From assembly GCA_012103035.1 (NCBI GenBank), contig JAAVLL010000002.1:62001-126000 (forward strand): a DNA stretch of 64,000 nucleotides, given 5' to 3'. A model generated the notes under the pieces. The model saw nothing but the letters and a program-made list of their open reading frames with translations, did no database searches and was not told the origin of the DNA. The DNA comes from Brucella oryzae (GTDB lineage: Bacteria; Pseudomonadota; Alphaproteobacteria; Rhizobiales; Rhizobiaceae). The position numbers and the translations under genes are program-made. This document shows, piece after piece, positions 1-64,000 of this stretch (within the stretch, counting starts at the first letter, position 1; each line of letters starts with the position of its first letter).

Positions 1-1308
1 GCGATGACAGCTCCAAAACCAGTCGTCTGGTGGTTGATGGTGCAACCTCAGGCACCACACAGGTCAACGTGATTAATCGAGGTGGCCTCGGAGGACAGAC
101 GGTTGAAGGTATCAGAATCATTGATGTAGCTGGCACATCCAATGGCGAATTCAAGCTCAAAGGTGACTATCTTTTCCATGGCGAACAAGCCGTCGTAGCT
201 GGTGCCTATGGTTATCGTCTCCTGCAAGGCGGGGTTTCCAATCCGACCGATGGAAACTGGTATCTGCGCTCATCATTGCTGAACACGCAAAACCCAAATG
301 AGCCGGCTTCACCGCTTTATCAGCCCGGCGTACCTCTCTATGAGAGCTATGCGGCGGCAATGCAGCAACTGAGCAAGCTGGGAACGCTCCAGCAACGCAT
401 CGGCAATGGGGTATGGGCTACAACACAATACGCAGCGACCACCGGTGCAGATCGGGACGCACCACCGATAGCAACGGTATCTGGACGCGTATTGACGCGG
501 CACATGCCAAAATCAATCCGAGACTTCGACGAGCGGCGCAAACTACGATGCCAATACATGGAAACTTCAGACAGGTATCGATGGTGTGTTTGTAGAAAAC
601 GATGCCGGAAAATTGACGGGTGGTATTTTCGCACAATATGGCACCGTTTCTTCCGGTATCTGGTCACCCTATGGAGCGGGCAGCATTGACATTACTGGCG
701 TCGGTCTAGGTGCGACTTTAACCTGGTATGGCGAGAACGGCTTCTATGCAGATGGACAAGTACAGATCACTTGGTACGATAGTGATCTATATTCCTCGAC
801 TGCGAGACGCGACCTCGTCAATAGCAATAACGGCATAGGCTATAGTTTCAGTATAGAAACCGGTCAGCGAATAAACTTCGGCGAAGATTGGTCGCTGACA
901 CCGCAGATACAACTGGCTTATTCTGGTGTTGAGTTTGACGACTTTACGGATGCATTTGATGCTGATGTTTCTCTAGGCAGCAGTCACAGCTTGACCAGCC
1001 GTCTGGGTATTGCGGCTAGCAGGGATACTGAATGGAAAGACGAAAATGGAAGATCTGCTCGCGCTCACCTCTATGGTATCGTCAATCTTTACTATGATTT
1101 TCTGGGTAAATCGAAAATTGATGTCTCTGGAACGACTTTTTCAAGCAAGGACTACCCGTTGTATGGTGGTATTGGTGCAGGCAGTTCGTTCAACTGGGCC
1201 GATGATAAATACTCACTGTATGGTGAGGCACGCTTCAATACGAATTTGAGACATATCGGTAACGTCAACGCTATTGGCGGGACGGTCGGATTCCGAATGC
1301 GTTGGTAG
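1..1308 (+). CDS. Autotransporter, C-terminal part (5' end outside window, frameshifted)
   Basis: This is the 3' end of a type V autotransporter, a protein that carries its passenger through the outer membrane by its own C-terminal beta-barrel. Residues near the left edge (DDSSKTSRLVVDG, then NRGGLGGQTVEGIRIIDV) are passenger-type repeat sequence with the usual Gly/Asn/Asp richness. The barrel follows, with alternating aromatic strands and a terminal strand ending GGTVGFRMRW, the aromatic C-terminus expected for Bam recognition. The reading passes through three frames, shifting near 470 and near 520, each time by one missing base. The passenger function cannot be told because its start lies outside the window. 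The family assignment is firm. Confidence 0.8.
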
Positions 1309-1578
1309 ATTTCAGGTTTACCTTGGTGCCATTCAGGTCGAGCGTACCACGCTTCGACCTCAGGCATCGTGGTGCGATCAATGGTGACGTCGGCTTTCGT
1401 TCTCAATGTGTCGAGATATGCCTTGGTCAGCTGGGTATCGCTGCCGGTAAGTACCGAGCTGATCGTCGCGAACGATGGCGGCCTACCAAGGTGATCGCAT
1501 CCCCGGTGACGACATAACCATCGCTCGCAACTGTATGGCTGCCGCGTGAACGGCATTTCGTCGATTGGCACAGCCAAT
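1309..1578. other. Short unassigned stretch after the autotransporter
   Basis: No convincing complete gene is present. On the minus strand a reading frame from a TTG at 1595 down to about 1310 contains protein-like sequence (for example TKADVTIDRTTMPEVEAWYA), but its N-terminal part looks out of frame and I cannot place it in a family. It may be a gene broken by a lost base or the remnant of a decayed gene. Confidence 0.3.
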
Positions 1579-1755
1579 TTAGTGGTGAGCGCCAATATTA
1601 TCAGTTTTCGGCGCTTGCTGTCGGCTCATTTCTGCAAGCAAGGCTCGCAACTGGTTTTCGTCCACAGCATCAGCAGCCATGACAGCGCGGATTATGGGAT
1701 CAGAGAGTAGTTCTTGAGCGGTTGGCACCGGGTAGCAGTCGGTTCTAGTGCACAT
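1579..1755 (-). CDS. Small hypothetical protein (58 aa)
   Basis: A 58-codon frame starts at ATG 1755 with a good ribosome-binding site (GGGAGAG) about 8 bases upstream, and lies directly downstream of the ferredoxin reductase on the same strand. The product starts MCTRTDCYPVP and continues as a short predicted helical segment (ELLSDPIIRAVMAADAV, then ENQLRALLAEM). The two N-terminal cysteines, five residues apart, could bind metal or haem, but that is inference. I recognise no family. The ribosome-binding site and position in the operon are the main support. Confidence 0.4.
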   Translation of the reverse strand: MCTRTDCYPVPTAQELLSDPIIRAVMAADAVDENQLRALLAEMSRQQAPKTDNIGAHH

Positions 1756-1770
1756 ATGAATTCTCTCCCT

Positions 1771-2825
1771 TCATACTCTGTTTCCCAGGATTGATCCCTG
1801 ATCGAGTTCACAGGGCTGGTGTCCGTCATCGGGCGTGAAAAATACGTCGGCATGCATGTCTTCACTACGTAATCCGCGCGCCAAGGCGAGCTGAATGGCG
1901 GCGTCGACCATTGCCGGCGGACCGGCGACATAGGCCTTCCATCCATCAAGGTCCATCAGGTCATTGCCAACAGCCTTTGTCACAAAACCACGGCGGTACT
2001 GTGTCGTCTCTGCCTCGGATAACACCACCACAAAGGTAAGATTGACATGCTGTTCAGCCAAGGTCTGAAAATGCTTGATCAGGTAGAGATCGCGCTCGTT
2101 GCGTACTCCGAAATAAACATGGATCGGCTGCTTCATGCCGTGAGCAAGGGCGGTCTCAATGATCGACTTGATCGGCGCAAGGCCGGAACCACCGGCGATG
2201 CACAGCATCGGACCTGAATGATTTTGGCGCAGATAGGAGGAGCCGAGAGGGAATTCGAGTTCGACCTTGTCACCAGTCTTCAGTCCACCATGTATGTGCT
2301 CGGACGTAACACCTCCCGCGACGCGGCGAATGTGAAATTCCAGGCTACCATCGCCTTCACGATTGGCCATGGAATAGCTGCGTACCGGTATTCCGATGAT
2401 CTTATCCGGGCATACTGCCCGGCGGTAAACGGCAAAGGACAGCCATCTGCAGGCGTGACCCGTACCAGCTTGATGTCGTGCGTAAGATCATCGAGACCGG
2501 TTACGACCGCATCAATGCACCGTGGAGGCTCCACAACCTCATCGTCGCCGACAAGCCACGCGACAGCGGCATCCGTCTGCGGCAATGCGCGGCATGCGAG
2601 GATCAGACCGTCGGATTTCTCCTCCTCGGTCAGTGCAAAGCGCGAGTGCTGAAGCAATTGAACCTCACCCTCGATGAGGCGTGACTTGCATGAACCGCAG
2701 CGACCGGATCGGCAGCCGTGGGGGTATGAAATACCAGCGGCGAGTGCGGCTTCGAGGATTGTTTGCCCGTCCGGGATTTCCAGGCGGGTCTGGGTCTGCC
2801 GAATATCAACGATAATTCTGGTCAT
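1771..2825 (-). CDS. 2Fe-2S ferredoxin / flavin oxidoreductase (dioxygenase-reductase type), frameshifted
   Basis: This is an NAD(P)H-dependent electron-transfer reductase of the ring-hydroxylating-oxygenase reductase family. The N-terminal plant-type ferredoxin domain carries C38-x4-C43-x2-C46 and C78. An FAD domain follows (PFTAGQYARIR, then RSYSMANREG) and then an NAD domain (GPMLCIAGGSGLAPIKS, with YFGVRNERD). One missing base near 2395 separates the FAD part into two frames. Restored, it is about 351 residues, normal for this family. No oxygenase subunits lie next to it. Its neighbour is a glutaredoxin and both sit behind a CueR-like operator, so a role in redox or copper stress is as likely as aromatic degradation. 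Confidence 0.8.
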
Positions 2826-2834
2826 CGGCTTTCC

Positions 2835-3101
2835 TTACAGTTCGTCATTCAGTCCGAGGACCTTGAGCAAGCCTGGCTTCTGCCGCGGAAATGTTCCGTA
2901 GAAAATTTCAGATCCGACAATCGTAATCGGTGCCACCCGAACCCCTGTGCGGGCTTTTGCTTCCTCGGCAATATCGGGCTCGCTGAGATCGCGCTCCTCG
3001 TAAGAAAGCCCCTGTTCGGAGAGCCAGCGCTTGAGGGCATGACAGTCCGGGCAGGTCGGGGTTGTGTAAATGAGAATGTGCGGTGCACTCATGTATGTCA
3101 T
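2835..3101 (-). CDS. Glutaredoxin-family protein
   Basis: A small thioredoxin-fold protein of 88 residues with a CPDC active-site motif near the N-terminus (TTPTCPDCHALKRWL) and the cis-Pro segment VAPITIVG of glutaredoxins. It would reduce disulfides or glutathione adducts in the cytoplasm. I chose ATG 3101 because AAAGGAAG lies six bases before it; a second in-frame ATG at 3092 is possible. The gene is intact, on the same strand as the ferredoxin reductase nine bases downstream, and the two probably form an operon. The CueR-type operator at 3184-3208 lies upstream. Confidence 0.85.
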   Translation of the reverse strand: MTYMSAPHILIYTTPTCPDCHALKRWLSEQGLSYEERDLSEPDIAEEAKARTGVRVAPITIVGSEIFYGTFPRQKPGLLKVLGLNDEL

Positions 3102-3183
3102 ATAGCTTCCTTTCACTCGGTAGACGTGCTTTTGCTTTCGCCCCCACATTCGACTTGAGTTCTGAGCGGCATTTTTCAGCCTG

Positions 3184-3208
3184 CTGCTTCCAACACTTGT
3201 AAGGTCAA
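3184..3208 (-). promoter_or_regulatory. CueR/HmrR-like operator upstream of glutaredoxin operon
   Basis: On the minus strand the site reads TTGACCTTACAAGTG then TTGGAAGCAG. It has the -35 TTGACC and the right-hand half GTTGGAAGC seen in the two operators at copA/copZ. The left half-site is imperfect (CTTAC instead of CTTCC) and the -10 is poor, so this is the weakest of the four sites. Confidence 0.5.
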
Positions 3209-3402
3209 GGTCGTTTTGCGCGGCGATGTGAACCTGATCACGAACAGAGCGAACGCCCCGGCTCACGCATGAAAGAGGAGCGTCGCTTGATCGATTATCT
3301 CTTCTTTTCTCGGAATACTGGCGGAACGACGCGCGAAATTGGCCGCCAAACCAGGCGGCAGCTGCCACCAAGATTCTCCTTGGAAAAATAGTTCTCAGGG
3401 CC

Positions 3403-3433
3403 TTGACCTTTCCACCGTTGGAAACAGCAAGGT
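3403..3433 (+). promoter_or_regulatory. CueR/HmrR-like promoter-operator upstream of RND pump
   Basis: The -35 TTGACC (3403-3408) is followed by TTTCCACCGTTGGAAA, a dyad of TTTCC and GGAAA around seven bases. It closely matches the copA and copZ operators, sharing TTGACC, TTCC and CCGTTGGAA. A MerR-type 19-base spacer would place the -10 at 3428-3433 (CAAGGT), which is weak. It suggests that the MexEF-like pump is activated by the CueR protein encoded at 11774. Confidence 0.6.
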
Positions 3434-3495
3434 CGTCAAATGACCGTCGTCACGTCCCGCTGGCAGAAGCTGCGGCCCTTTGAAGGAGAACGAGA

Positions 3496-4733
3496 ATGAG
3501 TAATAAAGCCGCCGCCTTGTTTCTGGTCGGCGCCATTGTTGGTGGTACTTTTATGCGGCCTATCGAGACGAAATCGAACCATATACGCGAAATTTCCTTT
3601 CGCTTGTTTCATCCGCCACCGCGCAACCAGCGCGACCGCTTGCCCACAGGTCCCTGTCGCCGAAGTCATCACGCGTAAGGTCGCGCCGTCCGTGGAGTTT
3701 ACCGGTCATACCGAAGCGATCAGTGCGGTTGAGCTGCGTCCGCGTGTGGGCGGGGCGATAGATACCGTCAGCGTTCCCGAAGGCGGCCTTGTTCAGCCTG
3801 GCGACCTTCTGTTTCAGATCGATCCAAGGCCGTTCCAGGTCGCACTGGATGCAGCCCAAGCTCAATTGCAACAGGCAATTGCTTTGCTTGATCAGGCTGA
3901 AGTCGATTTCAAACGCGCTGAAACGCTGGCTCCGAATGGGACCGTATCACGCAAGACCTTTGATGATGCGAAAGCCGCACTTCGGCAGCGCAAAGCTCAG
4001 GTGGAAATCGCCAAGGCTGCCATCGCAGCCGCAGAACTCGATCTGTCTTTCACACGTGTCACAGCACCGATTGCCGGTCGCGTTGACCGTGTTCTTGTCA
4101 CGGAAGGCAATCTCGTTACCGGTGGCAATACGGGAGCTGCCACGCTTCTCACCACGATCGTTTCGACAGATCCGCTCTATGTCTATTTCGATATTGATGA
4201 AGCAACCTATCTCGAATTCGCTGCTCGCGGGCGCGCATCCGTGATGGGGAGTGATGCTGACAGACTTCCGGTCCAGGTCGGCTTGATGACCGATACGGGC
4301 CACCCGCTCGCTGGCGAGCTCGATTTCCTCGGCAACCGCATCGACCGGGGTACAGGCACGATCAGAGCCCGTGCGATCGTTCAAAACTCCGATGGCAGGC
4401 TGGCTCCCGGTCTTTTGTCCGGGTGAAACTTGTGACCGCCGAACCAGCTCAAACCGTACTCATTGACGAGCAGGCGATTGGTGTCGATCAGGGGCGACGC
4501 TATGTGCTGGTACTCGGAGCGGGGAACAAGGCAGAGTACCGCCCGATTGAACTGGGGCCGATGATCGATGGACTGCGTGTTGTTTCTACAGGACTCAAGT
4601 CCAGTGAAAAATCATTATCAAGGGGCTCGTGAGGCCCGGAATGGAAGTGATGCCGCAAATCGTGCCGATGCTCTCCGGCCAGCAGGGCGAAGCTGATCGG
4701 GCTGCAGCAAATGTTCGGGAGGCGCGTCGATGA
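3496..4733 (+). CDS. RND efflux periplasmic adaptor (MexE-like), frameshifted
   Basis: The membrane-fusion adaptor links an inner-membrane RND pump to an outer-membrane channel. The N-terminal signal-anchor (MSNKAAALFLVGAIVGG) is followed by the lipoyl/barrel-sandwich segment (VELRPRVGGAIDTVSVPEGG), an alpha-hairpin rich in Ala/Gln (about 3860-4040) and the second lipoyl half (FTRVTAPIAGRVDRV). The phrase YVYFDIDEATYL is typical of MexE/OqxA adaptors. Four lost bases (near 3540, 3650, 4425 and 4610) break it; restored it is about 413 residues. ATG 3496 follows GAAGGAGAACGAG. Its stop overlaps the start of the pump gene (4730). The CueR-like operator lies about 65 bases upstream. Confidence 0.85.
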
Positions 4734-7700
4734 ACATTCCGCGCTTTTGTCGACCGCCCTATCTTTGCCGTAGTCCTCTCTGTCCTGATGCTGATCGGCG
4801 GTGGACTCACGCTCCTGAAATTGCCTTTGAGTGAGTATCCTCAGGTCACCCCTCCGACGGTACAGGTTACGGCGAGCTATCCGGGCGCCAGCCCGGAAGT
4901 GATCGCCGAAACGGTTGCCGCGCCACTGGAGCAGGTCATTAATGGCGTCGAGAACATGCTCTATATGAGCTCGCAGGCTGCCACCGATGGACGCATGACG
5001 CTGACCGTGACGTTCCAGCAGGGCACGGATCCTGACATGGCGCAAGTTCAGGTGCAGAATCGTGTCTCGCGCGCGCTTCCGCGTCTGCCGCAGGAGGTTC
5101 AGCGCATCGGTGTGGTGACGCAAAAGACCTCGCCCGATATCCTGATGGTGGTTCATCTCGTATCACCCGATGGCCGTTATGATCCGCTCTATCTGTCGAA
5201 TTTCGTCACCTTGCAGGTACGCGACCAGCTCGCGCGTATTTCGGGTGTAGGCGATGTACTTGTCTGGGGGCTGGTGAATACTCCATGCGGGTCTGGCTCG
5301 ATCCGGCGAAGGTGGCGGCCCGCGGTCTGACCGCTTCGGACGTCGTGACGGCGATCCAGGAGCAGAATGCCCAGGTAGCCGCAGGCTCGGTAGGCCAGCA
5401 ACCCGATGCTTCGGCTGCACTTCAAGTTACGGTCAATACGCTCGGCAGGTTATCCAACGAGGAACAGTTCGGCGATATCGTCGTCAAGACCGGCGCTGAT
5501 GGTCAGGTTACCCGGTTGAGGGACGTTTCGCGCATTGAACTGGGTGCCGACGCCTATGCTTTGCGCAGTCTTCTTGACGGAAAACCGGCATTGGCGATGC
5601 AGATCATCCAGAGCCCCGGTGCCAACGCGCTCGATGTGGCCAGTGCCATTCGCGGCACCATGGAAGAACTGCAGAAGGAGTTCCCCGAAGGGGTCGAGTA
5701 TCGCATTGCCTATGATCCCACCGTCTTCGTGAAAGCCTCCCTTGAGGCTGTTGTGATGACGTTGCTTGAAGCCATTGTTCTGGTCGTGATCGTTGTCGTG
5801 CTCTTCCTTCAGACCTGGCGTGCTTCGATTATTCCTTTGGTCGCCGTGCCAATATCGTTAGTCGGTACATTCGCGCTCATGTATATGTTCGGTTTCTCGC
5901 TGAACACGCTATCCCTGTTCGGCTTGGTACTGTCCATCGGAATTGTGGTCGATGACGCTATCGTCGTCGTCGAAAATGTCGAGCGTCACATCGCACTTGG
6001 CGAAACGCCCAAGCAAGCCGCTCGCAAGGCGATGGACGAAGTGACGGGACCAATCATTGCCATTACGTCCGTGCTATCGGCGGTGTTCATCCCGTCTGCA
6101 TTTCTGTCCGGCCTGCAAGGTGAGTTCTATCGCCAGTTCGCCCTCACAATCGCAATTTCGACCATACTGTCGGCAATCAACTCTCTCACGCTTTCTCCGC
6201 GCTTGCAGGTGTGCTCTTGAAGCCGCATCATGGCGACGTGAAACGCGATCTCCTGACACGGGTGATCGACGGCTTGTTCGGCTGGTTTTTAGAGTCTTCA
6301 ACCGGTTCTTCGACAGCGCGTCGAATGCCTATGTCTGGTCGGTGCGACGCGCCGTGAGGCTGAGCGCGCTCGTCCTGCTCGTCTATGCTGGGTTGCTTGG
6401 CATGACATGGATGGGGTTCCAGACTGTACCCAGCGGGTTTGTCCCAGCTCAGGACAAATATTATCTCGTCGGTATTGCACAGCTGCCGACGGGAGCGTCG
6501 CTGGACAGAACCGAGGCGGTAGTTAAGAAAATGTCTGAGATTGCACTTGCCGAACCCGGTGTGGAAAGTGTTGTCGCTTTCCCAGGCCTTTCGGTCAACG
6601 GCATGGTCAATATCCCGAACGCTGCCGTTATGTTCACGATGCTCAAGCCCTTTGATGAACGCAAGGATCCTTCTTTGTCCGCCTTCGCCATCGCAGGCCG
6701 CCTGATGGGCAAATTCAGCCAGATACCTGATGGTTTTGCCGGTATATTCCCGCCCCACCGGTTCCCGGTCTCGGCACGACCGGAGGATTCAAGATTCAGA
6801 TCGAAGACAGGGCGGGCCTTGGGTTTGACGCGCTTGCCGAGGCGCAGGGTGCAATTATGGCCAAGGCGATGCAGGCACCGGAACTCGCGGGGATGCTGGC
6901 AAGCTTTCAGGTGAATGCGCCGCAGGTTCAGGTGGATATCGATCGGGTAAAGCCAAGTCGCAGGGCGTGCCCCTCAACATCATTTTGAGACGCTACAGGT
7001 GAATCTTGGTTCTCTCTATGTGAATGATTTCAATCGTTTTGGCAGGACCTATCGCGTGGTGGTCCAGGCAGATGCGCCTTTCCGCATGCAGCCGGATGAT
7101 ATTGGCCGGCTGAAGGTCCGCAACATGGCGGGCGAAATGATTCCGCTATCCGCCCTTTTGACGATCAAACACAGTGCGGGCCCGGATCGTGTCATGCATT
7201 ACAACAGCTTCCCATCGGCCGATATCAGCGGCGGTCCGGCACCCGGCTATTCGTTCGGACAGGCAACAGCCGCAATAGAACGCATCATGACGGAAACCCT
7301 GCCATCCGGCATGGCCTTCGAGTGGACGGACCTTGCCTATCAGGAGAAACAGGCCGGAAACACGGCAATGTATATCTTCCCGCTTTCCGTTCTACTCGCT
7401 TTTCTCATTCTTGCTGCTCAGTATAACAGCGGTCGTTGCCGTTCGCTGTATTGCTGATCGCGCCGATGGCTCTGCTTTCAGCAATTATTGGGGTCTGGCT
7501 AACCGGTGGTGACAACAACATTTTCACCCAGATAGGCTTCGTCGTTCTGGTTGGCCTTGCGGCCAAGAATGCGATCCTGATCGTGGAGTTTGCGCGGGCA
7601 AAGGAAGATGAGGGCGTCGATCCGTTGAATGCCGTGCTTGAGGCGGCACGGCTTCGGCTTCGACCAATCCTGATGACGTCACTCGCCTTCATCGCAGGTG

Positions 7701-7909
7701 TTGTGCCACTAGTAATCGCAACAGGCGCCGGGGCCGAAATGCGACATGTCATGGGCATTGCGGTGTTTGCTGGCATGCTCGGGGTCACGTTGTTCGGGCT
7801 GCTCCTGACGCCGGTATTCTATGTCGTGGTGCGGAAGTTCGCGTTGCGTCATGAAAAGCCAAGGCTCGGAAGGATCGGCACTGGAACAGAAATAACCTTG
7901 CCCTGTTGA
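4730..7909 (+). CDS. RND multidrug efflux pump, HAE1/MexF-like, frameshifted
   Basis: A proton-driven inner-membrane pump of the hydrophobe/amphiphile efflux family. It opens with the family start MNIPR-F-VDRPIFAVVLS, then the porter domain (EYPQVTPPTVQVTASYPGA), TM helices with the proton-relay segment (SLFGLVLSIGIVVDDAIVVV, two Asp in TM4) and, in the second half, GLAAKNAILIVEFA with the TM10 Lys. About nine lost bases disrupt it (near 4745, 5278, 6205, 6290, 6760, 6953, 6988 and 7428). Adding them back gives about 1062 residues, the usual MexF length. There is no outer-membrane factor gene nearby, so a channel encoded elsewhere must be used. Substrates cannot be read from the sequence; copper control would be unusual for HAE1 pumps. 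Confidence 0.88.
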
Positions 7910-7929
7910 AATCCTCCTTATCGACGTAA

Positions 7930-7955
7930 GCCCGGTCCACTTCAGAGGACCGGGC
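7930..7955 (+). terminator. Hairpin after RND operon
   Basis: A perfect nine-base stem, GCCCGGTCC and GGACCGGGC, encloses an eight-base loop 20 bases after the pump stop codon. It lacks a clear T run, so termination efficiency is uncertain. Confidence 0.6.
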
Positions 7956-8400
7956 GAATGAAGCGTAGCTATTTTACAAATGAACAGAACATCGGCATTC
8001 GGAAAGAGTACAAGTTAGGCATTCCGATGATGCAAGCATTTACAAATGGAAAGCTAAATTCGGCGGTATGGATGGTTTCAGGCCAAGCGGTTTCTGGCGG
8101 GTGGGTGGTTGCAGGTTCCGCATTCTGACGGTCGGCGATTGCACCAGAGAACAACGCAATCCTATAAGTGCCGGACCAGGGTGAATTGGCATTCAGATCA
8201 ACCGCATGGCTGTCATGCCGTGCGATGTAGAGAACCGGTTCCGACAGGCTGGAAGGCTTCAAGTCCGAAGCAGCTGCCGGGATCATGCTCGCAGTCGGCG
8301 AACTTATTCACATAATGTGCAAACAGCAGAGCTGTAACATAATCTTTAGAAACAAGACTGATTCAAACCGACGACTTTTGGTGGGAAATAAAACAGCATA
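7956..8400. other. Gene-poor stretch between RND pump and DUF305 gene
   Basis: About 450 bases without a gene I can support. A 105-codon minus-strand frame (7969-8286) has no ribosome-binding site or recognisable motif and is probably chance. The right part is A+T rich. Confidence 0.4.
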
Positions 8401-8441
8401 AAACCGCCGCCGCGTATCTCTATGATACAGGGCGACGGTTT
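8401..8441 (-). terminator. Terminator after the DUF305 gene
   Basis: An 11-base stem with one mismatch (AAACCGTCGCC with GGCGGCGGTTT on the minus strand) contains an inner GTATC/GATAC stem. On the minus strand it is followed by TTTTATG and further T-rich sequence, as in an intrinsic terminator. Confidence 0.7.
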
Positions 8442-8447
8442 CGGTGG

Positions 8448-8840
8448 CTACTGGCTGTGATCAGCGAGCCACTTCTTCATAATGGTGATCTCGCCTTCCT
8501 GGGCCTTGATCACCTCTTCCGCAAGTTTTCGAACCTCGGGATCCTTGCCGTATTCGAGCACGACTTTCGCCATGTCGATCGCTCCCTGGTGATGAGGAAT
8601 CATACCGCGCATGAAGTCGACATCGGCGTCGCCCGTATACTCTACCATCATGTCTTTCATCATGGTATCCATGGCGACTGTAAAGGCCTTTGTCGAAGGG
8701 CTGTCGGACGAAGGCTTCTGCATTGCGGACATATCGTGACCCTGCATGGCATTATCCGTGTTCATCTGGCTCTGTGCGATCGCCAAGCCTGCGCTGATCG
8801 CGAGCGCACCCGCGATGAATATCGGCGTGAGCTTGTTCAT
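8448..8840 (-). CDS. DUF305 (CopM-like) periplasmic protein
   Basis: A 130-residue exported protein with a clear signal peptide ([23 protein letters not shown]) followed by a Met/His-rich linker and a DUF305 core. The core carries the family signature [18 protein letters not shown] and a second Met/Lys-rich helix. Family members include the copper-binding protein CopM, and the His/Met motifs fit Cu(I) or Cu(II) binding in the periplasm. It is intact and follows copZ on the minus strand 14 bases away, with which it should be cotranscribed from the CueR-type promoter at 9083-9113. Function as a copper chaperone or scavenger is inferred from family and context. Confidence 0.85.
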
Positions 8841-8854
8841 GATCTTGTTCCTGT

Positions 8855-9049
8855 TCAGTTAGCGGTTGCGGGATAACCTGCCTCTTCGAGAACCTTCAAG
8901 ACAGATGCCAGCGTTGCAGTCGTTTCGACCTTGACCTCACGCGCTGCCGGATTGGTGTCGACCTTGGCGCCGGAATCCACCGACTGGATCGCCATAGTGA
9001 TCGATTTGGCGCACCCACCGCAGGTCATGCCTTCGATTTTCAGTTCCAT
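8855..9049 (-). CDS. copZ: Copper chaperone CopZ (heavy-metal-associated domain)
   Basis: A single HMA domain of 64 residues with the metal-binding motif MTCGGC near the N-terminus ([17 protein letters not shown]). It has the beta-alpha-beta-beta-alpha-beta length of cytoplasmic copper chaperones that deliver Cu(I) to CopA and to CueR. It is intact. The gene is divergent from copA and the two share a regulatory region with one CueR-type site facing each way. GGAGAAATCTC lies just before the ATG. Confidence 0.9.
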
Positions 9050-9082
9050 GAGATTTCTCCTTGTTTGGGTCTCATGGCATTC

Positions 9083-9113
9083 AAAATGGTGCTTCCAACG
9101 GTGGGAAGGTCAA
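9083..9113 (-). promoter_or_regulatory. CueR-type promoter-operator for copZ
   Basis: On the minus strand TTGACC (9113-9108) is followed after exactly 19 bases by CATTTT (9088-9083). The long spacer contains the dyad CTTCC-CACCGTT-GGAAG. This is the overlong-spacer architecture of MerR-family activated promoters. Confidence 0.8.
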
Positions 9114-9136
9114 GTGGAAAAACAAGAAAAATGCTA

Positions 9137-9167
9137 TTGACCTTCCCATGGTTGGAAGCCTCATATT
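9137..9167 (+). promoter_or_regulatory. CueR-type promoter-operator for copA
   Basis: TTGACC (9137-9142) and CATATT (9162-9167) are separated by 19 bases holding the perfect dyad CTTCC-CATGGTT-GGAAG. It matches the divergent copZ site almost base for base and lies about 40 bases before the copA start. Confidence 0.85.
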
Positions 9168-9207
9168 CGGTCCGAACCTGAATTTCGGAACGAGAAAGGA
9201 GGCAGCT

Positions 9208-11713
9208 ATGAATGCTCCTGTTCGAGCTGCAGAGACGAAAAACGCAGCAATATCACTGCCAATTGAAGGCATGACCTGCGCGTCCTGTGTCGGGCGTGTC
9301 GAAAGGGCTCTCAAGGCTGTTCCAGGCGTCAAGGATGCAGTCGTCAATCTGGCGACAGAGAAGGCAAGCATTACGACCAGCATTCCGGTCGATGCAGTCA
9401 CCCTTGTCAAAGCCGTCGAGAACGTAGGCTATAATGTTTCGCCGAGTTTTATCGTGTCGGCACCGGCTTCGCTTGAGTTTTCGATCGAAGGCATGACCTG
9501 CGCATCATGCGTGGGACGGGTTGAAAAGGCCCTTAGGGCTGTGCCCGGCGTCACCAATGCTGCGGTCAATCTTGCGACTGAAAGGGCCACCGTCCAGGGC
9601 ACTGCTGATGCGTCCGCCATCATAGCGGCCATAGAACATGCCGGCTATGACGCCAAAGTGATTGCTGCGGTAACCGGAACAGGTCCCGGCGAGGCGGATG
9701 ACCGTACCGAGAAGAAGGAAGCGGAGCGCCGCGAACTGACCCGCGATTTCACCATCGCGGCAGTATTGACGGCGCCTGTCTTCATTCTTGAGATGGGATC
9801 GCATCTCATACCGGGCGCACATGCCCTGATCGCTTCAACCATCGGCCTGCAGAACAGCTGGTATCTCCAGTTCATACTGACGACACTGGTGCTTTTCGTG
9901 CCGGGCATTCGCTTTTATGACAAGGGGCTGCCTGCACTCTGGCGCCTGGCTCCCGATATGAATTCACTTGTCGCTGTTGGATCGCTGGCAGCTTACGGCT
10001 ATTCGCTGGTCGCAACCTTTGCACCCGGTTTTCTGCCCGCTGGAACCGTGAACGTCTATTATGAGGCCGCCGCCGTTATCGTGACGCTCATCCTGCTTGG
10101 CCGATTGCTCGAGGCTCGCGCCAAGGGTCGCACCTCCGAAGCCATCAAGCGTCTTGTCGGTCTTCAGGCCAAGACTGCGCGCGTGCGCCGGGATGACAAG
10201 ACAATCGAACTGCCGATCGATGCCGTACAATCGGGAGATATCGTGGAAGTTCGCCCGGGCGAGCGTGTTCCGGTCGATGGCGAACTCGTCGAGGGTGAAA
10301 GCTTCGTCGATGAATCGATGATTACCGGTGAACCCATTCCGGTATCCAAGACCAGCGGCAGCGAGGTCGTGGCTGGAACTGTGAACCAGAAGGGCGCCTT
10401 TGCAATCCGCGCAACAGCAGTTGGCGGCAATACGGTGCTTTCGCAAATCATCCGTATGGTCGAGGAGGCGCAAGGCTCGAAGCTGCCGATTCAGGCAATC
10501 GTTGACAAGGTCACCATGTGGTTTGTGCCTGCAGTCTTTGCGGTAGCAGCACTTACTTTCGCAGCATGGTTTTATTTCGGGCCGTCACCCGCACTCACCT
10601 TTGCGCTGGTCAACGCCGTCGCCGTCCTGATTATTGCCTGCCCATGCGCTATGGGTCTTGCAACGCCAACCTCGATCATGGTCGGCACTGGACGCGGTGC
10701 CGAGCTTGGCGTTCTCTTTCGCAAGGGTGAAGCGCTGCAGCAGCTTAAAGACGCCAAGGTTGTGGCGGTCGACAAGACAGGTACACTGACGGAAGGAAAG
10801 CCGTCCTTGACCGATTTCGAACTGGCCACCGGTTTCGACCGGACCAGCGTGTTGGGTCTCGTCGCGGCCGTCGAAGCCAAGTCGGAACATCCAATCGCCC
10901 GTGCAATCGTGGACGCGGCAGAGGCAGAGAATATTTTCATGCCCAATGTATCGGATTTCGAGTCGGTAACGGATTTGGTGTCAAGGCTATGGTCGACGGC
11001 AAACCTGTCCAGATCGGCGCAGATCGTTACATGGTGGAGCTTGGCCACGACGTTACAGCTTTTCCGGAATCGCTGAACGGCTGGGCAATGAGGGCAAGTC
11101 CCCTTTATATGCGGCAGTCGACGGCAAACTGGCGGTCGTCATCGCTGTGGCAGACCCAATCAAGGAGACAACACCTGCTGCAATCAAGGCACTGCACGAT
11201 CTCGGTCTGAAGGTTGCCATGATAACCGGTGACAACAAACGCACTGCGAAGGCTATCGCTGCGCGTCTGGGAATTGACGAAGTCGTGGCGGAAGTCCTGC
11301 CGGACGGAAAGGTCGATGCGGTACGACGCCTCAAGACCGAACATGGCAAGGTCGCTTTCGTGGGCGATGGCATCAACGACGCTCCGGCACTGGCCGAGGC
11401 GGATGTGGGGCTTGCTATCGGCACCGGCACGGACATTGCCATTGAGGCCGCCGATGTCGTGCTTATGTCGGGCAGTCTTCAGGGTGTGCCGAATGCCATC
11501 GCCCTATCCAAGGCGACCATCGGCAATATCCGGCAGAACCTGTTTTGGGCTTTTGCCTACAACACGGCGTTGATTCCGGTTGCGGCAGGCCTGCTTTACC
11601 CGGCTTACGGCATCCTGTTGTCGCCTGTTTTCGCTGCTGGCGCTATGGCGTTGTCCAGCGTCTTTGTGCTCGGCAATGCACTTCGACTCAAGACCTTCAA
11701 GGTCCCGAACTGA
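9208..11713 (+). CDS. copA: Copper-exporting P1B-type ATPase CopA, frameshifted
   Basis: CopA pumps Cu(I) out of the cytoplasm. Two N-terminal HMA domains carry MTCASC motifs (C24/C27 and C98/C101). The transmembrane CPC metal site is at 478-480 ([11 protein letters not shown]), the phosphorylation site DKTGT begins at D522, and the ATP-binding MITGDN and hinge [10 protein letters not shown] follow. ATG 9208 is chosen because GAAAGGAGG precedes it; longer upstream frames run through the operator. Two lost bases, near 10970 and 11070, interrupt the actuator/nucleotide region; restored it is about 835 residues. Regulation by the CueR protein encoded downstream is strongly suggested by the promoter at 9137-9167. 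Confidence 0.93.
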
Positions 11714-11718
11714 TGGAG

Positions 11719-11753
11719 ATGACGGCCCATCCGTATTCGGAATGGGCCGTCAT
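11719..11753 (+). terminator. Hairpin between copA and cueR
   Basis: A perfect 12-base stem, ATGACGGCCCAT and ATGGGCCGTCAT, lies just after the copA stop and is followed by TTTGATTG. It may terminate copA transcripts or attenuate read-through into cueR 20 bases downstream. Confidence 0.7.
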
Positions 11754-11773
11754 TTGATTGTGGGAGTGACTAC

Positions 11774-12223
11774 ATGAATATCGGACAAGCGGCTAAAGCA
11801 TCCGGCGTATCGGCCAAGATGATCCGCTATTACGAGCAGACCGGCCTCATACCTGCTGCCGACCGAACAGCTTCCGGTTACCGCGACTATTCGCACACAG
11901 ACGTGCACATGCTCCGTTTCATACGGCGAGCCAGAGACCTCGGGTTTGCCGTTGCGGAGATCGGTAATCTTCTCGGATTGTGGCGTGACGAGACGCGACG
12001 GAGCGCGGAAGTCAAGCGTCTGGCACAAGGCCATATCGACGAGCTTCAGAGAAAGATCGCCGACTTGCAAGACATGGCCCAGACACTCACGATGCTGGTC
12101 AACGCCTGTCGCGGTGACCATCGTCCCCATTGCCCGATTTTGCAGCGACTCGAAACCGATCAGGATAATGAAGATCTTTCGGTTCAACCGCGCAGTGGTG
12201 CCATTGCCCGCTCCATGCAGTGA
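11774..12223 (+). CDS. cueR: MerR-family copper-responsive regulator (CueR/HmrR)
   Basis: A 149-residue MerR-type activator. The N-terminal winged helix-turn-helix reads MNIGQAAKASGVSAKMIRYYE, followed by the dimer helix (about 80-110). The metal loop has C112 and C120 (ACRGDHRPHCPIL), the exact spacing and numbering of Cu(I)-sensing CueR. It would bind the dyads with 19-base spacers at copA, copZ and probably the RND and glutaredoxin promoters. A Ser/Asp-rich tail after residue 125 is a little longer than in E. coli CueR. The gene is intact and follows copA. Confidence 0.93.
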   Translation: MNIGQAAKASGVSAKMIRYYEQTGLIPAADRTASGYRDYSHTDVHMLRFIRRARDLGFAVAEIGNLLGLWRDETRRSAEVKRLAQGHIDELQRKIADLQDMAQTLTMLVNACRGDHRPHCPILQRLETDQDNEDLSVQPRSGAIARSMQ

Positions 12224-12385
12224 GACTGGCATCACCTTCGGCAAAGTCGGGAACCGAGACCATCTGTTGCCTGTTGTCTCGGGGAGACGATCGTTTCGAC
12301 TGATGCCAGTCTTCAGCGCATTAAGTTCAGTGAATTGGTCGAAGTGTTCGCAAGAGTGAAATTATAAACCGGAGGAACGCAGATC

Positions 12386-13296
12386 ATGGCGACCCATGCA
12401 GCAAAACACGCCGAGCTTTATCGAATGGTGACTGCCGAACACACCTGCCCCTACGGGCTCAAGGCACTCGACCTCCTCAAACGCGAAGGTTACGAGGTCG
12501 ACGATCATCATCTGACCACGCGCGAGGAGACTGACGCATTCAAGGCCAAGCATGACGTAAAGACGACGCCCCAGACCTTCATCGACGGAAAGAGGATCGG
12601 CGGTTATGACGATCTCGTCGGTTTTTCGGTCGTCAGGTCAAGGACAAGGATGCCGTAAGCTACACGCCTGTGATGGCGCTCTTCGCGATGGCTGCTTTGA
12701 TGGCATTGGCCGCGAAGCTGGGCAGCCTTTGAAGTTTCCCGGCTGTCCAGACAGCCGAATGGTTCGTCGCTATCGCAATGTGTCTTCTTGCACTGCAGAA
12801 ACTCAAGGACGTCGATGGTTTTGCCACAATGTTCCTGAACTACGATCTTCTGGCGCAACGATGGGTCCGCTACGCTTATGTTTATCCCTTCGCGGAAGCG
12901 CTCGCCGGTATCCTGATGATAGCAGGCGCGTTGATGTGGCTGTCTATCCCGGTCGCCCTTTTCATCGGCGGCATTGGCGCAGTCTCGGTATTCAAGGCTG
13001 TTTACATCGACAAGCGCGAGTTGAAATGCGCCTGCGTCGGTGGCGACAGCAACGTACCGCTTGGTTTCGTGTCTCTGACGGAGAACCTTATGATGGTTGC
13101 CATGGCGGTCTGGATGATTTTCGCCGATGGGCCTCATTCACTGATCGACAGTACCGTCATGCCTTCTGCTCGCTTGCGGAAAGTGCCGCATATTCATCGG
13201 CCAGAAAATCGAGAAGGGCGCGCACAGAGGGCAAAAGACCGCGGCGCGACGGAAAGGCGGCATGGATTATGCCGCTGCGGGTGCCCAGTCGGGTAG
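12386..13296 (+). CDS. Glutaredoxin-MauE/DoxX fused redox membrane protein, frameshifted
   Basis: The N-terminal half is a glutaredoxin with the active site CPYG (EHTCPYGLKALDLLK) and the cis-Pro loop TTPQTFIDGKRIGGY. The second half is a MauE/DoxX-like integral membrane domain of about four helices (for example FAEALAGILMIAGALMWLSI), with a CACVGG motif in a loop. Such proteins are thought to pass reducing equivalents across or near the membrane; the exact partner is unknown. Lost bases near 12625 and 12730 break it. The as-read 3' end overlaps the convergent LysR gene by 140 bases, so the true stop is probably near 13140-13160. It sits behind cueR with GGAGG before the ATG. Confidence 0.75.
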
Positions 13297-14068
13297 AAGA
13301 TCAACCAATCGTCCTGCCTTCACGTCCTCCTGAATAACCATTGCGGGAAACTGGCAAACACCGATGCCTTGAAGTGCGGCCAGCCGCAGCGCAACCATAT
13401 CTTCTGTGATCAGAAGCGGTTGATAGGGAATTTCAGCCGTAGCGCCGTTGGGACCAAGTAGGTTCCATTCAAAACTGTTTTGTGATGCCCCCAGGCAAGA
13501 CCAGGCATGTCGACAAGGTCGGCCGGCACGGCATTACATCCCTCCTTGACGAATATAGGGCTGGCCACCAGTCGTTGTTCGCTTTCCGCCAGCTTGCGGA
13601 TGACCAGATCACTATCCTCCAGTGGTGGGAAGCGGACGCGGATGGCGAGATCGAAGCTCTCACGGATAACGTCCACGCGCCGATTTGTGCTTTCCAGATG
13701 TACCTTCACCTTGGGATATCGGGCCATGAAACGAGCGATCATTTCACCGACCTGGAAATAGATGACCGATGCCGGGCAACTCACCCGCACCGTGCCTTGC
13801 GGTTCCGCACGCATTCTGTCGATTACTTCCAGCGCAGCATCGGCCTCAATCATCATCGCCAGGCAATGGTGATGAAACTCTCGGCCGATCTCAGTTACTG
13901 CAAACAGCCGGGTGGTACGTTGAAGAAGGCGGACGCCGAGTTCTTCTTCCAACAAAGCGATCCGGCGGCTCAGCCTGGAGCGCGGCATATCCAGCTTTCG
14001 GGCTGCTGCTGAAAAGCCGCCTTGTTCCACGACTTCCACAAAAGCCGCATATCGTTGAGATCAGCCAT
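13157..14068 (-). CDS. LysR-family regulator (module 1), frameshifted
   Basis: A LysR-type transcription factor. The winged helix-turn-helix (MADLNDMR, then FVEVVEQGGFSAAARKLDMP and SRLSRRIALLEEELGVRLLQ) is followed by an effector domain (ARYPKVKVHLESTNRRVDV). Lost bases near 14045, 13465 and 13270 break it; the C-terminal part (HAAFPSRRGLLPSVRALLD) reads in another frame and ends at 13157. Restored length is about 304, normal for LysR. It closely resembles the LysR at 16534-17480. It is divergent from the pirin gene, a likely target. Confidence 0.82.
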
Positions 14069-14178
14069 GACCGGGTCTTTCATTGTCCTGTTTTCAGGAC
14101 AGTATAGCCTGAACTTCGATCTACCGGCGCGTTTGTTCCAGATTTATTTTGCTCTCAGACAGTCATTCCAGTGCCCAC

Positions 14179-15075
14179 ATGGCAACGAAGCAAATTGGGA
14201 AGATCGAGATGAGACAGGTTATCGGCGTTTACAGCAGTCCGTCGCCCCATTGGGTGGGAGATGGATTTCCGGTTCGCTCCATGTTGTCCCACGCGACAAT
14301 GGGCGAGCATATCAGCCCCTTTCTGCATCTTGATTATGCCGGTCCGGAACAGTTCGCCCCCACCTCAACCCCACGCGGCGTTGGCAGCCATCCCCATCGC
14401 GGTTTTGAAACCGTGACCATTGTCTATCAGGGCGAAGTTGAACATCGCGATTCCACCGGAAGCGGAGGACTGATCGGCCCCGGTGATGTACAATGGATGA
14501 CTGCCGGCGCCGGGATTATGCACGAAGAGCGTCATTCGAGGACGTTTACCGAACAGGGAGGCACGCTGGAAATGGTGCAGCTCTGGGTAAATCTTCCTGC
14601 CAAAGACAAGTCCGCACCTGCCGCTTATCAGACGGTACTTGATTGGAATATTCCGACCGTGGTCTTGCCGGATGAAGCCGGAACCGTCCGCGTCATAGCC
14701 GGAAATTATGCCGGACATGCCGGACCAGCGCGCACCTTCACACCGATCGATCTTTGGGACCTGCGCCTGAAGCAGGGCGGAAGCGTTGTGTTTGATCTTC
14801 CTGATCGACACACGACCGGTCTGGCAATCTTGCGCGGAACGATCACTGTCAACGGCAGCCGGTCGGCACGCGATGCGCAATTCGTTCTGCTCAATCGAAA
14901 GGGCGGCAGTTTCGAGGTTACGGCTGACAGCGACGCAACCGTCCTCCTTTTGAGCGGCGAACCGCTTGGAGAGCCGGTCGCCATGCGTGGCCCGTTCGTC
15001 ATGAATACAAACGAAGAATTGCAGGATGCTTTCGCAGATTTTCGAACAGGGAAATTCGGCGCCATTCCTGCCTGA
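14179..15075 (+). CDS. Pirin-family protein
   Basis: A bicupin of the pirin family, about 298 residues from ATG 14179. The N-terminal cupin carries the metal-binding pattern HPHRGFETVTIVYQGEVEH, with GPGDVQWMTAGAGIMHEE next, both diagnostic for pirins. Some bacterial pirins are quercetinases and others act in stress responses, so the reaction here is unknown. Start alternatives are 14149 and 14209; none has a strong ribosome-binding site. The gene is intact and followed 95 bases later by an isochorismatase-like hydrolase on the same strand. Confidence 0.88.
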   Translation: MATKQIGKIEMRQVIGVYSSPSPHWVGDGFPVRSMLSHATMGEHISPFLHLDYAGPEQFAPTSTPRGVGSHPHRGFETVTIVYQGEVEHRDSTGSGGLIGPGDVQWMTAGAGIMHEERHSRTFTEQGGTLEMVQLWVNLPAKDKSAPAAYQTVLDWNIPTVVLPDEAGTVRVIAGNYAGHAGPARTFTPIDLWDLRLKQGGSVVFDLPDRHTTGLAILRGTITVNGSRSARDAQFVLLNRKGGSFEVTADSDATVLLLSGEPLGEPVAMRGPFVMNTNEELQDAFADFRTGKFGAIPA

Positions 15076-15170
15076 TCCATTCCCATGGTGTCAGTACGAG
15101 CCCTGGGTATCCCCGGACCGGAAATGATTTCGGCCCTGAACAAGTCCAAGCCTGAAGAAGGAGACTTAAA

Positions 15171-15851
15171 ATGAGCAGTCCAGCTAACTTTAATGGCCAG
15201 CGTCCGGTTATTGATCCCAACGATGCCGTTATGCTTTTGATCGACCATCAGAGCGGCCTGTTTCAGACCGTTGCAGACATGCCGATGCCCGTCTTGCGCA
15301 ATCATGCGACAGCACTCGCCAAGATGGCAACGTTGACCAAGATGCCCGTTATCACCACGGCATCCGTGCCGCAGGGCCCCAATGGTCCGCTGATCCCGGA
15401 GATTCATGAGAACGCTCCTCATGCCAAATATGTAGCCCGCCGTGGCGAGATCAATGCATGGGACAATCCGGATTTCGTTGCTGCCGTCAAGGCAACGGGC
15501 CGCAAGACCCTCATCATCGCAGGCACCATCACCAGCGTCTGCATGGCCTTCCCGGCAATCAGTGCTGTTCAGGACGGCTATAAGGTTTTCGCTGTGGTGG
15601 ACGCATCCGGCACCTATTCCAAAATGGCCCAGGAAATCACGCTGGCCCGTGTCGTTCAGGCCGGTGTCGTGCCGATGGATACGGCTGCGGTGGCTTCCGA
15701 ACTCCAGAAGACGTGGCATCGTGACGACGCGCAGGAATGGGCAAACGTCTACACCAAGATTTTCCCTCCCTATCAGCTTCTGATCGAAAGCTACATGAAG
15801 GCACAGGAAGTCGAAAAGAACCACGAACAGCTCGATTCACAGCGCAGCTGA
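15171..15851 (+). CDS. Isochorismatase-family cysteine hydrolase (copy 1)
   Basis: A 226-residue alpha/beta hydrolase with the Asp-Lys-Cys triad: D in [14 protein letters not shown] in [10 protein letters not shown] and C in [13 protein letters not shown]. Substrate is unknown; YcaC-like members of this family are the closest in feel ([19 protein letters not shown]). It is intact, starts at ATG 15171 after GAAGGAG and ends before a strong terminator. The companion pirin gene and divergent LysR suggest a redox or aromatic stress response. A paralogue lies at 17627. Confidence 0.87.
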
Positions 15852-15870
15852 TGAAACCGAAGCACAGAAG

Positions 15871-15894
15871 GGCGGCAGGCAACTGCCGCCTTTT
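15871..15894 (+). terminator. Intrinsic terminator after isochorismatase gene
   Basis: An eight-base stem GGCGGCAG and CTGCCGCC with loop GCAA is followed at once by TTTT. It ends the pirin-hydrolase unit. Confidence 0.85.
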
Positions 15895-15992
15895 CAGACC
15901 ACTAGTAACTTTATGAATCTATAGGATTTTTTGAATTTGGCGTTTGAAACGGGATTAACATCGGACGGGTATCAAACGTCAAATTCAATCCA

Positions 15993-16442
15993 CTAGAACT
16001 GTCTACCGATCAATCGGTCTACTGACCAACGTCCGCTGCCCTGTGTGCTCAGATAGGCGAAGACACCTAGCCAGACGGTTGAAAGCTGAAAGCCGGAGCC
16101 GCGCGGGATCATGACCATGACCAGAATGACAATCATCTGAATGAAAAGCATGAAGGAAAGCGGACGGGTCAGCAGGCCAAGCGCAATGGCAATGCCGCCG
16201 AAAAACTCCAGCCCACTGGTGAAATAGGCCAGCGGCACTGCGGGTTCGAGACCCAGCTGCTGAAACAGCTCGATGTCGCGGGGCATGTCGCCATTGAAGA
16301 GTTTCTCCCAGCCAAACCAACTCATGATACCGCCGCTGGTTACTCTCAGCGCCGTATAGGCTGAATCGTGAGTCTTGCGATATAAAGGCGCTAGAAATGG
16401 AAATATCAGCGGTGTGTCGTGGTTCGGGTCTGTCGCTGTCAT
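15993..16442 (-). CDS. DoxX-family membrane protein
   Basis: An intact 149-residue membrane protein with four predicted helices, including TSGGIMSWFGWEKLF, LEFFGGIAIALGLLTRPLS and FIQMIVILVMVMIP. The pattern of a first helix ending in GWEKLF and a second with G-G-x-A-x-x-L-G-L is that of DoxX. DoxX proteins are linked to thiol or quinone redox reactions at the membrane, but the biochemical role of this one is unknown. It lies between the two LysR/hydrolase modules and points toward the first. Confidence 0.85.
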   Translation of the reverse strand: MTATDPNHDTPLIFPFLAPLYRKTHDSAYTALRVTSGGIMSWFGWEKLFNGDMPRDIELFQQLGLEPAVPLAYFTSGLEFFGGIAIALGLLTRPLSFMLFIQMIVILVMVMIPRGSGFQLSTVWLGVFAYLSTQGSGRWSVDRLIGRQF

Positions 16443-16533
16443 GGGTCCTCCACCCTGAAAATGGAAGACAGATCATTACGCACCGGGATCACCCTTATCT
16501 GATAAAATTCACGTTATCGCAGCATCTCTACGT

Positions 16534-17480
16534 TCACGTTTCAGTGTGTTTCGCCGCTCCCGGCCAGAAAATACTTTCATCGATGGCTTTGCGTTGCACA
16601 GCGCATTCCCTTGCCAGAAAGTCGATCAGGGTCCGCACTGAAGGCAACAGGCCGCGCCGAGATGGAAATACCGCATGCACAATGCCCGATGCCGGACGCC
16701 ATTCGGGTAGAACCGGCACCAATGTGCCTGCCGCCAGATCCCGCCAGATCATCATCGTTGGCAATTGTACGATCCCGGCTCCGTCGAGTGCTGCGTCGCG
16801 CAAGGCTGCCATGTCGTCAGTCAGAAGACGGGGCGGTGCGGAATAACGGCACGCTCACCATTATGCTTTTCAAGCCGCCATTCATAATTATGGGAGGCCG
16901 ATGTCCATGCAAGGCTTGGCAGGCCTGTCAGGCCAGCGGGTGTTGTGACCGGCGTTTTAAGAAATCCCGGCCGCGCGACCAGATATTGCGAGCTGTCATC
17001 CAGTTTCCGCATCAGAAGATCGGTCTGCTCCAGCGGTGGAAACCGCACGCGGATGGAAACGTCGAACCGTTCGCCGATCACATCAACACGGCGATTGGTG
17101 CTTTCAAGATGCAGATCCACCTTTGGGTAGGCTGTGAGAAATTTTGCGAATAACACACCGAACTGGAATGAAATCAGCGCTGTCGGGCAGCTTACCCGCA
17201 CCACGCCCTGCGGCTCGTCGCGATGTTGTGCGATGAAAGCAGTCGCGGCTTCCGCTTCCACCAGAACGGCGAGACAGCGGCGGTAATATTCACGTCCGAT
17301 ATCGGTGACGGAAAAGTGGCGCGACGAGCGCTGAATCAATCGGACACCCAACCGCTCCTCCAGAAGCGCAATGCGGCGGCTGAGTTTCGATTTATGCAGG
17401 CCCATGGCGCGGCCTGCCTGCGCGAAGCCGCCATGATCCACCACCTGCACAAAGTAATAAAGGTCGTTCAGGTCTTCCAT
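16534..17480 (-). CDS. LysR-family regulator (module 2), frameshifted
   Basis: A LysR regulator starting MEDLNDLYYFVQVVDHGGFA, with the helix-turn-helix AGRAMGLHKSKLSRRIALLE and the effector domain (LTAYPKVDLHLESTNRRVDV). One lost base near 16820 splits off the C-terminal 90 residues (MMIWRDLAAGTLVPVLPEW). Restored length is about 316. Residue by residue it tracks the LysR at 13157, including the shared tail FPSRRGLLPSVR, so the two are recent paralogues. It is divergent from the hydrolase at 17627, its probable target. Confidence 0.85.
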
Positions 17481-17626
17481 CGTTCTATTGATAGAACGCA
17501 ACGTCGATTTTACAATCTTTTGCGCTTTTCGTTGCTGAGATAGCTTTCATTCATTCCACTAATGCCAACCGTAACACGAATATACGGGCGGCGATCCAAA
17601 CTCTGGCTTCCAGAAAGGAACCGTCG

Positions 17627-18252
17627 ATGACCAAGCCATATGTACGCCTCGACAAGGATGACGTTGCTGTTCTTCTCGTCGATCACCAGACCGGCCTGCT
17701 GTCGCTGGTACGGGATTTCGATCCGGACAAGTTCAAGAACAACGTGCTCGCCCTTGCCGATCTTGCCAAATATTTCAAGCTGCCGACCATTCTGACTACC
17801 AGTTTTGAAAACGGCCCGAACGGCCCATTGGTGCCGGAACTGAAGGAAGCGTTTCCCGATGCGCCTTACATTGCCCGACCGGGACAGATCAACGCCTGGG
17901 ACAATGAAGAGTTCGTCAAGGCGGTGAAGGCTACCGGTAAAAGCAATTGCTGATCGCCGGTGTCGTGACCGAAGTCTGCGTGGCCTTCCCGGCATTGTCT
18001 GCCATCGAGGCTGGTTTCGACGTCTTTGTCGTCACCGATGCGTCAGGTACTTTCAGTGAAGTAACCCGCCATTCGGCCTGGGACCGCATGAGCGCAGCCG
18101 GTGTGCAACTGATGACCTGGTTCGGTGTGGCTTGCGAACTGCATCGCGACTGGCGCAACGATATTGAAGGTCTGGGCACGCTGTTTGCAAACCACATTCC
18201 GGATTATCGGAACCTGATCACCAGCTACAACACGATGACGACCGGCAAATAA
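17627..18252 (+). CDS. Isochorismatase-family cysteine hydrolase (copy 2), frameshifted
   Basis: Same family as the hydrolase at 15171, with the catalytic Asp in VAVLLVDHQTGLLSL and Cys in GVVTEVCVAFPALSA. It shares the stretches ENGPNGPLVPEL and INAWDNEEFVKAVKATG with the paralogue. A lost A at 17939-17942 (AAAA where KKQLLIAG needs AAAAA) breaks it. Restored it has about 208 residues and includes the Lys of the triad. The ribosome-binding site AGAAAGGA precedes ATG 17627. Substrate unknown. Confidence 0.85.
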
Positions 18253-18265
18253 TCCGCCTGCCACA

Positions 18266-18306
18266 ATAATCCCGGTCAGCGAGCCTTGCTTGCTGACCGG
18301 GATTAT
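18266..18306. terminator. Bidirectional terminator hairpin
   Basis: A perfect 15-base stem (ATAATCCCGGTCAGC with GCTGACCGGGATTAT) around an 11-base loop lies between two convergent genes. It can serve the hydrolase on the plus strand and the LysR on the minus strand. Confidence 0.85.
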
Positions 18307-19265
18307 GAGGTTTTATCGCCTCACGGAGAATGGAGCGCAACCAGGCAACAGCCGGATGCGCCCCGAAAGTATTGTGCGACAGCATGTTGATCTGAGTGGC
18401 TGGCAGCGGATAGGGCGCCTCATGCAGAACGAGGCCATAAGTGTCTTTATAGGTTTCCGCCACGCTACGCGGCACAAGGGCGATCATGTCGGTTGACGCC
18501 ACAAGCGGCGGCACGGCAAGAATAAGGGAAACTGTTGCGCCGATGCGGCGAGACAGCCCCGCGTCCCGCAGCAGACCCTCAAGAAACGGTGGATTGCTGG
18601 TTACAAATGCGCGTTCAAGACCTTCTTGCTCTTGCATGCCAGCAGCTTCCATTGCCGCGCGGCCCGACAACAAGACGTCAATATGCGGATAATGGCCGAG
18701 CGTCTCAATCGTCAGTGCAGCAGAAGAGGCCGGATGGCCTTCGCGCATGATCCAGACACTATCGACGGATACGAGCGGTTCACGCCTGAAGCGGCTGGGA
18801 ACGCGCCCGAATGCGCCAACAACCAAATGTAACGTTCCCCGATCCAGTTCTTCAACGAGATTGAGATCGTTGAATAACCGCAGCCAAAGCCGGACACCGG
18901 GCGCTTCCCGTTCGCCGCGCCATGACAGCCGGGAAGAGAGTGCCGATATAAAATCGGAAGTGGCGACCACGAAACTCATATCCGCCGTGGCAGGATCAAA
19001 TTGCACCGGTGAAAGTGCCGCCGATATATCGGCAAGGGCGGCACGCAGCGGCTGCGATAATTCCTCCGCTCGTGGCGTCGGGTGCATCCCCTGCGGCCCA
19101 CGCACGAACAGCTTGTCCGACAGCGCTTGACGCAACTTCCCGAGAGCATGACTGACTGCGGACTGGGTGAGATTAAGTCTTTCCCCGCCTTGTCACGTTC
19201 CGCTCTTCCATCAGAGCATTGAAGACGCGGATGAGATTGAGGTCGATATTATGAATACTGCTCAT
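18303..19265 (-). CDS. LysR-family regulator (NodD/LinR-like), frameshifted
   Basis: A LysR regulator starting MSSIHNIDLNLIRVFNALME, with TQSAVSHALGKLRQALSDKL completing the helix-turn-helix and FVRGPQGMHPTPRA in the linker, as in the NodD/LinR group. A lost base near 19188 breaks the N-terminus. As read the frame runs to 18218 through a strong terminator. Restoring one A in the run near 18312 gives a TAA at 18303, just before the hairpin, which I take as the true stop. About 320 residues. Its target is unclear; the divergent neighbour is the small secreted protein at 19376. Confidence 0.8.
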
Positions 19266-19375
19266 AATTCAAATTATAACAAATCATTTCAATCATGGAA
19301 GGGTAGGCGCCATATTCGCTTCATCGAACGGCTTCGATTTTCTCGAGCCGAAAGCAAGGTCCAAGGAGACAGAAA

Positions 19376-19633
19376 ATGAAAAAGATTGCTCTTGCCATCA
19401 CCGCGATTGTGTTCAGCACAGGCATCGCTTCGGCTGAAAACCCATTCGTTGGCCAGCCGGAAGCCATGGCTGCACAGGACAAGGCATTTGTTCTGCCTGG
19501 ACGGAGCGTGAACACTTCGTTCCGCAAGCTCGATTTCACGAGCACGGCTGCGATCACTCCTGCAAAACAGGTCACAGAGAACGGTTCGGCACATCGCTTT
19601 GGTGATGCTTCGCCTTCCAGTTACCAGAACTAA
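19376..19633 (+). CDS. Small exported hypothetical protein (85 aa)
   Basis: An 85-residue protein with a clear signal peptide (MKKIALAITAIVFSTGIASA). The mature part of about 65 residues has no cysteine and no motif I recognise (PFVGQPEAMAAQDKAFVLPG). A good ribosome-binding site (AAGGAG) precedes ATG 19376. It has its own terminator and lies between a LysR gene and the EmrAB-like genes. Probably periplasmic; function unknown. Confidence 0.65.
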   Translation: MKKIALAITAIVFSTGIASAENPFVGQPEAMAAQDKAFVLPGRSVNTSFRKLDFTSTAAITPAKQVTENGSAHRFGDASPSSYQN

Positions 19634-19653
19634 CGACACCCGTCCTGTGTCGA

Positions 19654-19689
19654 AACCGAAAGGCGAAGCCACGGCTTCGCCTTTCGGTT
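19654..19689 (+). terminator. Strong hairpin after the 85-aa protein gene
   Basis: A 17-base perfect stem (AACCGAAAGGCGAAGCC with GGCTTCGCCTTTCGGTT) with a two-base spacer lies 20 bases after the stop codon. No long T run follows. Confidence 0.75.
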
Positions 19690-19737
19690 CTCACCATCGG
19701 GCACCGATTCAGACAATCAATTCAGGAACTGCGTGTT

Positions 19738-20889
19738 ATGAACAAGCCAGTTGTTCTCTTGCAGCAGCCAGCTCCAGCCAAGGAAAAGCCGGAGACCCCA
19801 AAAGCAACCAGAAAGTCTCGCCGCCGGGTCTATCTCAGCCTTGCACGTGCGTCTGTGATTGTTGCCGGGATCGGTCTTGCCATCGTCATTCCGCTTGGCT
19901 GGGGCAGTTGGGTTGCCGGCATGACCAGCCAGACGACCGATAATGCTTATCTGCGTGCCGACACAACGCCGGTCAGCGCTGAAGTTGGCGGGCGTGTCGT
20001 GCACCTGCTCGTAGAAGACTACCAGCACGTCAAGGTCGGCCAATTGCTGATGGAGATCGACCCGACTCAGTATCAGGCCAAGGTGGATCAAGCCAAGGCA
20101 AGTGTAACCGCCGCACAGGCTGCAATCCGCAATGCACAGAGCAACATCACCTTGCAGCAGCGTGTGATCGAGCAGGCAGAAGCGGGGCTGGCCGCGCTCA
20201 ATGCTGATCGCGAACGTATCGTAAGCGAGGGCCAACGCCAGACGTCTCTGACGAAAAACGGCTGGTCGACCGCGCAAAAGCTGGAGGCCGCAATTGCCGA
20301 TGTCAAACGCATAGAAGCGCAGATTGCCGAGAAGCAAGCCGAAATAGGAGCCGAGCGCCAGAAGCTGGACGTTCTCGCAACCCAGTCCGATCAAGCGCAA
20401 GCAGAACTGTCCAGTCAGAGGGCTGCATTGCGGCTCGCGCAGATCGACCTGGATCGTACACGCATCACAGCCCCGGTCGATGGTGTCGTGGGTGTCAGTA
20501 GCGTACGTGAAGGGCAATATGTGCGAGTCGGATCACAGCTTGTTTCGGTCGTGCCTGTCTCGAAGCTTTATGTGGTCGCCAACTTTAAGGAAACGCAGTT
20601 GGCCAAGTTCAGGCCGGGGCAGGTTGTCAGCGTGACGGTGGATACATTCCCGGGCAAGGAATTGCGCGGTCATGTGGAGCGGCTTTCACCGGCAACAGGT
20701 TCGGAGTTCAGTCTGCTGCCGCCGGACAACGCGACCGGCAATTTCACGAAGGTGGCTCAGCGCGTCGGCGTACGCATCGCACTGGAGCGGGATAATGAAC
20801 TCGACAGCCTGCTTCGTCCAGGAATGTCGGTTATTGCAACCGTGCATACTGACCAAAGCATCGAGACGACTGCCAGTCTCATCAAATAG
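19738..20889 (+). CDS. HlyD/EmrA-type efflux adaptor
   Basis: An intact 383-residue membrane-fusion protein. A cytoplasmic tail rich in Lys/Arg precedes one TM helix (ASVIVAGIGLAIVIPLGWG); then come the barrel-sandwich (DNAYLRADTTPVSAEVGGRV), a long coiled-coil region (about 100-240, many Ala/Gln/Glu) and the second lipoyl half (DRTRITAPVDGVVGVSSVRE). The order matches EmrA, which couples a DHA2 transporter to an outer-membrane channel. The next gene is that transporter. Substrates are probably hydrophobic drugs or toxic organics. Confidence 0.9.
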   Translation: MNKPVVLLQQPAPAKEKPETPKATRKSRRRVYLSLARASVIVAGIGLAIVIPLGWGSWVAGMTSQTTDNAYLRADTTPVSAEVGGRVVHLLVEDYQHVKVGQLLMEIDPTQYQAKVDQAKASVTAAQAAIRNAQSNITLQQRVIEQAEAGLAALNADRERIVSEGQRQTSLTKNGWSTAQKLEAAIADVKRIEAQIAEKQAEIGAERQKLDVLATQSDQAQAELSSQRAALRLAQIDLDRTRITAPVDGVVGVSSVREGQYVRVGSQLVSVVPVSKLYVVANFKETQLAKFRPGQVVSVTVDTFPGKELRGHVERLSPATGSEFSLLPPDNATGNFTKVAQRVGVRIALERDNELDSLLRPGMSVIATVHTDQSIETTASLIK

Positions 20890-20952
20890 CTAGTTAGACC
20901 GCGTGTCGCGAAACTTGGTTTGAAACCGGCAGGCGGCGGGAGCAGAAAAGCC

Positions 20953-22535
20953 ATGTCCATCGCTACGACCGTTCAGGGTGCCGCCCAATCGCGCCCCACA
21001 GGACTGCCCGACATGCGGGCTCTGGTCGGTGTCGCCGCCGTCTTGCTCGGCACGACGACATCCCTGTTGAACTCCCGCCTTACCGATATCGGACTTGCTG
21101 ATATTCGCGGAGCACTTGGCGTCAGTATGGATGAGGCAAGCTGGCTGACGACAGCTTATGTCGTGGCCGAAGTGGCAGCTATACCATCTGCCGTCTGGTT
21201 GCGCTCCATCCTCTCACCTGCCCGTGGCGTTATGATCGGTGCACTCATTTTCACGGTTGCATCGATGGTGGCGCCACTCAGCCCCAATCTCCAGACACTT
21301 ATCAGCGTCCAGGCGATACGCGGCCTGAGTGCAGGTATCCTGATGCCGATGGCTTATGCCGTGATTATGCGGCATCTGCCGCAGCACTTACGGCTTTATG
21401 GATTATCGCTTTACGCGCTTGCCTCGTCTCTTACGCCTAATCTTGCCGTCAGCATCGAAGGATGGGTAATTACCCATCTTTCATGGGAATATCTGTTCTG
21501 GATCAATATCGTGCCTGGCAGCCTTACCCTGCTGGCCGGAGCGTACGGACTTGCCAACGATCCTATCAAGTTCCTGTGTTTCCGCAGACATGACGGGTTC
21601 GGTCTGCTGGCGCTGTCTTTCGGGCTGGCGGCATTGGTAACGGCACTTGATCAGGCAATCGCCTCGACTGGCTTGGATCGGGATTGATCGTGGGTCTGCT
21701 GGCTTCAGCCTTGTTCTTTCTAAGCATCTATCTCATCCATGCATTGTGGCATCCAGACCCCGTCGTCAGCCCGCGCCTGCTTGCCAGACGCAATATTGGT
21801 TTCAGCTTGTTCTTGATGTTCGCCATGCGTATCGGGCTGATGACCTCTGCTTTTCTGCTGCCGCAATACCTGATCCGTATTCAGGGGTATCGTGCACTGG
21901 AAAGCGGCACAATGTTCTGGGTTTCGGCTTTGCCGCAGATCGTTCTGACACCATTTGTCGCCTGGCTGGCTTATAGAATGGACCCACGCAGTATGGCCGC
22001 TTTCGGACTGATGCTGTTCGACGCAGGCGTTCTTATACTGTCCAATCTGACGCATCTGTGGACGTCGGATCAGATATTGCCTTCGCTGTTCGTGCAATCC
22101 ATCGCCGCACCATTTACCGCAGTGCCGTTGATGGTGCTGATAACGGAAGATATCAGCGTCAGGGAAATACCATGGATTGCTTCTCTCGTTCATATCGTTC
22201 GTACAGTCGGCACAGCCATCGGGCTTGCTGCGGTCAGCACATTCACACGCATACAGGAACAGGTGCACTCCAATCTGCTCGGTTTACACCTGGAACGGGG
22301 TGCTGCTGATGTGCAGGCTCGCATCGACCAAACCGCTGCCATGCTGGAAATCCATAACAGCGACCCGGCGACTGTGACTGCACAAGCCACGGCCATGCTC
22401 GCCAGAACCGTTCAACGTGAGGCTTTTGTGCTGGCTTACAGCGACATGTTCGTCATGATCGGCCTCGGTATCGCTCTTGCTGCGCTGGTGACACTCTTCA
22501 TGCGCCGTCCACCGCTGCCGGGAAAATTCCTCTAA
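20953..22535 (+). CDS. MFS transporter, DHA2/EmrB type, frameshifted
   Basis: A 14-helix drug:proton antiporter of the DHA2 family. The N-terminal half contains LADIRGALGVSMDEASWLTT (the family motif around helices 1-2) and GLSAGILMPMAYAVIM. The second half resumes with ALFFLSIYLIHALWHPDPVV and SPRLLARRNI. One lost base near 21675 separates them. Restored length about 527. ATG 20953 follows GGCGGGAG. It follows the EmrA-like adaptor by 63 bases and the pair should form an inner-membrane efflux complex. Confidence 0.87.
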
Positions 22536-22736
22536 TCCGAGCAGCATTCTGCACCGCCTCGATTCACCTGTCGGCAACCGTCCTATTTATAGGACATTGA
22601 GTACCGAAATCCGCACTACTCAGCGTTGGGCCGTGAAGCTACTTACAAAGGCATCGAAGCATGACTGCTTCAGGCGGACTATCAAAATTTCGCTCGCATT
22701 CACGCTTCACCATTACATCTCGATAAGGAAATAGAC

Positions 22737-23303
22737 ATGAGAGTATTCGCACTGCCGATCTTCGCCTCGTTGCTGTCCATCTCGGCTGCTCAGGCGGCAG
22801 ATTACAAGCTGGACCCAACACACACAAAAGCTGTTTTCTATATTGATCATTTCAATACATCGACCAACAGCGGCGGTTTCTATGAGATCAACGGCGATAT
22901 CTCGTTCGATCCTGAAACCATGGATGGGAAGATGGATATTTCAATCCCGGTAAAGACGCTGAATACAGGCATGGCCGCATTTGATAAGCACGTGACAGGT
23001 GCTGACATGCTGGACGCGGAAAAGTTCCCGACCATTGAATTCAAGTCGACCAGGTGGAATTTCGCCGGAGACAAGCTGGTATCGGTCGATGGCAATCTGA
23101 CCATGAAGGGAAAGACACAGCCAATTCAGCTGACCGCCACCAAATTCGGTTGTTATCAAAGCCCTATCTTCAAAGCGGAGGTCTGCGGCGGCGACTTTGA
23201 AACAACTATCGATCGCACCCAATGGGGCGTGGACTTCCTCGTCAAGGAAGGTATGGCCAAGATGGTCAAGCTTGAAATTCAGGCTGAGGCAATCAAGCAG
23301 TAA
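22737..23303 (+). CDS. YceI-family periplasmic protein
   Basis: An intact 188-residue protein with a signal peptide (MRVFALPIFASLLSISAAQA) and the YceI lipocalin-like barrel. Family marks are YKLDPTHTKAVFYIDHFNTS, KFPTIEFKSTRW and VDGNLTMKGKTQPIQLTAT. YceI proteins bind isoprenoid or quinone-like lipids in the periplasm. One Cys pair (FGCYQS and EVCGGDF) may form a disulfide. AAGGAAATAGAC precedes the ATG. Function in this organism is inferred only from family. Confidence 0.92.
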   Translation: MRVFALPIFASLLSISAAQAADYKLDPTHTKAVFYIDHFNTSTNSGGFYEINGDISFDPETMDGKMDISIPVKTLNTGMAAFDKHVTGADMLDAEKFPTIEFKSTRWNFAGDKLVSVDGNLTMKGKTQPIQLTATKFGCYQSPIFKAEVCGGDFETTIDRTQWGVDFLVKEGMAKMVKLEIQAEAIKQ

Positions 23304-23353
23304 ATCAACTGCACTGTCGACATATATAGGCTTATAGTTCTTGGTTCCCATAT

Positions 23354-23384
23354 GTAGCCCGCGAGCCAATGGCTCGCGGGCTAC
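23354..23384. terminator. Bidirectional hairpin terminator
   Basis: A perfect 14-base stem (GTAGCCCGCGAGCC with GGCTCGCGGGCTAC) with loop AAT lies between the convergent yceI-like and lrgB-like genes. Confidence 0.8.
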
Positions 23385-23428
23385 AGCTTGGTGATAATCA
23401 GCCACTCGCTTAAAAGCCGATTGTGGAC

Positions 23429-24146
23429 TCAGTTGAGGAGTAACTTGACGAGCAACGGAACCACAAGCGAGGTTGCAATCGCATTCAGGGCCATGGCAAT
23501 CCCGGCAAACAGTCCCGCCGTTTCGTTGACATCGAAGGCGCGCGCAGTTCCAATGCCGTGCGATGTCAACCCAACGGCAAATCCCCGTGCCGCATAATCC
23601 GTTATCCGCATCGCATTCATGAAAGGGGTGACGACAAGTGCTCCAATAATACCGGTCAGTACGACCAGTACTGCTGTGAGTGAGGGTGTGCCGCCAAGCG
23701 TGGAGGAAATTGCCATCGCCACGCCTGCCGTTGCCGATTTTGGAAGGAAAGAAATCAACACTTCATTGGAGAGATTGGCCCATTTGCCCATCACGACGAT
23801 GGAAAAACAGCAAAGAAGGAACCGACGACCAATGCGGCCCCCATCGGAATGAGGGCTTTCCGCACCTGATGCCATTGGCGGAATAGAGGCACTGCGATGG
23901 CGACAGTAGCTGGACCAAGCAGGAAGTGGATAAACTGGGCTCCCTCAAAAAACTTGTATAGGGAACATCGAAAATCACAAGCAGGCTGGACAGCAACAAG
24001 ATGGAAATCAGAACCGGGTTGGCCAGCGGATGGCGCCTCAGCCGGACCGAGATTTGTGTTGCCACGATCCATGCGCAGAGTGTGAGAGTGAGCCAGAGCA
24101 ATGGCGAGGCTGAAAGGTAAACCCATAGTTCAAGTGGATGTTTCAT
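23429..24146 (-). CDS. lrgB: LrgB-family membrane protein, frameshifted
   Basis: A multi-helix membrane protein of the LrgB/CidB family, partner of the holin-like LrgA. It starts MKHPLELWVYLSASPLLWLT and contains the family phrase FIHFLLGPATVAIAVPLF and, toward the C-terminus, FAVGLTSHGIGTARAFDVNE. Lost bases near 23955 and 23808 split it into three frames; restored it is about 239 residues. LrgAB proteins modulate murein hydrolase activity or export small carboxylates such as pyruvate; which applies here cannot be seen. Confidence 0.87.
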
Positions 24147-24150
24147 AACG

Positions 24151-24510
24151 CTATCTCCGCCCCATGAAGCGCTGTACGAGAACGAATGTCCAGACCGTCA
24201 CCGCCAATGTAAGAATTGCAGAGACAACGACGATTGCCAGAATTGCGGTAGCTTGTCCCTGAATCTGGCTCCACATCGCCACCACCCCAACGCCGGCCGG
24301 AACGAAGAGCAGACCGAGATTGCTGAGAAATGCATCCGCCGCTGTTTCAGCTTCGGCAAAGATATTCCAGTTGAATGTCTTGCACAGTTGCATGGCTACG
24401 AACAGAAGCACGAGTCCCACAACAGGGCCCGGTACGGGGAACCCGCTCATGAAGATGATGCTTTCGCCAAATAGCTGGAACAACAATAGAAGCGCTATAC
24501 CCTTGATCAT
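24151..24510 (-). CDS. lrgA: LrgA/CidA-family holin-like protein
   Basis: An intact 119-residue membrane protein with about four helices. It has the family start IALLLLFQLFGESIIFMSGF and the signature PVPGPVVGLVLLFVAMQL, and it ends with a basic tail (QRFMGRR). It precedes the lrgB-like gene by four bases on the same strand, the normal lrgAB arrangement. Probable role in control of cell-wall turnover or metabolite export. Confidence 0.9.
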   Translation of the reverse strand: MIKGIALLLLFQLFGESIIFMSGFPVPGPVVGLVLLFVAMQLCKTFNWNIFAEAETAADAFLSNLGLLFVPAGVGVVAMWSQIQGQATAILAIVVVSAILTLAVTVWTFVLVQRFMGRR

Positions 24511-24873
24511 GAAGGCTTCGTCTCCAATTAAAGCATGCTTCCCGCAAGCGGGCCGGTTTCAGGATGAAACACGCTTAAAAACAAAAGGATAGAGCATTTC
24601 CAATAATTCAGGAAAACCGGAAATGCTCTGGAATCTGAACAACCAAGTTAAACGACCGATAATCCGGCAGTCTACATGATCTCCGACGATAGTGTTTTTC
24701 TGGTTTGCGAGAAAATTTACTCGTCGAATTGATCTCATCACAGGCACTTTCAGGATACCGGGTTTCGAAAATGTGCCTTCTTGCATGTCGGCAGGTAGTA
24801 CCGATATTACACTCAGTCACTAATATATACCATTAGGCGTATGGTGTTCCCTGCGCCTCAAGGAGAGAACGAC
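24511..24873. other. Intergenic region with a dispersed repeat copy
   Basis: About 360 bases between divergent genes. It contains the repeat copy at 24577-24628 and an A+T-rich promoter-like part around 24790-24840. I see no gene. Confidence 0.5.
24577..24628. repeat. Dispersed intergenic palindromic repeat, partial copy
   Basis: The segment runs AAAACAAAAGGATAGAGCAT then TTCCAATAATTCAGGAAAAC and CGGAAATGCTC. It aligns with the reverse complement of 51086-51140, sharing the AAAACAA start, GCATTTCCAA in the middle and AACCGGAAATGCTC at the end. The GAGCATTTCC and GGAAATGCTC ends are inverted. Similar elements are common between genes in Brucellaceae. Confidence 0.7.
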
Positions 24874-25911
24874 ATGGAGCTAGGCGTATATAGTTTCGGG
24901 GACGTGCAGAAGAATACCGCTACTGGCGAGCTCGGCTCTACGGCGGATGCAACGCGCAACTTGCTTGAAGCCATTCAGCTCGCCGATGAGGTTGGCCTCG
25001 ATTATTTCGGTATTGGCGAGCATCATACACGTGAGATGCCGGCTTCGGCTGCGACCGTCATTCTGGCGCCGCGGCGTCGACCACCAAGAACATCAAACTT
25101 GGCAGCGCTGTAACAGTGCTGAGCACCGATGATCCCGTACGGGTCTATCAGCAGTTTGCTACGGTGGACGCGCTGTCTAACGGTCGTGCTGAAATTACGG
25201 CTGGTCGAGGTTCTTCAACCGAATCCTTTCCGCTTTTCGGACATGATCTGAACGACTATGACGAGCTTTATGCTGAGAAACTCGATCTGCTTTTAAAGAT
25301 CAATGAAAGCGAGAACGTCACCTGGCAGGGTAAATTTCGTCCGGCGTTGAACGACGCGCTTGTTGTACCGCGTCCAGATAGCGGTTCGCTGCCAGTCTGG
25401 CTCGCAACCGGGGAAATCCGCATTCGTCGGTTCGTGCTGGCCTGCTCGGTTTGCCAATTTCCTACGCAATCATCGGTGGGCAGGCATCGCGTTTTGCACC
25501 GCTGGCTGATCTTTACCGGCGCGCGGCCGCCCAGGCGGAAATCGCACCGGAAAGAGTGAAGGTCTCGGTCGCAACACCGGGCTTCATCGGTGAGAATGCC
25601 ACGGAAGCAAAAGAATTCTTCTGGACTCACTGGCATGCAGTCATGGAACAGATCGGCAAAATCCGGGGCTTCGCTCCACCGCCCCGCTCGCATTACGACC
25701 GTGAGGCAAGGGGTGCAGGTGCGATTTTGCGGGCAGTCCGGAGGAAATCGCCGAACGTATTGTCGAGTTGCACAAGCACATCGGTCATATGCGGCAGTTC
25801 TTACAGATGGACGTCGGACAAATGCCGCACAAGGCATTCCTGCGTTCGATAGAGCTGCTGGGTACCAAGGTAAAGCCGCTTGTCGATGCGGAACTGGGTT
25901 CTGGAAAATAA
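24874..25911 (+). CDS. LLM-class flavin-dependent oxidoreductase, frameshifted
   Basis: A luciferase-like monooxygenase with a TIM barrel that uses FMN or F420. The start [14 protein letters not shown], the motif [15 protein letters not shown] and [20 protein letters not shown] are family hallmarks. Three lost bases (near 25075, 25420 and 25725) break it; restored it has about 346 residues. ATG 24874 is preceded by AAGGAGAG. The next gene, 17 bases downstream, encodes an F420-type NADP oxidoreductase, so the two may exchange flavin or deazaflavin electrons. Substrate unknown. Confidence 0.87.
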
Positions 25912-25928
25912 ACAGGAGTAAACGGAAT

Positions 25929-26579
25929 ATGCCAATATCTCAGGTCAGGACCATCGGCATATTGGGGGCGGGCCGTGTTGGCACCGCCATAGCTCGCCGT
26001 GCAATTGCGGCGGGCTATGAGGTGCGGCTGGCAACGTCCAAAGCGCCGGAAGATATCGCACTTGTGCTGGAAATCATGGTGCCAGGCGCGCGGGCCGATA
26101 CGGCCGAAAGCGTGATTGCGGCTGCGGATATCGTCGTGCTTGCATTGCCGCTGTCCAAATATCGCAATCTTGCGCCGGAATTGATGCAGGGCAAGATCGT
26201 TATCGACGCCATGAACTACTGGGCACCGACGGACGGAATGATCGCAGAGTTCGAGGGTGAGCGTTCAAGCAGTGAGGTTGTGCAGGATTTCCTGCCGGGT
26301 GCACGACTGGTGCGGAGCTTCAACCACATGGGCTATCATGAAATAGATGAGGAAGCTCGTTTGAAAGGTGATCCCGAGCGCCGTGCGCTTGCTGTTGCCG
26401 GGAACGATGCGGATGCACGCAGGGAAGTGGGTGCCTTTATCGACCGTATCGGGTTCGATCCTGTCGATGCAGGACCGCTGGTTTTCAGCCGTTTGTTCGA
26501 TACCGGCACTCCCTTGTTCGGTGCGACAGTCAACCGGGCGGATATGGAGCGCGCCCTTCAACTGCAACGCGCGGCATAG
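25929..26579 (+). CDS. NADP oxidoreductase, coenzyme F420-dependent type
   Basis: An intact 216-residue Rossmann protein. The N-terminal nucleotide-binding motif GILGAGRVGTAIARRAIAAG is followed by AADIVVLALPLSKY and ARLVRSFNHMGYHE, all typical of the F420-dependent NADP reductase family. Alphaproteobacteria of this group are not known as F420 makers, so it may act on another flavin or keto substrate. ATG 25929 has AGGAGT upstream. It is very likely cotranscribed with the preceding monooxygenase. Confidence 0.87.
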   Translation: MPISQVRTIGILGAGRVGTAIARRAIAAGYEVRLATSKAPEDIALVLEIMVPGARADTAESVIAAADIVVLALPLSKYRNLAPELMQGKIVIDAMNYWAPTDGMIAEFEGERSSSEVVQDFLPGARLVRSFNHMGYHEIDEEARLKGDPERRALAVAGNDADARREVGAFIDRIGFDPVDAGPLVFSRLFDTGTPLFGATVNRADMERALQLQRAA

Positions 26580-26587
26580 AGCCGGTT

Positions 26588-27595
26588 TTAAACAGCCGGG
26601 ACGATCAGTTCCGTTCGTATCATTTCAGGCAGGTCGGTTGTTTGAGCCGGTTCGTCCAGAAGCTCAAATGCACGCTCGATCATAGCCTGAACATTCTGGC
26701 GGATCATGACAACCGGAAAATGCAGAACCTCGATGAAGGGATCCCAGTCGAAACACCCGATGGAGCATTCTCGAACTTCATCGACCGGAAGCGTCTTGAG
26801 AAAGCTGACGACGCCCTCGAAGGCTCGTCGAGTTGACGAACAGGGCCTCGGGTAGCCCATTCAGCTCTTTGTAAATATCACGGATCGTCCTTGCGGCGAT
26901 ATCGGGATCGTAGCCATTGTCATGATGGCATCAGCGTGTACCGGGAGGTTCAGAGCGTCCAGCTCATCTCGGTAGCCTTGAACGCGTGCGCGTGTATTGT
27001 GGTCACTGTCCACTCCGCCAATGAAATAGAAACTGTTATCCTTTCGACGGGGGCGACGATGGGCAATCTGATGCGTGAGTTGGCGGGCGCCATCATAATT
27101 GTCGCTGATCACAGACGCGCCGCGCTTTCCTGGAAGATCGACATTGATATGTTTCAGGTGAGCCGTTTCACAGAGTCTGGCGACGCTGTCCGGATCGGTT
27201 GCGCCTGCGATCAAGAGGGCATCGACATTATGGGCGATCAGCGTTTCCACAGTGCTGCGTTCCTGTTGTGGGTCGCGCAACGTGCTGGCCACAACGGGGA
27301 TAAGATTGCGTGAGCGCGCCACCGTTTCGAACGATGCTGCCATGGAGCTGAAATAGCGATTGTCCAGCATCGGCAAGATCATGCCGATAAGGCCGGAATT
27401 CGATATACGTAGTCCACGCGCCTGAAGATTGATTGTATAGCCGAGATCGTCGGCTATCATTCGGATTTTATCGGCCGTTGCTTTGGTAATTCTCCGATTT
27501 TTCCATGAACCATTCATAACGGAAGCAACGGTTGAGGCAGATACACCTGCCCGCTCCGATATATCATAGATGGTTACTTTCCGGGGAATACTCAT
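26588..27595 (-). CDS. LacI-family transcriptional regulator, frameshifted
   Basis: A LacI-type repressor. It starts MSIPRKVTIYDISERAGVSA, the usual helix-turn-helix, with ASVMNGSWKNRRITKAT and the hinge helix region after it. The periplasmic-binding-protein-like core follows (GLIGMILPMLDNRYFSSMAA, LLIAGATDPDS, YFIGGVDSDHNTRARVQGY). Lost bases near 26910 and 26830 shift the C-terminal third. Restored length about 336. It is divergent from the sugar importer operon, and the palindrome at 27733-27758 between them is its likely operator. Confidence 0.87.
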
Positions 27596-27598
27596 CAA

Positions 27599-27921
27599 GC
27601 GCGCTTATCCGTCTGAATTGGAGCCCGATCTTAACGGGCAGACACCATTCACCGCAAGTGGGGCGGGATCTAATCCGACCTATTCCTCCGTCATTTTCCT
27701 CTTGACCAGATGTGGGGTGTTGAGCAATGTTAATGCTGCACTATCGATGGTGCAGCATAATAATGCCCCGGTGATGCGATGAGTTGCAAAACGAAGCGAC
27801 GCCGAAGAAGCGGCATTCATGGAGTGGAGGCCGCTGCGGGGAGAAATATGGGTGGAGCAGCGAATTTTAATTCGCCCGCAAGTTGGTCGAACCAGAAATG
27901 GAAAAATGGTGGGAGTGAGAT
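27599..27921. other. Control region between LacI gene and sugar ABC operon
   Basis: 320 bases between divergent genes, holding the palindromic operator at 27733-27758 and probable promoters for both directions. No gene is visible. Confidence 0.5.
27733..27758. promoter_or_regulatory. Palindromic operator, probably for the LacI regulator
   Basis: ATGCTGCAC and GTGCAGCAT are perfect nine-base inverted arms around TATCGATG, itself nearly symmetrical about a CG centre. LacI-family operators have this CG-centred symmetrical form. It sits 164 bases before the importer start and 138 before the lacI-type gene. Confidence 0.75.
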
Positions 27922-28981
27922 ATGAAGAATATGTTCGGTAAGGCAGCTTTTGCTGCAGTGGTGCTGTCATCTTTCGCAAGCAGTGGCGCACAGGCGGAAG
28001 TGAAGGATGCAGTGGTTGGCTTTTGATGCCGGATCAGGCATCGACACGCTATGAGGAGCGCGATTATCCAGGCTTCGCTGCCGAGATGAAGAAGATCTGC
28101 GAAAGCTGCAAGGTGCTTTATCTTAATGCCGATGGCGATGCGAGCAAACAGCAGCAGCAGTTCAATTCGGTCATTTCGCAGGGTGCGAAGGTGATCGTGC
28201 TCGACGCGGTCGATACGGCAGCGGCAGCTTCGCTGGTCAAGCTCGCCCAGTCGCAGGATATCAAGGTCATCGCCTATGACCGTCCGATCCCGGATGCGAC
28301 CTCCGATTTCTATGTCTCGTTCGACAATGAAGCCATTGGCAAGTCGATTGCGGAATCGCTCGTCAAGCACCTGAAGGACAAGGGGTGCCGGGTGACAAGG
28401 GCGGCGTTCTGCAGATCAACGGCTCGCCGACCGATGCCGCAGCCGGTCTCATCAAGAACGGTATCCATGCCGGATTGAAGGACAGCGGCTACAAGACGCT
28501 TGCCGAATACGACACGCCTGAATGGGCGCCAAGCAAGGCCCAGCAATGGGCGAGTGGCCAGATCACCCGCTTTGGCGATCAGATCGTCGGCGTTGTGGCT
28601 GCCAATGACGGCACCGCAGGCGGCGCGATTGCGGCCATGAAGGCGGCTGGCATCGATCCGCTTCCGCCGGTCACCGGCAATGATGCGACGATTGCGGCAC
28701 TTCAGCTCATCATTTCGGGCGATCAGTACAACACGATCAACAAGCCGTCCGAAATCGTTGCTGCAGAAGCTGCACGCGTCGCGGGTCAGCTTCTGAATGG
28801 CGAAACCCCGAAGGCCGAAGCTACGCTTTACAACACACCGTCGAAGCTTTTCGTCCCAGTGGTTGTGACGGCTGAAAACCTCAAGGCTGAGATCATCGAC
28901 AAGAACATCGTTCCCGCCGCTACGCTCTGCGTGGACCGTTATGCCGAAGGCTGCAAAAGCTCGGTATCACCAACTAAATAG
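27922..28981 (+). CDS. Sugar ABC transporter substrate-binding protein, frameshifted
   Basis: A periplasmic binding protein of the ribose/xylose class. The signal peptide is MKNMFGKAAFAAVVLSSFAS followed by SGAQA. The core has VIVLDAVDTAAAASLVKLAQ and VIAYDRPIPDATSDFYVSFD, close to XylF-type proteins, and a late Cys pair. Lost bases lie in homopolymers near 28020 (TTTT), 28383 (GGGG) and 28955 (AAAA). Restoring the last moves the stop to 28977, giving about 352 residues. GGGAGTGAG precedes ATG 27922. It supplies the ATPase and permease downstream. Confidence 0.87.
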
Positions 28982-28987
28982 CGACAC

Positions 28988-29011
28988 GCCCGGCCGGTTA
29001 TCCGGCCGGGC
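28988..29011 (+). promoter_or_regulatory. Intercistronic hairpin after the sugar-binding protein gene
   Basis: A perfect ten-base G+C stem (GCCCGGCCGG with CCGGCCGGGC) with loop TTAT and no T run. Its place between a binding-protein gene and its ATPase gene fits a stabiliser or attenuator that keeps the binding protein in excess. Confidence 0.65.
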
Positions 29012-29061
29012 AATTCGGTGCGGAATGGCATGTCCTGCTATGTGCCAGGGAAAGTGAGATC

Positions 29062-29892
29062 ATGTCCCAAGATCACAAAGCCGCCGCGACATCATCGCAG
29101 CCTGTGCTGCGTCTTAGCGGTATATCCAAGAATTTCGGCGCCGTTTCAGCGCTGACCGATATCGATCTGGAAGTCTTTCCGGGCGAGGTTGTCGCTCTTG
29201 TCGGCGATAATGGCGCGGGAAAATCAACCCTCATCAAGACGCTGGCTGGCGTCCATCAGCCGACATCCGGCACCATCGAGTTCAACGGTGAGAAAGTCAC
29301 GCTTTCCTCGCCCGGCGTTGCTCTCGATCTCGGCATTGCGACGGTCTTTCAGGATCTGGCGCTGTGCGAGAACCTCGATGTCGTCGCCAATATCTTTCTT
29401 GGCCGGGAGATGAGCCCATACCGCCTCGACGAGGTGTCGATGGAAATCAAGGCGTGGAAGCTTCTGAACGAATTATCCGCCCGCATTCCAAGCGTGCGCG
29501 AGCCGGTGGCCTCGCTCTCCGGTGGTCAGCGCCAGACGGTTGCGATCTCGCGCTCGCTGCTGCTCGATCCGAAGCTCATCATGCTCGACGAGCCGACGGC
29601 AGCGCTGGGTGTGGCACAGACGGCTGAGGTTCTCGATCTTATCGAGCGTGTGCGGGACCGCGGGCTCGGGGTTCTGATGATCAGCCACAATATGGAAGAC
29701 GTGCGCGCCGTGGCAGACCGCATCGTCGTGCTGCGGCTTGGCCGCAACAACGGTGTTTTCTACCCGGATTCCTCGAACGAGGAACTGGTCGCAGCCATTA
29801 CCGGCGCGAGCAGCAACTCCGTTTCCCGCCGCGCCGAACGGCGTCAGGCGCAGCATGAAGCCGGTCAGGTCCATGATCGGGGAGAAGCATAA
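29062..29892 (+). CDS. Sugar ABC transporter ATP-binding protein (FrcA-like, single domain)
   Basis: An intact 276-residue ATPase with Walker A GDNGAGKST, signature LSGGQRQTVAISRSLL, Walker B LIMLDEPTAALG and the H-loop SHNMEDV. It has one ABC domain, unlike the double-domain RbsA/XylG, and matches the FrcA fructose-type arrangement. The C-terminal tail is charged. Its TAA overlaps the ATG of the permease by one base, showing translational coupling. Confidence 0.9.
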   Translation: MSQDHKAAATSSQPVLRLSGISKNFGAVSALTDIDLEVFPGEVVALVGDNGAGKSTLIKTLAGVHQPTSGTIEFNGEKVTLSSPGVALDLGIATVFQDLALCENLDVVANIFLGREMSPYRLDEVSMEIKAWKLLNELSARIPSVREPVASLSGGQRQTVAISRSLLLDPKLIMLDEPTAALGVAQTAEVLDLIERVRDRGLGVLMISHNMEDVRAVADRIVVLRLGRNNGVFYPDSSNEELVAAITGASSNSVSRRAERRQAQHEAGQVHDRGEA

Positions 29893-31135
29893 TGAACCAG
29901 GCAACCGGAAATACCCTCTCGACCGCCAGGATACACGCGTGCGCCATGATGAAGGCGTTTTGGGCGCGCTGCGCAATTTCTTTGACCGTGTTCGTTCGGG
30001 AGATCTTGGATCGCTGCCGGTTATCGTCGGCCTCGTCATCATCTGGACCGTTTTCCAGACGTTGAACCCGGTCTTTCTGTCGAGCAACAATCTCGTCAAT
30101 CTGCTGTTCGACTGCTCCACCATCGGCGTTATTTCGCTCGGCATCGTCTGCGTGCTGATGCTGGGCGAGATCGATCTTTCGGTCGGTTCGGTCAGCGGTC
30201 TGGCTTCGGCCATCGTCGGTGTGCTCTGGGTCAATCACGGCTGGCCTGTCGGCTTTGCGATGCTGGCAGCACTTTGCAGCGGCGCGCTGATCGGCCTGCT
30301 TTACGCATTTCTCTATAACCGCTTCAGCATGCCGAGCTTCGTTTCCACGCTGGCCGGCCTGCTCGCAGCCCTTGGGCTTCAGCTTTATCTTCTCGGCAAT
30401 ACCGGCTCCATCAATCTGCCTTACGGCTCGTGGCTCGTGAGCTTCGGCCAGCTTCTGGTCATGCCGCGCCCGCTTTCCTATGCATTTGTACCAGTTGCGG
30501 GACTGGCCATCTTCTTCACCGGTTTCCGCGCCGCTGGGCGCCGCCGTGAAGCCGGTCTGTCGGCGCCGTCGTCAGCCGGGATCGCGCTCAAGGCCATTGT
30601 CATCACGATCATCGTCGGTGGTGCGGTGTTCTATCTCAACCAATCGCGCGGTGTGCCTTGGATGTTCGGCCTGTTCGTGGCGCTGGTGATCGCGATGAAC
30701 TATGCGCTTACCCGCACCAGATGGGGCCGCTCCGTGCAGGCAGTCGGCGGCAATCGCGAGGCCGCGCGCCGCGCCGGCATCAATGTGAATTTCATCTATG
30801 TTTCGGCTTTCATGGCGTGCTCCACACTGGCGGCGGCAGGCGGCATCATGGCTGCGGCGCGTCTGGCATCTTCCAGCCAGCAGGCAGGCACCGGCGACGT
30901 CAACCTCAACGCCATTGCGGCGGCGGTTATCGGCGGCACCAGCCTCTTTGGCGGGCGCGGCAGCGCATGGTCGGCCCTGCTCGGCATTATCGTCATCCAG
31001 TCGATTGCCAGCGGTTTGACGCTGCTCGATCTGTCATCCTCGCTTCGCTACATGATTACAGGTGCCGTGCTTGCAATTGCAGTGATCGTCGATTCCCTTG
31101 CCCGCCGCTCGCGCCAGTCGCACGGTCGCGCCTAA
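29892..31135 (+). CDS. Sugar ABC transporter permease, frameshifted near start
   Basis: An inner-membrane permease of the RbsC/XylH family with about ten helices, including FSMPSFVSTLAGLLAALGLQ and the EAA-like loop NREAARRAGINVNFIYVSAF. The C-terminus reads VIGGTSLFGGRGSAWSALLG, a hallmark of this family. ATG 29892 follows GGGGAGAAG. A single lost base near 29925 separates the start MNQATGNTLST from the rest. Restored length about 414. It works with the binding protein and ATPase before it. Confidence 0.9.
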
Positions 31136-31153
31136 ACCTCTAAGGACTGAAAA

Positions 31154-31882
31154 ATGGCTCAGGATCTCAACGGAAAAGTTGGCGCCGTTACCGGTGCTGC
31201 CTCCGGCATTGGCTTTGAATGTGCAAAGCACATGATCGAAGCGGGCATGACAGTGTTTCTCGTCGATCGCGACGAGAAGGCGCTGGTCGAAAAATGCGCC
31301 GAGCTTGGCGACAAGGCAAAGCCGCTGGTCGTCGATCTGCTTAATCCGGCATCTGTCGCCACCATGATGCCGCAGATACTTGAACAGGCGGGGCAGCTCG
31401 ACGTTTTCCACGCCAATGCGGGTGCCTATATCGGTGGTCCTCTGTGGGAGGGCGACCCGGATGCCTGGGACCGCATGCTGAATCTCAATATCAATGCGGC
31501 CTTCCGCACCATCCATGCAGTGCTACCGCATATGATGGAACGTAAGACCGGCGATATCATCATGACGAGTTCCGTCGCAGGTGTCGTACCGGTGATCTGG
31601 GAGCCAATTTATACGGCTTCCAAGCACGCCGTTCAGGCTTTCGTGCATACGGTTCGCCGTCAGGTCGCCCCGCATGGTATCCGCGTTGGCGGCGTTCTGC
31701 CGGGTCCGGTCGTGACCGCGCTCATCAGTGATTGGCCGAAGGCCAAGCTCGACGAAGCGCTTGCCAACGGCAGTTTGATGGAAGCGAAGGAAGTGGCTGA
31801 ATCGGTGATGTTCATGCTGACCCGCCCGCGCAACATCACCATTCGTGATCTGGTCATTCTTCCGCAGAGCCTCGATCTGTAA
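31154..31882 (+). CDS. SDR oxidoreductase, ribitol 2-dehydrogenase-like
   Basis: An intact 242-residue short-chain dehydrogenase. The NAD motif is TGAASGIG, followed by NAG ([11 protein letters not shown]), the catalytic Ser in MTSSVAGV and the Tyr-x-x-x-Lys in [11 protein letters not shown]. The overall form resembles ribitol 2-dehydrogenases, which convert ribitol to D-ribulose. The next gene is a pentulose kinase, so pentitol oxidation followed by phosphorylation is a natural reading. AAGGACTGAAAA precedes the ATG. The exact polyol is inferred. Confidence 0.82.
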
Positions 31883-31894
31883 ATGGGAGAGACC

Positions 31895-33504
31895 ATGAGG
31901 AGCTATTATCTGGGCGTCGATGTCGGCACTGGCAGCGCCCGCGCCGGTCTCTTCGACGCCAGCGGTACCATGCTTGCTTCGGCCAAAAGCGATATCACTA
32001 TCTGGCGTGAGGCGGGCAGCATCGTGGAACAGTCGAGCGCTAATATCTGGCAGGCCGTTTGCGAAAGCGTGCGCGAAGCGGTCAAGCTTGCGGGTGTCGA
32101 TCCGGCCGACATTGCCGGTATCGGCTATGACGCCACCTGCTCGCTGGTTGTGCTGGGCGATGGAGGCAAACCGCTTGCCGTCGGCCCGTCCAACGATCCC
32201 GCGCGTGACATCATCGTGTGGATGGATCATCGCGCAATCGCTCAGGCCGAACGCATCAATGCGACGAGGGCCGGGGTTCTCGATTATGTGGGCGGCGCCA
32301 TTTCGCCCGAGATGGAAACGCCCAAACTGCTGTGGCTCAAGGAAAACAAACCTGAAACTTTCGCCGTAGCCTGGCAGTTTTTCGATCTGACTGATTTCCT
32401 CACATGGAAATCCTGCGGCAGTCTTGCCCGCTCCGCCTGCACCGTCACCTGCAAATGGACCTATCTCAGCCATGAAAATCGCTGGGACGAAGCCTATTTC
32501 CGCGAAGTTGGCCTTGGCGAACTGGCGGATGAAAATTTCGTCCGCATCGGTACCGACGTTCGCGCTGGTGGTGAGAAACTTGGCGGATTGAACGAACAGG
32601 CTGCAGCTGAACTGGGCTTAAAGCCGGGCATAGCAATTGCCGCCGGTCTGATCGACGCCCATGCAGGCGGTATCGGCACGGTGGGGGCGCGCGGTTCGGA
32701 AGGCCGGATATTGTCGCGCATGGCCTATGTGTTCGGCACGTCGGCCTGCACCATGACCACTACCGAGCAGCCGGTCTTCGTGGATGGCGTCTGGGGACCA
32801 TATTATTCGGCTATGGTGCCGGGTCTGTGGCTGAACGAGGGCGGACAATCGGCGGCGGGTGCTGCTATCGATCATCTGATCCACATGCATCCTTTCGCGG
32901 CAGAAGCTGAAAAGCAGGCGGCGGCTCAGGGCAAAGGGCTGGCCGACAGCCTTGCTGCCGAAGTCGAGGCGAGGGGCGGTGTTGACAAAGCGGCTGCGAT
33001 CATCGGTGACATTCATGTCGTGCCGGAATTCCTCGGCAATCGCGCACCGTTCGCGGATCCTGATGCGCGCGCGATCATTGCCGGGCTTGATCTCGATGCC
33101 GGGATCGACAGCTTGACGGCACTTTATCTCGCCGGTCTGTGCGGACTTGGTTATGGTGCGCGGCAGATCGTCGAGGCGCAGAAGGCAAAGGAATCGAAAC
33201 CGATACTATCGTGGTTTCGGGCGGTGCCGCGCGTTCAAATCTCGTGCGGCAGGTACTCGCAGACACGACGGGTCTCGTCATCGCTGCCTCCACATCGCCG
33301 GAGCCGGTGCTGCTTGGTTCGGCCATGCTGGGCGCGGTGGCGTCTGGGGCCTATCCGGATCTTGCCGCCGCCATGCATGCTATGTCGGAACTTGGCGCGG
33401 TGAACAGGCCGGATGCAGAGCGCGCCAAATGGCACGACAGGCGTTTCGAAGCGTTCGCGCTACTGCAGGCAACCGCACGCCAGATACGCTCCATGGACAG
33501 CTGA
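31895..33504 (+). CDS. FGGY-family pentulose kinase (D-ribulokinase type), frameshifted
   Basis: An ATP-dependent sugar kinase of the FGGY family. The N-terminal ATP-fold motif is YYLGVDVGTGSARAGLFD. It carries GIGYDATCSLVVLG and WMDHRA, and ARSACTVTCKWTYL; the TCSL and TCKW motifs mark the D-ribulose/pentulose kinase branch. The C-terminal motif IVVSGGAARSNLVRQVLAD lies after a lost G near 33193. Restored length about 536. ATG 31895 is chosen because GGGAGAG precedes it. It would yield D-ribulose 5-phosphate. Confidence 0.87.
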
Positions 33505-33679
33505 ACTAACGAAAATAAACAGGTGGCGATAAGAAAACTTCTGTCGCCGCCTGTCTGCTTGGCTGAAGTCGTACCCGGCGGGCCGTGCATCTCTCTCGAT
33601 CCGATCAAAGCGGCCCCTGCAAGCTGATGGTTCTGCTGCGACGAGTTCCTTCATAACCAGTACGACGCGTGATCTGGTT

Positions 33680-34632
33680 TTAGCTGTCGCCAATCGCCCA
33701 GACCGCGGCACCGGCGAGCATTCCGGCACCCGCTGCCGACAGGAGCAGCTGTTCACCGGGCTGAAAAGGCCGTGATCGGGCGGCGAGCGACAGCGACAGC
33801 GGTATCGTTGCCGCTGACGAATTGCCGAATGCGCAAATCGTTCTGGCAGCGATGGAAACAGGCAGCTCAAGCTGGTCGCAGACCGTGTCGATGATCCGCG
33901 TATTTGCCTGATGCGGAAAGAACCTGTCCACATCAGCGGTACCAAGCTGCGCTTGTTCCAACGCATCCCTGGCGCAATGCGTCATCAGGCGCACGGCCTG
34001 CGCGAAGACGGCTTTTCCATCCCGCATGGTCATTTTCGTGTCGCCAGCGGAAATGGATATCAGGCCGTAATTTCCGCCATCCGACAGGAGTGACGATCCA
34101 CGCAATCCGGCCTGCGGATCGTTCGATGGCGCAAGCAGGACGGCCCCGGCGGCATCGGCAAACAGAATGGCCGTGTTGCGCTCCTCCATATCGATGCGGC
34201 GGCTCAATATATTGGCGGCGACCACCAGAACCGGCTTGCCGGTATTTCTGACGAAACCGTCGGCCAGCACGAGCGCATAGAGGAAGCCTGAACAGGCGCC
34301 CGCCAGATCGATCGCGCCGCAATTTTGAGTCCCAGCTTGTGGGCGAGAAGCGGCGCGGAAGGCGGCAGAAGATGGTCGGGCGTCGATGTAGCCAGAATGA
34401 CGAGCGCCACCGAATTGTGTGGAACACCTGCATCATTGAGCGCCATTTTCCCGGCCTTCATTGCCATGTCTGTCAGGGTTTCGCCGGGTGCCGCCCACCG
34501 CCGTTCTCGAATGCCGGTGCGCCTTTCGATCCAGCCGGATTCCAGCCCGAGCCGCTGTTCCAGTTCGGCATTTTCAACCCGGCGCTCCGGCGTATAATGG
34601 CCGAAGCCCGCCATGCGGCTTGCACTCTTCAT
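33680..34632 (-). CDS. bioZ: BioZ, KAS III-like pimeloyl-ACP synthase, frameshifted
   Basis: A 3-oxoacyl-ACP synthase III homologue placed in the biotin operon. The sequence starts [20 protein letters not shown], includes [20 protein letters not shown], and the active-site Cys lies in a GACSGF segment at about 34297-34320 once one lost base is restored. Later parts have the catalytic His ([11 protein letters not shown]) and Asn ([13 protein letters not shown]) of the family. In Brucella and relatives BioZ makes the pimeloyl-ACP precursor from a glutaryl thioester and malonyl-ACP, replacing BioC/BioH. Restored length about 317. It starts where bioA stops. Confidence 0.9.
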
Positions 34633-35899
34633 CGCGCCGCCATCCCGATCCTGTCGGCTGCCGCATCGATGGCATCATAGGCAAGGTCCAGATCGGCAGG
34701 CGTCACGCAATAGGGCGGCATCAGATAGATCACATTGCCGAGCGGACGCAGGAGCACACCCTGTTCGCGGAAAAAGGTTTTCAATTTCGGTCCCGCATCG
34801 GAAAGATAGCCGGTCTGCCCGACGGCAAGATCAAGGGCGGCAATCGTGCCTTGCTGGCGCAAATTGGTGAAACGGGGTCGTCCTGAAAGCGGGCAAGCCT
34901 TTGCGCATGCCATTGCGCCAGCGTCTCGATACGGTTTGCGACGGGTTCGGTCTGCCAGACGTCGATATTGGCGCATGCGGCGGCGCAGGCAATCGGATTG
35001 GCCGTATAGGAACTGGAATGAAAGAAGGCGCGGCTGCGATCCGTCGAAAAATGCGCGTCGAAGATTTCAGCCGTGCTGAGTGTCGCAGCCAGCGGCAGCG
35101 CACCGCCGGTAATGCCTTTGGACAGGCACAAAATATCCGGCGTGATGGATGCCTGTTCGCAAGCAAACAGGGTGCCGGTGCGTCCCCATCCTGTCATTAC
35201 TTCGTCGGCGATGAGCAGCGTTCCATAGCGGCGCGTGATCCGCCGGAACTCGGACAGGAGATGCGCGGGATAGATTTTCATTCCGCCTGCCCCAGCACCA
35301 GCGGCTCTATCAACAGGGCAGCAACATCGCCGCTGCGACAGAACTGCTCCAGCGCATCAAGCGTTTCCTGTTCCCGCCCCGCAATTGGAAACGGGATGGT
35401 GTCAACCTGAAACAGCAGAGGCTCATAAGCCGCGTTGAACACTCCGCGCGCGCCTGTGGACATGGTGCCGATGGTATCGCCGTGATAGCTGTGCTCCATC
35501 ACCACGATGCGCGAACGCGGTTCTTTCTGTTGTGAAAAAACCGAGCGCCATCTTGATCGCCACCTCGACCGCAGTGGAGCCGCTGTCGGAATAGAAGACG
35601 TGGGCAAGGCCCGGTGGCGCAAGCCTGACCAGATCACGCGCAAGCCTTTCTGCCGGTTCGTGGGTGAATTCGGCAAAGATGATCTGGTCAAAGCGTTCCA
35701 GCGCATCGCGGATCGCCGTCATGATTTTCGGGTGACGGTGCCCATGGGTAATCACCCACCATGAGGAGATGGCGTCCAGCACCGACCGGCCGGTTTCATC
35801 GTGCAGATAGGCGCCGTCGGTTTTGACGATCCTGCGGAAAGCTGGTTCGGTGGCGTGCTGGGTGAAGGGATGCCAGACAGGAGAAGAATGCCCGGTCAT
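34629..35899 (-). CDS. bioA: Adenosylmethionine-8-amino-7-oxononanoate aminotransferase, frameshifted
   Basis: BioA transfers an amino group from S-adenosylmethionine to KAPA to make DAPA. It starts [20 protein letters not shown], contains [17 protein letters not shown], and [17 protein letters not shown]. The PLP region includes [20 protein letters not shown] and the Lys in [15 protein letters not shown]. Lost bases near 35525, 35285 and 34875 break it, perhaps one more; restored length is about 424. The start overlaps the bioD stop by four bases (ATGA). Confidence 0.92.
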
Positions 35900-36534
35900 G
35901 CGGAAGCCTCGTTAAAAGCGTTCATGTCGAAATGTTCGCGAAAGGCGCGGCGGAGCCCGTCCCGGTCAAGTTTTGCCAGATGCGGCAACCGGCCCAGCCT
36001 GCGCACGCCGCTCATGTCCGGGATAATCTCCTCGGTGTCGGGTTGCGGTTCGCCGATAAAGGCGATGCCGAGTACGGGAATATTGCGCCGGCTCAATGCC
36101 TCCAGTGAAAGCAATGTGTGGTTGATGGTTCCAAGGCCGGTTCTAGCACACAGGATGACCGGCTTTCGCCAGCGCGCAAAAACATCGATGAATGTCGTGC
36201 GGCGCGTCAGCGGGACATGCAATCCGCCTGCCCCTTCGATCACCAGAGGCGCATCGAGCATCGGCACTTCCAGCGCATCCGCATCGATTTCCACGCCATC
36301 GATCCGTGCGGAGAGATGCGGCGAAGCCGGTGTTTTGAGCCGCCAGGCTTCAGGGATGATCCGATGCCGCGAAAGCCCGGCCAGCCTTGCCACGGTTTGG
36401 CTGTCGGTCGCCTCGTCCAGCCCCGATTGCACCGGCTTCCAGTAACAGGCATCGAGCGCATCCGTCAGCGCAGCGGAAAAGACGGTCTTTCCGATACCCG
36501 TATCGGTGCCGGTGACAATGAAAGTGCGGTTCAT
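35896..36534 (-). CDS. bioD: Dethiobiotin synthetase
   Basis: An intact 212-residue ATP-dependent carboxylase that closes the ureido ring of dethiobiotin. The P-loop GTDTGIGKT is at residues 9-17, and the DAPA-binding motif YWKPVQSGL and the segment [12 protein letters not shown] follow. It overlaps bioF at its start and bioA at its stop by four bases each, so bioF-D-A are translationally coupled. Confidence 0.95.
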
Positions 36535-37671
36535 ATCGTTTCCTCTCCCATGATCGCGGCAAGGCGCTCGAACATGCGCGCTATTGTGGGTTCATCGACA
36601 TTGAGCGTGATGGTGATGCGCAGGCGCGCCGTGCCGGAGGGCACTGTCGGCGGGCGGATGGCGCGTATGTCGAAGCCTTCGGCCTGTAAGCGGCGTGCGA
36701 TGCGCAAGGCGCACCCGGCATCGCCGATGATGAGCGGCAATATCTGCGTTCCGCTGCCGGCCCTGCCGAAAAGATCGGCGAAACGCGCATTGGCGAAAGC
36801 GACAAGCCGGTGCAATTCCTGCCGCCGATGGTCTTCTGCAACCATGGTTTTCAGTGCCAGCCGGGTTGCGAATACCTGCAAGGGGACGGCGCGGTGGAAT
36901 AGATGAAGGGCCGCGCGCGGTTGACGAGATAATCACGCAGGATCGGATCTGCTGCAACCAGCCCACCGGAACTGCCCATGGCCTTGCCGCAGGTGTGGAG
37001 CACAATCACATTTGGCCTGCCTTCCAGCCCCGCCGCAAAACCGCGCCCGTCCGGTCCGTGCACGCCGGTGGCATGGGCTTCGTCGATGAAGAGAAAGGCA
37101 TCATGGCGGTCGGCGATTTCAACGAGATCGGAGACCGGCGCGCAGTCTCCATCCATCGAATAGAGGCTTTCCACCACAATCCATGGCGTGCCGCTTCCGC
37201 CCTTGTTGCGCCAGGTGCGGATCGCCGTGTCGAATGCCTCCGCATCATTATGCGGGATGGAAACGGTGTCGGCCTTTCCGGCCCGCATCCTCATGCGCGC
37301 TGGCATGGACCAGCGCGTCATAGGCGATCAGGTCGCCGCGTTGCGGCAAGGTTGAGAGAACGCCAAGATTTGCTGCATAGCCGGTGCTGAAATAGAGCAT
37401 CGACGGCGCGCGAAAAAGGTGGCGGCTTCGGCCTCCAGCAGCGTGTGTTCCGGGTGGTTGCCGCGCAACAGCCGTGACCCGCCCGCCCCGCTGGCAAGGC
37501 TGTTTTAAGCGCGTCGATCAATGCCTCGCGGAGTGACGGCGCGGCGGCAAGGCCCAGATAGTCGTTCGAACTGAAATCCGCGCCGCCATGATGCGAAAGC
37601 CTGCGCAGATGCCCGCGCCGCTCAAGGCTTTTCAGCCTGGCGGCATAGCGGGCCAATGGATCAGCGTTCAT
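36531..37671 (-). CDS. bioF: 8-amino-7-oxononanoate synthase, frameshifted
   Basis: A PLP-dependent alpha-oxoamine synthase that condenses pimeloyl-ACP with alanine. It starts [20 protein letters not shown] and contains [15 protein letters not shown] and the Asp-Glu-Ala-His motif [17 protein letters not shown]. The Lys lies in [14 protein letters not shown]. Lost bases near 37500, 37430, 37300 and 36895 are the likely causes of the breaks. Restored length about 380. Its ATG overlaps the TGA of bioB, and its stop overlaps the bioD start. Confidence 0.93.
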
Positions 37672-38677
37672 GCATGGGCGTCCGCTGTGTCGGCGGTGAG
37701 GCCAAGCCGGCGCATGAGGCTGGTGTCGCGGTCTTCGCCCGGATTGGCGGCGGTCAGCAGCGTGTCGCCGATAAAGATCGAATTTGCGCCCGCGAAAAGC
37801 AGAGCGCCTGCATTTCATCGCTCATCGCATGGCGTCCGGCGGTCAACCGCACATGCGATTGCGGCATCATCAGGCGGGCAAGCGCGATGATGCGGATAAA
37901 GGCGATTGGGTCGACAGGCTCGGCTTTTTCCAGCCGCGATCCCGGCATGGGGATCAGCATGTTGATCGGCACGCTTTCGGGCGGGGTGGGCAGATTTGCC
38001 AGCGACACCAGCATGTCGATGCGGTCGTCCTCGGTTTCTCCAAGACCGAGAATCCCGCCGCTGCAAACCTTGATCCCGGCGTCGCGGACATTGGCAAGCG
38101 TTTCCAGCCGGTCATCGAAACTGCGCGTCGTGATGACCTGCGGATAGAAACGCTCAGATGTATCGATATTGTGGTTGTAGTAATCGAGGCCCGCTTCCGC
38201 GAAGGTCTGTGCCTGATCCGGGTTCAGCATACCGAGTGTCATGCAGGTTTCCAGCCCAAGCGCCTTAACCTGTTTGACCATCTCGACAATCGCCGGTTCG
38301 TCGCGCGGCTTCGGGCTGCGCCAGGCAGCGCCCATGCAATAGCGGGTCGCACCGCTATCCTTTGCCTTCCGTGCTTCTTCAAGAACCCTATCAAGGTCCA
38401 TCAGTTTCGAGGCTTTCAGGCCCGAGGCATGATGCGCCGACTGGCTGCAATAGCCGCAATCTTCGGGACAGCCGCCCGTCTTGATGTTGAGTAGCTTGCT
38501 GAGCTGAACGCGGTTCGGGTCGAAATTGGCACGATGGACGCTCTGTGCCTCGAAAAGAAGATCATTGAATGGGAGATCGTAGAGCAAACGCGCGTTTGTG
38601 AGCGTCCATGTGTTTTCATCCGGTTTGGACGCCGTTCTTTCAGCGCTTTCAGTGGCCAATTTCACCGTCTTCATCAT
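37668..38677 (-). CDS. bioB: Biotin synthase, frameshifted near C-terminus
   Basis: A radical-SAM enzyme that inserts sulfur into dethiobiotin. The SAM cluster motif is C70-x3-C74-x2-C77 ([13 protein letters not shown]). Other conserved parts are [14 protein letters not shown] and [19 protein letters not shown], and [15 protein letters not shown]. One lost T near 37800 puts the last 45 residues ([20 protein letters not shown]) in another frame. Restored length about 336. It is the first gene of the biotin operon and lies just downstream of two BioR boxes. Confidence 0.95.
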
Positions 38678-38689
38678 GCTTTCCTAGTT

Positions 38690-38699
38690 TTATCTATAA
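38690..38699 (-). promoter_or_regulatory. BioR box 1 upstream of bioB
   Basis: TTATCTATAA matches the near-palindromic site of BioR, the GntR-type biotin repressor of alphaproteobacteria. It lies 13 bases before the bioB start, where a bound repressor would block transcription or initiation. Confidence 0.8.
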
Positions 38700-38762
38700 A
38701 AATAGAAAGAATCTATGAAATATAGATTATCTTGATGTGCGTTGATGACTCAAGCTAAAATA

Positions 38763-38772
38763 TTATAGATAA
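38763..38772 (-). promoter_or_regulatory. BioR box 2 upstream of bioB
   Basis: TTATAGATAA is the reverse-complement-like partner of box 1 (TTATCTATAA read on the other strand is TTATAGATAA) and lies 73 bases further upstream. A partial match (TATAGATTA) lies between them near 38721. Confidence 0.75.
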
Positions 38773-38823
38773 TTTTACGGTGCCCATATGGCGTGCCGCT
38801 TTATGGCTGTGCCAGAACGAAGA

Positions 38824-38849
38824 ACGCCGCGATCTTTTAATCGCGGCGT
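38824..38849. repeat. Hairpin repeat, copy 1
   Basis: ACGCCGCGAT and ATCGCGGCGT form a ten-base stem around CTTTTA. The same 26 bases recur at 38989-39014. Either copy could act as a terminator. Confidence 0.8.
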
Positions 38850-38860
38850 CAGATTGATAC

Positions 38861-38901
38861 AAACCCCTCGATTTTTGGAAGCAGTCAAAAACGAGGGGTT
38901 T
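38861..38901. terminator. Central hairpin between the two repeats
   Basis: AAACCCCTCG and CGAGGGGTTT form a ten-base stem around 21 bases, with T-rich and A-rich flanks on both sides. It could act as a terminator in either direction. Confidence 0.65.
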
Positions 38902-38988
38902 TGATTCCGATTTGTTCACGTTCTGAATCTGGGACGTTCCGTGAATCTGAGGTCATTTTGACCCTGCCGGAGGTTTGTCAGCAGCCTG

Positions 38989-39014
38989 ACGCCGCGATCT
39001 TTTAATCGCGGCGT
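38989..39014. repeat. Hairpin repeat, copy 2
   Basis: Exactly the same 26 bases as at 38824-38849, in the same orientation, 165 bases away. It lies about 45 bases past the stop of the ABC ATPase gene (minus strand) and could terminate that operon. Confidence 0.8.
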
Positions 39015-39058
39015 TATGAATCAGCGGTCGGAGAGGTTTGCAGTTGCGGCTCAGGTGA

Positions 39059-39894
39059 TTACGCGTCTGAAGATTCGAGCCGGGTTTCAAGTTGCTCTTG
39101 GCGGAGGCGATGTCGTCCCAATGGCAGCATGATGGGGCGGCCGGAAGTTGGATCGGTCATGATACGGCTCTCGAGATGAAAGACCTCGCGAACAGTCTGT
39201 TCTGTCAGTACTTCGTCAGGAGTCCCGGTTACGTGCAGCTGTCCGTCAGCCATTGCGACCAGAAAATCTGCATAGCGGGCGGCAAGATTGAGATCGTGCA
39301 AAACCATGACAATTGTGGTTCCACGTTCCCGGTTAAGATCGGTGAGGAGGTCCAGAACTTCGACCTGATGGCTGATATCGAGGAAGGTCGTCGGCTCGTC
39401 CAGCAGGAGAATGTCGGTCTGCTGCGCCAGCGCCATTGCAATCCACACGCGCTGACGCTGGCCGCCGGAAAGTTCGTCTACCGGCCTGTCGGCCAGTTCG
39501 GTTGTCCTGGTTGCTTCAAGTGCCGCAGCGATTGCTTCGTCATCCGCCCGAGTCCATTGCGAGAAAACGCCGTGATAGGGGTTTCGGCCCCGGCTGACCA
39601 GATCGGCAACCAATATGCCTTCCGGCGCTATCGGCGATTGGGGCAGCAGGCCAAGTGTCTGTGCCAGTTGCCGGGAGGGAGCGTGTGGATCGATTTGCCG
39701 TCAAGCAGTACCTGCCCGTGGCGTGGAGCCAGAAGCCGGGACATCGTTCGCAAAAGCGTGGATTTTCCGCAGGCGTTTGCTCCGACTATTGCGGTAACCT
39801 TGCCGGAGGGCACCTCAAGATCGAGGCCGTCCAGCACAAGCCTGTCGCCATAGGCGGTGGTCAGTTCACGCACGACGAGAGTGTGATCGGTCAT
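39059..39894 (-). CDS. Iron-siderophore ABC transporter ATPase (FepC/FecE-like), frameshifted
   Basis: An ATPase of the iron-chelate uptake family. Walker A is GANACGKST, with Ala-Cys in place of the usual Gly-Ala or Ala-Gly. The signature is LSGGQRQRVWIAMALAQ and Walker B is ILLLDEPTTFLD, with VLHDLNLAARYAD as H-loop, all typical of FepC/FhuC. A lost base near 39630 separates the first 85 residues from the rest. Restored length about 278. It is the last gene of a four-gene operon: binding protein, two permeases, ATPase. Confidence 0.9.
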
Positions 39895-40922
39895 AGGGAT
39901 GCCCCGCTGCGGTTGGCGCGTATGATGAGGTAAATGAGATAGGGAGCGCCCAAGCTCCGGTGACGACGCCGACCGGATAGCGGCCCGGCAGCAGGAATTG
40001 TCCGCAATAATCGCCAGCGAGAACGAGTATGGCTCCGATCAGCGCAGACGGGACGAGCAGGGAACCGTTATTGCCGATGATGCGCGCGGCAATCGGGCCA
40101 GACAGAAAGGCGACGAAAGCAATGGGGCCTGCAACGGCTGTGGCGAAGGCTATCATGCCGACGGCCGCAATGATGATGACAATCCGGGTTCGCCCGACAT
40201 TCGTTCCCAATGCTGCGGCGCTGTCGTCGCCCAGCCGCAATGCTTCGAGATCGCGCGACCGGCTTATAAGCAAACTGCCGAAAACGATCAGCGCGACCAG
40301 AAGCGGAAGCATCTGGTCCAGCCTTGCGCCATTGACGCTGCCGGTCAGCCAACGCATGGCCTCCTGCAGGCTCCAGGCGGGCGCGTTTGAAAGAATATAG
40401 GCGATGACGCTTTCGAGCATCGCCGACACACCGATGCCAACGAGGATAAGACGGGTTCCGGCGATCCCGTTTCTGAAGGAAAGACCATAGACGGCCAGCG
40501 CTACGGCGAGCCCAGCGACAACGGCAAGGATTGAAACAATCGGGCCGCTCAGCGAGAGCACGACGATGGCAAAACAGCCGCAGCACTTGCACCGGAACTG
40601 ATGCCGATAATGTCAGGGCTTGCGAGCGAATTACGAAGCATGAGCTGGAAAGCGATGCCGCCGAGACCGAAACTCAGCCCCGCCAGCACGGACAGGACGG
40701 CGCGCGGCAGGCGCAACTTGCCAACCGTGAAGCTTGCCCCTGAACATCTGCGCCCAGAAGTACTCGCACAACATCCTTCGGTGGGGTGAACGATTGTCCC
40801 AGCATCAAAGTGATGAGAAAGAGGGCGACGACAATGACCAGAAGAAGACCGATGACAAGATTGCGCTTGCGGGTGCGGCTGCGACGGTTTCGGGCGATGA
40901 GATCGGCAGTGGAATGCAGCAT
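39891..40922 (-). CDS. Iron-siderophore ABC permease (FecD/FepG-like), frameshifted
   Basis: An inner-membrane permease of the FecCD family. The start is MLHSTADLIARNRRSRTRKR, then a first helix (NLVIGLLLVIVVALFLITLM). It contains RLPRAVLSVLAGLSFGLGGI, FQLMLRNSLASPDIIGISSG and the ATPase-contact loop LRLGDDSAAALGTNV. The end PYLIYLIIRANRSGASL reads in another frame. Lost bases near 40735, 40570 and 39945 account for this. Restored length about 344. It overlaps its neighbours at both ends. Confidence 0.88.
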
Positions 40923-40924
40923 GG

Positions 40925-41964
40925 TCACAACTCGCGAACCCGTTGGCGCCTGACGATCCAGATGAAGAACGGTGCACCGATCAGGGCGGTGACGATCCCG
41001 ACATCGAGTTCGGCAGGGCGGGCAATGAGGCGTCCGACAATATCGGCAGCAAGTAGAAGGCAGGCCCCGCTGAGGGCCGAGAACGGCAACAGCCAGCGGT
41101 GATCCACGCCGACCAGCAGGCGGCAGAGATGCGGCACAACGAGCCCAACGATCCGATGGGGCCGCAGATGGCGGTCGTTGCGCCGCAAAGGAGGATCGCG
41201 CCGAGCGCCGCGACAGCGCGCGCGACGGCGACCTTCTCTCCCAACCCGGCGGCAAGTTCATCGCCGAGCGCGAGCGAGTTCAGCTTGCGCGCCGACAGAA
41301 GGCTGACGCTGAAACCGACAGCGAGAAAGGGCAGCACATAAGAGAGCCGGTCGAAAGTCGCACCGCCAACGCCACCGATCTGCCAGGCGCGAATGCCGCC
41401 GGCAATATCGTTGCGAGGCAGCACGATGGCGATAACCAGCGAGGAAAATGCGACCGACGTAGCTGCACCGGCTAGCGCGAGTTTAAGCGGCGTCGCGCCG
41501 CCACGGCCAAGCGATCCGACCATATAGACGAAGACGGCAGCACAGCCGGCGCCGAATATGGCCGTCCAGATATAAGCCGGTGCGGAAACGATGTTGAACC
41601 AGGCCACGCCGATGACGATGGCGAGCGATGCGCCCATATTGACGCCCAGAATGCCGGGGTCCGCCAGCGGATTGCGGGTAATACCCTGCATGATTGCGCC
41701 TGCCAGCCCGAGTGCCGCTCCGGCGAGAAGTGCGAGCAATGTTCGCGGAATGCGCATGGCGACAGCGGCCTGTCCGACCGTGTCCATATGGCCGCGCAGG
41801 GCAGCAAAATGTCAGGCCACGGCACTTCGCGTGTGCCAAGCGACACGGATAAAACGCAAAGGATCGCGAGGAGAAACACGACCGCGCCGAGCCAGCCGGT
41901 CCTCGCTCTGTTGGACCGATATGTGGTGATCGGCTGGCGAACGCCGGATGTGGGCGAAGCTCAT
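40925..41964 (-). CDS. Iron-siderophore ABC permease (FecC/FepD-like), frameshifted
   Basis: The other permease of the pair. It starts [20 protein letters not shown], then a helix ([17 protein letters not shown]). It contains [40 protein letters not shown] and [20 protein letters not shown]. The C-terminal [20 protein letters not shown] and [13 protein letters not shown] match FepD-type ends. Lost bases near 41800 and 41150 break it. Restored length about 347. Its ATG overlaps the stop of the binding-protein gene. Confidence 0.88.
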
Positions 41965-42964
41965 TTTGCTTTATCGGCCGCACCGGCGAGAAGGGCAGCA
42001 TAGTCCTTCAGCACCCAGGAAATGGAAAGTGGAGTGGGATTGGCCGCTGTTCCGAGCGGGTTTCTGCCCAGCATGACGACTGCATTGTTTTCGACGACAG
42101 GCATTCTGGCCAGAAGCGGATTGCGCTTCATGGCATCCAGCAATTCCTGACTGCCATAGGTCACGACGATGTCAACGTCATCGAACATATCGACGCGCTC
42201 GGCGCTGACGGAGCCGGAGAACTGGCCCGGCTTGGAGGCGTCGACCACGCTTTTGGGCGAGCTGAGGCCAAGATCCTTGAAAAATCTCACCCGCGTATCG
42301 TTGGTGGTGTAAAATTGACCGTGCTCAGGTCCGTCGTGTCGAGATGCGTGACGAACATGGCCGATTTGCCCTTGAGATGCGGATACTGGCTGACCGTCTC
42401 GGCAATCTCGCCTTCGATCTTTGCAATCAGTGCTTCGCCTTCTTCCGCCATGCCCATGCCTGCGCTGTTGAGGCGGATCATGTCGCGCCAGTCGGTAGAC
42501 CAGGCCGCTTCGGGATAGGCAACGACAGGGGCGATCTGGCTGAGCGTGTCGTAGTCGGACTGGCTCAGGCCGGAATAGGATGCGAGGATGACGTCGGGCT
42601 GCGTTTCGGCCACTGCCTCGAAATCGATCCCATCGCCTTCATCGAAAAGGACAGGCGTGTCGGCGCCCAGTTCCTTCAACTTTGCGGCCACCCATGGCAA
42701 AAGACCATCATTGTCGTCATCACCGAAATTGGCTCGCGCAAACCCAACCGGAACCACGCCGAGCGCAAGGGGACCTCATGGTTAGCCCAGGCAACGGTGA
42801 CGATCCGCTCCGGCTTTTTCTATCGTTGTTGTTCCAAAGGCATGTTTGATAACAATTGGATAGTTTGTTTTATCGCCACCTTGAACCGCTTGCGGTGCGA
42901 TGATTGCGAAGCAGGACAGAGCAACGAAAACGAGAGAGCGAATGGACCAAGTCATCCGGCGCAT
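41961..42964 (-). CDS. Iron-siderophore ABC substrate-binding protein, frameshifted
   Basis: A periplasmic siderophore-binding protein of the FepB/FecB class. The signal peptide is MRRMTWSIRSLVFVALSCFA then IIAPQAVQG. The mature part starts with the family's HAFGTTTIEK followed, after a lost base near 42800, by a PERIVTVAW segment. Further parts include AETQPDVILASYSGLSQSDY and MFDDVDIVVTYGSQELLDAM. A second break lies near 42290. Restored length about 335. It is divergent from the TonB receptor gene and heads the uptake operon. Confidence 0.88.
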
Positions 42965-43094
42965 TCTCCTTGTGTATAAAGTGGCCTTTCACTCTCAAGT
43001 TAAACCCATCGCGTCAAGGCCGAAGCTCACACCTTGATAAAGCTGTTGCGAATTAACCGTGATTTCCTACAAAAAGCAGTTTTCTACAATACTG

Positions 43095-43107
43095 GATAAA
43101 GATTATC
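43095..43107. promoter_or_regulatory. Candidate Fur-like inverted repeat
   Basis: GATAA-AGA-TTATC is a perfect five-base inverted repeat like half of a classical Fur box, located between the divergent binding-protein and TonB-receptor genes. Rhizobiales often use RirA or Irr instead of Fur for iron, so the regulator is uncertain. Confidence 0.4.
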
Positions 43108-43257
43108 AAGTTAGTGGCGATCCGGGGACAACTCAGCTTCTTTATTGTTTCGATGATCGGACTCATCCGGTCATTGATGGCAACGCTGGTCGATGTTTCC
43201 ACGATTTGAAAACCGTCGCCGAAAGCGATCGTCGCAAACTGCATATCGGACCTGACC

Positions 43258-45379
43258 ATGGACATTGAAAAGACCGCTGAGATGAAGAAAACCACCCCGG
43301 TCCGTTACCGCAGGGCAATTCTTCTGGGGTGCACGGCGCTGGTCATATCCATGCCGCGTCTGGCTGTAGCGCAGCAGATGACGACGGAAGCGCCGACGGT
43401 GCTCAAGACCATTACAGTTGATGGGTCTGGTGGAAGCGACGACGATTCAGGTCGATTGTCGCAACGAGAACCACCGGCGGCGGCAAGATGGCAACGGATA
43501 TCATGGATACGGCGGCTTCCGTATCGGTGATTACCGCCAAGGAAATTCAGGAGCGCAACGCGCAGACCGTCGAGCAGGTGCTGCAATATACGGCAGGCGT
43601 TTCCACCAATTTCTACGGGTCGGATGATCGTTTCGACTTTTCCAGATCCGCGGTTTCGATGCCAACACCTATCGCGATGGGCTTTCCCTCGGCCGTCCCT
43701 TTGGCGGCATACGCGAGGAACCCTATGCGTTTGAACGGATTGAAGTTCTGAAAGGCGCCAGTTCCACGGCTTTCGGAGTCTCCGATCCGGGCGGCATGGT
43801 CAATTATGTGACCAAGCGACCGAAGCGCGAGCGCTTTGGCGAAGCCTATGTCACAGGTGGCTCCTTCAACCACAAGGAAATCGGCTTCGATTTCGGTGAC
43901 AATCTGACCGGCGACGAAACGCTGTCCTATCGCCTGACCGGCAAATTCAAGGATTCCGACGCCGAATATGATTATTCGCGCGACGATGAAAAGTTCATCA
44001 TGGGCGGGCTGACATGGCGTCCGAGCGATGCGACCAATCTGACGGTGATTTTCGATCATCTTCACCGCAATGGCGTGCCTGGAAGCGGAGGCCACCCCGC
44101 CGGCACCGATTTCAACAGAAGCCGCTTTTTCGGTGAGCCTGATTTCAATTATCGCGGCACCGACAGAAATACTTTCAGCGCCATGTTCGATCATGATTTC
44201 GGCAATGGTTTGAGCGTGAGCGCCAACGGGCGTTACAGCAAGCAGGACACCGATTTCGGCTATGCCTATATTTCGGCCACGCCGACCGATGGCTCAACGA
44301 TTGCCAGACGCGATTTCTTCGGAAATGAAGCTTCAGCCGAGAACTTCGTGGGCGATGTGAACCTGAAATATGAGACGAGCTTCGACCGGTTTGAAAGCCG
44401 GACGATGGCGGGCGTCGAATACAACAATTATTCGGCCACCAACAAGACGCTCTGGGGACCGGCGCCGAGCATCGACTGGACCAATCCGGTCTTTACCGGC
44501 GCTCCGGTCAACCTGCCTCTGACCGGCAATACAGCGACCAGGCAGAAGACCAAGGCGGTCTATTTCCAGCAGGATCTGACATTCGCCGAAAAGCTGATCG
44601 CCAGTGTGGGCCTGCGCAATGACTGGCTTGACCTGTCGCAGACGAACAACCTCAGTAACAAGACGACAGATGGCGATCTGAGCGAGTTCACCAGCCGCTT
44701 CGGCCTCACCTATCGGGTAACCGATGAATGGGCGGTCTATACGAGCTATGCTGAATCGGTCGCCCCTCCGGCCATCGGCGTCGATCCTGAGCGGGGCGAA
44801 CAGATCGAAGTCGGCGTGAAATACCAGCCTACCGCATTTCCGGCCCTTTTCACCGCGTCCGTTTACGACCTGACCAAGAACAATATTTCGGTCAACGATC
44901 CAATCACGCTTCAACCATCCACGATAGGTGAGGTTCGTGTTCGCGGTATCGATCTGGAAGCCAAGGCCGAGCTGACGAACAATCTCAACCTGATCGCGGC
45001 CTATTCCTATATGGACCCGGAGATTGTCGAGAACGGCACCGGCGGCAATGAGGGCAATCGTCCGCAGTTTGTTTCCAAGCACCTTGCCTCGCTTTGGGCG
45101 AACTACAAGATCGAGGGCAGCGGTCGTCGCGGCGACATGACATTTGGTGTCGGCGGTCGCTATATTGGTGCTTATTACTTCACGCCTGCCAATACATCGG
45201 GCACCAGCGGCAATGTCCTGTTCGATGCCTCATTCACCTACGAATTCCTCGATAATTCGGCACTTCAGGTCAATGTCAGCAATCTGTTCGACAAGAAATA
45301 CGTCGCCTATGGCGGTTTTGGAGCGGATTTCTACAATCCCGGTCGCGAGATCACGGCAACGCTTCGCCGCACCTGGTAA
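43258..45379 (+). CDS. TonB-dependent siderophore receptor (FhuA-like), frameshifted
   Basis: An outer-membrane receptor. The signal region (KKTTPVRYRRAILLGCTALV) is followed by a TonB-box-like part (TVLKTITVDG) and the plug (ASVSVITAKEIQERNAQTVE, then GVSDPGGMVNYVTKRPKRER). The 22-strand barrel ends FYNPGREITATLRRTW with an aromatic last residue. Two lost bases, near 43455 and 43655, break the plug; restored length about 707. Start may be ATG 43282 rather than 43258. It is divergent from the matching ABC importer and convergent with the AraC regulator. Ferrichrome- or hydroxamate-type ligands are typical for this receptor class. Confidence 0.9.
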
Positions 45380-45430
45380 GATGAGCGGCTCCGTTGGAAA
45401 CAGGCGGCGGAGCCTGCAATCCGGGAATGA

Positions 45431-46436
45431 TTACCGGTTCGACTGGAAGCGCCGCCATGCGGCTGGCGTTTCCCCGACGATCTGACGGAAAGCCTTGGTC
45501 AGATGCGCCTGATCGGTGAATCCGAGCTGGGCCGCGATACCCGCAACGGTCATATTGCTATCCGCCAGCAATTGTTGCGCCAGATCGATGCGCTTCGCCA
45601 TTTGCCATTGCAGCGGAGTTTTCCCGGTTGTCTGCTTGAAGACATTGGCGAACCAGCTTTCCGACAGGCCTACCGCTGCGGCCATTTCGGCGACACTTAA
45701 CCGGCGATCACTGCAGCTGTCGAACCGTGCGTTCAGCTTGTTCATCTGCGCCATGGTGAGGCGGCCATAGCCCTGCTTGTTGTCCTCACCCGTTATATCG
45801 AGAAGTCCGGTCAGAATGCTGCCGATGAGGTTTTCCGCATAAAGCCCGTGTTTTGTCGGGTTGGCTGTTTCATCGACAAGCAGGCGGGCAAGCGTTTCTA
45901 TGGCGCCAAGATCCTGAATTTCCACCGGGTTGCGCATGGCGGCCATGGCCATGGAGGTGCCGAGTGTCGGGCTCAGATATTTGAGCAGCCGATCCTTGTG
46001 GAAATGCAGGTTCAGGTGCGAAAACGGTGGAGCGAAACCGTATTCGTCCACATCGGCACGCCTGCGGGTATATAGATGGCGCGCGTCATCGGGCGATGAT
46101 GCTGGGTAAAGAGGCCGCTGTCGTTCGATATGCGAATATTGGACGAAACATCCTGGAAAAGATCATGATGCGGGGATCGTGCGACAGGAAATAGCCGCTG
46201 GCTCCCGACTGACTTTCAGCCTCCCAATAGACGCTGACCAGCCCGTCCAGCACGCGCCATTGAACCGGCGCAACCACCCGGATGCCTTCGGCTTGCCAGA
46301 TCATCGAATGCCAAAAGCCCAAAACGTTCCGATCCGTATGTGACAGCGCTTCAGTGAAATCCCGGCTTCGTTGCCGGAGGTGTTTCGTGAGAAATGCGTC
46401 GGGATATCGTCGCATTAATATGACTAAAATTATCAT
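45431..46436 (-). CDS. AraC-family regulator, frameshifted
   Basis: A transcription activator with an N-terminal sensing part (HSMIWQAEGIRVVAPVQWRV) and a C-terminal double helix-turn-helix (LSVAEMAAAVGLSESWFANV, FKQTTGKTPLQWQMAKRID, AGIAAQLGFTDQAHLTKAFR). Two lost bases near 46150 and 46055 separate the halves; restored length about 335. Its position next to a TonB receptor is that of PchR-like regulators, which sense the siderophore and activate its receptor. This target is inferred. Confidence 0.85.
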
Positions 46437-46494
46437 CTTTATGCGTTAAGACAAGATAATTCTGCCGAAATGCGGTGGAGGCGTTGCTCCTATT

Positions 46495-46848
46495 TCACTC
46501 GAGGTCTTCCTGCTCGAAATGTTGGGTGACGTGAATATCGGTTGTTTCCAGACGTCCGGGGCCGAGATTGACGAATTTGTGCGGTATGTTTGCCGGACCG
46601 AAGACAACCTGTCCTTCTGTTACCTCAATCTGTTCGTCGCCAACGATGAACAGTGCATTTCCCTGGCGGACGATGAAAATCTCGTCATAGGGGTGCCGGT
46701 GCAGTTTGGGACCATGCCCGACAATATCGGTCGAGAAGAATATGATCGACGCATCGGTACCAAATCTCTTGCCTTCGACGCGCCCGGACCAGGCGTCTTC
46801 GCGCCGCGCCCATTCTTCCCTTTTCAAGACAATGGCTTGTTTCGTCAA
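46495..46848 (-). CDS. Cupin-domain protein
   Basis: A small single cupin of about 117 residues with metal-binding histidines in KLHRHPYDEIFIVRQG and PANIPHKFVN. I use TTG 46848 because GGGAG precedes it; the frame is open upstream to 46920, which would make 141 residues. It follows the ABC permease on the same strand and is intact. Small cupins of this type may bind a metal or a small organic acid; the function is unknown. Association with the importer suggests sensing or handling of the same ligand. Confidence 0.7.
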   Translation of the reverse strand: MTKQAIVLKREEWARREDAWSGRVEGKRFGTDASIIFFSTDIVGHGPKLHRHPYDEIFIVRQGNALFIVGDEQIEVTEGQVVFGPANIPHKFVNLGPGRLETTDIHVTQHFEQEDLE

Positions 46849-46916
46849 AGCGGTTCTCCCGGCTTTTCCACGCGCTGGAATTGCGACCCTGCTGTTTCCT
46901 GATCGGGAACGGAAGA

Positions 46917-48590
46917 TCAAATTCTAACGAGGCCGGAGCGCTTCAACAACCCCATCAGGACCAGCGGCAAAAGCGTGGTGATGAGAATGGCGATGAATGC
47001 CATGGCCATGCCGAGGCCGACCGATCCTTGCTCGAACTGACGCCAGATGAAGATCGAGATGGTTTGCATTCCCACCGGAGCCACCAATATCGATGCGACG
47101 AGTTCACGCGTGGCGACGGCGAAGACGAGCAGCATCGCCGTTATCAGGCTGGGGCGATCAGCGGCAGCATGATGCGCCGGAAAGCGGTGAAGCTGTTTGC
47201 GCCGCAAACACGTGCCGCAGCTTCCAGATTGTCGCCGATCTGGTGGAAGGCTGCTGTTGCGTAACGGATTGGCTGCGGCAGAAGAATGCAGCAATAGGCA
47301 AGCAGCAGGATCAGCGGCGTATTGTAGGGCGAGACGGGCAGGGCTGGCTGGTTCCATGCCAGAATGAGACCAACCGCGACAACGACGCCAGGCAGGGCAT
47401 TGGGCAGGACGGTCAGCACATCGAGCCAGAAACGCCCGCGAAAGCGCATCTTCACCACGGCATAGGCAGCAATCGCGCCGAGTAGTCCTGTCAGCAGGGC
47501 GCTTGCAACGCCAAGAGACAGGCTGTTGACGAGTGCGCGCATGCCGCCAGCGCTGTTTTCGGCAATGGCGGCAAAATTGTCGAAGCCGAGGTTTGATGGC
47601 GTCAGCCCACCAGATATGGTTTTGGAAAGAGCGGTCGCCAGAATGGCCAGCAGCGGAATACCGGTGGCAGCAAAGGCGACGATGACGAACAGCGACACCA
47701 CGGGAATTGTGAGCACGCCGAGCGGGCGCTTGTCTTTCGCCTGCGGCTTGCCGCCGGTCGTCACATAGGAGCGGCGCGTCAGGTATCCAGCGCTGGACCA
47801 GAAAAGCGGCCAGCGACAGGCAGACAAGCGCCAGTGAAAAGACGGCAGCTCCCGCGAGGTCAATGGGCCAGTCGGAAATGCGAAGATCAATTTCCGTCAC
47901 CAGAACTTCAAAGCCCGAGCGGCGTCCAAGGGCTGCGGGCGTACCATATTCCTCAATGGCTGCGGCGAAACCAAGAGCAGGCTTGCCGCGAGGCCCGGTG
48001 TCGCCAGCGGCAGGGTAATACGGAAAAGGAGCGCCAGGGCGAAGCCCCGAACACGCGTCCGACATCGGAATAGCGCGCGCCGACCGCTTCAATCGTGCGC
48101 GATACCGCAAAATAGACGAGCGGAAACGTGTTGAGCGCCATGACAAAGCTCATGCCTGCGACCGAGAACAGGAAGGAGCCAGACTGAACCCGGCGAGTTG
48201 TTCAAGATAGCCGCGCGGCTGCAGGGTCATGATCCAGCCAAGTGTGGCGATATAGGGCGGATCATGAACGGCACGAGCATCAGCACGTCCCACAGCACGG
48301 CGAACGGCACCTTGTAGAGTGCCCGGAACACTGCAAGCGGTACGGCGATAAGGGCGGAAAGCACGACCACCGAAAGCCCGAGCAGAACGGTATTGCCGCT
48401 CATGCGCAAAAGCTTCGGGTCTTCAAACAGGGCCGAGATGCAGGAAAGGCTCGGCCAGCGAGCCTCTCCCCAGTTGCGGAAAGATTGCCTGAAGGACGAT
48501 GAAGACAAATGGCACCGCGACGATGAATGCGAGCCCGGCGACCGCAACGAATCCGAGCGGATTGCCAGCCGCCGCACTGCCTGTCTTCAT
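46917..48590 (-). CDS. ABC transporter permease, two fused modules (FbpB/ThiP-like), frameshifted
   Basis: A 12-helix permease with two BPD_transp_1 modules in one chain. It starts MKTGSAAAGNPLGFVAVAGL, and the first module continues with KLLRMSGNTVLLGLSVVVLS. The EAA-type loop includes SDVGRVFGASPWRSFS. The second module has MRALVNSLSLGVASALLTGL and LEAARVCGANSFTAFRRIM as its EAA loop (AAARVCGANSF). At least five lost bases break it; restored length about 559. It belongs with the binding protein and ATPase upstream on the minus strand. Confidence 0.82.
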
Positions 48591-48610
48591 GTCTGCTGAT
48601 CCTTCAAGAG

Positions 48611-49572
48611 TTAGTTGCTGGCGGCGAAAGCGGCGCCGAATTCCTTCAGCGTTTCGTTGCGCTTGCCATAGACTTCCTTGGCGTCGACCGGCAGGATTTT
48701 TAGATCGCCGATCAGCGGGCGATTGGCCGGAATGTCGGTGCGCGACGGCATCAGATAGGTGTCGGCAACCATTTTCTGGCCTTCGTCGGACAGCATATAA
48801 TCGATGAACTGCCTGGCCTCGTCCTGGTTCTTCGACCATTTGAGGATCATGGCCGGGCGCGGTGCAATCACTGTGCCGGATGCCGGGAAAATGACGTCGA
48901 TGGACTCACCCTTGGCCTTGCCAGCGAGCGAGATGTAATCGACGGCGCCGAACACAGCGGCCTTGGCGCCCTGAAGGACGGGGTTCAACGCTTCCGCATT
49001 GGCGCCGGCGACAGTGGCGCCGTTTTCATGCAGGTTCTTGAACAGGTCCCAGCCCTGCTGCGCCTGAAGGGCGGCGACGAGCTCGAAGGTCGCGCCCGAC
49101 TGGGCCGGGTCCGGCAGATTGACGAGATCCTTGTATTCAGGCTTGGCGAGATCGGCCCATTCGGCGGGCTTCGGCGTCTTGCTGGCCGGGTTCCACGCGA
49201 TGCCCAGCGCAGAGACGCCCTGCGCAACCGCCGTTTCATTCTTGAGGAAATCCGGCACTTTTTCGGCATTCGGGCTGGCATAGGCGAGCAGCCAGTCACG
49301 CTTGGCGAAGTCGGTTGCCGTATCCCATGATGCCGAGATCAGAACATCGACAACCGGATTGGCAGCTTCTGCTTCGATGCGGGCCATGACCTTACCGGTG
49401 GTTGCCTGAAAGACGTTGACCTTCGCACCGGTCTTGGCGGTGAAGCCTGTGGCAAGCTTTTCGATCAGGCTGCCCGGACCTGCCGAATAGACCGTGATAT
49501 CTGCATAGGCCGCCGTGCTGGCCAGCAAAGCGGTGACAAGCGCAAGCCCCGCGCCGAGAATTGATTTTTCAT
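48611..49572 (-). CDS. ABC transporter substrate-binding protein (AfuA/FbpA-like), frameshifted near start
   Basis: A periplasmic binding protein of the ferric-iron/phosphonate/thiamine group. Restoring one A in the run after ATG 49572 gives MKKSILGAGLALVTALLAS, a signal peptide. The mature part starts DITVYSAGPGSLIEKLATGF and contains NPVVDVLISASWDTATDFAK. The paired Tyr of true ferric-binding proteins is not obvious, so the substrate is left open. Length about 320. AGGAGG precedes the ATG, which overlaps the stop of the ATPase gene. Confidence 0.85.
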
Positions 49573-50687
49573 GTTTGCCTCCTGAGATATTGCCCAATGG
49601 AATGGTCTTGTTTTGAGAACCAGCGCAGTTGGCTGGCATCAACTGAAATGCCGACCGGAATGCCCGGTGAAAGGCGGACGCTGTCGAGATATGTCAGTTC
49701 GTGGCCGTCCTGCTGCGAGCCGATGCGCACTGTGGTCAGATGACCGTCGCCGCGAAACTGCGAGCGCAGGACTGTTGCCGGGATTGCAGCTTCGTTGACG
49801 GGAACGCTGCGAACCGAACGCGACGGCAGCAGCACATGCGTTGCCCTGTCGCTGATGGAACTGTGGGCGACGTGGATTTCGGTGCGTGCAATCCTGTAGG
49901 CATTGTCGCGCTGTTCGACCGGCATGACGCAGCCGAGCCGCAGAAAATCGGCGACCTCCGGTGTCGTCGGTTCTGCGACAAGCGCCTCAGGTGCCGCCAG
50001 TTGTTCGATCACCCCGGCGCGCATGACAGCCACCTGATCGGCAAGCGAAAAGGCCTCGCTCTGGTCATGGGTGACATAGATCGCGGTCAGGCCGAGATTG
50101 GCCACAAGCTGCCCGATCTCGGTGACCATGTTTTCACGCAGTTCGCGGTCGAGATTGGAAAGCGGCTCGTCAAACAATACCAGTCCCGGTTCTGCAACGA
50201 TGGCGCGGGCAATGGCGACGCGTTGCTGCTGGCCTCCCGACATATCGCTGATGGCGCGCTGGCCGAAACCGGAGAGGCCGACGCGATCGAGCGCCGAGGC
50301 AACGCGCTTTTCGCGCTCGGCGCGTCCGAGCCTCCGCATTTCGAGCGGAAAGGATATATTGCCGAAAACGGTCATATGCGGCCACAGCGCATAATCCTGA
50401 AACACCATGCCGAGATGACGCTTTTCAGGCGGGACGAAAGTGCCCGTCGCGGCATCTGCAACGGTGACGCCGTTGATCGTGATAGAGCCCTTTGTCGGGG
50501 CGAGAAGACCGGCTACGAGACGAAGCAAGGTGGTCTTGCCGCAACCGGATGGCCCGAGCAAAGCGAGCGTCTGCCCTGTGGGTAGCGAAAGGTTTATATT
50601 TTTCAAGATGGTGGCCGGACCATAGGCAAGGTTCAGCCCTTCGGCCCGAACGGCGATATCCGCTTTAATATTCGAGGAATGCAACAT
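49569..50687 (-). CDS. ABC transporter ATPase (FbpC/PotA-like) with C-terminal TOBE domain
   Basis: An intact ATPase of about 372 residues. Walker A is GPSGCGKTT, the signature [19 protein letters not shown], Walker B LVLFDEPLSNLD and the H-loop VTHDQSEA. Residues after 240 form a TOBE-like regulatory barrel (TVRIGSQQDGHELTYL). It leads the operon ATPase - binding protein - permease - cupin on the minus strand, an unusual order with the ATPase first. ATG 50687 is the probable start; 50702 is also possible. Confidence 0.9.
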   Translation of the reverse strand: MLHSSNIKADIAVRAEGLNLAYGPATILKNINLSLPTGQTLALLGPSGCGKTTLLRLVAGLLAPTKGSITINGVTVADAATGTFVPPEKRHLGMVFQDYALWPHMTVFGNISFPLEMRRLGRAEREKRVASALDRVGLSGFGQRAISDMSGGQQQRVAIARAIVAEPGLVLFDEPLSNLDRELRENMVTEIGQLVANLGLTAIYVTHDQSEAFSLADQVAVMRAGVIEQLAAPEALVAEPTTPEVADFLRLGCVMPVEQRDNAYRIARTEIHVAHSSISDRATHVLLPSRSVRSVPVNEAAIPATVLRSQFRGDGHLTTVRIGSQQDGHELTYLDSVRLSPGIPVGISVDASQLRWFSKQDHSIGQYLRRQT

Positions 50688-50830
50688 TTTCCCACAATCC
50701 AAAAGATTGGGAGCTTTTATTCCGATTGCATGACAGTGGCATGACGCTGCGGAAGCCTGCGTTTTCTGGGTTCGGAACCAGCCGCCATCACATCGGTTCG
50801 TCCCTTCATGCCAGAAGGGAAGGGAAGACG

Positions 50831-51088
50831 ATGATCCGCACGGCGCGCATCGAGATTCTCGCTGAGATAATAGAGTACCTACGCCCGGCTATGCGCCGTG
50901 GCGGCACCCAGCTTCCAGCCATGCTTGCCGCTTCCACCGCGTTGCGGATGTCTCAGCGGGGCGCACCTGTTCGCACCATGCAGCGTGCTGTCGAGAAACA
51001 TCTCCTCATCGATAAGAGCAAGTACGGCAGGATGCGCGCCGCGCGTTTCGCGGACATGGCCGACTTTACGTCGATCGTGTCCGGTTGA
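50831..51088 (+). CDS. Small hypothetical protein (85 aa), basic
   Basis: An 85-residue basic protein starting MIRTARIEILAEIIEYLRPA, with Arg/Lys throughout (RMSQRGAPVRTMQRAVEKHL) and no Cys. GGGAAGGGAAG precedes ATG 50831, a good ribosome-binding site. It has no signal peptide or TM segment. It could be a small DNA-binding protein but I see no definite helix-turn-helix. It is divergent from the importer ATPase and is followed by a dispersed repeat. Confidence 0.55.
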   Translation: MIRTARIEILAEIIEYLRPAMRRGGTQLPAMLAASTALRMSQRGAPVRTMQRAVEKHLLIDKSKYGRMRAARFADMADFTSIVSG

Positions 51089-51190
51089 GCATTTCCGGTT
51101 TGAATTGAAACATTGGAAATGCTTCATCTCTTGTTTTCGCGCATTATCCTACGCAAATCCGCTTCGCACTTTTGCTGGAAATGCTTTCGC
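51086..51190. repeat. Dispersed intergenic palindromic repeat, full copy
   Basis: The segment is flanked by GAGCATTTCC and GGAAATGCT-type ends, with an inner GGAAATGCT. Reading the minus strand, AGCATTTCCAGCAAAAGTGC is followed by GAAGCGGATTTGCGTAGGAT and AATGCG. It shares its second half with 24577-24628. This form is familiar from Brucellaceae intergenic regions and contains several inverted halves. Confidence 0.75.
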
Positions 51191-51786
51191 TCAATTTTTC
51201 CGCTTCAACAGGCCTTCCAGAAATGTCCGGAATGCCTTGACGGCCCGTTTCGATGTGGCTTCGGGATCGTCGGAATTTGCAATCCACTGTGCAGCAGTGC
51301 TGCTGGCCGCATTGATCAGCGCGCGGCGGCTTCCGAGTCGATATCAACAATGACGCCTTCTTCACGCAAGGCGTCGAGACTTGCGGTTATCGTGCGGATA
51401 CAGCCGTTGGCACTCGGCCAACTGGACGGATCGCCGAAAACCGCCGGCCCGTCGCGAAACATGATCCGCTGGATTTCCGGTTCAAGCGCCATCTCGATAT
51501 AGGCTGCATTCTCGTCGACAAAGCCCTGCCAGCGGTCGGGAGCCTTCGCAGAAATCGTGCATAGTCTTGCGGCCATCTCGCAATCGATTTCGTTGATCAC
51601 GGCCTGCAGAAGCCCCTTCTTGTCACCGAAATGGTGATAGAGCGCACCGCGTGTCAGCCCGGCAGAGGCTGTAAAATCATCCATCGAAGCCTCAGTGTAA
51701 CCAACGGTCCCGAAAGCCTTGCGGCCCGCAGCCATCAGCTTCGCCCTTGTCTCGGCAATCATTTCGCTTCGCGGTTTACGCATCAT
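51191..51786 (-). CDS. TetR-family repressor, frameshifted near C-terminus
   Basis: A TetR regulator with the N-terminal helix-turn-helix AGRKAFGTVGYTEASMDDFT and TASAGLTRGALYHHFGDKKG. The rest is helical ligand-binding domain (EPEIQRIMFRDGPAVF). One lost base near 51328 puts the last 45 residues (INAASSTAAQWIANSDDPEA) in another frame. Restored length about 198. I prefer ATG 51786; an earlier ATG at 51804 lies inside an operator. It is divergent from an MFS gene and probably represses both through the three CATACG-N3-CGTATG sites. Confidence 0.87.
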
Positions 51787-51801
51787 GATTCCTTTTATTG
51801 G

Positions 51802-51868
51802 CATACGTTGCGTATATTAGTTGACATACGCCGCGTATCAATTATTTAATTAACATACGGACCGTATG
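51802..51868. promoter_or_regulatory. Three palindromic operators for the TetR regulator
   Basis: Three copies of CATACG-N3-CGTATG occur: 51802-51816 (CATACG-TTG-CGTATA), 51825-51839 (CATACG-CCG-CGTATC) and 51854-51868 (CATACG-GAC-CGTATG, perfect). They lie between the divergent tetR and MFS genes, 23 and 29 bases apart. Confidence 0.88.
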
Positions 51869-51904
51869 CAAGTGATGTAATTTCCCTTTCAAGGACCCAC
51901 TCCG

Positions 51905-53136
51905 ATGTCCAATCCCTATAGAGAAATTTTCAGCGCCCCAGGCGCTATCGGCTTTCGGCGGCGGCTTTCTTCGCCCGTCTTCCCTTTGCGATGGCGCCTG
52001 TCGGCATTGTGGCCATGCTTGCGCAGACCCATGGCGAATATTGGCTGGCTGGCGCGGTTTCGGCCACTTTCGCGCTCACGAATGCATTCATATCGCCGCA
52101 AATATCGCGTCTTGTCGACCGTTACGGGCAAAGCCGCATCGTCATGCCTGCCACAATCGTTTCGGTGATAGCCTTCGCTCTTCTGATCGTAGCGACAAAT
52201 CAGGGCTGGGCAAACTGGACATTGTTCGTCTCGGCGTTCTTTGCCGGTGCCATGCCCAGCATCCCGGCAATGGTGCGGGCACGATGGACGGAAATTTTCC
52301 GTAACCGTCCCGAATTGAATACCGCTTTCGCGTTCGAGTCGGCAGCGGACGAACTGGTCTATATTTCAGGAGCTTCACTTTCCGTGGCTTTGGCGGTTTC
52401 GTTATTTCCAGAAGCAGGGATGCTCATCAGTACGACGTTTCTGGCCGTGGGTACGATTGCCTTCCTCCTGCAGCGTTCCAGTGAGCCGCCGGTTCGTGCG
52501 CTCGATCAAAATAGTCCGCAACGTTCCGCGATCTGGTCGCGTCCTGTTCAGATCATCACACTGGCACTCATCTTCGTCGGTTCCACCTTTGCGACGGCTG
52601 AAGTCAGTGCCGTGGCGATTACACGTGAGCTTGGTCAGCCCGGCGCAGCCAGCCTTGTGATCGGCGTCTATGCAATCGGTTCGTTCCTTGTGGGGATAAC
52701 GCTTGGGGCATTGGCGCTTCGCATACCCTTGCAACGCCAGCTGATGATTGCCGTCAGCGTACTGGCATTGACGGCCTTGCCGCTGCCCTTTGCAGGCACA
52801 TCGACGATGCTTCTTGCAACCGCAGTGTTCGTCAGCGGCGTTGCGATCTCTCCGACATTCATCACGGCCTTCGGTTTGATCGAACGCCGTGTACCGGAGA
52901 CGATGCTGACCGAAGGCATTACCTGGGTCATGACCGGCATCGGTATCGGGATGGCGTTCGGTGCATTCGTTTCCGGCTGGGTGGTTGATAATTTCGGTGC
53001 CGCAAACGGCTTCTGGGTTTCTGTCGTCGCCAGTTTCAGCGCGGCTGCAATCGTCGCGCTTGGTCAGGCCAGCCTGTCCGGAGCAACGGAAGCCGTTGAA
53101 TGCGATGCGCTATGTGCAGCTGAAGCGGCGGAATAA
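51905..53136 (+). CDS. MFS transporter, frameshifted near start
   Basis: A major-facilitator protein with about 12 helices. It starts MSNPYREIFSAPGA and after a lost base near 51945 continues with AMAPVGIVAMLAQTHGEYWL and FISPQISRLVDRYGQSRIVM, an A-motif-like loop. Later helices include FVSGVAISPTFITAFGLIE and EGITWVMTGIGIGMAFGAFV. Restored length about 410. It is under the divergent TetR, so export of a drug or toxic compound that TetR senses is likely. The C-terminus is acidic. Confidence 0.87.
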
Positions 53137-53146
53137 TCCTATAGGG

Positions 53147-53167
53147 CGAGCGGGTAAGACCCGCTCG
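53147..53167. terminator. Hairpin between convergent MFS and LysR genes
   Basis: A nine-base perfect stem (CGAGCGGGT with ACCCGCTCG) with loop AAG. It lies 11 bases after the MFS stop and at the end of the convergent LysR gene, so it may serve both. Confidence 0.75.
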
Positions 53168-54136
53168 TCAATCTCCGTAAATACGTTTTTCCAGGGGTGG
53201 AGGCAATCAGCCCCTTCAATCCGGCCAGCATGGCCTTTTCGGCCTTGTTGAGATTGGTTTCCGGATTCTGGATCAGGAAAACATCGATTGCGGAGGGTTA
53301 TCGTAAGGTGGCAAACGCCAGAGGAGGCCGTCATCGATCTCGCGTCGCGCCACATGCAATGGAAGCGGGCCGATGCCAAGCCCGGTGATAATCATCCGGC
53401 GCACTTCTTCAAGGCTCGATGACGTGCCGACCACATCCGGTGAAAGCCGCGCTTCACTGCGCAACAGGGCTACGGGTCGCAGTGCGTCGGCAATATGGTC
53501 CGTCTGGAACGAAACCGACGGCTCCCCTTTCAGATCGGCAAGCGTCAAGCCTGACTGCCCGAACATCCGGTGCCGGGGTCCGCAGAAAAAGCCGAAGAAC
53601 TCACGATAGACCATGGTGTAATCCAGCGCGGGATCGCGATTGCTCACCAAGCCAAGGCCGAAAGAGGCGCGCTTCTCGCGCACCAGCCGGGCGACTTCGG
53701 TGCTGGCGGATACGTTGATCGTCAGTGTCGCGCGGGGATGCTGTTCGTGAAAGAGTGCAAGCGCCTGATCGAAGATGGGCGAGATAATGTGGCTGGCGAC
53801 CGATATGGTGACATGGCCGGTCACATCATCTCCCACCCCGCGCACCAGCTGCGGCAATTGCGAAATGGCGCCGAAGACCTCGATGCTCTGTTCATAGAGG
53901 AGTTTGCCAACTTCCGTCAGCTCAAAATGGGTGGCGTCACGCTCCACCAGCCGCTGGCCGATGCGGTCTTCCAGCCTGCGCAGCGCATTGCTCACGCTCG
54001 GCTGTTTGAGGTTGAGGCGCTCCGCGGCGCGGGTGATGCTTTTGACTTCGGCGATCACCACGAAACTGCGCAGAAGGTTCCAGTCCAGATCCCAGACAAG
54101 GCGTTCGGGGCGGTGCAGCGACATGGTTTTATCCAT
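53168..54136 (-). CDS. LysR-family regulator, divergent from the catabolic operon; frameshifted
   Basis: A LysR regulator. The N-terminal part WDLDWNLLRSFVVIAEVKSI is followed by the helix-turn-helix RAAERLNLKQPSVSNALRRL and LVERDATHFELTEVGKLLYE. The effector domain includes HVTISVASHIISPIFDQALA and ILDP-like parts. A lost base near 53283 and possibly one near 53185 affect the C-terminus, so the stop at 53168 is inferred. It is divergent from the polar amino-acid importer at 54260 and most likely controls that operon, with its own substrate or product as inducer. Confidence 0.85.
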
Positions 54137-54259
54137 TCATGAGATCTATGTAATCCATTCCCATTATCTATTTGCGAAATGCATCCATAAAAGCAATCAT
54201 GAATATTGGAAGGCATAAACAAGCCTCAGAAAAACAATTAAGAGGAAGTCGGGAACAGC

Positions 54260-55044
54260 ATGTTTAACAAATTCACGGGTTTCATTGCCGCTGCAGCGAT
54301 TGCCGCCACCGCAGTCTTTGCGGTTGCGCCCGCACAGGCGGATGATCTGGAAAAGATCAAGGCATCGGGCGAGTTGAAAATCGCCATGAGCGGCCAGTAC
54401 CCGCCGTTCAATTTCGTCAATGAGAAGAACGAGGTCGTGGGCTTCGACGCTTCCATCGGTTCGGCCATTGCCGAACGTATGCAGTTGAAGCCGCAGCTCA
54501 TCACTACGGCCTGGGATGGTATCGTTGCCGGTCTTCGGGCGGGCAAGTTCGACACGGTGGTCGGCTCCATGACCATCACGCCGGAACGCGAGAAGGCCGT
54601 GGACTTTGTCGGACCGTATTATCACGCGGGCCGCGCGGTTTTCGTGAAGGAAGACTCTGCCGTTCAGAAGCTTGACGACCTCAAGGGCAAGACGCTGGGC
54701 GTCACGCTTGGTGAAACCCATGAGAAGTGGGCGCGCGAACAGGGTGGTTGGACCATTCGCACCTATAAGGGCCTGCCGGAACTGATGCTCGAACTGAATT
54801 CGGGTCGTGTCGACGCCATCGTCGTCGATAACATCCCGGTCATGGTGGCAATCAAGGAAACCGGGCAGAAGGTCCGCAGGCTCGATACGCCGGACATTGA
54901 AGGCGGCAGCGTTGCCATCGGCATTGCCATCCGCAAGAACAATCCGAGCTGAAGGCTGCGATGCAGAAGGCGCTCGACGAGATCATGGCCGACGGCACCT
55001 ATGAGAAGATCTCGATGGAATGGGTCGGCAGCGACATTCGCTGA
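54260..55044 (+). CDS. Polar amino-acid ABC transporter substrate-binding protein, frameshifted near end
   Basis: A periplasmic binding protein of the HisJ/ArtJ class. Signal peptide MFNKFTGFIAAAAIAATAVF, cleaved after AQA. The mature part starts LEKIKASGELKIAMSGQYPP and has FNFVNEKNEVVGFDASIGSA and VVGSMTITPEREKAVDFVGP, all family marks. The bilobed fold's ligand loop (ETHEKWAREQGGWTIRTY) is present. A lost G near 54948 shifts the last 32 residues. Length about 261. It is first in the catabolic operon, which suggests that the substrate has an amino-acid-like head. Confidence 0.9.
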
Positions 55045-55056
55045 TATGTCGTCATC

Positions 55057-55081
55057 CCGGCCCGGCATATGTCCGGGCCGG
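55057..55081 (+). promoter_or_regulatory. Intercistronic hairpin after the binding-protein gene
   Basis: A nine-base stem CCGGCCCGG with CCGGGCCGG around CATATGT, with no T run. As in the sugar operon at 28988, it lies between the binding-protein gene and the next transporter gene, consistent with mRNA stabilisation or partial termination. Confidence 0.65.
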
Positions 55082-55109
55082 TTGAGAACCGATTGACCGG
55101 AGTTTCCCG

Positions 55110-55755
55110 ATGGATTTTGCGTTGATGCAGCGCGTCCTCCCGTTTTTCTGGAGGCGGCATGGGTAACTGTGCAAATTTCCGCTATGGCCCTGATCCTGGG
55201 GCTTGCAGTAGCAGCACTCCTTGTGGCCGCGCGCCTGTCGCGATCAGTCATTCTGCGGGGATTTGCAATCGCCTATGTCAGCGTCTTTCGCGGCACGCCC
55301 TGCCTTGTACAGCTCTTCATTCTCTATTTTGGCGGTCCGCAGATCGGCATCAATCTGGAACCGTTTACCGCTGGCGTCATCGGGCTGGGGCTGAACATCG
55401 GCGCCTATATGTCGGAATCGATCCGCGGCGCGATCCAGAGTGTGGACCGCGGGCAAAGCGAAGCGGCGCGCTCCATCGGCTTCGGGCGCGGCCAGACCAT
55501 GCGGTTCGTCGTGCTGCCGCAGGCCGCCCGGCTGATGATCCGTCCGCTCGGCGTCAATGCGATTGCGCTTTTGAAAGGCTCTGCGCTGGTCTCCACCATT
55601 TCAGTGGTTGAACTGACCTATACGGCGCAGCGTTTCATCGGCTCGACCTACAAGCCGTTCGAGATTTCGGCGTCGCCGCCGTTCTCTACATGGTTATCAT
55701 CTATGTCGTGGCGCGCGGGGTCGATCTTCTCGACAAGCGCTTCGCGGCGCAGTGA
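55110..55755 (+). CDS. Polar amino-acid ABC permease 1, frameshifted
   Basis: An inner-membrane permease of the HisMQ family. After a start MDFALMQRVLP and a lost base near 55140 it continues WVTVQISAMALILGLAVAAL. The characteristic FRGTPCLVQLFILYFGGPQI and the EAA loop SEAARSIGFGRGQTMRFVVL follow. A second break lies near 55670 before YMVIIYVVARGVDLLDKRFA. Restored length about 215. It overlaps the next permease gene by four bases. Confidence 0.9.
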
Positions 55756-56426
55756 GGGAGGACCGGATGCAAGCTCTCGATTTCAGCATCGTCGCTCCCT
55801 ATACGGATCTGCTTCTGACGGGCCTTTGGTGGACGCTGGTTCTGACCGTTTCGTCGGCGTCCTTAAGCTTCGTGCTCGGGATCGCATTTGCGCTGGTGGT
55901 GCTTTATGCGCCCGCCATCCTCGCCTGGCCGGTACGGTTCTTCATGTGGCTGTTCATGGGAACGCCGCTTCTGCTGCAACTGTTCCTGATCTATTTCGGG
56001 CTGGTACAGATCGGCATCAATATTCCGGCTCTTGGCGCGGGCATTATCGGCCTCAGCCTGCACTTCGCGGTCTATAATGCCGATATCATCCGGGCAGGTA
56101 TCGTGGCGGTCGATCCCGGCCAGATGGAAGGCGCCCGTTCCATCGGTTTCAGCCATGGTCAGGCCTTGCGCTACATCGTCATCCCGCAGGCGATCCGCAA
56201 CACGATCCCGCCGATCGGCAACAATATGATTGTTCTTCTGAAGGATACGTCGCTGGTTTCGATCATCGGCATTGCGGAACTGGTGCACAGCGCCCAGCTC
56301 GCCATCAGCGAAACCTTCAGCCCGTTCGAATTCTATATCACCGTCGCGGCCATCTATTATGTGGTCAATCTCGTGCTCGAGGCAGGCCTGCGGCGCATTG
56401 AAAGAAAAGTGGAGGTCACGCGATGA
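55752..56426 (+). CDS. Polar amino-acid ABC permease 2
   Basis: An intact permease of the same family as the preceding one, about 219-224 residues depending on GTG 55752 or ATG 55767. It has [20 protein letters not shown], the EAA loop [20 protein letters not shown] and [20 protein letters not shown]. Two different permeases are the normal heterodimer of HisQM-type importers. Its stop overlaps the ATPase start. Confidence 0.93.
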
Positions 56427-57195
56427 GCAGCTCCCAATCTGCAAAACCGATGGTCGAAGTGAAGGATGCCCGCAAGGCTTACGGCGCGCTGGAAGTGCTG
56501 AAAGGCATAGACCTTTCCGTGGCGCGCGGCCAGATCGTCGCGATCATTGGCCCGAGCGGCTCCGGCAAAAGCACATTGTTGCGCTCGATCAATCATCTGG
56601 AAACGCTGAATGGCGGTGAGGTCTGGCTTGATGGCGTGCAGGTCAACCAGCCGCTGACCGGGCAGGCGTTTGAAAAGCACATCAATGCGGTGCGCCAGCA
56701 GATGGGCATGGTGTTCCAGCACTTCAACCTGTTTCCGCATCTGACGGTGCTGGAAAACATCACGCTCGGCCCGATCAAGCTCAAAGGCATGGGCAAGGAC
56801 GCGGCACGCACGCTGGCGCTGGAACTTCTGTCGAAGGTGGGACTTGCCGACAAGATCGACGTCTACCCTTCGCGCCTGTCGGGCGGCCAGAAGCAGCGCG
56901 TGGCCATTGCGCGTGCGCTTGCCATGCAGCCGAAGGTGATGCTGTTCGACGAGGCGACTTCGGCGCTCGATCCCGAGCTGGTGGACGAGGTCAATGCCGT
57001 TATGAAGCAGCTTGCCGCTGAACATATGACGATGCTGATCGTCACGCACGAAATGCGTTTTGCGGGCGAGGTCGCCGACCGCATCCTGTTCATGGATGGC
57101 GGCGTGGTGGTGGAAGAGGACCGCCGGATCAGATTCTCAGCAATCCGGTACAGGAGCGCACCCGCTCCTTCCTCAAGAAATATCTGGCTGCGTGA
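56423..57195 (+). CDS. Polar amino-acid ABC ATPase (GlnQ/HisP-like), frameshifted at end
   Basis: The ATPase of the importer. Walker [11 protein letters not shown]-loop [18 protein letters not shown], signature [19 protein letters not shown], Walker [16 protein letters not shown] and H-loop [20 protein letters not shown] lost G near 57119 (GAGGACC for GAGGGACC) shifts the last 25 residues; restored, it ends in [16 protein letters not shown] with a stop at 57195. Length about 257. It is ten bases upstream of the dimethylformamidase-like gene. Confidence 0.93.
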
Positions 57196-57204
57196 GGTGT
57201 CGGA

Positions 57205-58842
57205 ATGAGCGAGAGAAACATTAACGAGTTTCCCGATTTCGGGCTGACGCCGGCGCAGCGGCGTGAAGCCGTCCTTGGCCATTATTACGAATATCCCGGC
57301 ATGGATGGTCCGCGCGGCGAAATCTGGTGCTATACAGATGCCTATTCCTATCTTCCGGGCGCGACTGTCAATCTTCAGGTGAGCGCGACCGCCTCGCGTT
57401 TCGATATCGAGATCGTACGGGATGGAGCGGTGGAAACGCCGGTCTTCTCCAAGCGCGGGATCGACTGCAAATGGCAGGAAACACCGGCGCAATGTTCGGT
57501 TGTCGGCTGCGGCTGGGAAACGACATTTGCCTTCAAGACGGATGAGAACTGGCCTTCCGGCGCTTATCGCATCACCTTGAAGGCGCATGGCAATGACGGA
57601 CAGCCGATCCATTGCCATCACCTGTTCATCCTGCGCCCGGCGGCGGGCGCAAGCCCGGACGTATCCTGCAGGTCGCCGCGACCGGCACATGGACCGCCTA
57701 TAATACCTGGGGTGGTTCCAACCATTATCAGGGCATTACCGGGCCGAATGGCGATCAATATGCGACGACGGTGAGTATCGAGCGTCCTTTCTGCCGTGGC
57801 TTTGTTGTCCTGCCATCCGACGCGCCGCGCGTACCGCTGGAATTTGTGACGCCGCCAGCCAGCCCCCACGCTACCCGCATATGGAATGGGCCTATGCCAA
57901 TGGCTATTCCAAGAAATATACCTCTTCCGGCTGGGCAAGCTATGACAGCCTGTTCTTCCGCTGGGCCGAGCGGGAAGGCTTTGCGGTCGATCTCGCCAGC
58001 CAGCACGAATTGCATTTCTCGCCGGAAATCCTCGACGGTTACGATTGTGTCGCCTTTGTCGGTCACGACGAATACTGGACATGGGAAATGCGCGATGCCG
58101 TCGATCATTATGTTGACGGCGGCGGTCGTGCGGCGCGTTTCGCGGGCAATTTCATGTGGCAGACCCGGCTTGAGGACAACGGCAAGCGCCAGACCTGCTA
58201 CAAATATCGCGCCCGCGCCGAAGACCCGGTCTATCGCTCCGCCGATCCGCGCCGCACCAGCGGCTGCTGGGAAGCGAAAGAAACCGGACGGCCCGCAGCG
58301 GAGACATTCGGGCTCAACGCACTGCGCGGGCTATATGTCGGCTGGGGCGGCTGCGCTCGCGCGGCGTGCGTGGTTTCCCGGTCTATCGTCCAGAACACTG
58401 GGCCTTTGCTGGTACCGGCATCTATTACGGCGATCTTCTCGGTGCCGACGGTCATGCCTTCGGCTACGAAGTCGACGGGCTTGATTATGTGATCCGGGGT
58501 GGATTGCCGGAACCGGAGGAAGGCAGCGGTGCACCGGATGGATTGCAGATATTGGCGCTTGGTATGTCGTCTCTCAAGGAAGAGAGCGCAGATATTCCAG
58601 CCGACGACCAGTTTCTCTCCGATGCCGATGCCAAATTCGTTGCCGATACGCTGATCGGCGACAATGGTGATGCAGCCGTCGAACGCATCAAGCGCGGCTG
58701 TGGCATGATCGTCAATTTCCCGCGCGGCAAGGGCGAGGTTTTCCACGCCGGAAGCTGCGAGTGGGTAGCGGCTCTCAAACGCGGCGACCGCATGGTCGAG
58801 CGTGTAACCGCCAATGTTCTCAACCAATATCTCAAGCGCTGA
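57205..58842 (+). CDS. N,N-dimethylformamidase beta-subunit-like hydrolase, frameshifted
   Basis: This protein resembles the large subunit of N,N-dimethylformamidase, an iron-dependent amidohydrolase. Visible parts are the beta-rich N-terminal domain ([20 protein letters not shown]), the core ([60 protein letters not shown]) and a C-terminal metal-ligand-like CEW ([20 protein letters not shown]). Three lost bases (near 57640, 57865 and 58360) break it. Restored length is about 546, shorter than dimethylformamidase large subunits, and no small-subunit gene is near. I infer that it hydrolyses an amide bond in the imported compound. The family match is by eye; substrate unknown. Confidence 0.72.
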
Positions 58843-58854
58843 CAGAGTAACGCC

Positions 58855-60220
58855 ATGCTCAACACAAAAGCACAGAACGAACGCCCCGCATCGCATCTTT
58901 TCTACCAGTCGCGCCTGCGCAGGCCGCTGGTGGATCGTGCCGAAGGCATCTACATCTGGGATCAGGACGGACGCCGCGTCATCGACGGATCGAGCGGCGC
59001 GATGGTGGTCAATATCGGCCATGGCAATCGCAACGTGCTCGATGCCATGAAGGCGCAGATGGACCGCGTGACCTTCGCCTATCGCCTGCATTTCGAAAAC
59101 GAACCGGCTGAAGATCTGGCGCGCATGGCCGCCGAGCGGATGCCGGAAGGTCTGACAAGATATTCTTTGTTTCCGGCGGTTCGGAAGCGGTGGAATCTTG
59201 CATCAAGCTTGCCCGCCAATGGGCGGTTGCGACCGGGCAGGGCAAACGCTGGAAAGTGATTTCGCGCTTTCCATCCTATCATGGCGGCACGCTTGGCGCG
59301 CTCGCCGTCACCGGCTATGCGGCCTTGAGCGAACCTTTCGCGCCCATCATGCGTGAAATGCCGAAAGTCCCGGCGCCGACCGCCTATCTTGACCGCGACA
59401 ATCTTTCGATGGAACAGCGCGGGCAGAAATATGCCGACATGCTGGAAGAACGGATTCAGGAGGAAGGTCCTGAAAGCGTGCTCGCCTTCATCATGGAGCC
59501 GATCGGCGGGGCGTCCACCGGCGCGCTGGTTGCGCCCGACAGCTATTATCCGCGCATCCGCGAAATCTGCGACCGTTATGGCATCCTGCTGATCCATGAC
59601 GAGGTGATGAGCGGCGCTGGGCGTACTGGCAAGTTTCTCGGCGGCGATCACTGGAACTGCAAGCCTGATCTCATCGCGCTTTCCAAGGGCTTTGCCTCCG
59701 GCTATTGCCCGCTGGGCGCGATGGCCGCACCGGCCCGCATCGTCCAGCCGGTTCTGGATGCCGGGGCTTCCTGCATGGCTTCACCTATGCCGGCAACCCG
59801 CTGGCCTGCGCGGCGGGCAAGGCCGTGTTGCAGGAAATCGACCGTCTTGATCTGGTCGGCAATGCCGCCCACATGGGCGATGCGCTGAAGGGCGAACTGG
59901 AAGGGCTTGCGAAGCGCTTCCCGTTCATCGGCGATGTGCGCGGCAAGGGGTTGTTGCTGGCTGCTGAGTTCGTCTCCGATCCCGAAACCATGAAGCCGCT
60001 GCCAAAGGAACTGAACGCCCATCAGCGCATGGTCGATCTCGCCTATGAACGCGGGCTTATCATCTATTCGCGTCGCACGCGCGGCGGTGTCGAGGGCGAC
60101 CATTTCCTCGTCTGCCCGCCAGTGATTGTGAGCCGCGAACAGGTCGGCGAGATTACGGCCATCCTTGGCGACACGCTGGAGGTTCTGGCGCGTGAACTCA
60201 AACTGCCCGTGAATGCGTAA
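58855..60220 (+). CDS. Class III aminotransferase, frameshifted
   Basis: A PLP-dependent aminotransferase of fold type I, class III. Conserved parts are YIWDQDGRRVIDGSSGAMVV, NIGHGNRNVLDAMKAQMDRV, YHGGTLGALAVTGY and LLIHDEVMSGAGRTGKFL. The PLP-Lys lies in LIALSKGFASGYCPLGAMAA. A lost A near 59158 and a lost base near 59768 break it; restored length about 455. Class III enzymes act on omega-amino acids, beta-amino acids or polyamines. In this operon it could turn an amine into the beta-keto acid used by the next enzyme. ATG 58855 starts after GAGTAACG. Confidence 0.9.
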
Positions 60221-60232
60221 GGAAACCGGATC

Positions 60233-61180
60233 ATGACCGACAAGAAGAAGACGCGTCGCAAGGTGATTATCACCTGCGCGGTGACGGGCTCCGTCCATAC
60301 GCCCTCCATGTCGCCGCATCTGCCGGTCACGCCGGACGAGATTGCGAGCGAAGCCATTGCCGCAGCAGAAGCGGGCGCATCCATCCTGCATCTTCACGCC
60401 CGCGACCCGCGCGACGGCAGGCCGTCCGCCAATCCGGACCTGTTCATGCAGTTCCTACCGCGCATCAAGCAGTCGACCACGGCAGTGGTGAATATTTCCA
60501 CCGGCGGCTCGTCATTGATGACGCTGGAAGACCGTCTGGCCGCGCCGCTCAAGGCGGAGCCGGAAATGTGCTCGCTCAATATGGGCTCGATGAATTTCGC
60601 GCTGTTTCCCGCACTCGACAAGCCGCGTGAATGGAAACATGCATGGGAGCCGGAACTGCTGGAGGCTACCCGCCATTCGATTTTCAAGAACACTTTCGCG
60701 GATATGGAAGGCATTCTGACCAGCCTCGGGCAGGGCTGCGGCACGCGCTTCGAGTTTGAATGCTACGATGTCGGCCATCTCTATTCGCTGGCGCATTTCC
60801 GCGACCGGGGGCTGGTGTCCGGTCATTTGTTCATCCAGTTCGTCTTCGGTGTTCTGGGCGGTATCGGAGCCGATCCGGACAATCTCATGCATATGAAACG
60901 GATTGCCGACAAGTTGTTCGGTGACGACTATTCCTTCTCCGTACTGGCGGCGGGACGGCACCAGATTCCGATGATTACCATGGCGGCTGCCATGGGCGGC
61001 AATGTCCGCGTCGGGCTGGAAGACAGCCTTTATGACGGGCGCGGCCAGCTTGCCAAGAGCAATGCCGATCAGGTGCGGCGCATTCGCAGTATCCTTGATG
61101 GCCTGTCGCTGGAGGTGGCAACGCCCGACGAAGCGCGCGACTATCTGGGTCTCAAGGGTGGAGACAGGGTGGCGTTTTGA
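60233..61180 (+). CDS. Beta-keto acid cleavage enzyme (BKACE, DUF849)
   Basis: An intact 315-residue zinc TIM-barrel enzyme of the BKACE family. Members exchange acetyl-CoA with a beta-keto acid to give acetoacetate and a new CoA ester. The metal-binding HLHARDP (H53 and H55) follows the first strand (VIITCAVTGSVHTPSMSPHL). Other marks are FECYDVGHLYSLAHFRDRG and GGNVRVGLEDSLYDGRGQLA, where Glu of GLED is the expected third zinc ligand. Its ATGA overlap with the next gene shows coupling. The true keto-acid is unknown. Confidence 0.92.
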   Translation: MTDKKKTRRKVIITCAVTGSVHTPSMSPHLPVTPDEIASEAIAAAEAGASILHLHARDPRDGRPSANPDLFMQFLPRIKQSTTAVVNISTGGSSLMTLEDRLAAPLKAEPEMCSLNMGSMNFALFPALDKPREWKHAWEPELLEATRHSIFKNTFADMEGILTSLGQGCGTRFEFECYDVGHLYSLAHFRDRGLVSGHLFIQFVFGVLGGIGADPDNLMHMKRIADKLFGDDYSFSVLAAGRHQIPMITMAAAMGGNVRVGLEDSLYDGRGQLAKSNADQVRRIRSILDGLSLEVATPDEARDYLGLKGGDRVAF

Positions 61181-61725
61181 TGCCGAAAATCGTGCTGGAT
61201 AACAAAACAGGCGTTACGGTCCGGCTTGGCGAAGCCGCCGACGCGGAACTGATCCATGAGGCAATCCGCATCATGGGCGAAGGGCTTGGTGCTGCCGACA
61301 GGATTTCCAGCACGGTCGAGGATTTTCGCCGTTACGGTTTCGGTCCCTATGCGGCATTCACCAGCCTGATTGCCGAGGTGGACGAGAGCTTTGCCGGGCT
61401 CGCCCTGTTTTTCCCGATCTTCTCGACATGGTTCGGCAAACCCGGCGTCTACGTGCAGGACCTCTATGTCGATGAAGCCTTTCGCGGCAACGGGATCGGT
61501 GAAGTGCTTCTGCGCCATGTCGCCTCCTGGTCGATGGCGCGGGGCGGCGTCTATCTGCGGCTGGCCGTGGACCGGGACAATGTTGCTGCACAGAGATTTT
61601 ACGAGCGGCTGGGTATCGGCTGGATCGAAGCCGACCGCGATCACGGAGCCTATGGCGATGATTTCGCCCGTCTGGCGCATATCAATAAAACAGGGAGCAG
61701 TCATGAAAGCCTTTTACGCCGTTGA
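61180..61725 (+). CDS. GNAT acetyltransferase, spermidine/diamine N-acetyltransferase-like
   Basis: An intact 181-residue GNAT protein. It has FSTWFGKPGVYVQDLYVDEA followed by the acetyl-CoA loop R102-GNGIG (FRGNGIGEVLLRHV) and a C-terminal part with RDNVAAQRFYERLG. The STW-x-GK phrase and the DLYV-x-x-x-xRG-x-GIG order are those of the spermidine/spermine and thialysine acetyltransferases. It would acetylate a primary amine. The start ATG 61180 overlaps the BKACE stop, and its end overlaps the deacetylase gene by 23 bases. Confidence 0.82.
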   Translation: MPKIVLDNKTGVTVRLGEAADAELIHEAIRIMGEGLGAADRISSTVEDFRRYGFGPYAAFTSLIAEVDESFAGLALFFPIFSTWFGKPGVYVQDLYVDEAFRGNGIGEVLLRHVASWSMARGGVYLRLAVDRDNVAAQRFYERLGIGWIEADRDHGAYGDDFARLAHINKTGSSHESLLRR

Positions 61726-62728
61726 GCAGAAGCGTCACGACCCAAAAGCCTTTCTTTCCAGCGGCGCGCCGCAACCGAATCCCGAACAGCCGGAGCGTGT
61801 CGAGCGCCTGCTCGCCGGTGCGAAGGCTGCAGGATGCGAGATTATCCGTCCGCAAAATCATGGTCTGGGCCCGATTGCAGCCGTGCATACGCCGGAATAT
61901 CTGGAATTCCTTCAATATATCTATGCCCGCTGGCGGCTCGAGGAGGCGCCGGAAGAGGTGATCCCGAACATCCATCCGCTGGCGCGTGATGGCCGTTATC
62001 CAGCGTCAGCCGTGGGGCAGGTCGGCTATCACATGGCTGACACGGCTTGCCCGATTGCCGAACATACATGGGAAAGCGTGTGCTGGAGCGCGTGGAGCGC
62101 GGTCGATGCCGCCGATGCGGTGCTTGCGGGCGAGGTCGCGGCCTATGCGCTCTGCCGTCCGCCGGGGCATCATGCCTTTGCCGATGTGGCAGGCGGCTTC
62201 TGCTTCGTCAACAATTCGGCTGTCGCAGCAGAGCGCCTGCGCTCGAAAGTCGGGCGTGTGGCGATCCTCGACGTCGATCTGCATCACGGCAATGGAACGC
62301 AGGGCATTTTCTACGCCCGCCCCGACGTGCTGACCGTCTCGATCCATGCTGATCCGGTGCGCTTCTATCCATTTTTCTGGGGCCATGCCGACGAGCGCGG
62401 CGAAGGCGCGGGGCTTGGCTACAATCTCAACCTGCCGCTGCCGCGCAAATCCGGCGACGCCGAATTCCTTGCGTCACTCGCCACGGCATTGCGCCGCATC
62501 GAAGCCTTCGCGCCGGATGCGATTGTGGTCGCACTCGGCCTCGACCCGTTTGAGGGCGACCCGTTCGGCGGATTGTCGGTCACCACCGGTGGTTTCGGAT
62601 GCATTGCCGAAGCAATCGCAAAACTGCGTCTGCCGACCGTCATCGTGCAGGAAGGCGGCTATCTGTGCGATGCGCTCGGCGATAATCTCACGGCCTTCCT
62701 CGGCGGCTATCGGTCGGTGGCGCGATGA
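61703..62728 (+). CDS. Histone-deacetylase-family acetylpolyamine amidohydrolase-like enzyme
   Basis: An intact 341-residue zinc amidohydrolase. The catalytic His pair is H156-H157 (CRPPGHHAFADVAGGFCFVN), zinc ligands D192 and H194 (ILDVDLHHGNGTQ) and D281 (LGLDPFEGDPFGG), and the catalytic Tyr is Y320 (VQEGGYL). The size, the spacing of these residues and the entrance region PEQPERVERLLAGAKAAG match bacterial acetylpolyamine amidohydrolases. It would remove acyl groups from an amine. It is paired with the diamine-acetyltransferase-like gene it overlaps, suggesting linked acylation and deacylation of one compound. Confidence 0.9.
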   Translation: MKAFYAVEQKRHDPKAFLSSGAPQPNPEQPERVERLLAGAKAAGCEIIRPQNHGLGPIAAVHTPEYLEFLQYIYARWRLEEAPEEVIPNIHPLARDGRYPASAVGQVGYHMADTACPIAEHTWESVCWSAWSAVDAADAVLAGEVAAYALCRPPGHHAFADVAGGFCFVNNSAVAAERLRSKVGRVAILDVDLHHGNGTQGIFYARPDVLTVSIHADPVRFYPFFWGHADERGEGAGLGYNLNLPLPRKSGDAEFLASLATALRRIEAFAPDAIVVALGLDPFEGDPFGGLSVTTGGFGCIAEAIAKLRLPTVIVQEGGYLCDALGDNLTAFLGGYRSVAR

Positions 62729-63144
62729 ACGGTCTTGTCACCTTTGTCGGCGTCGCGCATCCGTGGATGTGCGATGTCATGGGACATATGAATGTCCGCC
62801 ATTATGCTGCGATGTTCGATGATGCGAGCTTTCAGCTCCTGGGTCACATTGCCGGGAAAATTCCCGACGACGGTTTTGGTTGGGCGGATGTGCGTTCGAC
62901 AACCGAATACAAGCAGGAAGTGCCAGCCGGGGATCTGCTGACGATCCGTGCGCATGTGCTGAAAATCGGGCGCTCGTCGATCACATTTCGCCAGATGATG
63001 GTGGGATCGCTCGATGGCGAACTGCGCGCGGTTAACGAGACGACTACGGTTTGTTTCGATAAGGTTGCGCGGCGCTCAGCCGAACTCGAACCGGACATGC
63101 GCGTCCGGGCAGAAAAGCTGCTTGCGGATCATCCCGTCGGCTGA
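62725..63144 (+). CDS. Hotdog-fold acyl-CoA thioesterase (4HBT type)
   Basis: An intact 139-residue hotdog thioesterase. The 4-hydroxybenzoyl-CoA-thioesterase-like motif D17-x2-GH-x-N is seen in CDVMGHMNVRHYAAMFDDAS. The rest has FTTEYKQEV-like strands (RSTTEYKQEVPAGDLLTIRA) and SITFRQMMVGSLDGELRAVN. It would hydrolyse the CoA ester released by the BKACE enzyme. Its ATG overlaps the deacetylase stop by four bases. It closes the operon; no hairpin terminator is obvious after it. A betainyl-CoA thioesterase of carnitine breakdown is a known analogue of this BKACE-thioesterase pair. Confidence 0.88.
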   Translation: MNGLVTFVGVAHPWMCDVMGHMNVRHYAAMFDDASFQLLGHIAGKIPDDGFGWADVRSTTEYKQEVPAGDLLTIRAHVLKIGRSSITFRQMMVGSLDGELRAVNETTTVCFDKVARRSAELEPDMRVRAEKLLADHPVG

Positions 63145-63751
63145 CACGAAAAATGCAGCACGCTTTTGTGCAATCGCATTCAAGGTCGCGCAACAGGCCG
63201 TCCCTGAGGCCGTAAATCCAGCCGTGCACGACGATATCCTTGTTCTGTTTCCAGGCCGATTGCAAAACCGGCGTGCGCGACAGGCTTTCCACCTGCGATG
63301 CGACGGTCAGTTCGCAAAGCCGGTTCAGACGTTCTTCGGGATCGGTAAAATTGTCCAGCTCCTGCTCGTTTGCCTGTGCAATATCGCGAACCGGCTGGAG
63401 CCAGTTGTCGATGATGCCGTGCCCATAACCGGCCATGGCAGCACGCACACCGCCGCATCCATAATGGCCGCAGACGATGATGTGTTTGATCTCCAGCACC
63501 TCGACGGCAAATTCAAGCACCGACAGAAGGTTGAGGTCGGCGCGATGGACGAGGTTGGCGACGTTGCGGTGTACGAACACCTCGCCGGGCTGCAATCCGG
63601 TGACGACATTGGCCGGAACGCGGCTGTCCGAACATCCGATCCAGAGATATTCCGGGCGTTGCATCGATGACAGCCGACTGAAATATTCAGGGTCTTCCTG
63701 CCGCTTTTCCGCCGCCCATTGCCGGTTATGCTCGAAAAGGTCTGATATCAT
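63044..63751 (-). CDS. Beta-class carbonic anhydrase
   Basis: A zinc enzyme that interconverts CO2 and bicarbonate. Zinc ligands C40 (IGCSDSRVP, with the D42-R44 dyad), H96 and C99 (VCGHYGCGGVRAAM) are present. The rest is typical (FVHRNVANLVHRADLNLLSV). As read it overlaps the convergent thioesterase gene by 100 bases with an unusual Arg/Pro-rich tail after GLLRDLECDCTKACC. A lost base in the A run near 63170 would give a stop at 63129, so the last 28 or so residues are doubtful. The normal protein is about 206-214 residues. Confidence 0.9.
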   Translation of the reverse strand: MISDLFEHNRQWAAEKRQEDPEYFSRLSSMQRPEYLWIGCSDSRVPANVVTGLQPGEVFVHRNVANLVHRADLNLLSVLEFAVEVLEIKHIIVCGHYGCGGVRAAMAGYGHGIIDNWLQPVRDIAQANEQELDNFTDPEERLNRLCELTVASQVESLSRTPVLQSAWKQNKDIVVHGWIYGLRDGLLRDLECDCTKACCIFRVSRRDDPQAAFLPGRACPVRVRLSAAQPYRNKP

Positions 63752-63848
63752 GAACCCGTCTCATTCGGATGATCTTCATTCTCAGACATAGAGCATTATA
63801 GAAATACAGTACTTGATGCGGATCAAGCAGGAAGTGCCTCGGCATGGA

Positions 63849-63873
63849 AGGAGCGGGCCGGATGCCCGCTCCT
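63849..63873. terminator. Terminator near the right edge
   Basis: A perfect ten-base stem (AGGAGCGGGC with GCCCGCTCCT) with loop CGGAT is followed by TTGTTTA on the plus strand. It lies just after the stop of the partial minus-strand gene at 63878. Confidence 0.75.
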
Positions 63874-63877
63874 TTGT

Positions 63878-64000
63878 TTACGCCGCTGGGTTATCGCAAC
63901 GACTGATGCCGAGCAGCTGGTAGAAGACGAGGGCCGCCAGCGTCGATGTTGCAATGCCGCCAAGGGCGAATTCGCCGATCTTCAGCGTGAAATCACCTGC
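63878..64000 (-). CDS. C-terminal 40 residues of a membrane protein, probably a nucleobase (NCS2) permease
   Basis: Only the 3' end is in the window. The product reads AGDFTLKIGEFALGGIATST then LAALVFYQLLGISRC and DNPAA. One hydrophobic helix and the preceding F-x-L-x-x-G-E-F pattern resemble the end of uracil/xanthine permeases, but the fragment is too short for certainty. A hairpin terminator follows at 63849-63873. Confidence 0.5.
   Translation of the reverse strand, partial: AGDFTLKIGEFALGGIATSTLAALVFYQLLGISRCDNPAA

What the first reader, a model, noticed from the sequence alone, without database searches (positions are those of the whole stretch)
54260..63144. Unassigned catabolic operon: amino-acid importer, amidase-like, aminotransferase, BKACE, acetyltransferase, deacetylase, thioesterase
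Ten plus-strand genes overlap or lie within about 65 bases, with a divergent LysR gene in front. Seen directly: an HisJ-class importer, a dimethylformamidase-like protein, a class III aminotransferase, a BKACE (DUF849) enzyme, a diamine-acetyltransferase-like GNAT, an acetylpolyamine-amidohydrolase-like deacetylase and a hotdog thioesterase. Known: BKACE enzymes use acetyl-CoA to split beta-keto acids. Inference: an amide-containing, amine-bearing compound is imported, hydrolysed, transaminated to a beta-keto acid, cleaved to acetoacetate plus a CoA ester, and the ester hydrolysed. An N-acetylated beta-amino acid, such as acetyl-beta-lysine, would fit, but no described pathway I know of has this exact gene set.
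Basis: partly seen in the sequence, partly recalled or inferred. Interest (0 to 1): 0.85.

Follow-up and report, generated by a model that had tools for sequence, protein, structure and literature searches.

The report
Acetyl-protected beta-amino acid catabolic operon
A conserved but unassigned bacterial gene cluster whose parts fit a pathway that caps the far amine of a beta-amino acid (most likely beta-lysine) with acetyl, removes the near amine, splits the chain with acetyl-CoA and uncaps the remainder, so it may supply missing genes for a pathway known only from old enzyme work.

Summary
The operon is real, but in this assembly 7 of its 11 genes (LysR included) are broken across reading frames; an intact copy with the same order exists in a same-genus genome. 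It is conserved. In 49 named loci with a BKACE at least 77% identical and enough flank, 40 carry the amidase-like gene, aminotransferase, GNAT and deacetylase together, and 48 carry the deacetylase. The smaller core aminotransferase-BKACE-GNAT-deacetylase recurs in the same order in three alphaproteobacterial families, beside different importers. The BKACE looks like the neutral-substrate type, the GNAT is nearest to thialysine/ornithine/diamine acetyltransferases, and the deacetylase is of the acetylpolyamine type without its polyamine-binding glutamate. This fits acetylation of a terminal amine, transamination to a neutral beta-keto acid, acetyl-CoA-dependent cleavage, thioester hydrolysis and deacetylation. 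That is the order of the aerobic beta-lysine pathway I recall from Barker's Pseudomonas work, whose enzymes I recall as lacking genes. The substrate is not proven. The dimethylformamidase-like gene is an unexplained, dispensable extra, and the three Ochrobactrum/Brucella genomes searched have no GABA transaminase over the model's cut-off.

The parts
53193..54136 (-). Divergent LysR-type regulator, in two pieces in different frames
   Evidence: PF00126/PF03466; pieces against the intact same-genus copy
54260..55041 (+). HisJ-class amino-acid-binding protein of the importer, in two pieces
   Evidence: PF00497; nearest NCBIfam models are cystine (151.9 bits) and lysine/arginine/ornithine (150.4 bits) binding proteins, both below cut-off; pieces
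55139..55752 (+). Amino-acid ABC permease A, in two pieces (first residues not covered by the match)
   Evidence: PF00528
55703..56426 (+). Amino-acid ABC permease B, in two pieces
   Evidence: PF00528
56423..57208 (+). Amino-acid ABC ATPase; the frame breaks near the C-terminus
   Evidence: PF00005
57205..58842 (+). N,N-dimethylformamidase-like protein (DMFA2_C), in four pieces
   Evidence: PF20254 pieces; PDB 6lvb/6lvd weakly similar to the intact copy; positions aligned with DMFase Y399 and E521 kept in 47 of 47 homologues
58855..60220 (+). Class III (omega) aminotransferase, in three pieces
   Evidence: PF00202 pieces; nearest NCBIfam PRK07483, below its cut-off; PLP lysine kept in 58 of 58 homologues
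60233..61180 (+). BKACE beta-keto acid cleavage enzyme, intact
   Evidence: PF05853 363.9 bits; NF053538 524.7 bits, cut-off 430
61177..61725 (+). GNAT acetyltransferase resembling thialysine/ornithine/diamine acetyltransferases, intact (the match to the intact copy covers 61180-61701)
   Evidence: PF00583; nearest PDB chains of its intact homologues
61703..62728 (+). Acetylpolyamine-amidohydrolase-type zinc deacetylase, intact (the listed ORF starts further upstream)
   Evidence: PF00850 253 bits; nearest PDB chains of its homologues 3men, 9gkz, 6phr, 3q9b
62725..63144 (+). Hotdog (4HBT_2) acyl-CoA thioesterase, intact
   Evidence: PF13279; weakly like positions 352-477 of the PRK07531 carnitine 3-dehydrogenase model, E=1.4e-5

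Best explanation
The operon encodes aerobic catabolism of an imported cationic beta-amino acid, most likely beta-lysine (3,6-diaminohexanoate), with acetyl as a protecting group. Proposed steps, all inferred and none assayed: (1) the HisJ-class ABC importer takes up beta-lysine; (2) the GNAT acetylates the terminal amine, giving N6-acetyl-beta-lysine, which stops the keto form from cyclising; (3) the class III aminotransferase makes 6-acetamido-3-oxohexanoate; (4) the BKACE, using acetyl-CoA, makes acetoacetate plus 4-acetamidobutyryl-CoA; (5) the hotdog thioesterase, or the deacetylase itself in strains without it, frees 4-acetamidobutyrate; (6) the APAH-type deacetylase gives 4-aminobutyrate and acetate. 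Acetoacetate is activated by acetoacetyl-CoA synthetase. The LysR gene regulates the set. The dimethylformamidase-like protein is an optional amidase that would widen the intake, for instance by freeing beta-lysine from an amide; this last role is a guess.
For: (a) Linkage: of 49 named loci with BKACE at least 77% identical and adequate flanks, 45 have the aminotransferase, 45 the GNAT, 48 the deacetylase, and 40 all four partners including DMF. In a phylum sample 18 of 398 genomes had a BKACE match at 1e-135; 14 of these 18 have the aminotransferase directly upstream, in 5 families; of the 14, 12 have the deacetylase and 10 the GNAT within the short flanks read. The order aminotransferase-BKACE-GNAT-deacetylase holds in families f1, f8 and f17. 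(b) Minimal form: Shinella sp. HZN7 pShin-01 carries SBP-permease-permease-ATPase-aminotransferase-BKACE-GNAT-deacetylase, then LysR and a thioesterase, with no DMF in the stretch shown. (c) The thioesterase belongs: in two genomes (those of L103, Rhizobium sp. Root483D2, and L099, a Rhizobiales bacterium) a block thioesterase-LysR-HisJ importer, 65-90% identical, lies about 35 and 64 kb from the enzyme block, on contigs of the same length and so probably the same contig. (d) BKACE substrate class: NF053538 over cut-off; the position of Kce's ammonium-binding Glu is Val in 54 of 54 (that Glu's role is recalled); its solved relative BKACE15 (8RIO/8RIP) takes neutral beta-keto acids (PMC11961710 passages); group G1 is 'hydrophobic and non-charged polar' (PMC4922564 passages; placing this protein in G1 is mine). 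A neutral acetamido chain fits, a free amine does not. (e) GNAT nearest to thialysine, diamine-2 and NATA1 ornithine acetyltransferases and a GNAT of unstated function (2fe7), for proteins of two species. (f) Deacetylase nearest to acetylpolyamine amidohydrolases, yet the polyamine-gripping Glu106 of MrApaH (role: PMC11532494 section 16) is Val or Ala in 59 of 59, which suits a non-polyamine substrate. (g) Importers: HisJ-class, or with permeases nearest to PotB/PotC, all below model cut-offs. (h) Acetoacetyl-CoA synthetase over cut-off in 9 of 9 genomes. Lysine 2,3-aminomutase over cut-off in 0 of 16, which points to imported rather than home-made beta-lysine.
Against: No substrate was shown. 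The Barker pathway is recalled, not read. Canonical GabT (TIGR00700) is over cut-off in only 5 of 9 genomes and not in G000, G016, L055 (Ochrobactrum/Brucella) or L107 (Thalassospira), so the end through GABA needs another transaminase there. The binding protein does not name its ligand: the top NCBIfam model is cystine, just ahead of lysine/arginine/ornithine, and the top PDB chain is a glutamine transporter's. The PotA-like ATPases score highest with a 2-aminoethylphosphonate model. Four genomes keep DMF-BKACE-deacetylase but have no orthologue of this aminotransferase and three of them lack the GNAT in the locus; they hold another aminotransferase at 38-40%, shown for one of them to be over the PRK07483 cut-off. 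The thioesterase has no match at 1e-15 in 12 of 17 genomes chosen for lacking a local copy. Thalassospira lacks a GNAT of this type and adds a DAO-type oxidase, an ArgE/DapE deacylase and a RidA-type protein, which could mean a different substrate. A Phyllobacterium cluster has an RbsB-like binding protein (a relative in L130). NF053538 is named for 3,5-dioxohexanoate. The GNAT hit none of NCBIfam's models by a beta-lysine name at E 0.01. Ten of 19 loci with a less similar BKACE (<77%) and adequate flanks have none of the four partners.
Confidence: 0.55

Rival explanations
1. Same acetyl-protected logic, but the substrate is another beta-amino acid with a terminal amine (for example 3,5-diaminopentanoate, or a carboxylated polyamine), or the already acetylated solute N-epsilon-acetyl-beta-lysine taken up from outside, with the GNAT only re-acetylating.
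For: BKACE enzymes are promiscuous (PMC4922564 passages). Clusters without a GNAT keep the deacetylase. Thalassospira and the f8/f17 families have importers nearest to polyamine ones. The GNAT relatives are named for ornithine and diamines as well as thialysine (PDB names).
Against: The GNAT is in 45 of 49 of the close loci, which is hard to explain if the substrate always arrives acetylated. I know of no described pathway for the alternatives; none was searched for by name.
Confidence: 0.2
2. The GNAT and the deacetylase do not act on the substrate but switch the pathway enzymes by lysine acetylation, in the manner of AcuA/AcuC or Pat/CobB.
For: Cluster-4 enzymes such as PsApaH can also deacetylate peptides and one protein (PMC11532494 section 16). 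A GNAT-deacetylase pair is a known regulatory arrangement (recalled).
Against: The deacetylase is nearest to small-molecule acetylpolyamine hydrolases. The GNAT is nearest to free amino acid and diamine acetyltransferases. The deacetylase persists where the GNAT is missing.
Confidence: 0.1
3. A different pathway led by the dimethylformamidase-like enzyme: an amide, natural or man-made, is hydrolysed to the beta-keto acid or its precursor, and the aminotransferase is only one alternative entry to the same BKACE trunk.
For: DMF is in 46 of 49 close loci. DMF and this aminotransferase can each be missing genome-wide while the trunk stays. In the 39 loci with all five enzymes the aminotransferase distances correlate least with those of the other partners (0.42-0.56 against 0.66-0.82).
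Against: DMF was in none of the loci outside the rhizobial group that I read, nor in the Shinella stretch, though the Kiloniellaceae MAG of L126 has a 53% homologue on another contig. The four DMF-only genomes hold another aminotransferase at 38-40%. DMF resembles the real dimethylformamidase only weakly (E 1.2e-9).
Confidence: 0.15

Closest known systems
Aerobic L-beta-lysine pathway of Pseudomonas (Barker and co-workers, 1979-1981; N6-acetyl-beta-lysine transaminase EC 2.6.1.65, 4-acetamidobutyryl-CoA deacetylase EC 3.5.1.51) - recalled, not read
   Same: The enzyme classes match one to one: acetyltransferase, aminotransferase, acetyl-CoA-dependent beta-keto acid cleavage, deacetylase and thioester hydrolysis, plus an amino-acid importer.
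   Different: No activity tested. Found in Alphaproteobacteria; Pseudomonas was not examined for it. Separate thioesterase in some genomes. An added dimethylformamidase-like protein.
[quoted passage not shown]
   Same: BKACE family, same retro-Claisen chemistry expected; public annotation of this gene borrows its name.
   Different: The Glu of Kce that I recall as binding the substrate amine is Val here (54 of 54), and the NCBIfam Kce model scores 235 bits against a cut-off of 382.
BKACE15 of Paracoccus denitrificans (PDB 8RIO/8RIP) and the deoxyribonate BKACE of Pseudomonas simiae
   Same: BKACE15 is a close solved relative (387 bits) with neutral beta-keto acid substrates (PMC11961710 passages); the P. 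simiae enzyme is proposed to act on 2-deoxy-3-keto-ribonate (PMC6365646 passages); catalytic Tyr173 kept in 80 of 80.
   Different: Their surroundings, as described in the passages read, do not include a GNAT or a deacetylase.
Carnitine degradation (carnitine 3-dehydrogenase, BKACE, betainyl-CoA thioesterase) - recalled
   Same: A BKACE followed by a hotdog thioesterase; this thioesterase weakly matches the C-terminal part of the PRK07531 carnitine 3-dehydrogenase model.
   Different: An aminotransferase stands in place of the 3-dehydrogenase, and an acetyl group would be put on and removed.
Bacterial acetylpolyamine amidohydrolases (cluster 4; MrApaH, PsApaH)
   Same: Closest solved relatives; zinc-site and RPPGHH/EGGY motifs kept.
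   Different: Glu106/His106 replaced by Val or Ala in 59 of 59, and the PIS motif by PFG in 58 of 59.

Membership tests
BKACE (PF05853) beta-keto acid cleavage enzyme | Pfam model over its cut-off and catalytic Tyr (Tyr173 of PdKce) kept | tested here: met
   363.9 bits against 24.8; Tyr in 80 of 80 named homologues
BKACE (PF05853) beta-keto acid cleavage enzyme | Acetyl-CoA-dependent cleavage of a beta-keto acid | not testable with these tools
   No assay
NCBIfam NF053538 3,5-dioxohexanoate:acetyl-CoA acetone transferase | Equivalog model over its cut-off | tested here: met
   524.7 bits, cut-off 430; the Thalassospira and f8 homologues also over. That the name rests on an in vitro panel substrate is my surmise
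Kce, lysine fermentation | Equivalog NF052387 over cut-off and the Glu at the Kce TGAE position | tested here: not met
   235 bits against 382; Val at that position in 54 of 54
Aerobic beta-lysine (Barker) pathway | Genes of all required enzyme classes in one cluster: acetyltransferase, aminotransferase, cleavage enzyme, deacetylase, thioesterase | tested here: met
   Window; Shinella HZN7 plasmid
Aerobic beta-lysine (Barker) pathway | Activity on N6-acetyl-beta-lysine, 6-acetamido-3-oxohexanoate and 4-acetamidobutyryl-CoA | not testable with these tools
   No assay; no paper on it found in the library
Aerobic beta-lysine (Barker) pathway | Onward route from 4-aminobutyrate (GABA transaminase) | tested here: inconclusive
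   TIGR00700 over cut-off in 5 of 9, not in the three Ochrobactrum/Brucella genomes nor in Thalassospira; other class III aminotransferases match in all 9
Cluster-4 acetylpolyamine deacetylase | Nearest relatives, RPPGHH and EGGY motifs, zinc-site residues | tested here: met
Cluster-4 acetylpolyamine deacetylase | Polyamine-recognising acidic residue (MrApaH Glu106 or HDAC10 gatekeeper Glu) | tested here: not met
   Val 55, Ala 4 of 59; PIS replaced by PFG in 58 of 59. PsApaH itself has His106 and bacterial enzymes lack the gatekeeper, so this is a preference marker and not strictly defining
N,N-dimethylformamidase large subunit | DMFA2_C domain | tested here: met
   PF20254 over cut-off in two of the three window pieces tested
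N,N-dimethylformamidase large subunit | 2-Tyr-1-Glu iron site (Y399, Y440, E521; recalled) | tested here: inconclusive
   Y399 and E521 equivalents in 47 of 47; Y440 could not be placed; structure job not finished
Carnitine degradation cluster | Carnitine 3-dehydrogenase beside the BKACE | tested here: not met
   No dehydrogenase in the operon

The most novel reading that the evidence does not exclude
The cluster is the first gene set for aerobic beta-lysine use and assigns genes to EC numbers that I recall as orphans (N6-acetyl-beta-lysine transaminase, 4-acetamidobutyryl-CoA deacetylase). In rhizobia it is extended by an iron-dependent dimethylformamidase-family enzyme that frees beta-lysine from amides, such as beta-lysyl residues of EF-P turnover or of streptothricin-type antibiotics. 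This would make a soil and rhizosphere salvage route for a residue that is otherwise a dead-end metabolite; (R)-beta-lysine is listed as one in E. coli (PMC3781023 passages).
Probability: 0.2. Interest if true: 0.8.

Novelty: new variant of a known kind. Interest (0 to 1): 0.6.

Why it matters
If right, genes can be given to a pathway known, as far as I recall, only from purified enzymes of about 1980. Genes that public records call '3-keto-5-aminohexanoate cleavage protein', 'aspartate aminotransferase family protein', 'histone deacetylase family protein' and 'GNAT family N-acetyltransferase' would gain functions at once across rhizobia, Shinella, Thalassospira and other Alphaproteobacteria. 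It would also show acetyl protection and deprotection used in a catabolic route, and give a small-molecule role to more bacterial histone-deacetylase relatives.

Tried and rejected
Kce/lysine fermentation by annotation name: rejected (model below cut-off, ammonium-binding position changed). Carnitine-type cluster: rejected (no dehydrogenase). Endogenous beta-lysine from lysine 2,3-aminomutase: not supported; none of 16 genomes has a match over the cut-off; 10 of 16 have weaker matches, nine near 290-306 bits, which may be EF-P-type enzymes (the last point is recalled). DMF as a required first step: rejected because it is dispensable. The aminotransferase at 38-40% in DMF-only genomes as a hidden part of the cluster: no other operon protein matched its neighbours, but the one tested is over the cut-off of the model nearest to the operon's own, so replacement stays possible. 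A second aminotransferase plus BKACE-like pair in Shinella granuli (L138) is a separate locus.

Literature: ten searches gave no paper on an aerobic beta-lysine pathway or on this gene set among the rows listed. Searches listed only 20 of 347, 25 of 4,745, 25 of 27 and 15 of 435 papers, and the library holds open-licence papers only, so this is no proof of absence from print. Passages were read from PMC12133276, PMC11532494 (plus section 16 in full), PMC3781023, PMC6365646, PMC11961710, PMC4922564, PMC12871164, PMC3149608 and PMC4784309. The two papers I asked for by DOI, meant as the Kce structure paper and the BKACE survey of 2014 (Nat Chem Biol; DOIs from memory), are not held. Mirror-tree correlations have no species-tree control and carry little weight; in the wider set of 54 loci the aminotransferase correlates about as well as the rest (0.75-0.77 against 0.83).

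Rows dropped before counts: of 80 named loci, 26 with BKACE below 77% are counted apart (19 of them with adequate flanks) and 5 with short flanks were left out of the 49. The 80 are the best kept of 587 and lean to close relatives. My gene finder missed or merged some genes, so the counts rest on tblastn. Genomes were chosen, not random.

Full report
What is there. The nearest named relatives by BKACE are Ochrobactrum sp. CM-21-5, Brucella tritici, B. cytisi and B. grignonensis at 97-98%, so the window is from the Ochrobactrum/Brucella group. In this assembly 7 of 11 genes are in 2-4 pieces in different frames; BKACE, GNAT, deacetylase and thioesterase are whole. Other genes of the genome are split too, and its estimated completeness is 69%. 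I take this as assembly error. A same-genus genome (G016, locus L034) has the whole operon with every frame open and the same order, and its proteins were used as queries. In a family sample G016 and the window's own genome had a BKACE match at 1e-60, while the four other same-genus genomes listed did not, so the operon is accessory in the genus.

Is it conserved? Of the best 80 named loci for this BKACE, 54 have a BKACE at least 77% identical; 49 of these have enough flank. In the 49: amidase-like DMF 46, aminotransferase 45, GNAT 45, deacetylase 48, all four 40. Of 19 less similar loci with adequate flanks, 9 have the aminotransferase, 8 the deacetylase, 1 the GNAT, and 10 none of the four; so the link is with one clade of BKACE and not with the family. 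In an evenly drawn phylum sample 18 of 398 genomes had a match at 1e-135. Fourteen of the 18 have the aminotransferase directly upstream; of these 14, 12 have the deacetylase and 10 the GNAT within the short flanks. The order aminotransferase-BKACE-GNAT-deacetylase is kept in families f1, f8 and f17; in f8 and f17 the proteins are 63-69% (GNAT 35-38%) identical to the G016 ones. The three f8/f17 loci read have a LysR 53-57% identical, no DMF match, and an importer whose permease (tested in L166) and ATPase (tested in L165) are nearest to PotB and to PhnT2/PotA, below cut-offs. Plasmid records: 44 of 72,556 match the BKACE at 1e-120, 40 of them at only 60-80% identity. I read the annotation of two: Shinella HZN7 (core, amino-acid importer, LysR and thioesterase, no DMF in the stretch) and Pararhizobium qamdonense (core with DMF).

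Modules. Two separable blocks are seen: enzymes (DMF, aminotransferase, BKACE, GNAT, deacetylase) and intake (thioesterase, LysR, HisJ importer). In the genomes of L103 (Rhizobium sp. Root483D2) and L099 (a Rhizobiales bacterium) an intake block 65-90% identical lies about 35 and 64 kb from the enzyme block, judged by equal contig lengths. This ties the thioesterase to the pathway. But the thioesterase gave no match at 1e-15 in 12 of 17 genomes chosen for lacking a local copy; a Thalassospira locus has a distant one (27%).

Chemistry from sequence. BKACE: over the cut-off of NF053538 and far below that of Kce. At the place of the Kce glutamate that I recall as the ammonium binder it has Val in 54 of 54 close homologues, and Ile or Val in the 26 others. 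The solved relative BKACE15 acts on neutral beta-keto acids (PMC11961710, passages), and the family's group G1 is described as taking hydrophobic and non-charged polar substrates (PMC4922564, passages). GNAT: nearest solved chains are thialysine, diamine-2, NATA1 ornithine and related acetyltransferases plus 2fe7, a 'probable N-acetyltransferase', for both the G016 and the Ensifer protein. Deacetylase: nearest are acetylpolyamine amidohydrolases; motifs and zinc site kept, Glu106 of MrApaH replaced by Val or Ala in 59 of 59, PIS replaced by PFG in 58 of 59 (roles from PMC11532494 section 16). Thioesterase: weakly matches the C-terminal part of the carnitine 3-dehydrogenase model. DMF: distant from dimethylformamidase, but the positions aligned with Y399 and E521 are kept in 47 of 47; that these are iron ligands is recalled.

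Model. A terminal amine that must be hidden before a neutral-pocket BKACE, and uncovered afterwards, explains why a GNAT and a deacetylase flank the chemistry. Applied to beta-lysine this gives acetyl-beta-lysine, 6-acetamido-3-oxohexanoate, acetoacetate plus 4-acetamidobutyryl-CoA, 4-acetamidobutyrate and GABA. This is the aerobic beta-lysine route that I recall from Barker's group, including a deacetylase with thioesterase activity, which would explain genomes without the hotdog gene. Shown here: gene content, order, conservation, family placement and residue changes. Inferred: every reaction, the substrate and the direction.

Results against. GabT over cut-off in 5 of 9 genomes and in none of the three Ochrobactrum/Brucella ones. 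The binding protein's nearest models are cystine and lysine/arginine/ornithine, both below cut-off, and its nearest solved chain is from a glutamine transporter, so the ligand is not told by sequence. Four of 15 chosen genomes have DMF-BKACE-deacetylase without an orthologue of this aminotransferase; they hold another at 38-40% (one tested is over the PRK07483 cut-off), which Ciceribacter lividus, with the operon's own aminotransferase, lacks at that level. Eight of the same 15 have no DMF match. Thalassospira variants add a DAO-type oxidase, an ArgE/DapE deacylase and a RidA-type protein and lack a GNAT of this type. A Phyllobacterium locus has an RbsB-like binding protein. The role of DMF is unexplained.

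Novelty. No paper with this gene set or with an aerobic beta-lysine pathway was seen in ten searches of the open library (listed, with their caps, under Tried and rejected). The enzyme logic is, as I recall, published; the gene assignment and the DMF-bearing variant seem new. I therefore rate it a new variant of a known kind, interest 0.6: not a new principle, but conserved, generically named in public records and directly testable.

Noticed in passing
window 53193-60217; G000:C2:200130-200983; G000:C1:2440437-2442379: Several genes of this genome are split across reading frames (operon genes, a second BKACE, acetoacetyl-CoA synthetase), which suggests an error-rich assembly rather than gene decay.
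   Followed up: partly
L138:5286-8429 (Shinella granuli): Another pair of a class III aminotransferase (38% identical) and a distant BKACE (29%) beside a divergent SBP-permease pair (32-33% to the operon's), perhaps a related route for a different amino acid.
   Followed up: no
L146:4821-7762 (Mesorhizobium sp. YM1C-6-2): A paralogous BKACE (65%) directly followed by a relative of the thioesterase (59%) and preceded by a 511-aa protein with an ABC-ATPase match: a second BKACE-thioesterase pathway.
   Followed up: no
L107:4401-14920 and L166:2383-12353: Variants with importers nearest to polyamine ones; both carry a DAO-type FAD oxidase downstream of the deacetylase, and Thalassospira adds an ArgE/DapE deacylase and a RidA-type protein.
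   Followed up: partly
L086, L087, L096, L102: Ciceribacter/Rhizobium-type clusters in which the DMF gene stands where the aminotransferase normally does.
   Followed up: partly
window 63044-63751: A beta-type carbonic anhydrase gene (PF00484, minus strand) converges on the end of the operon.
   Followed up: no
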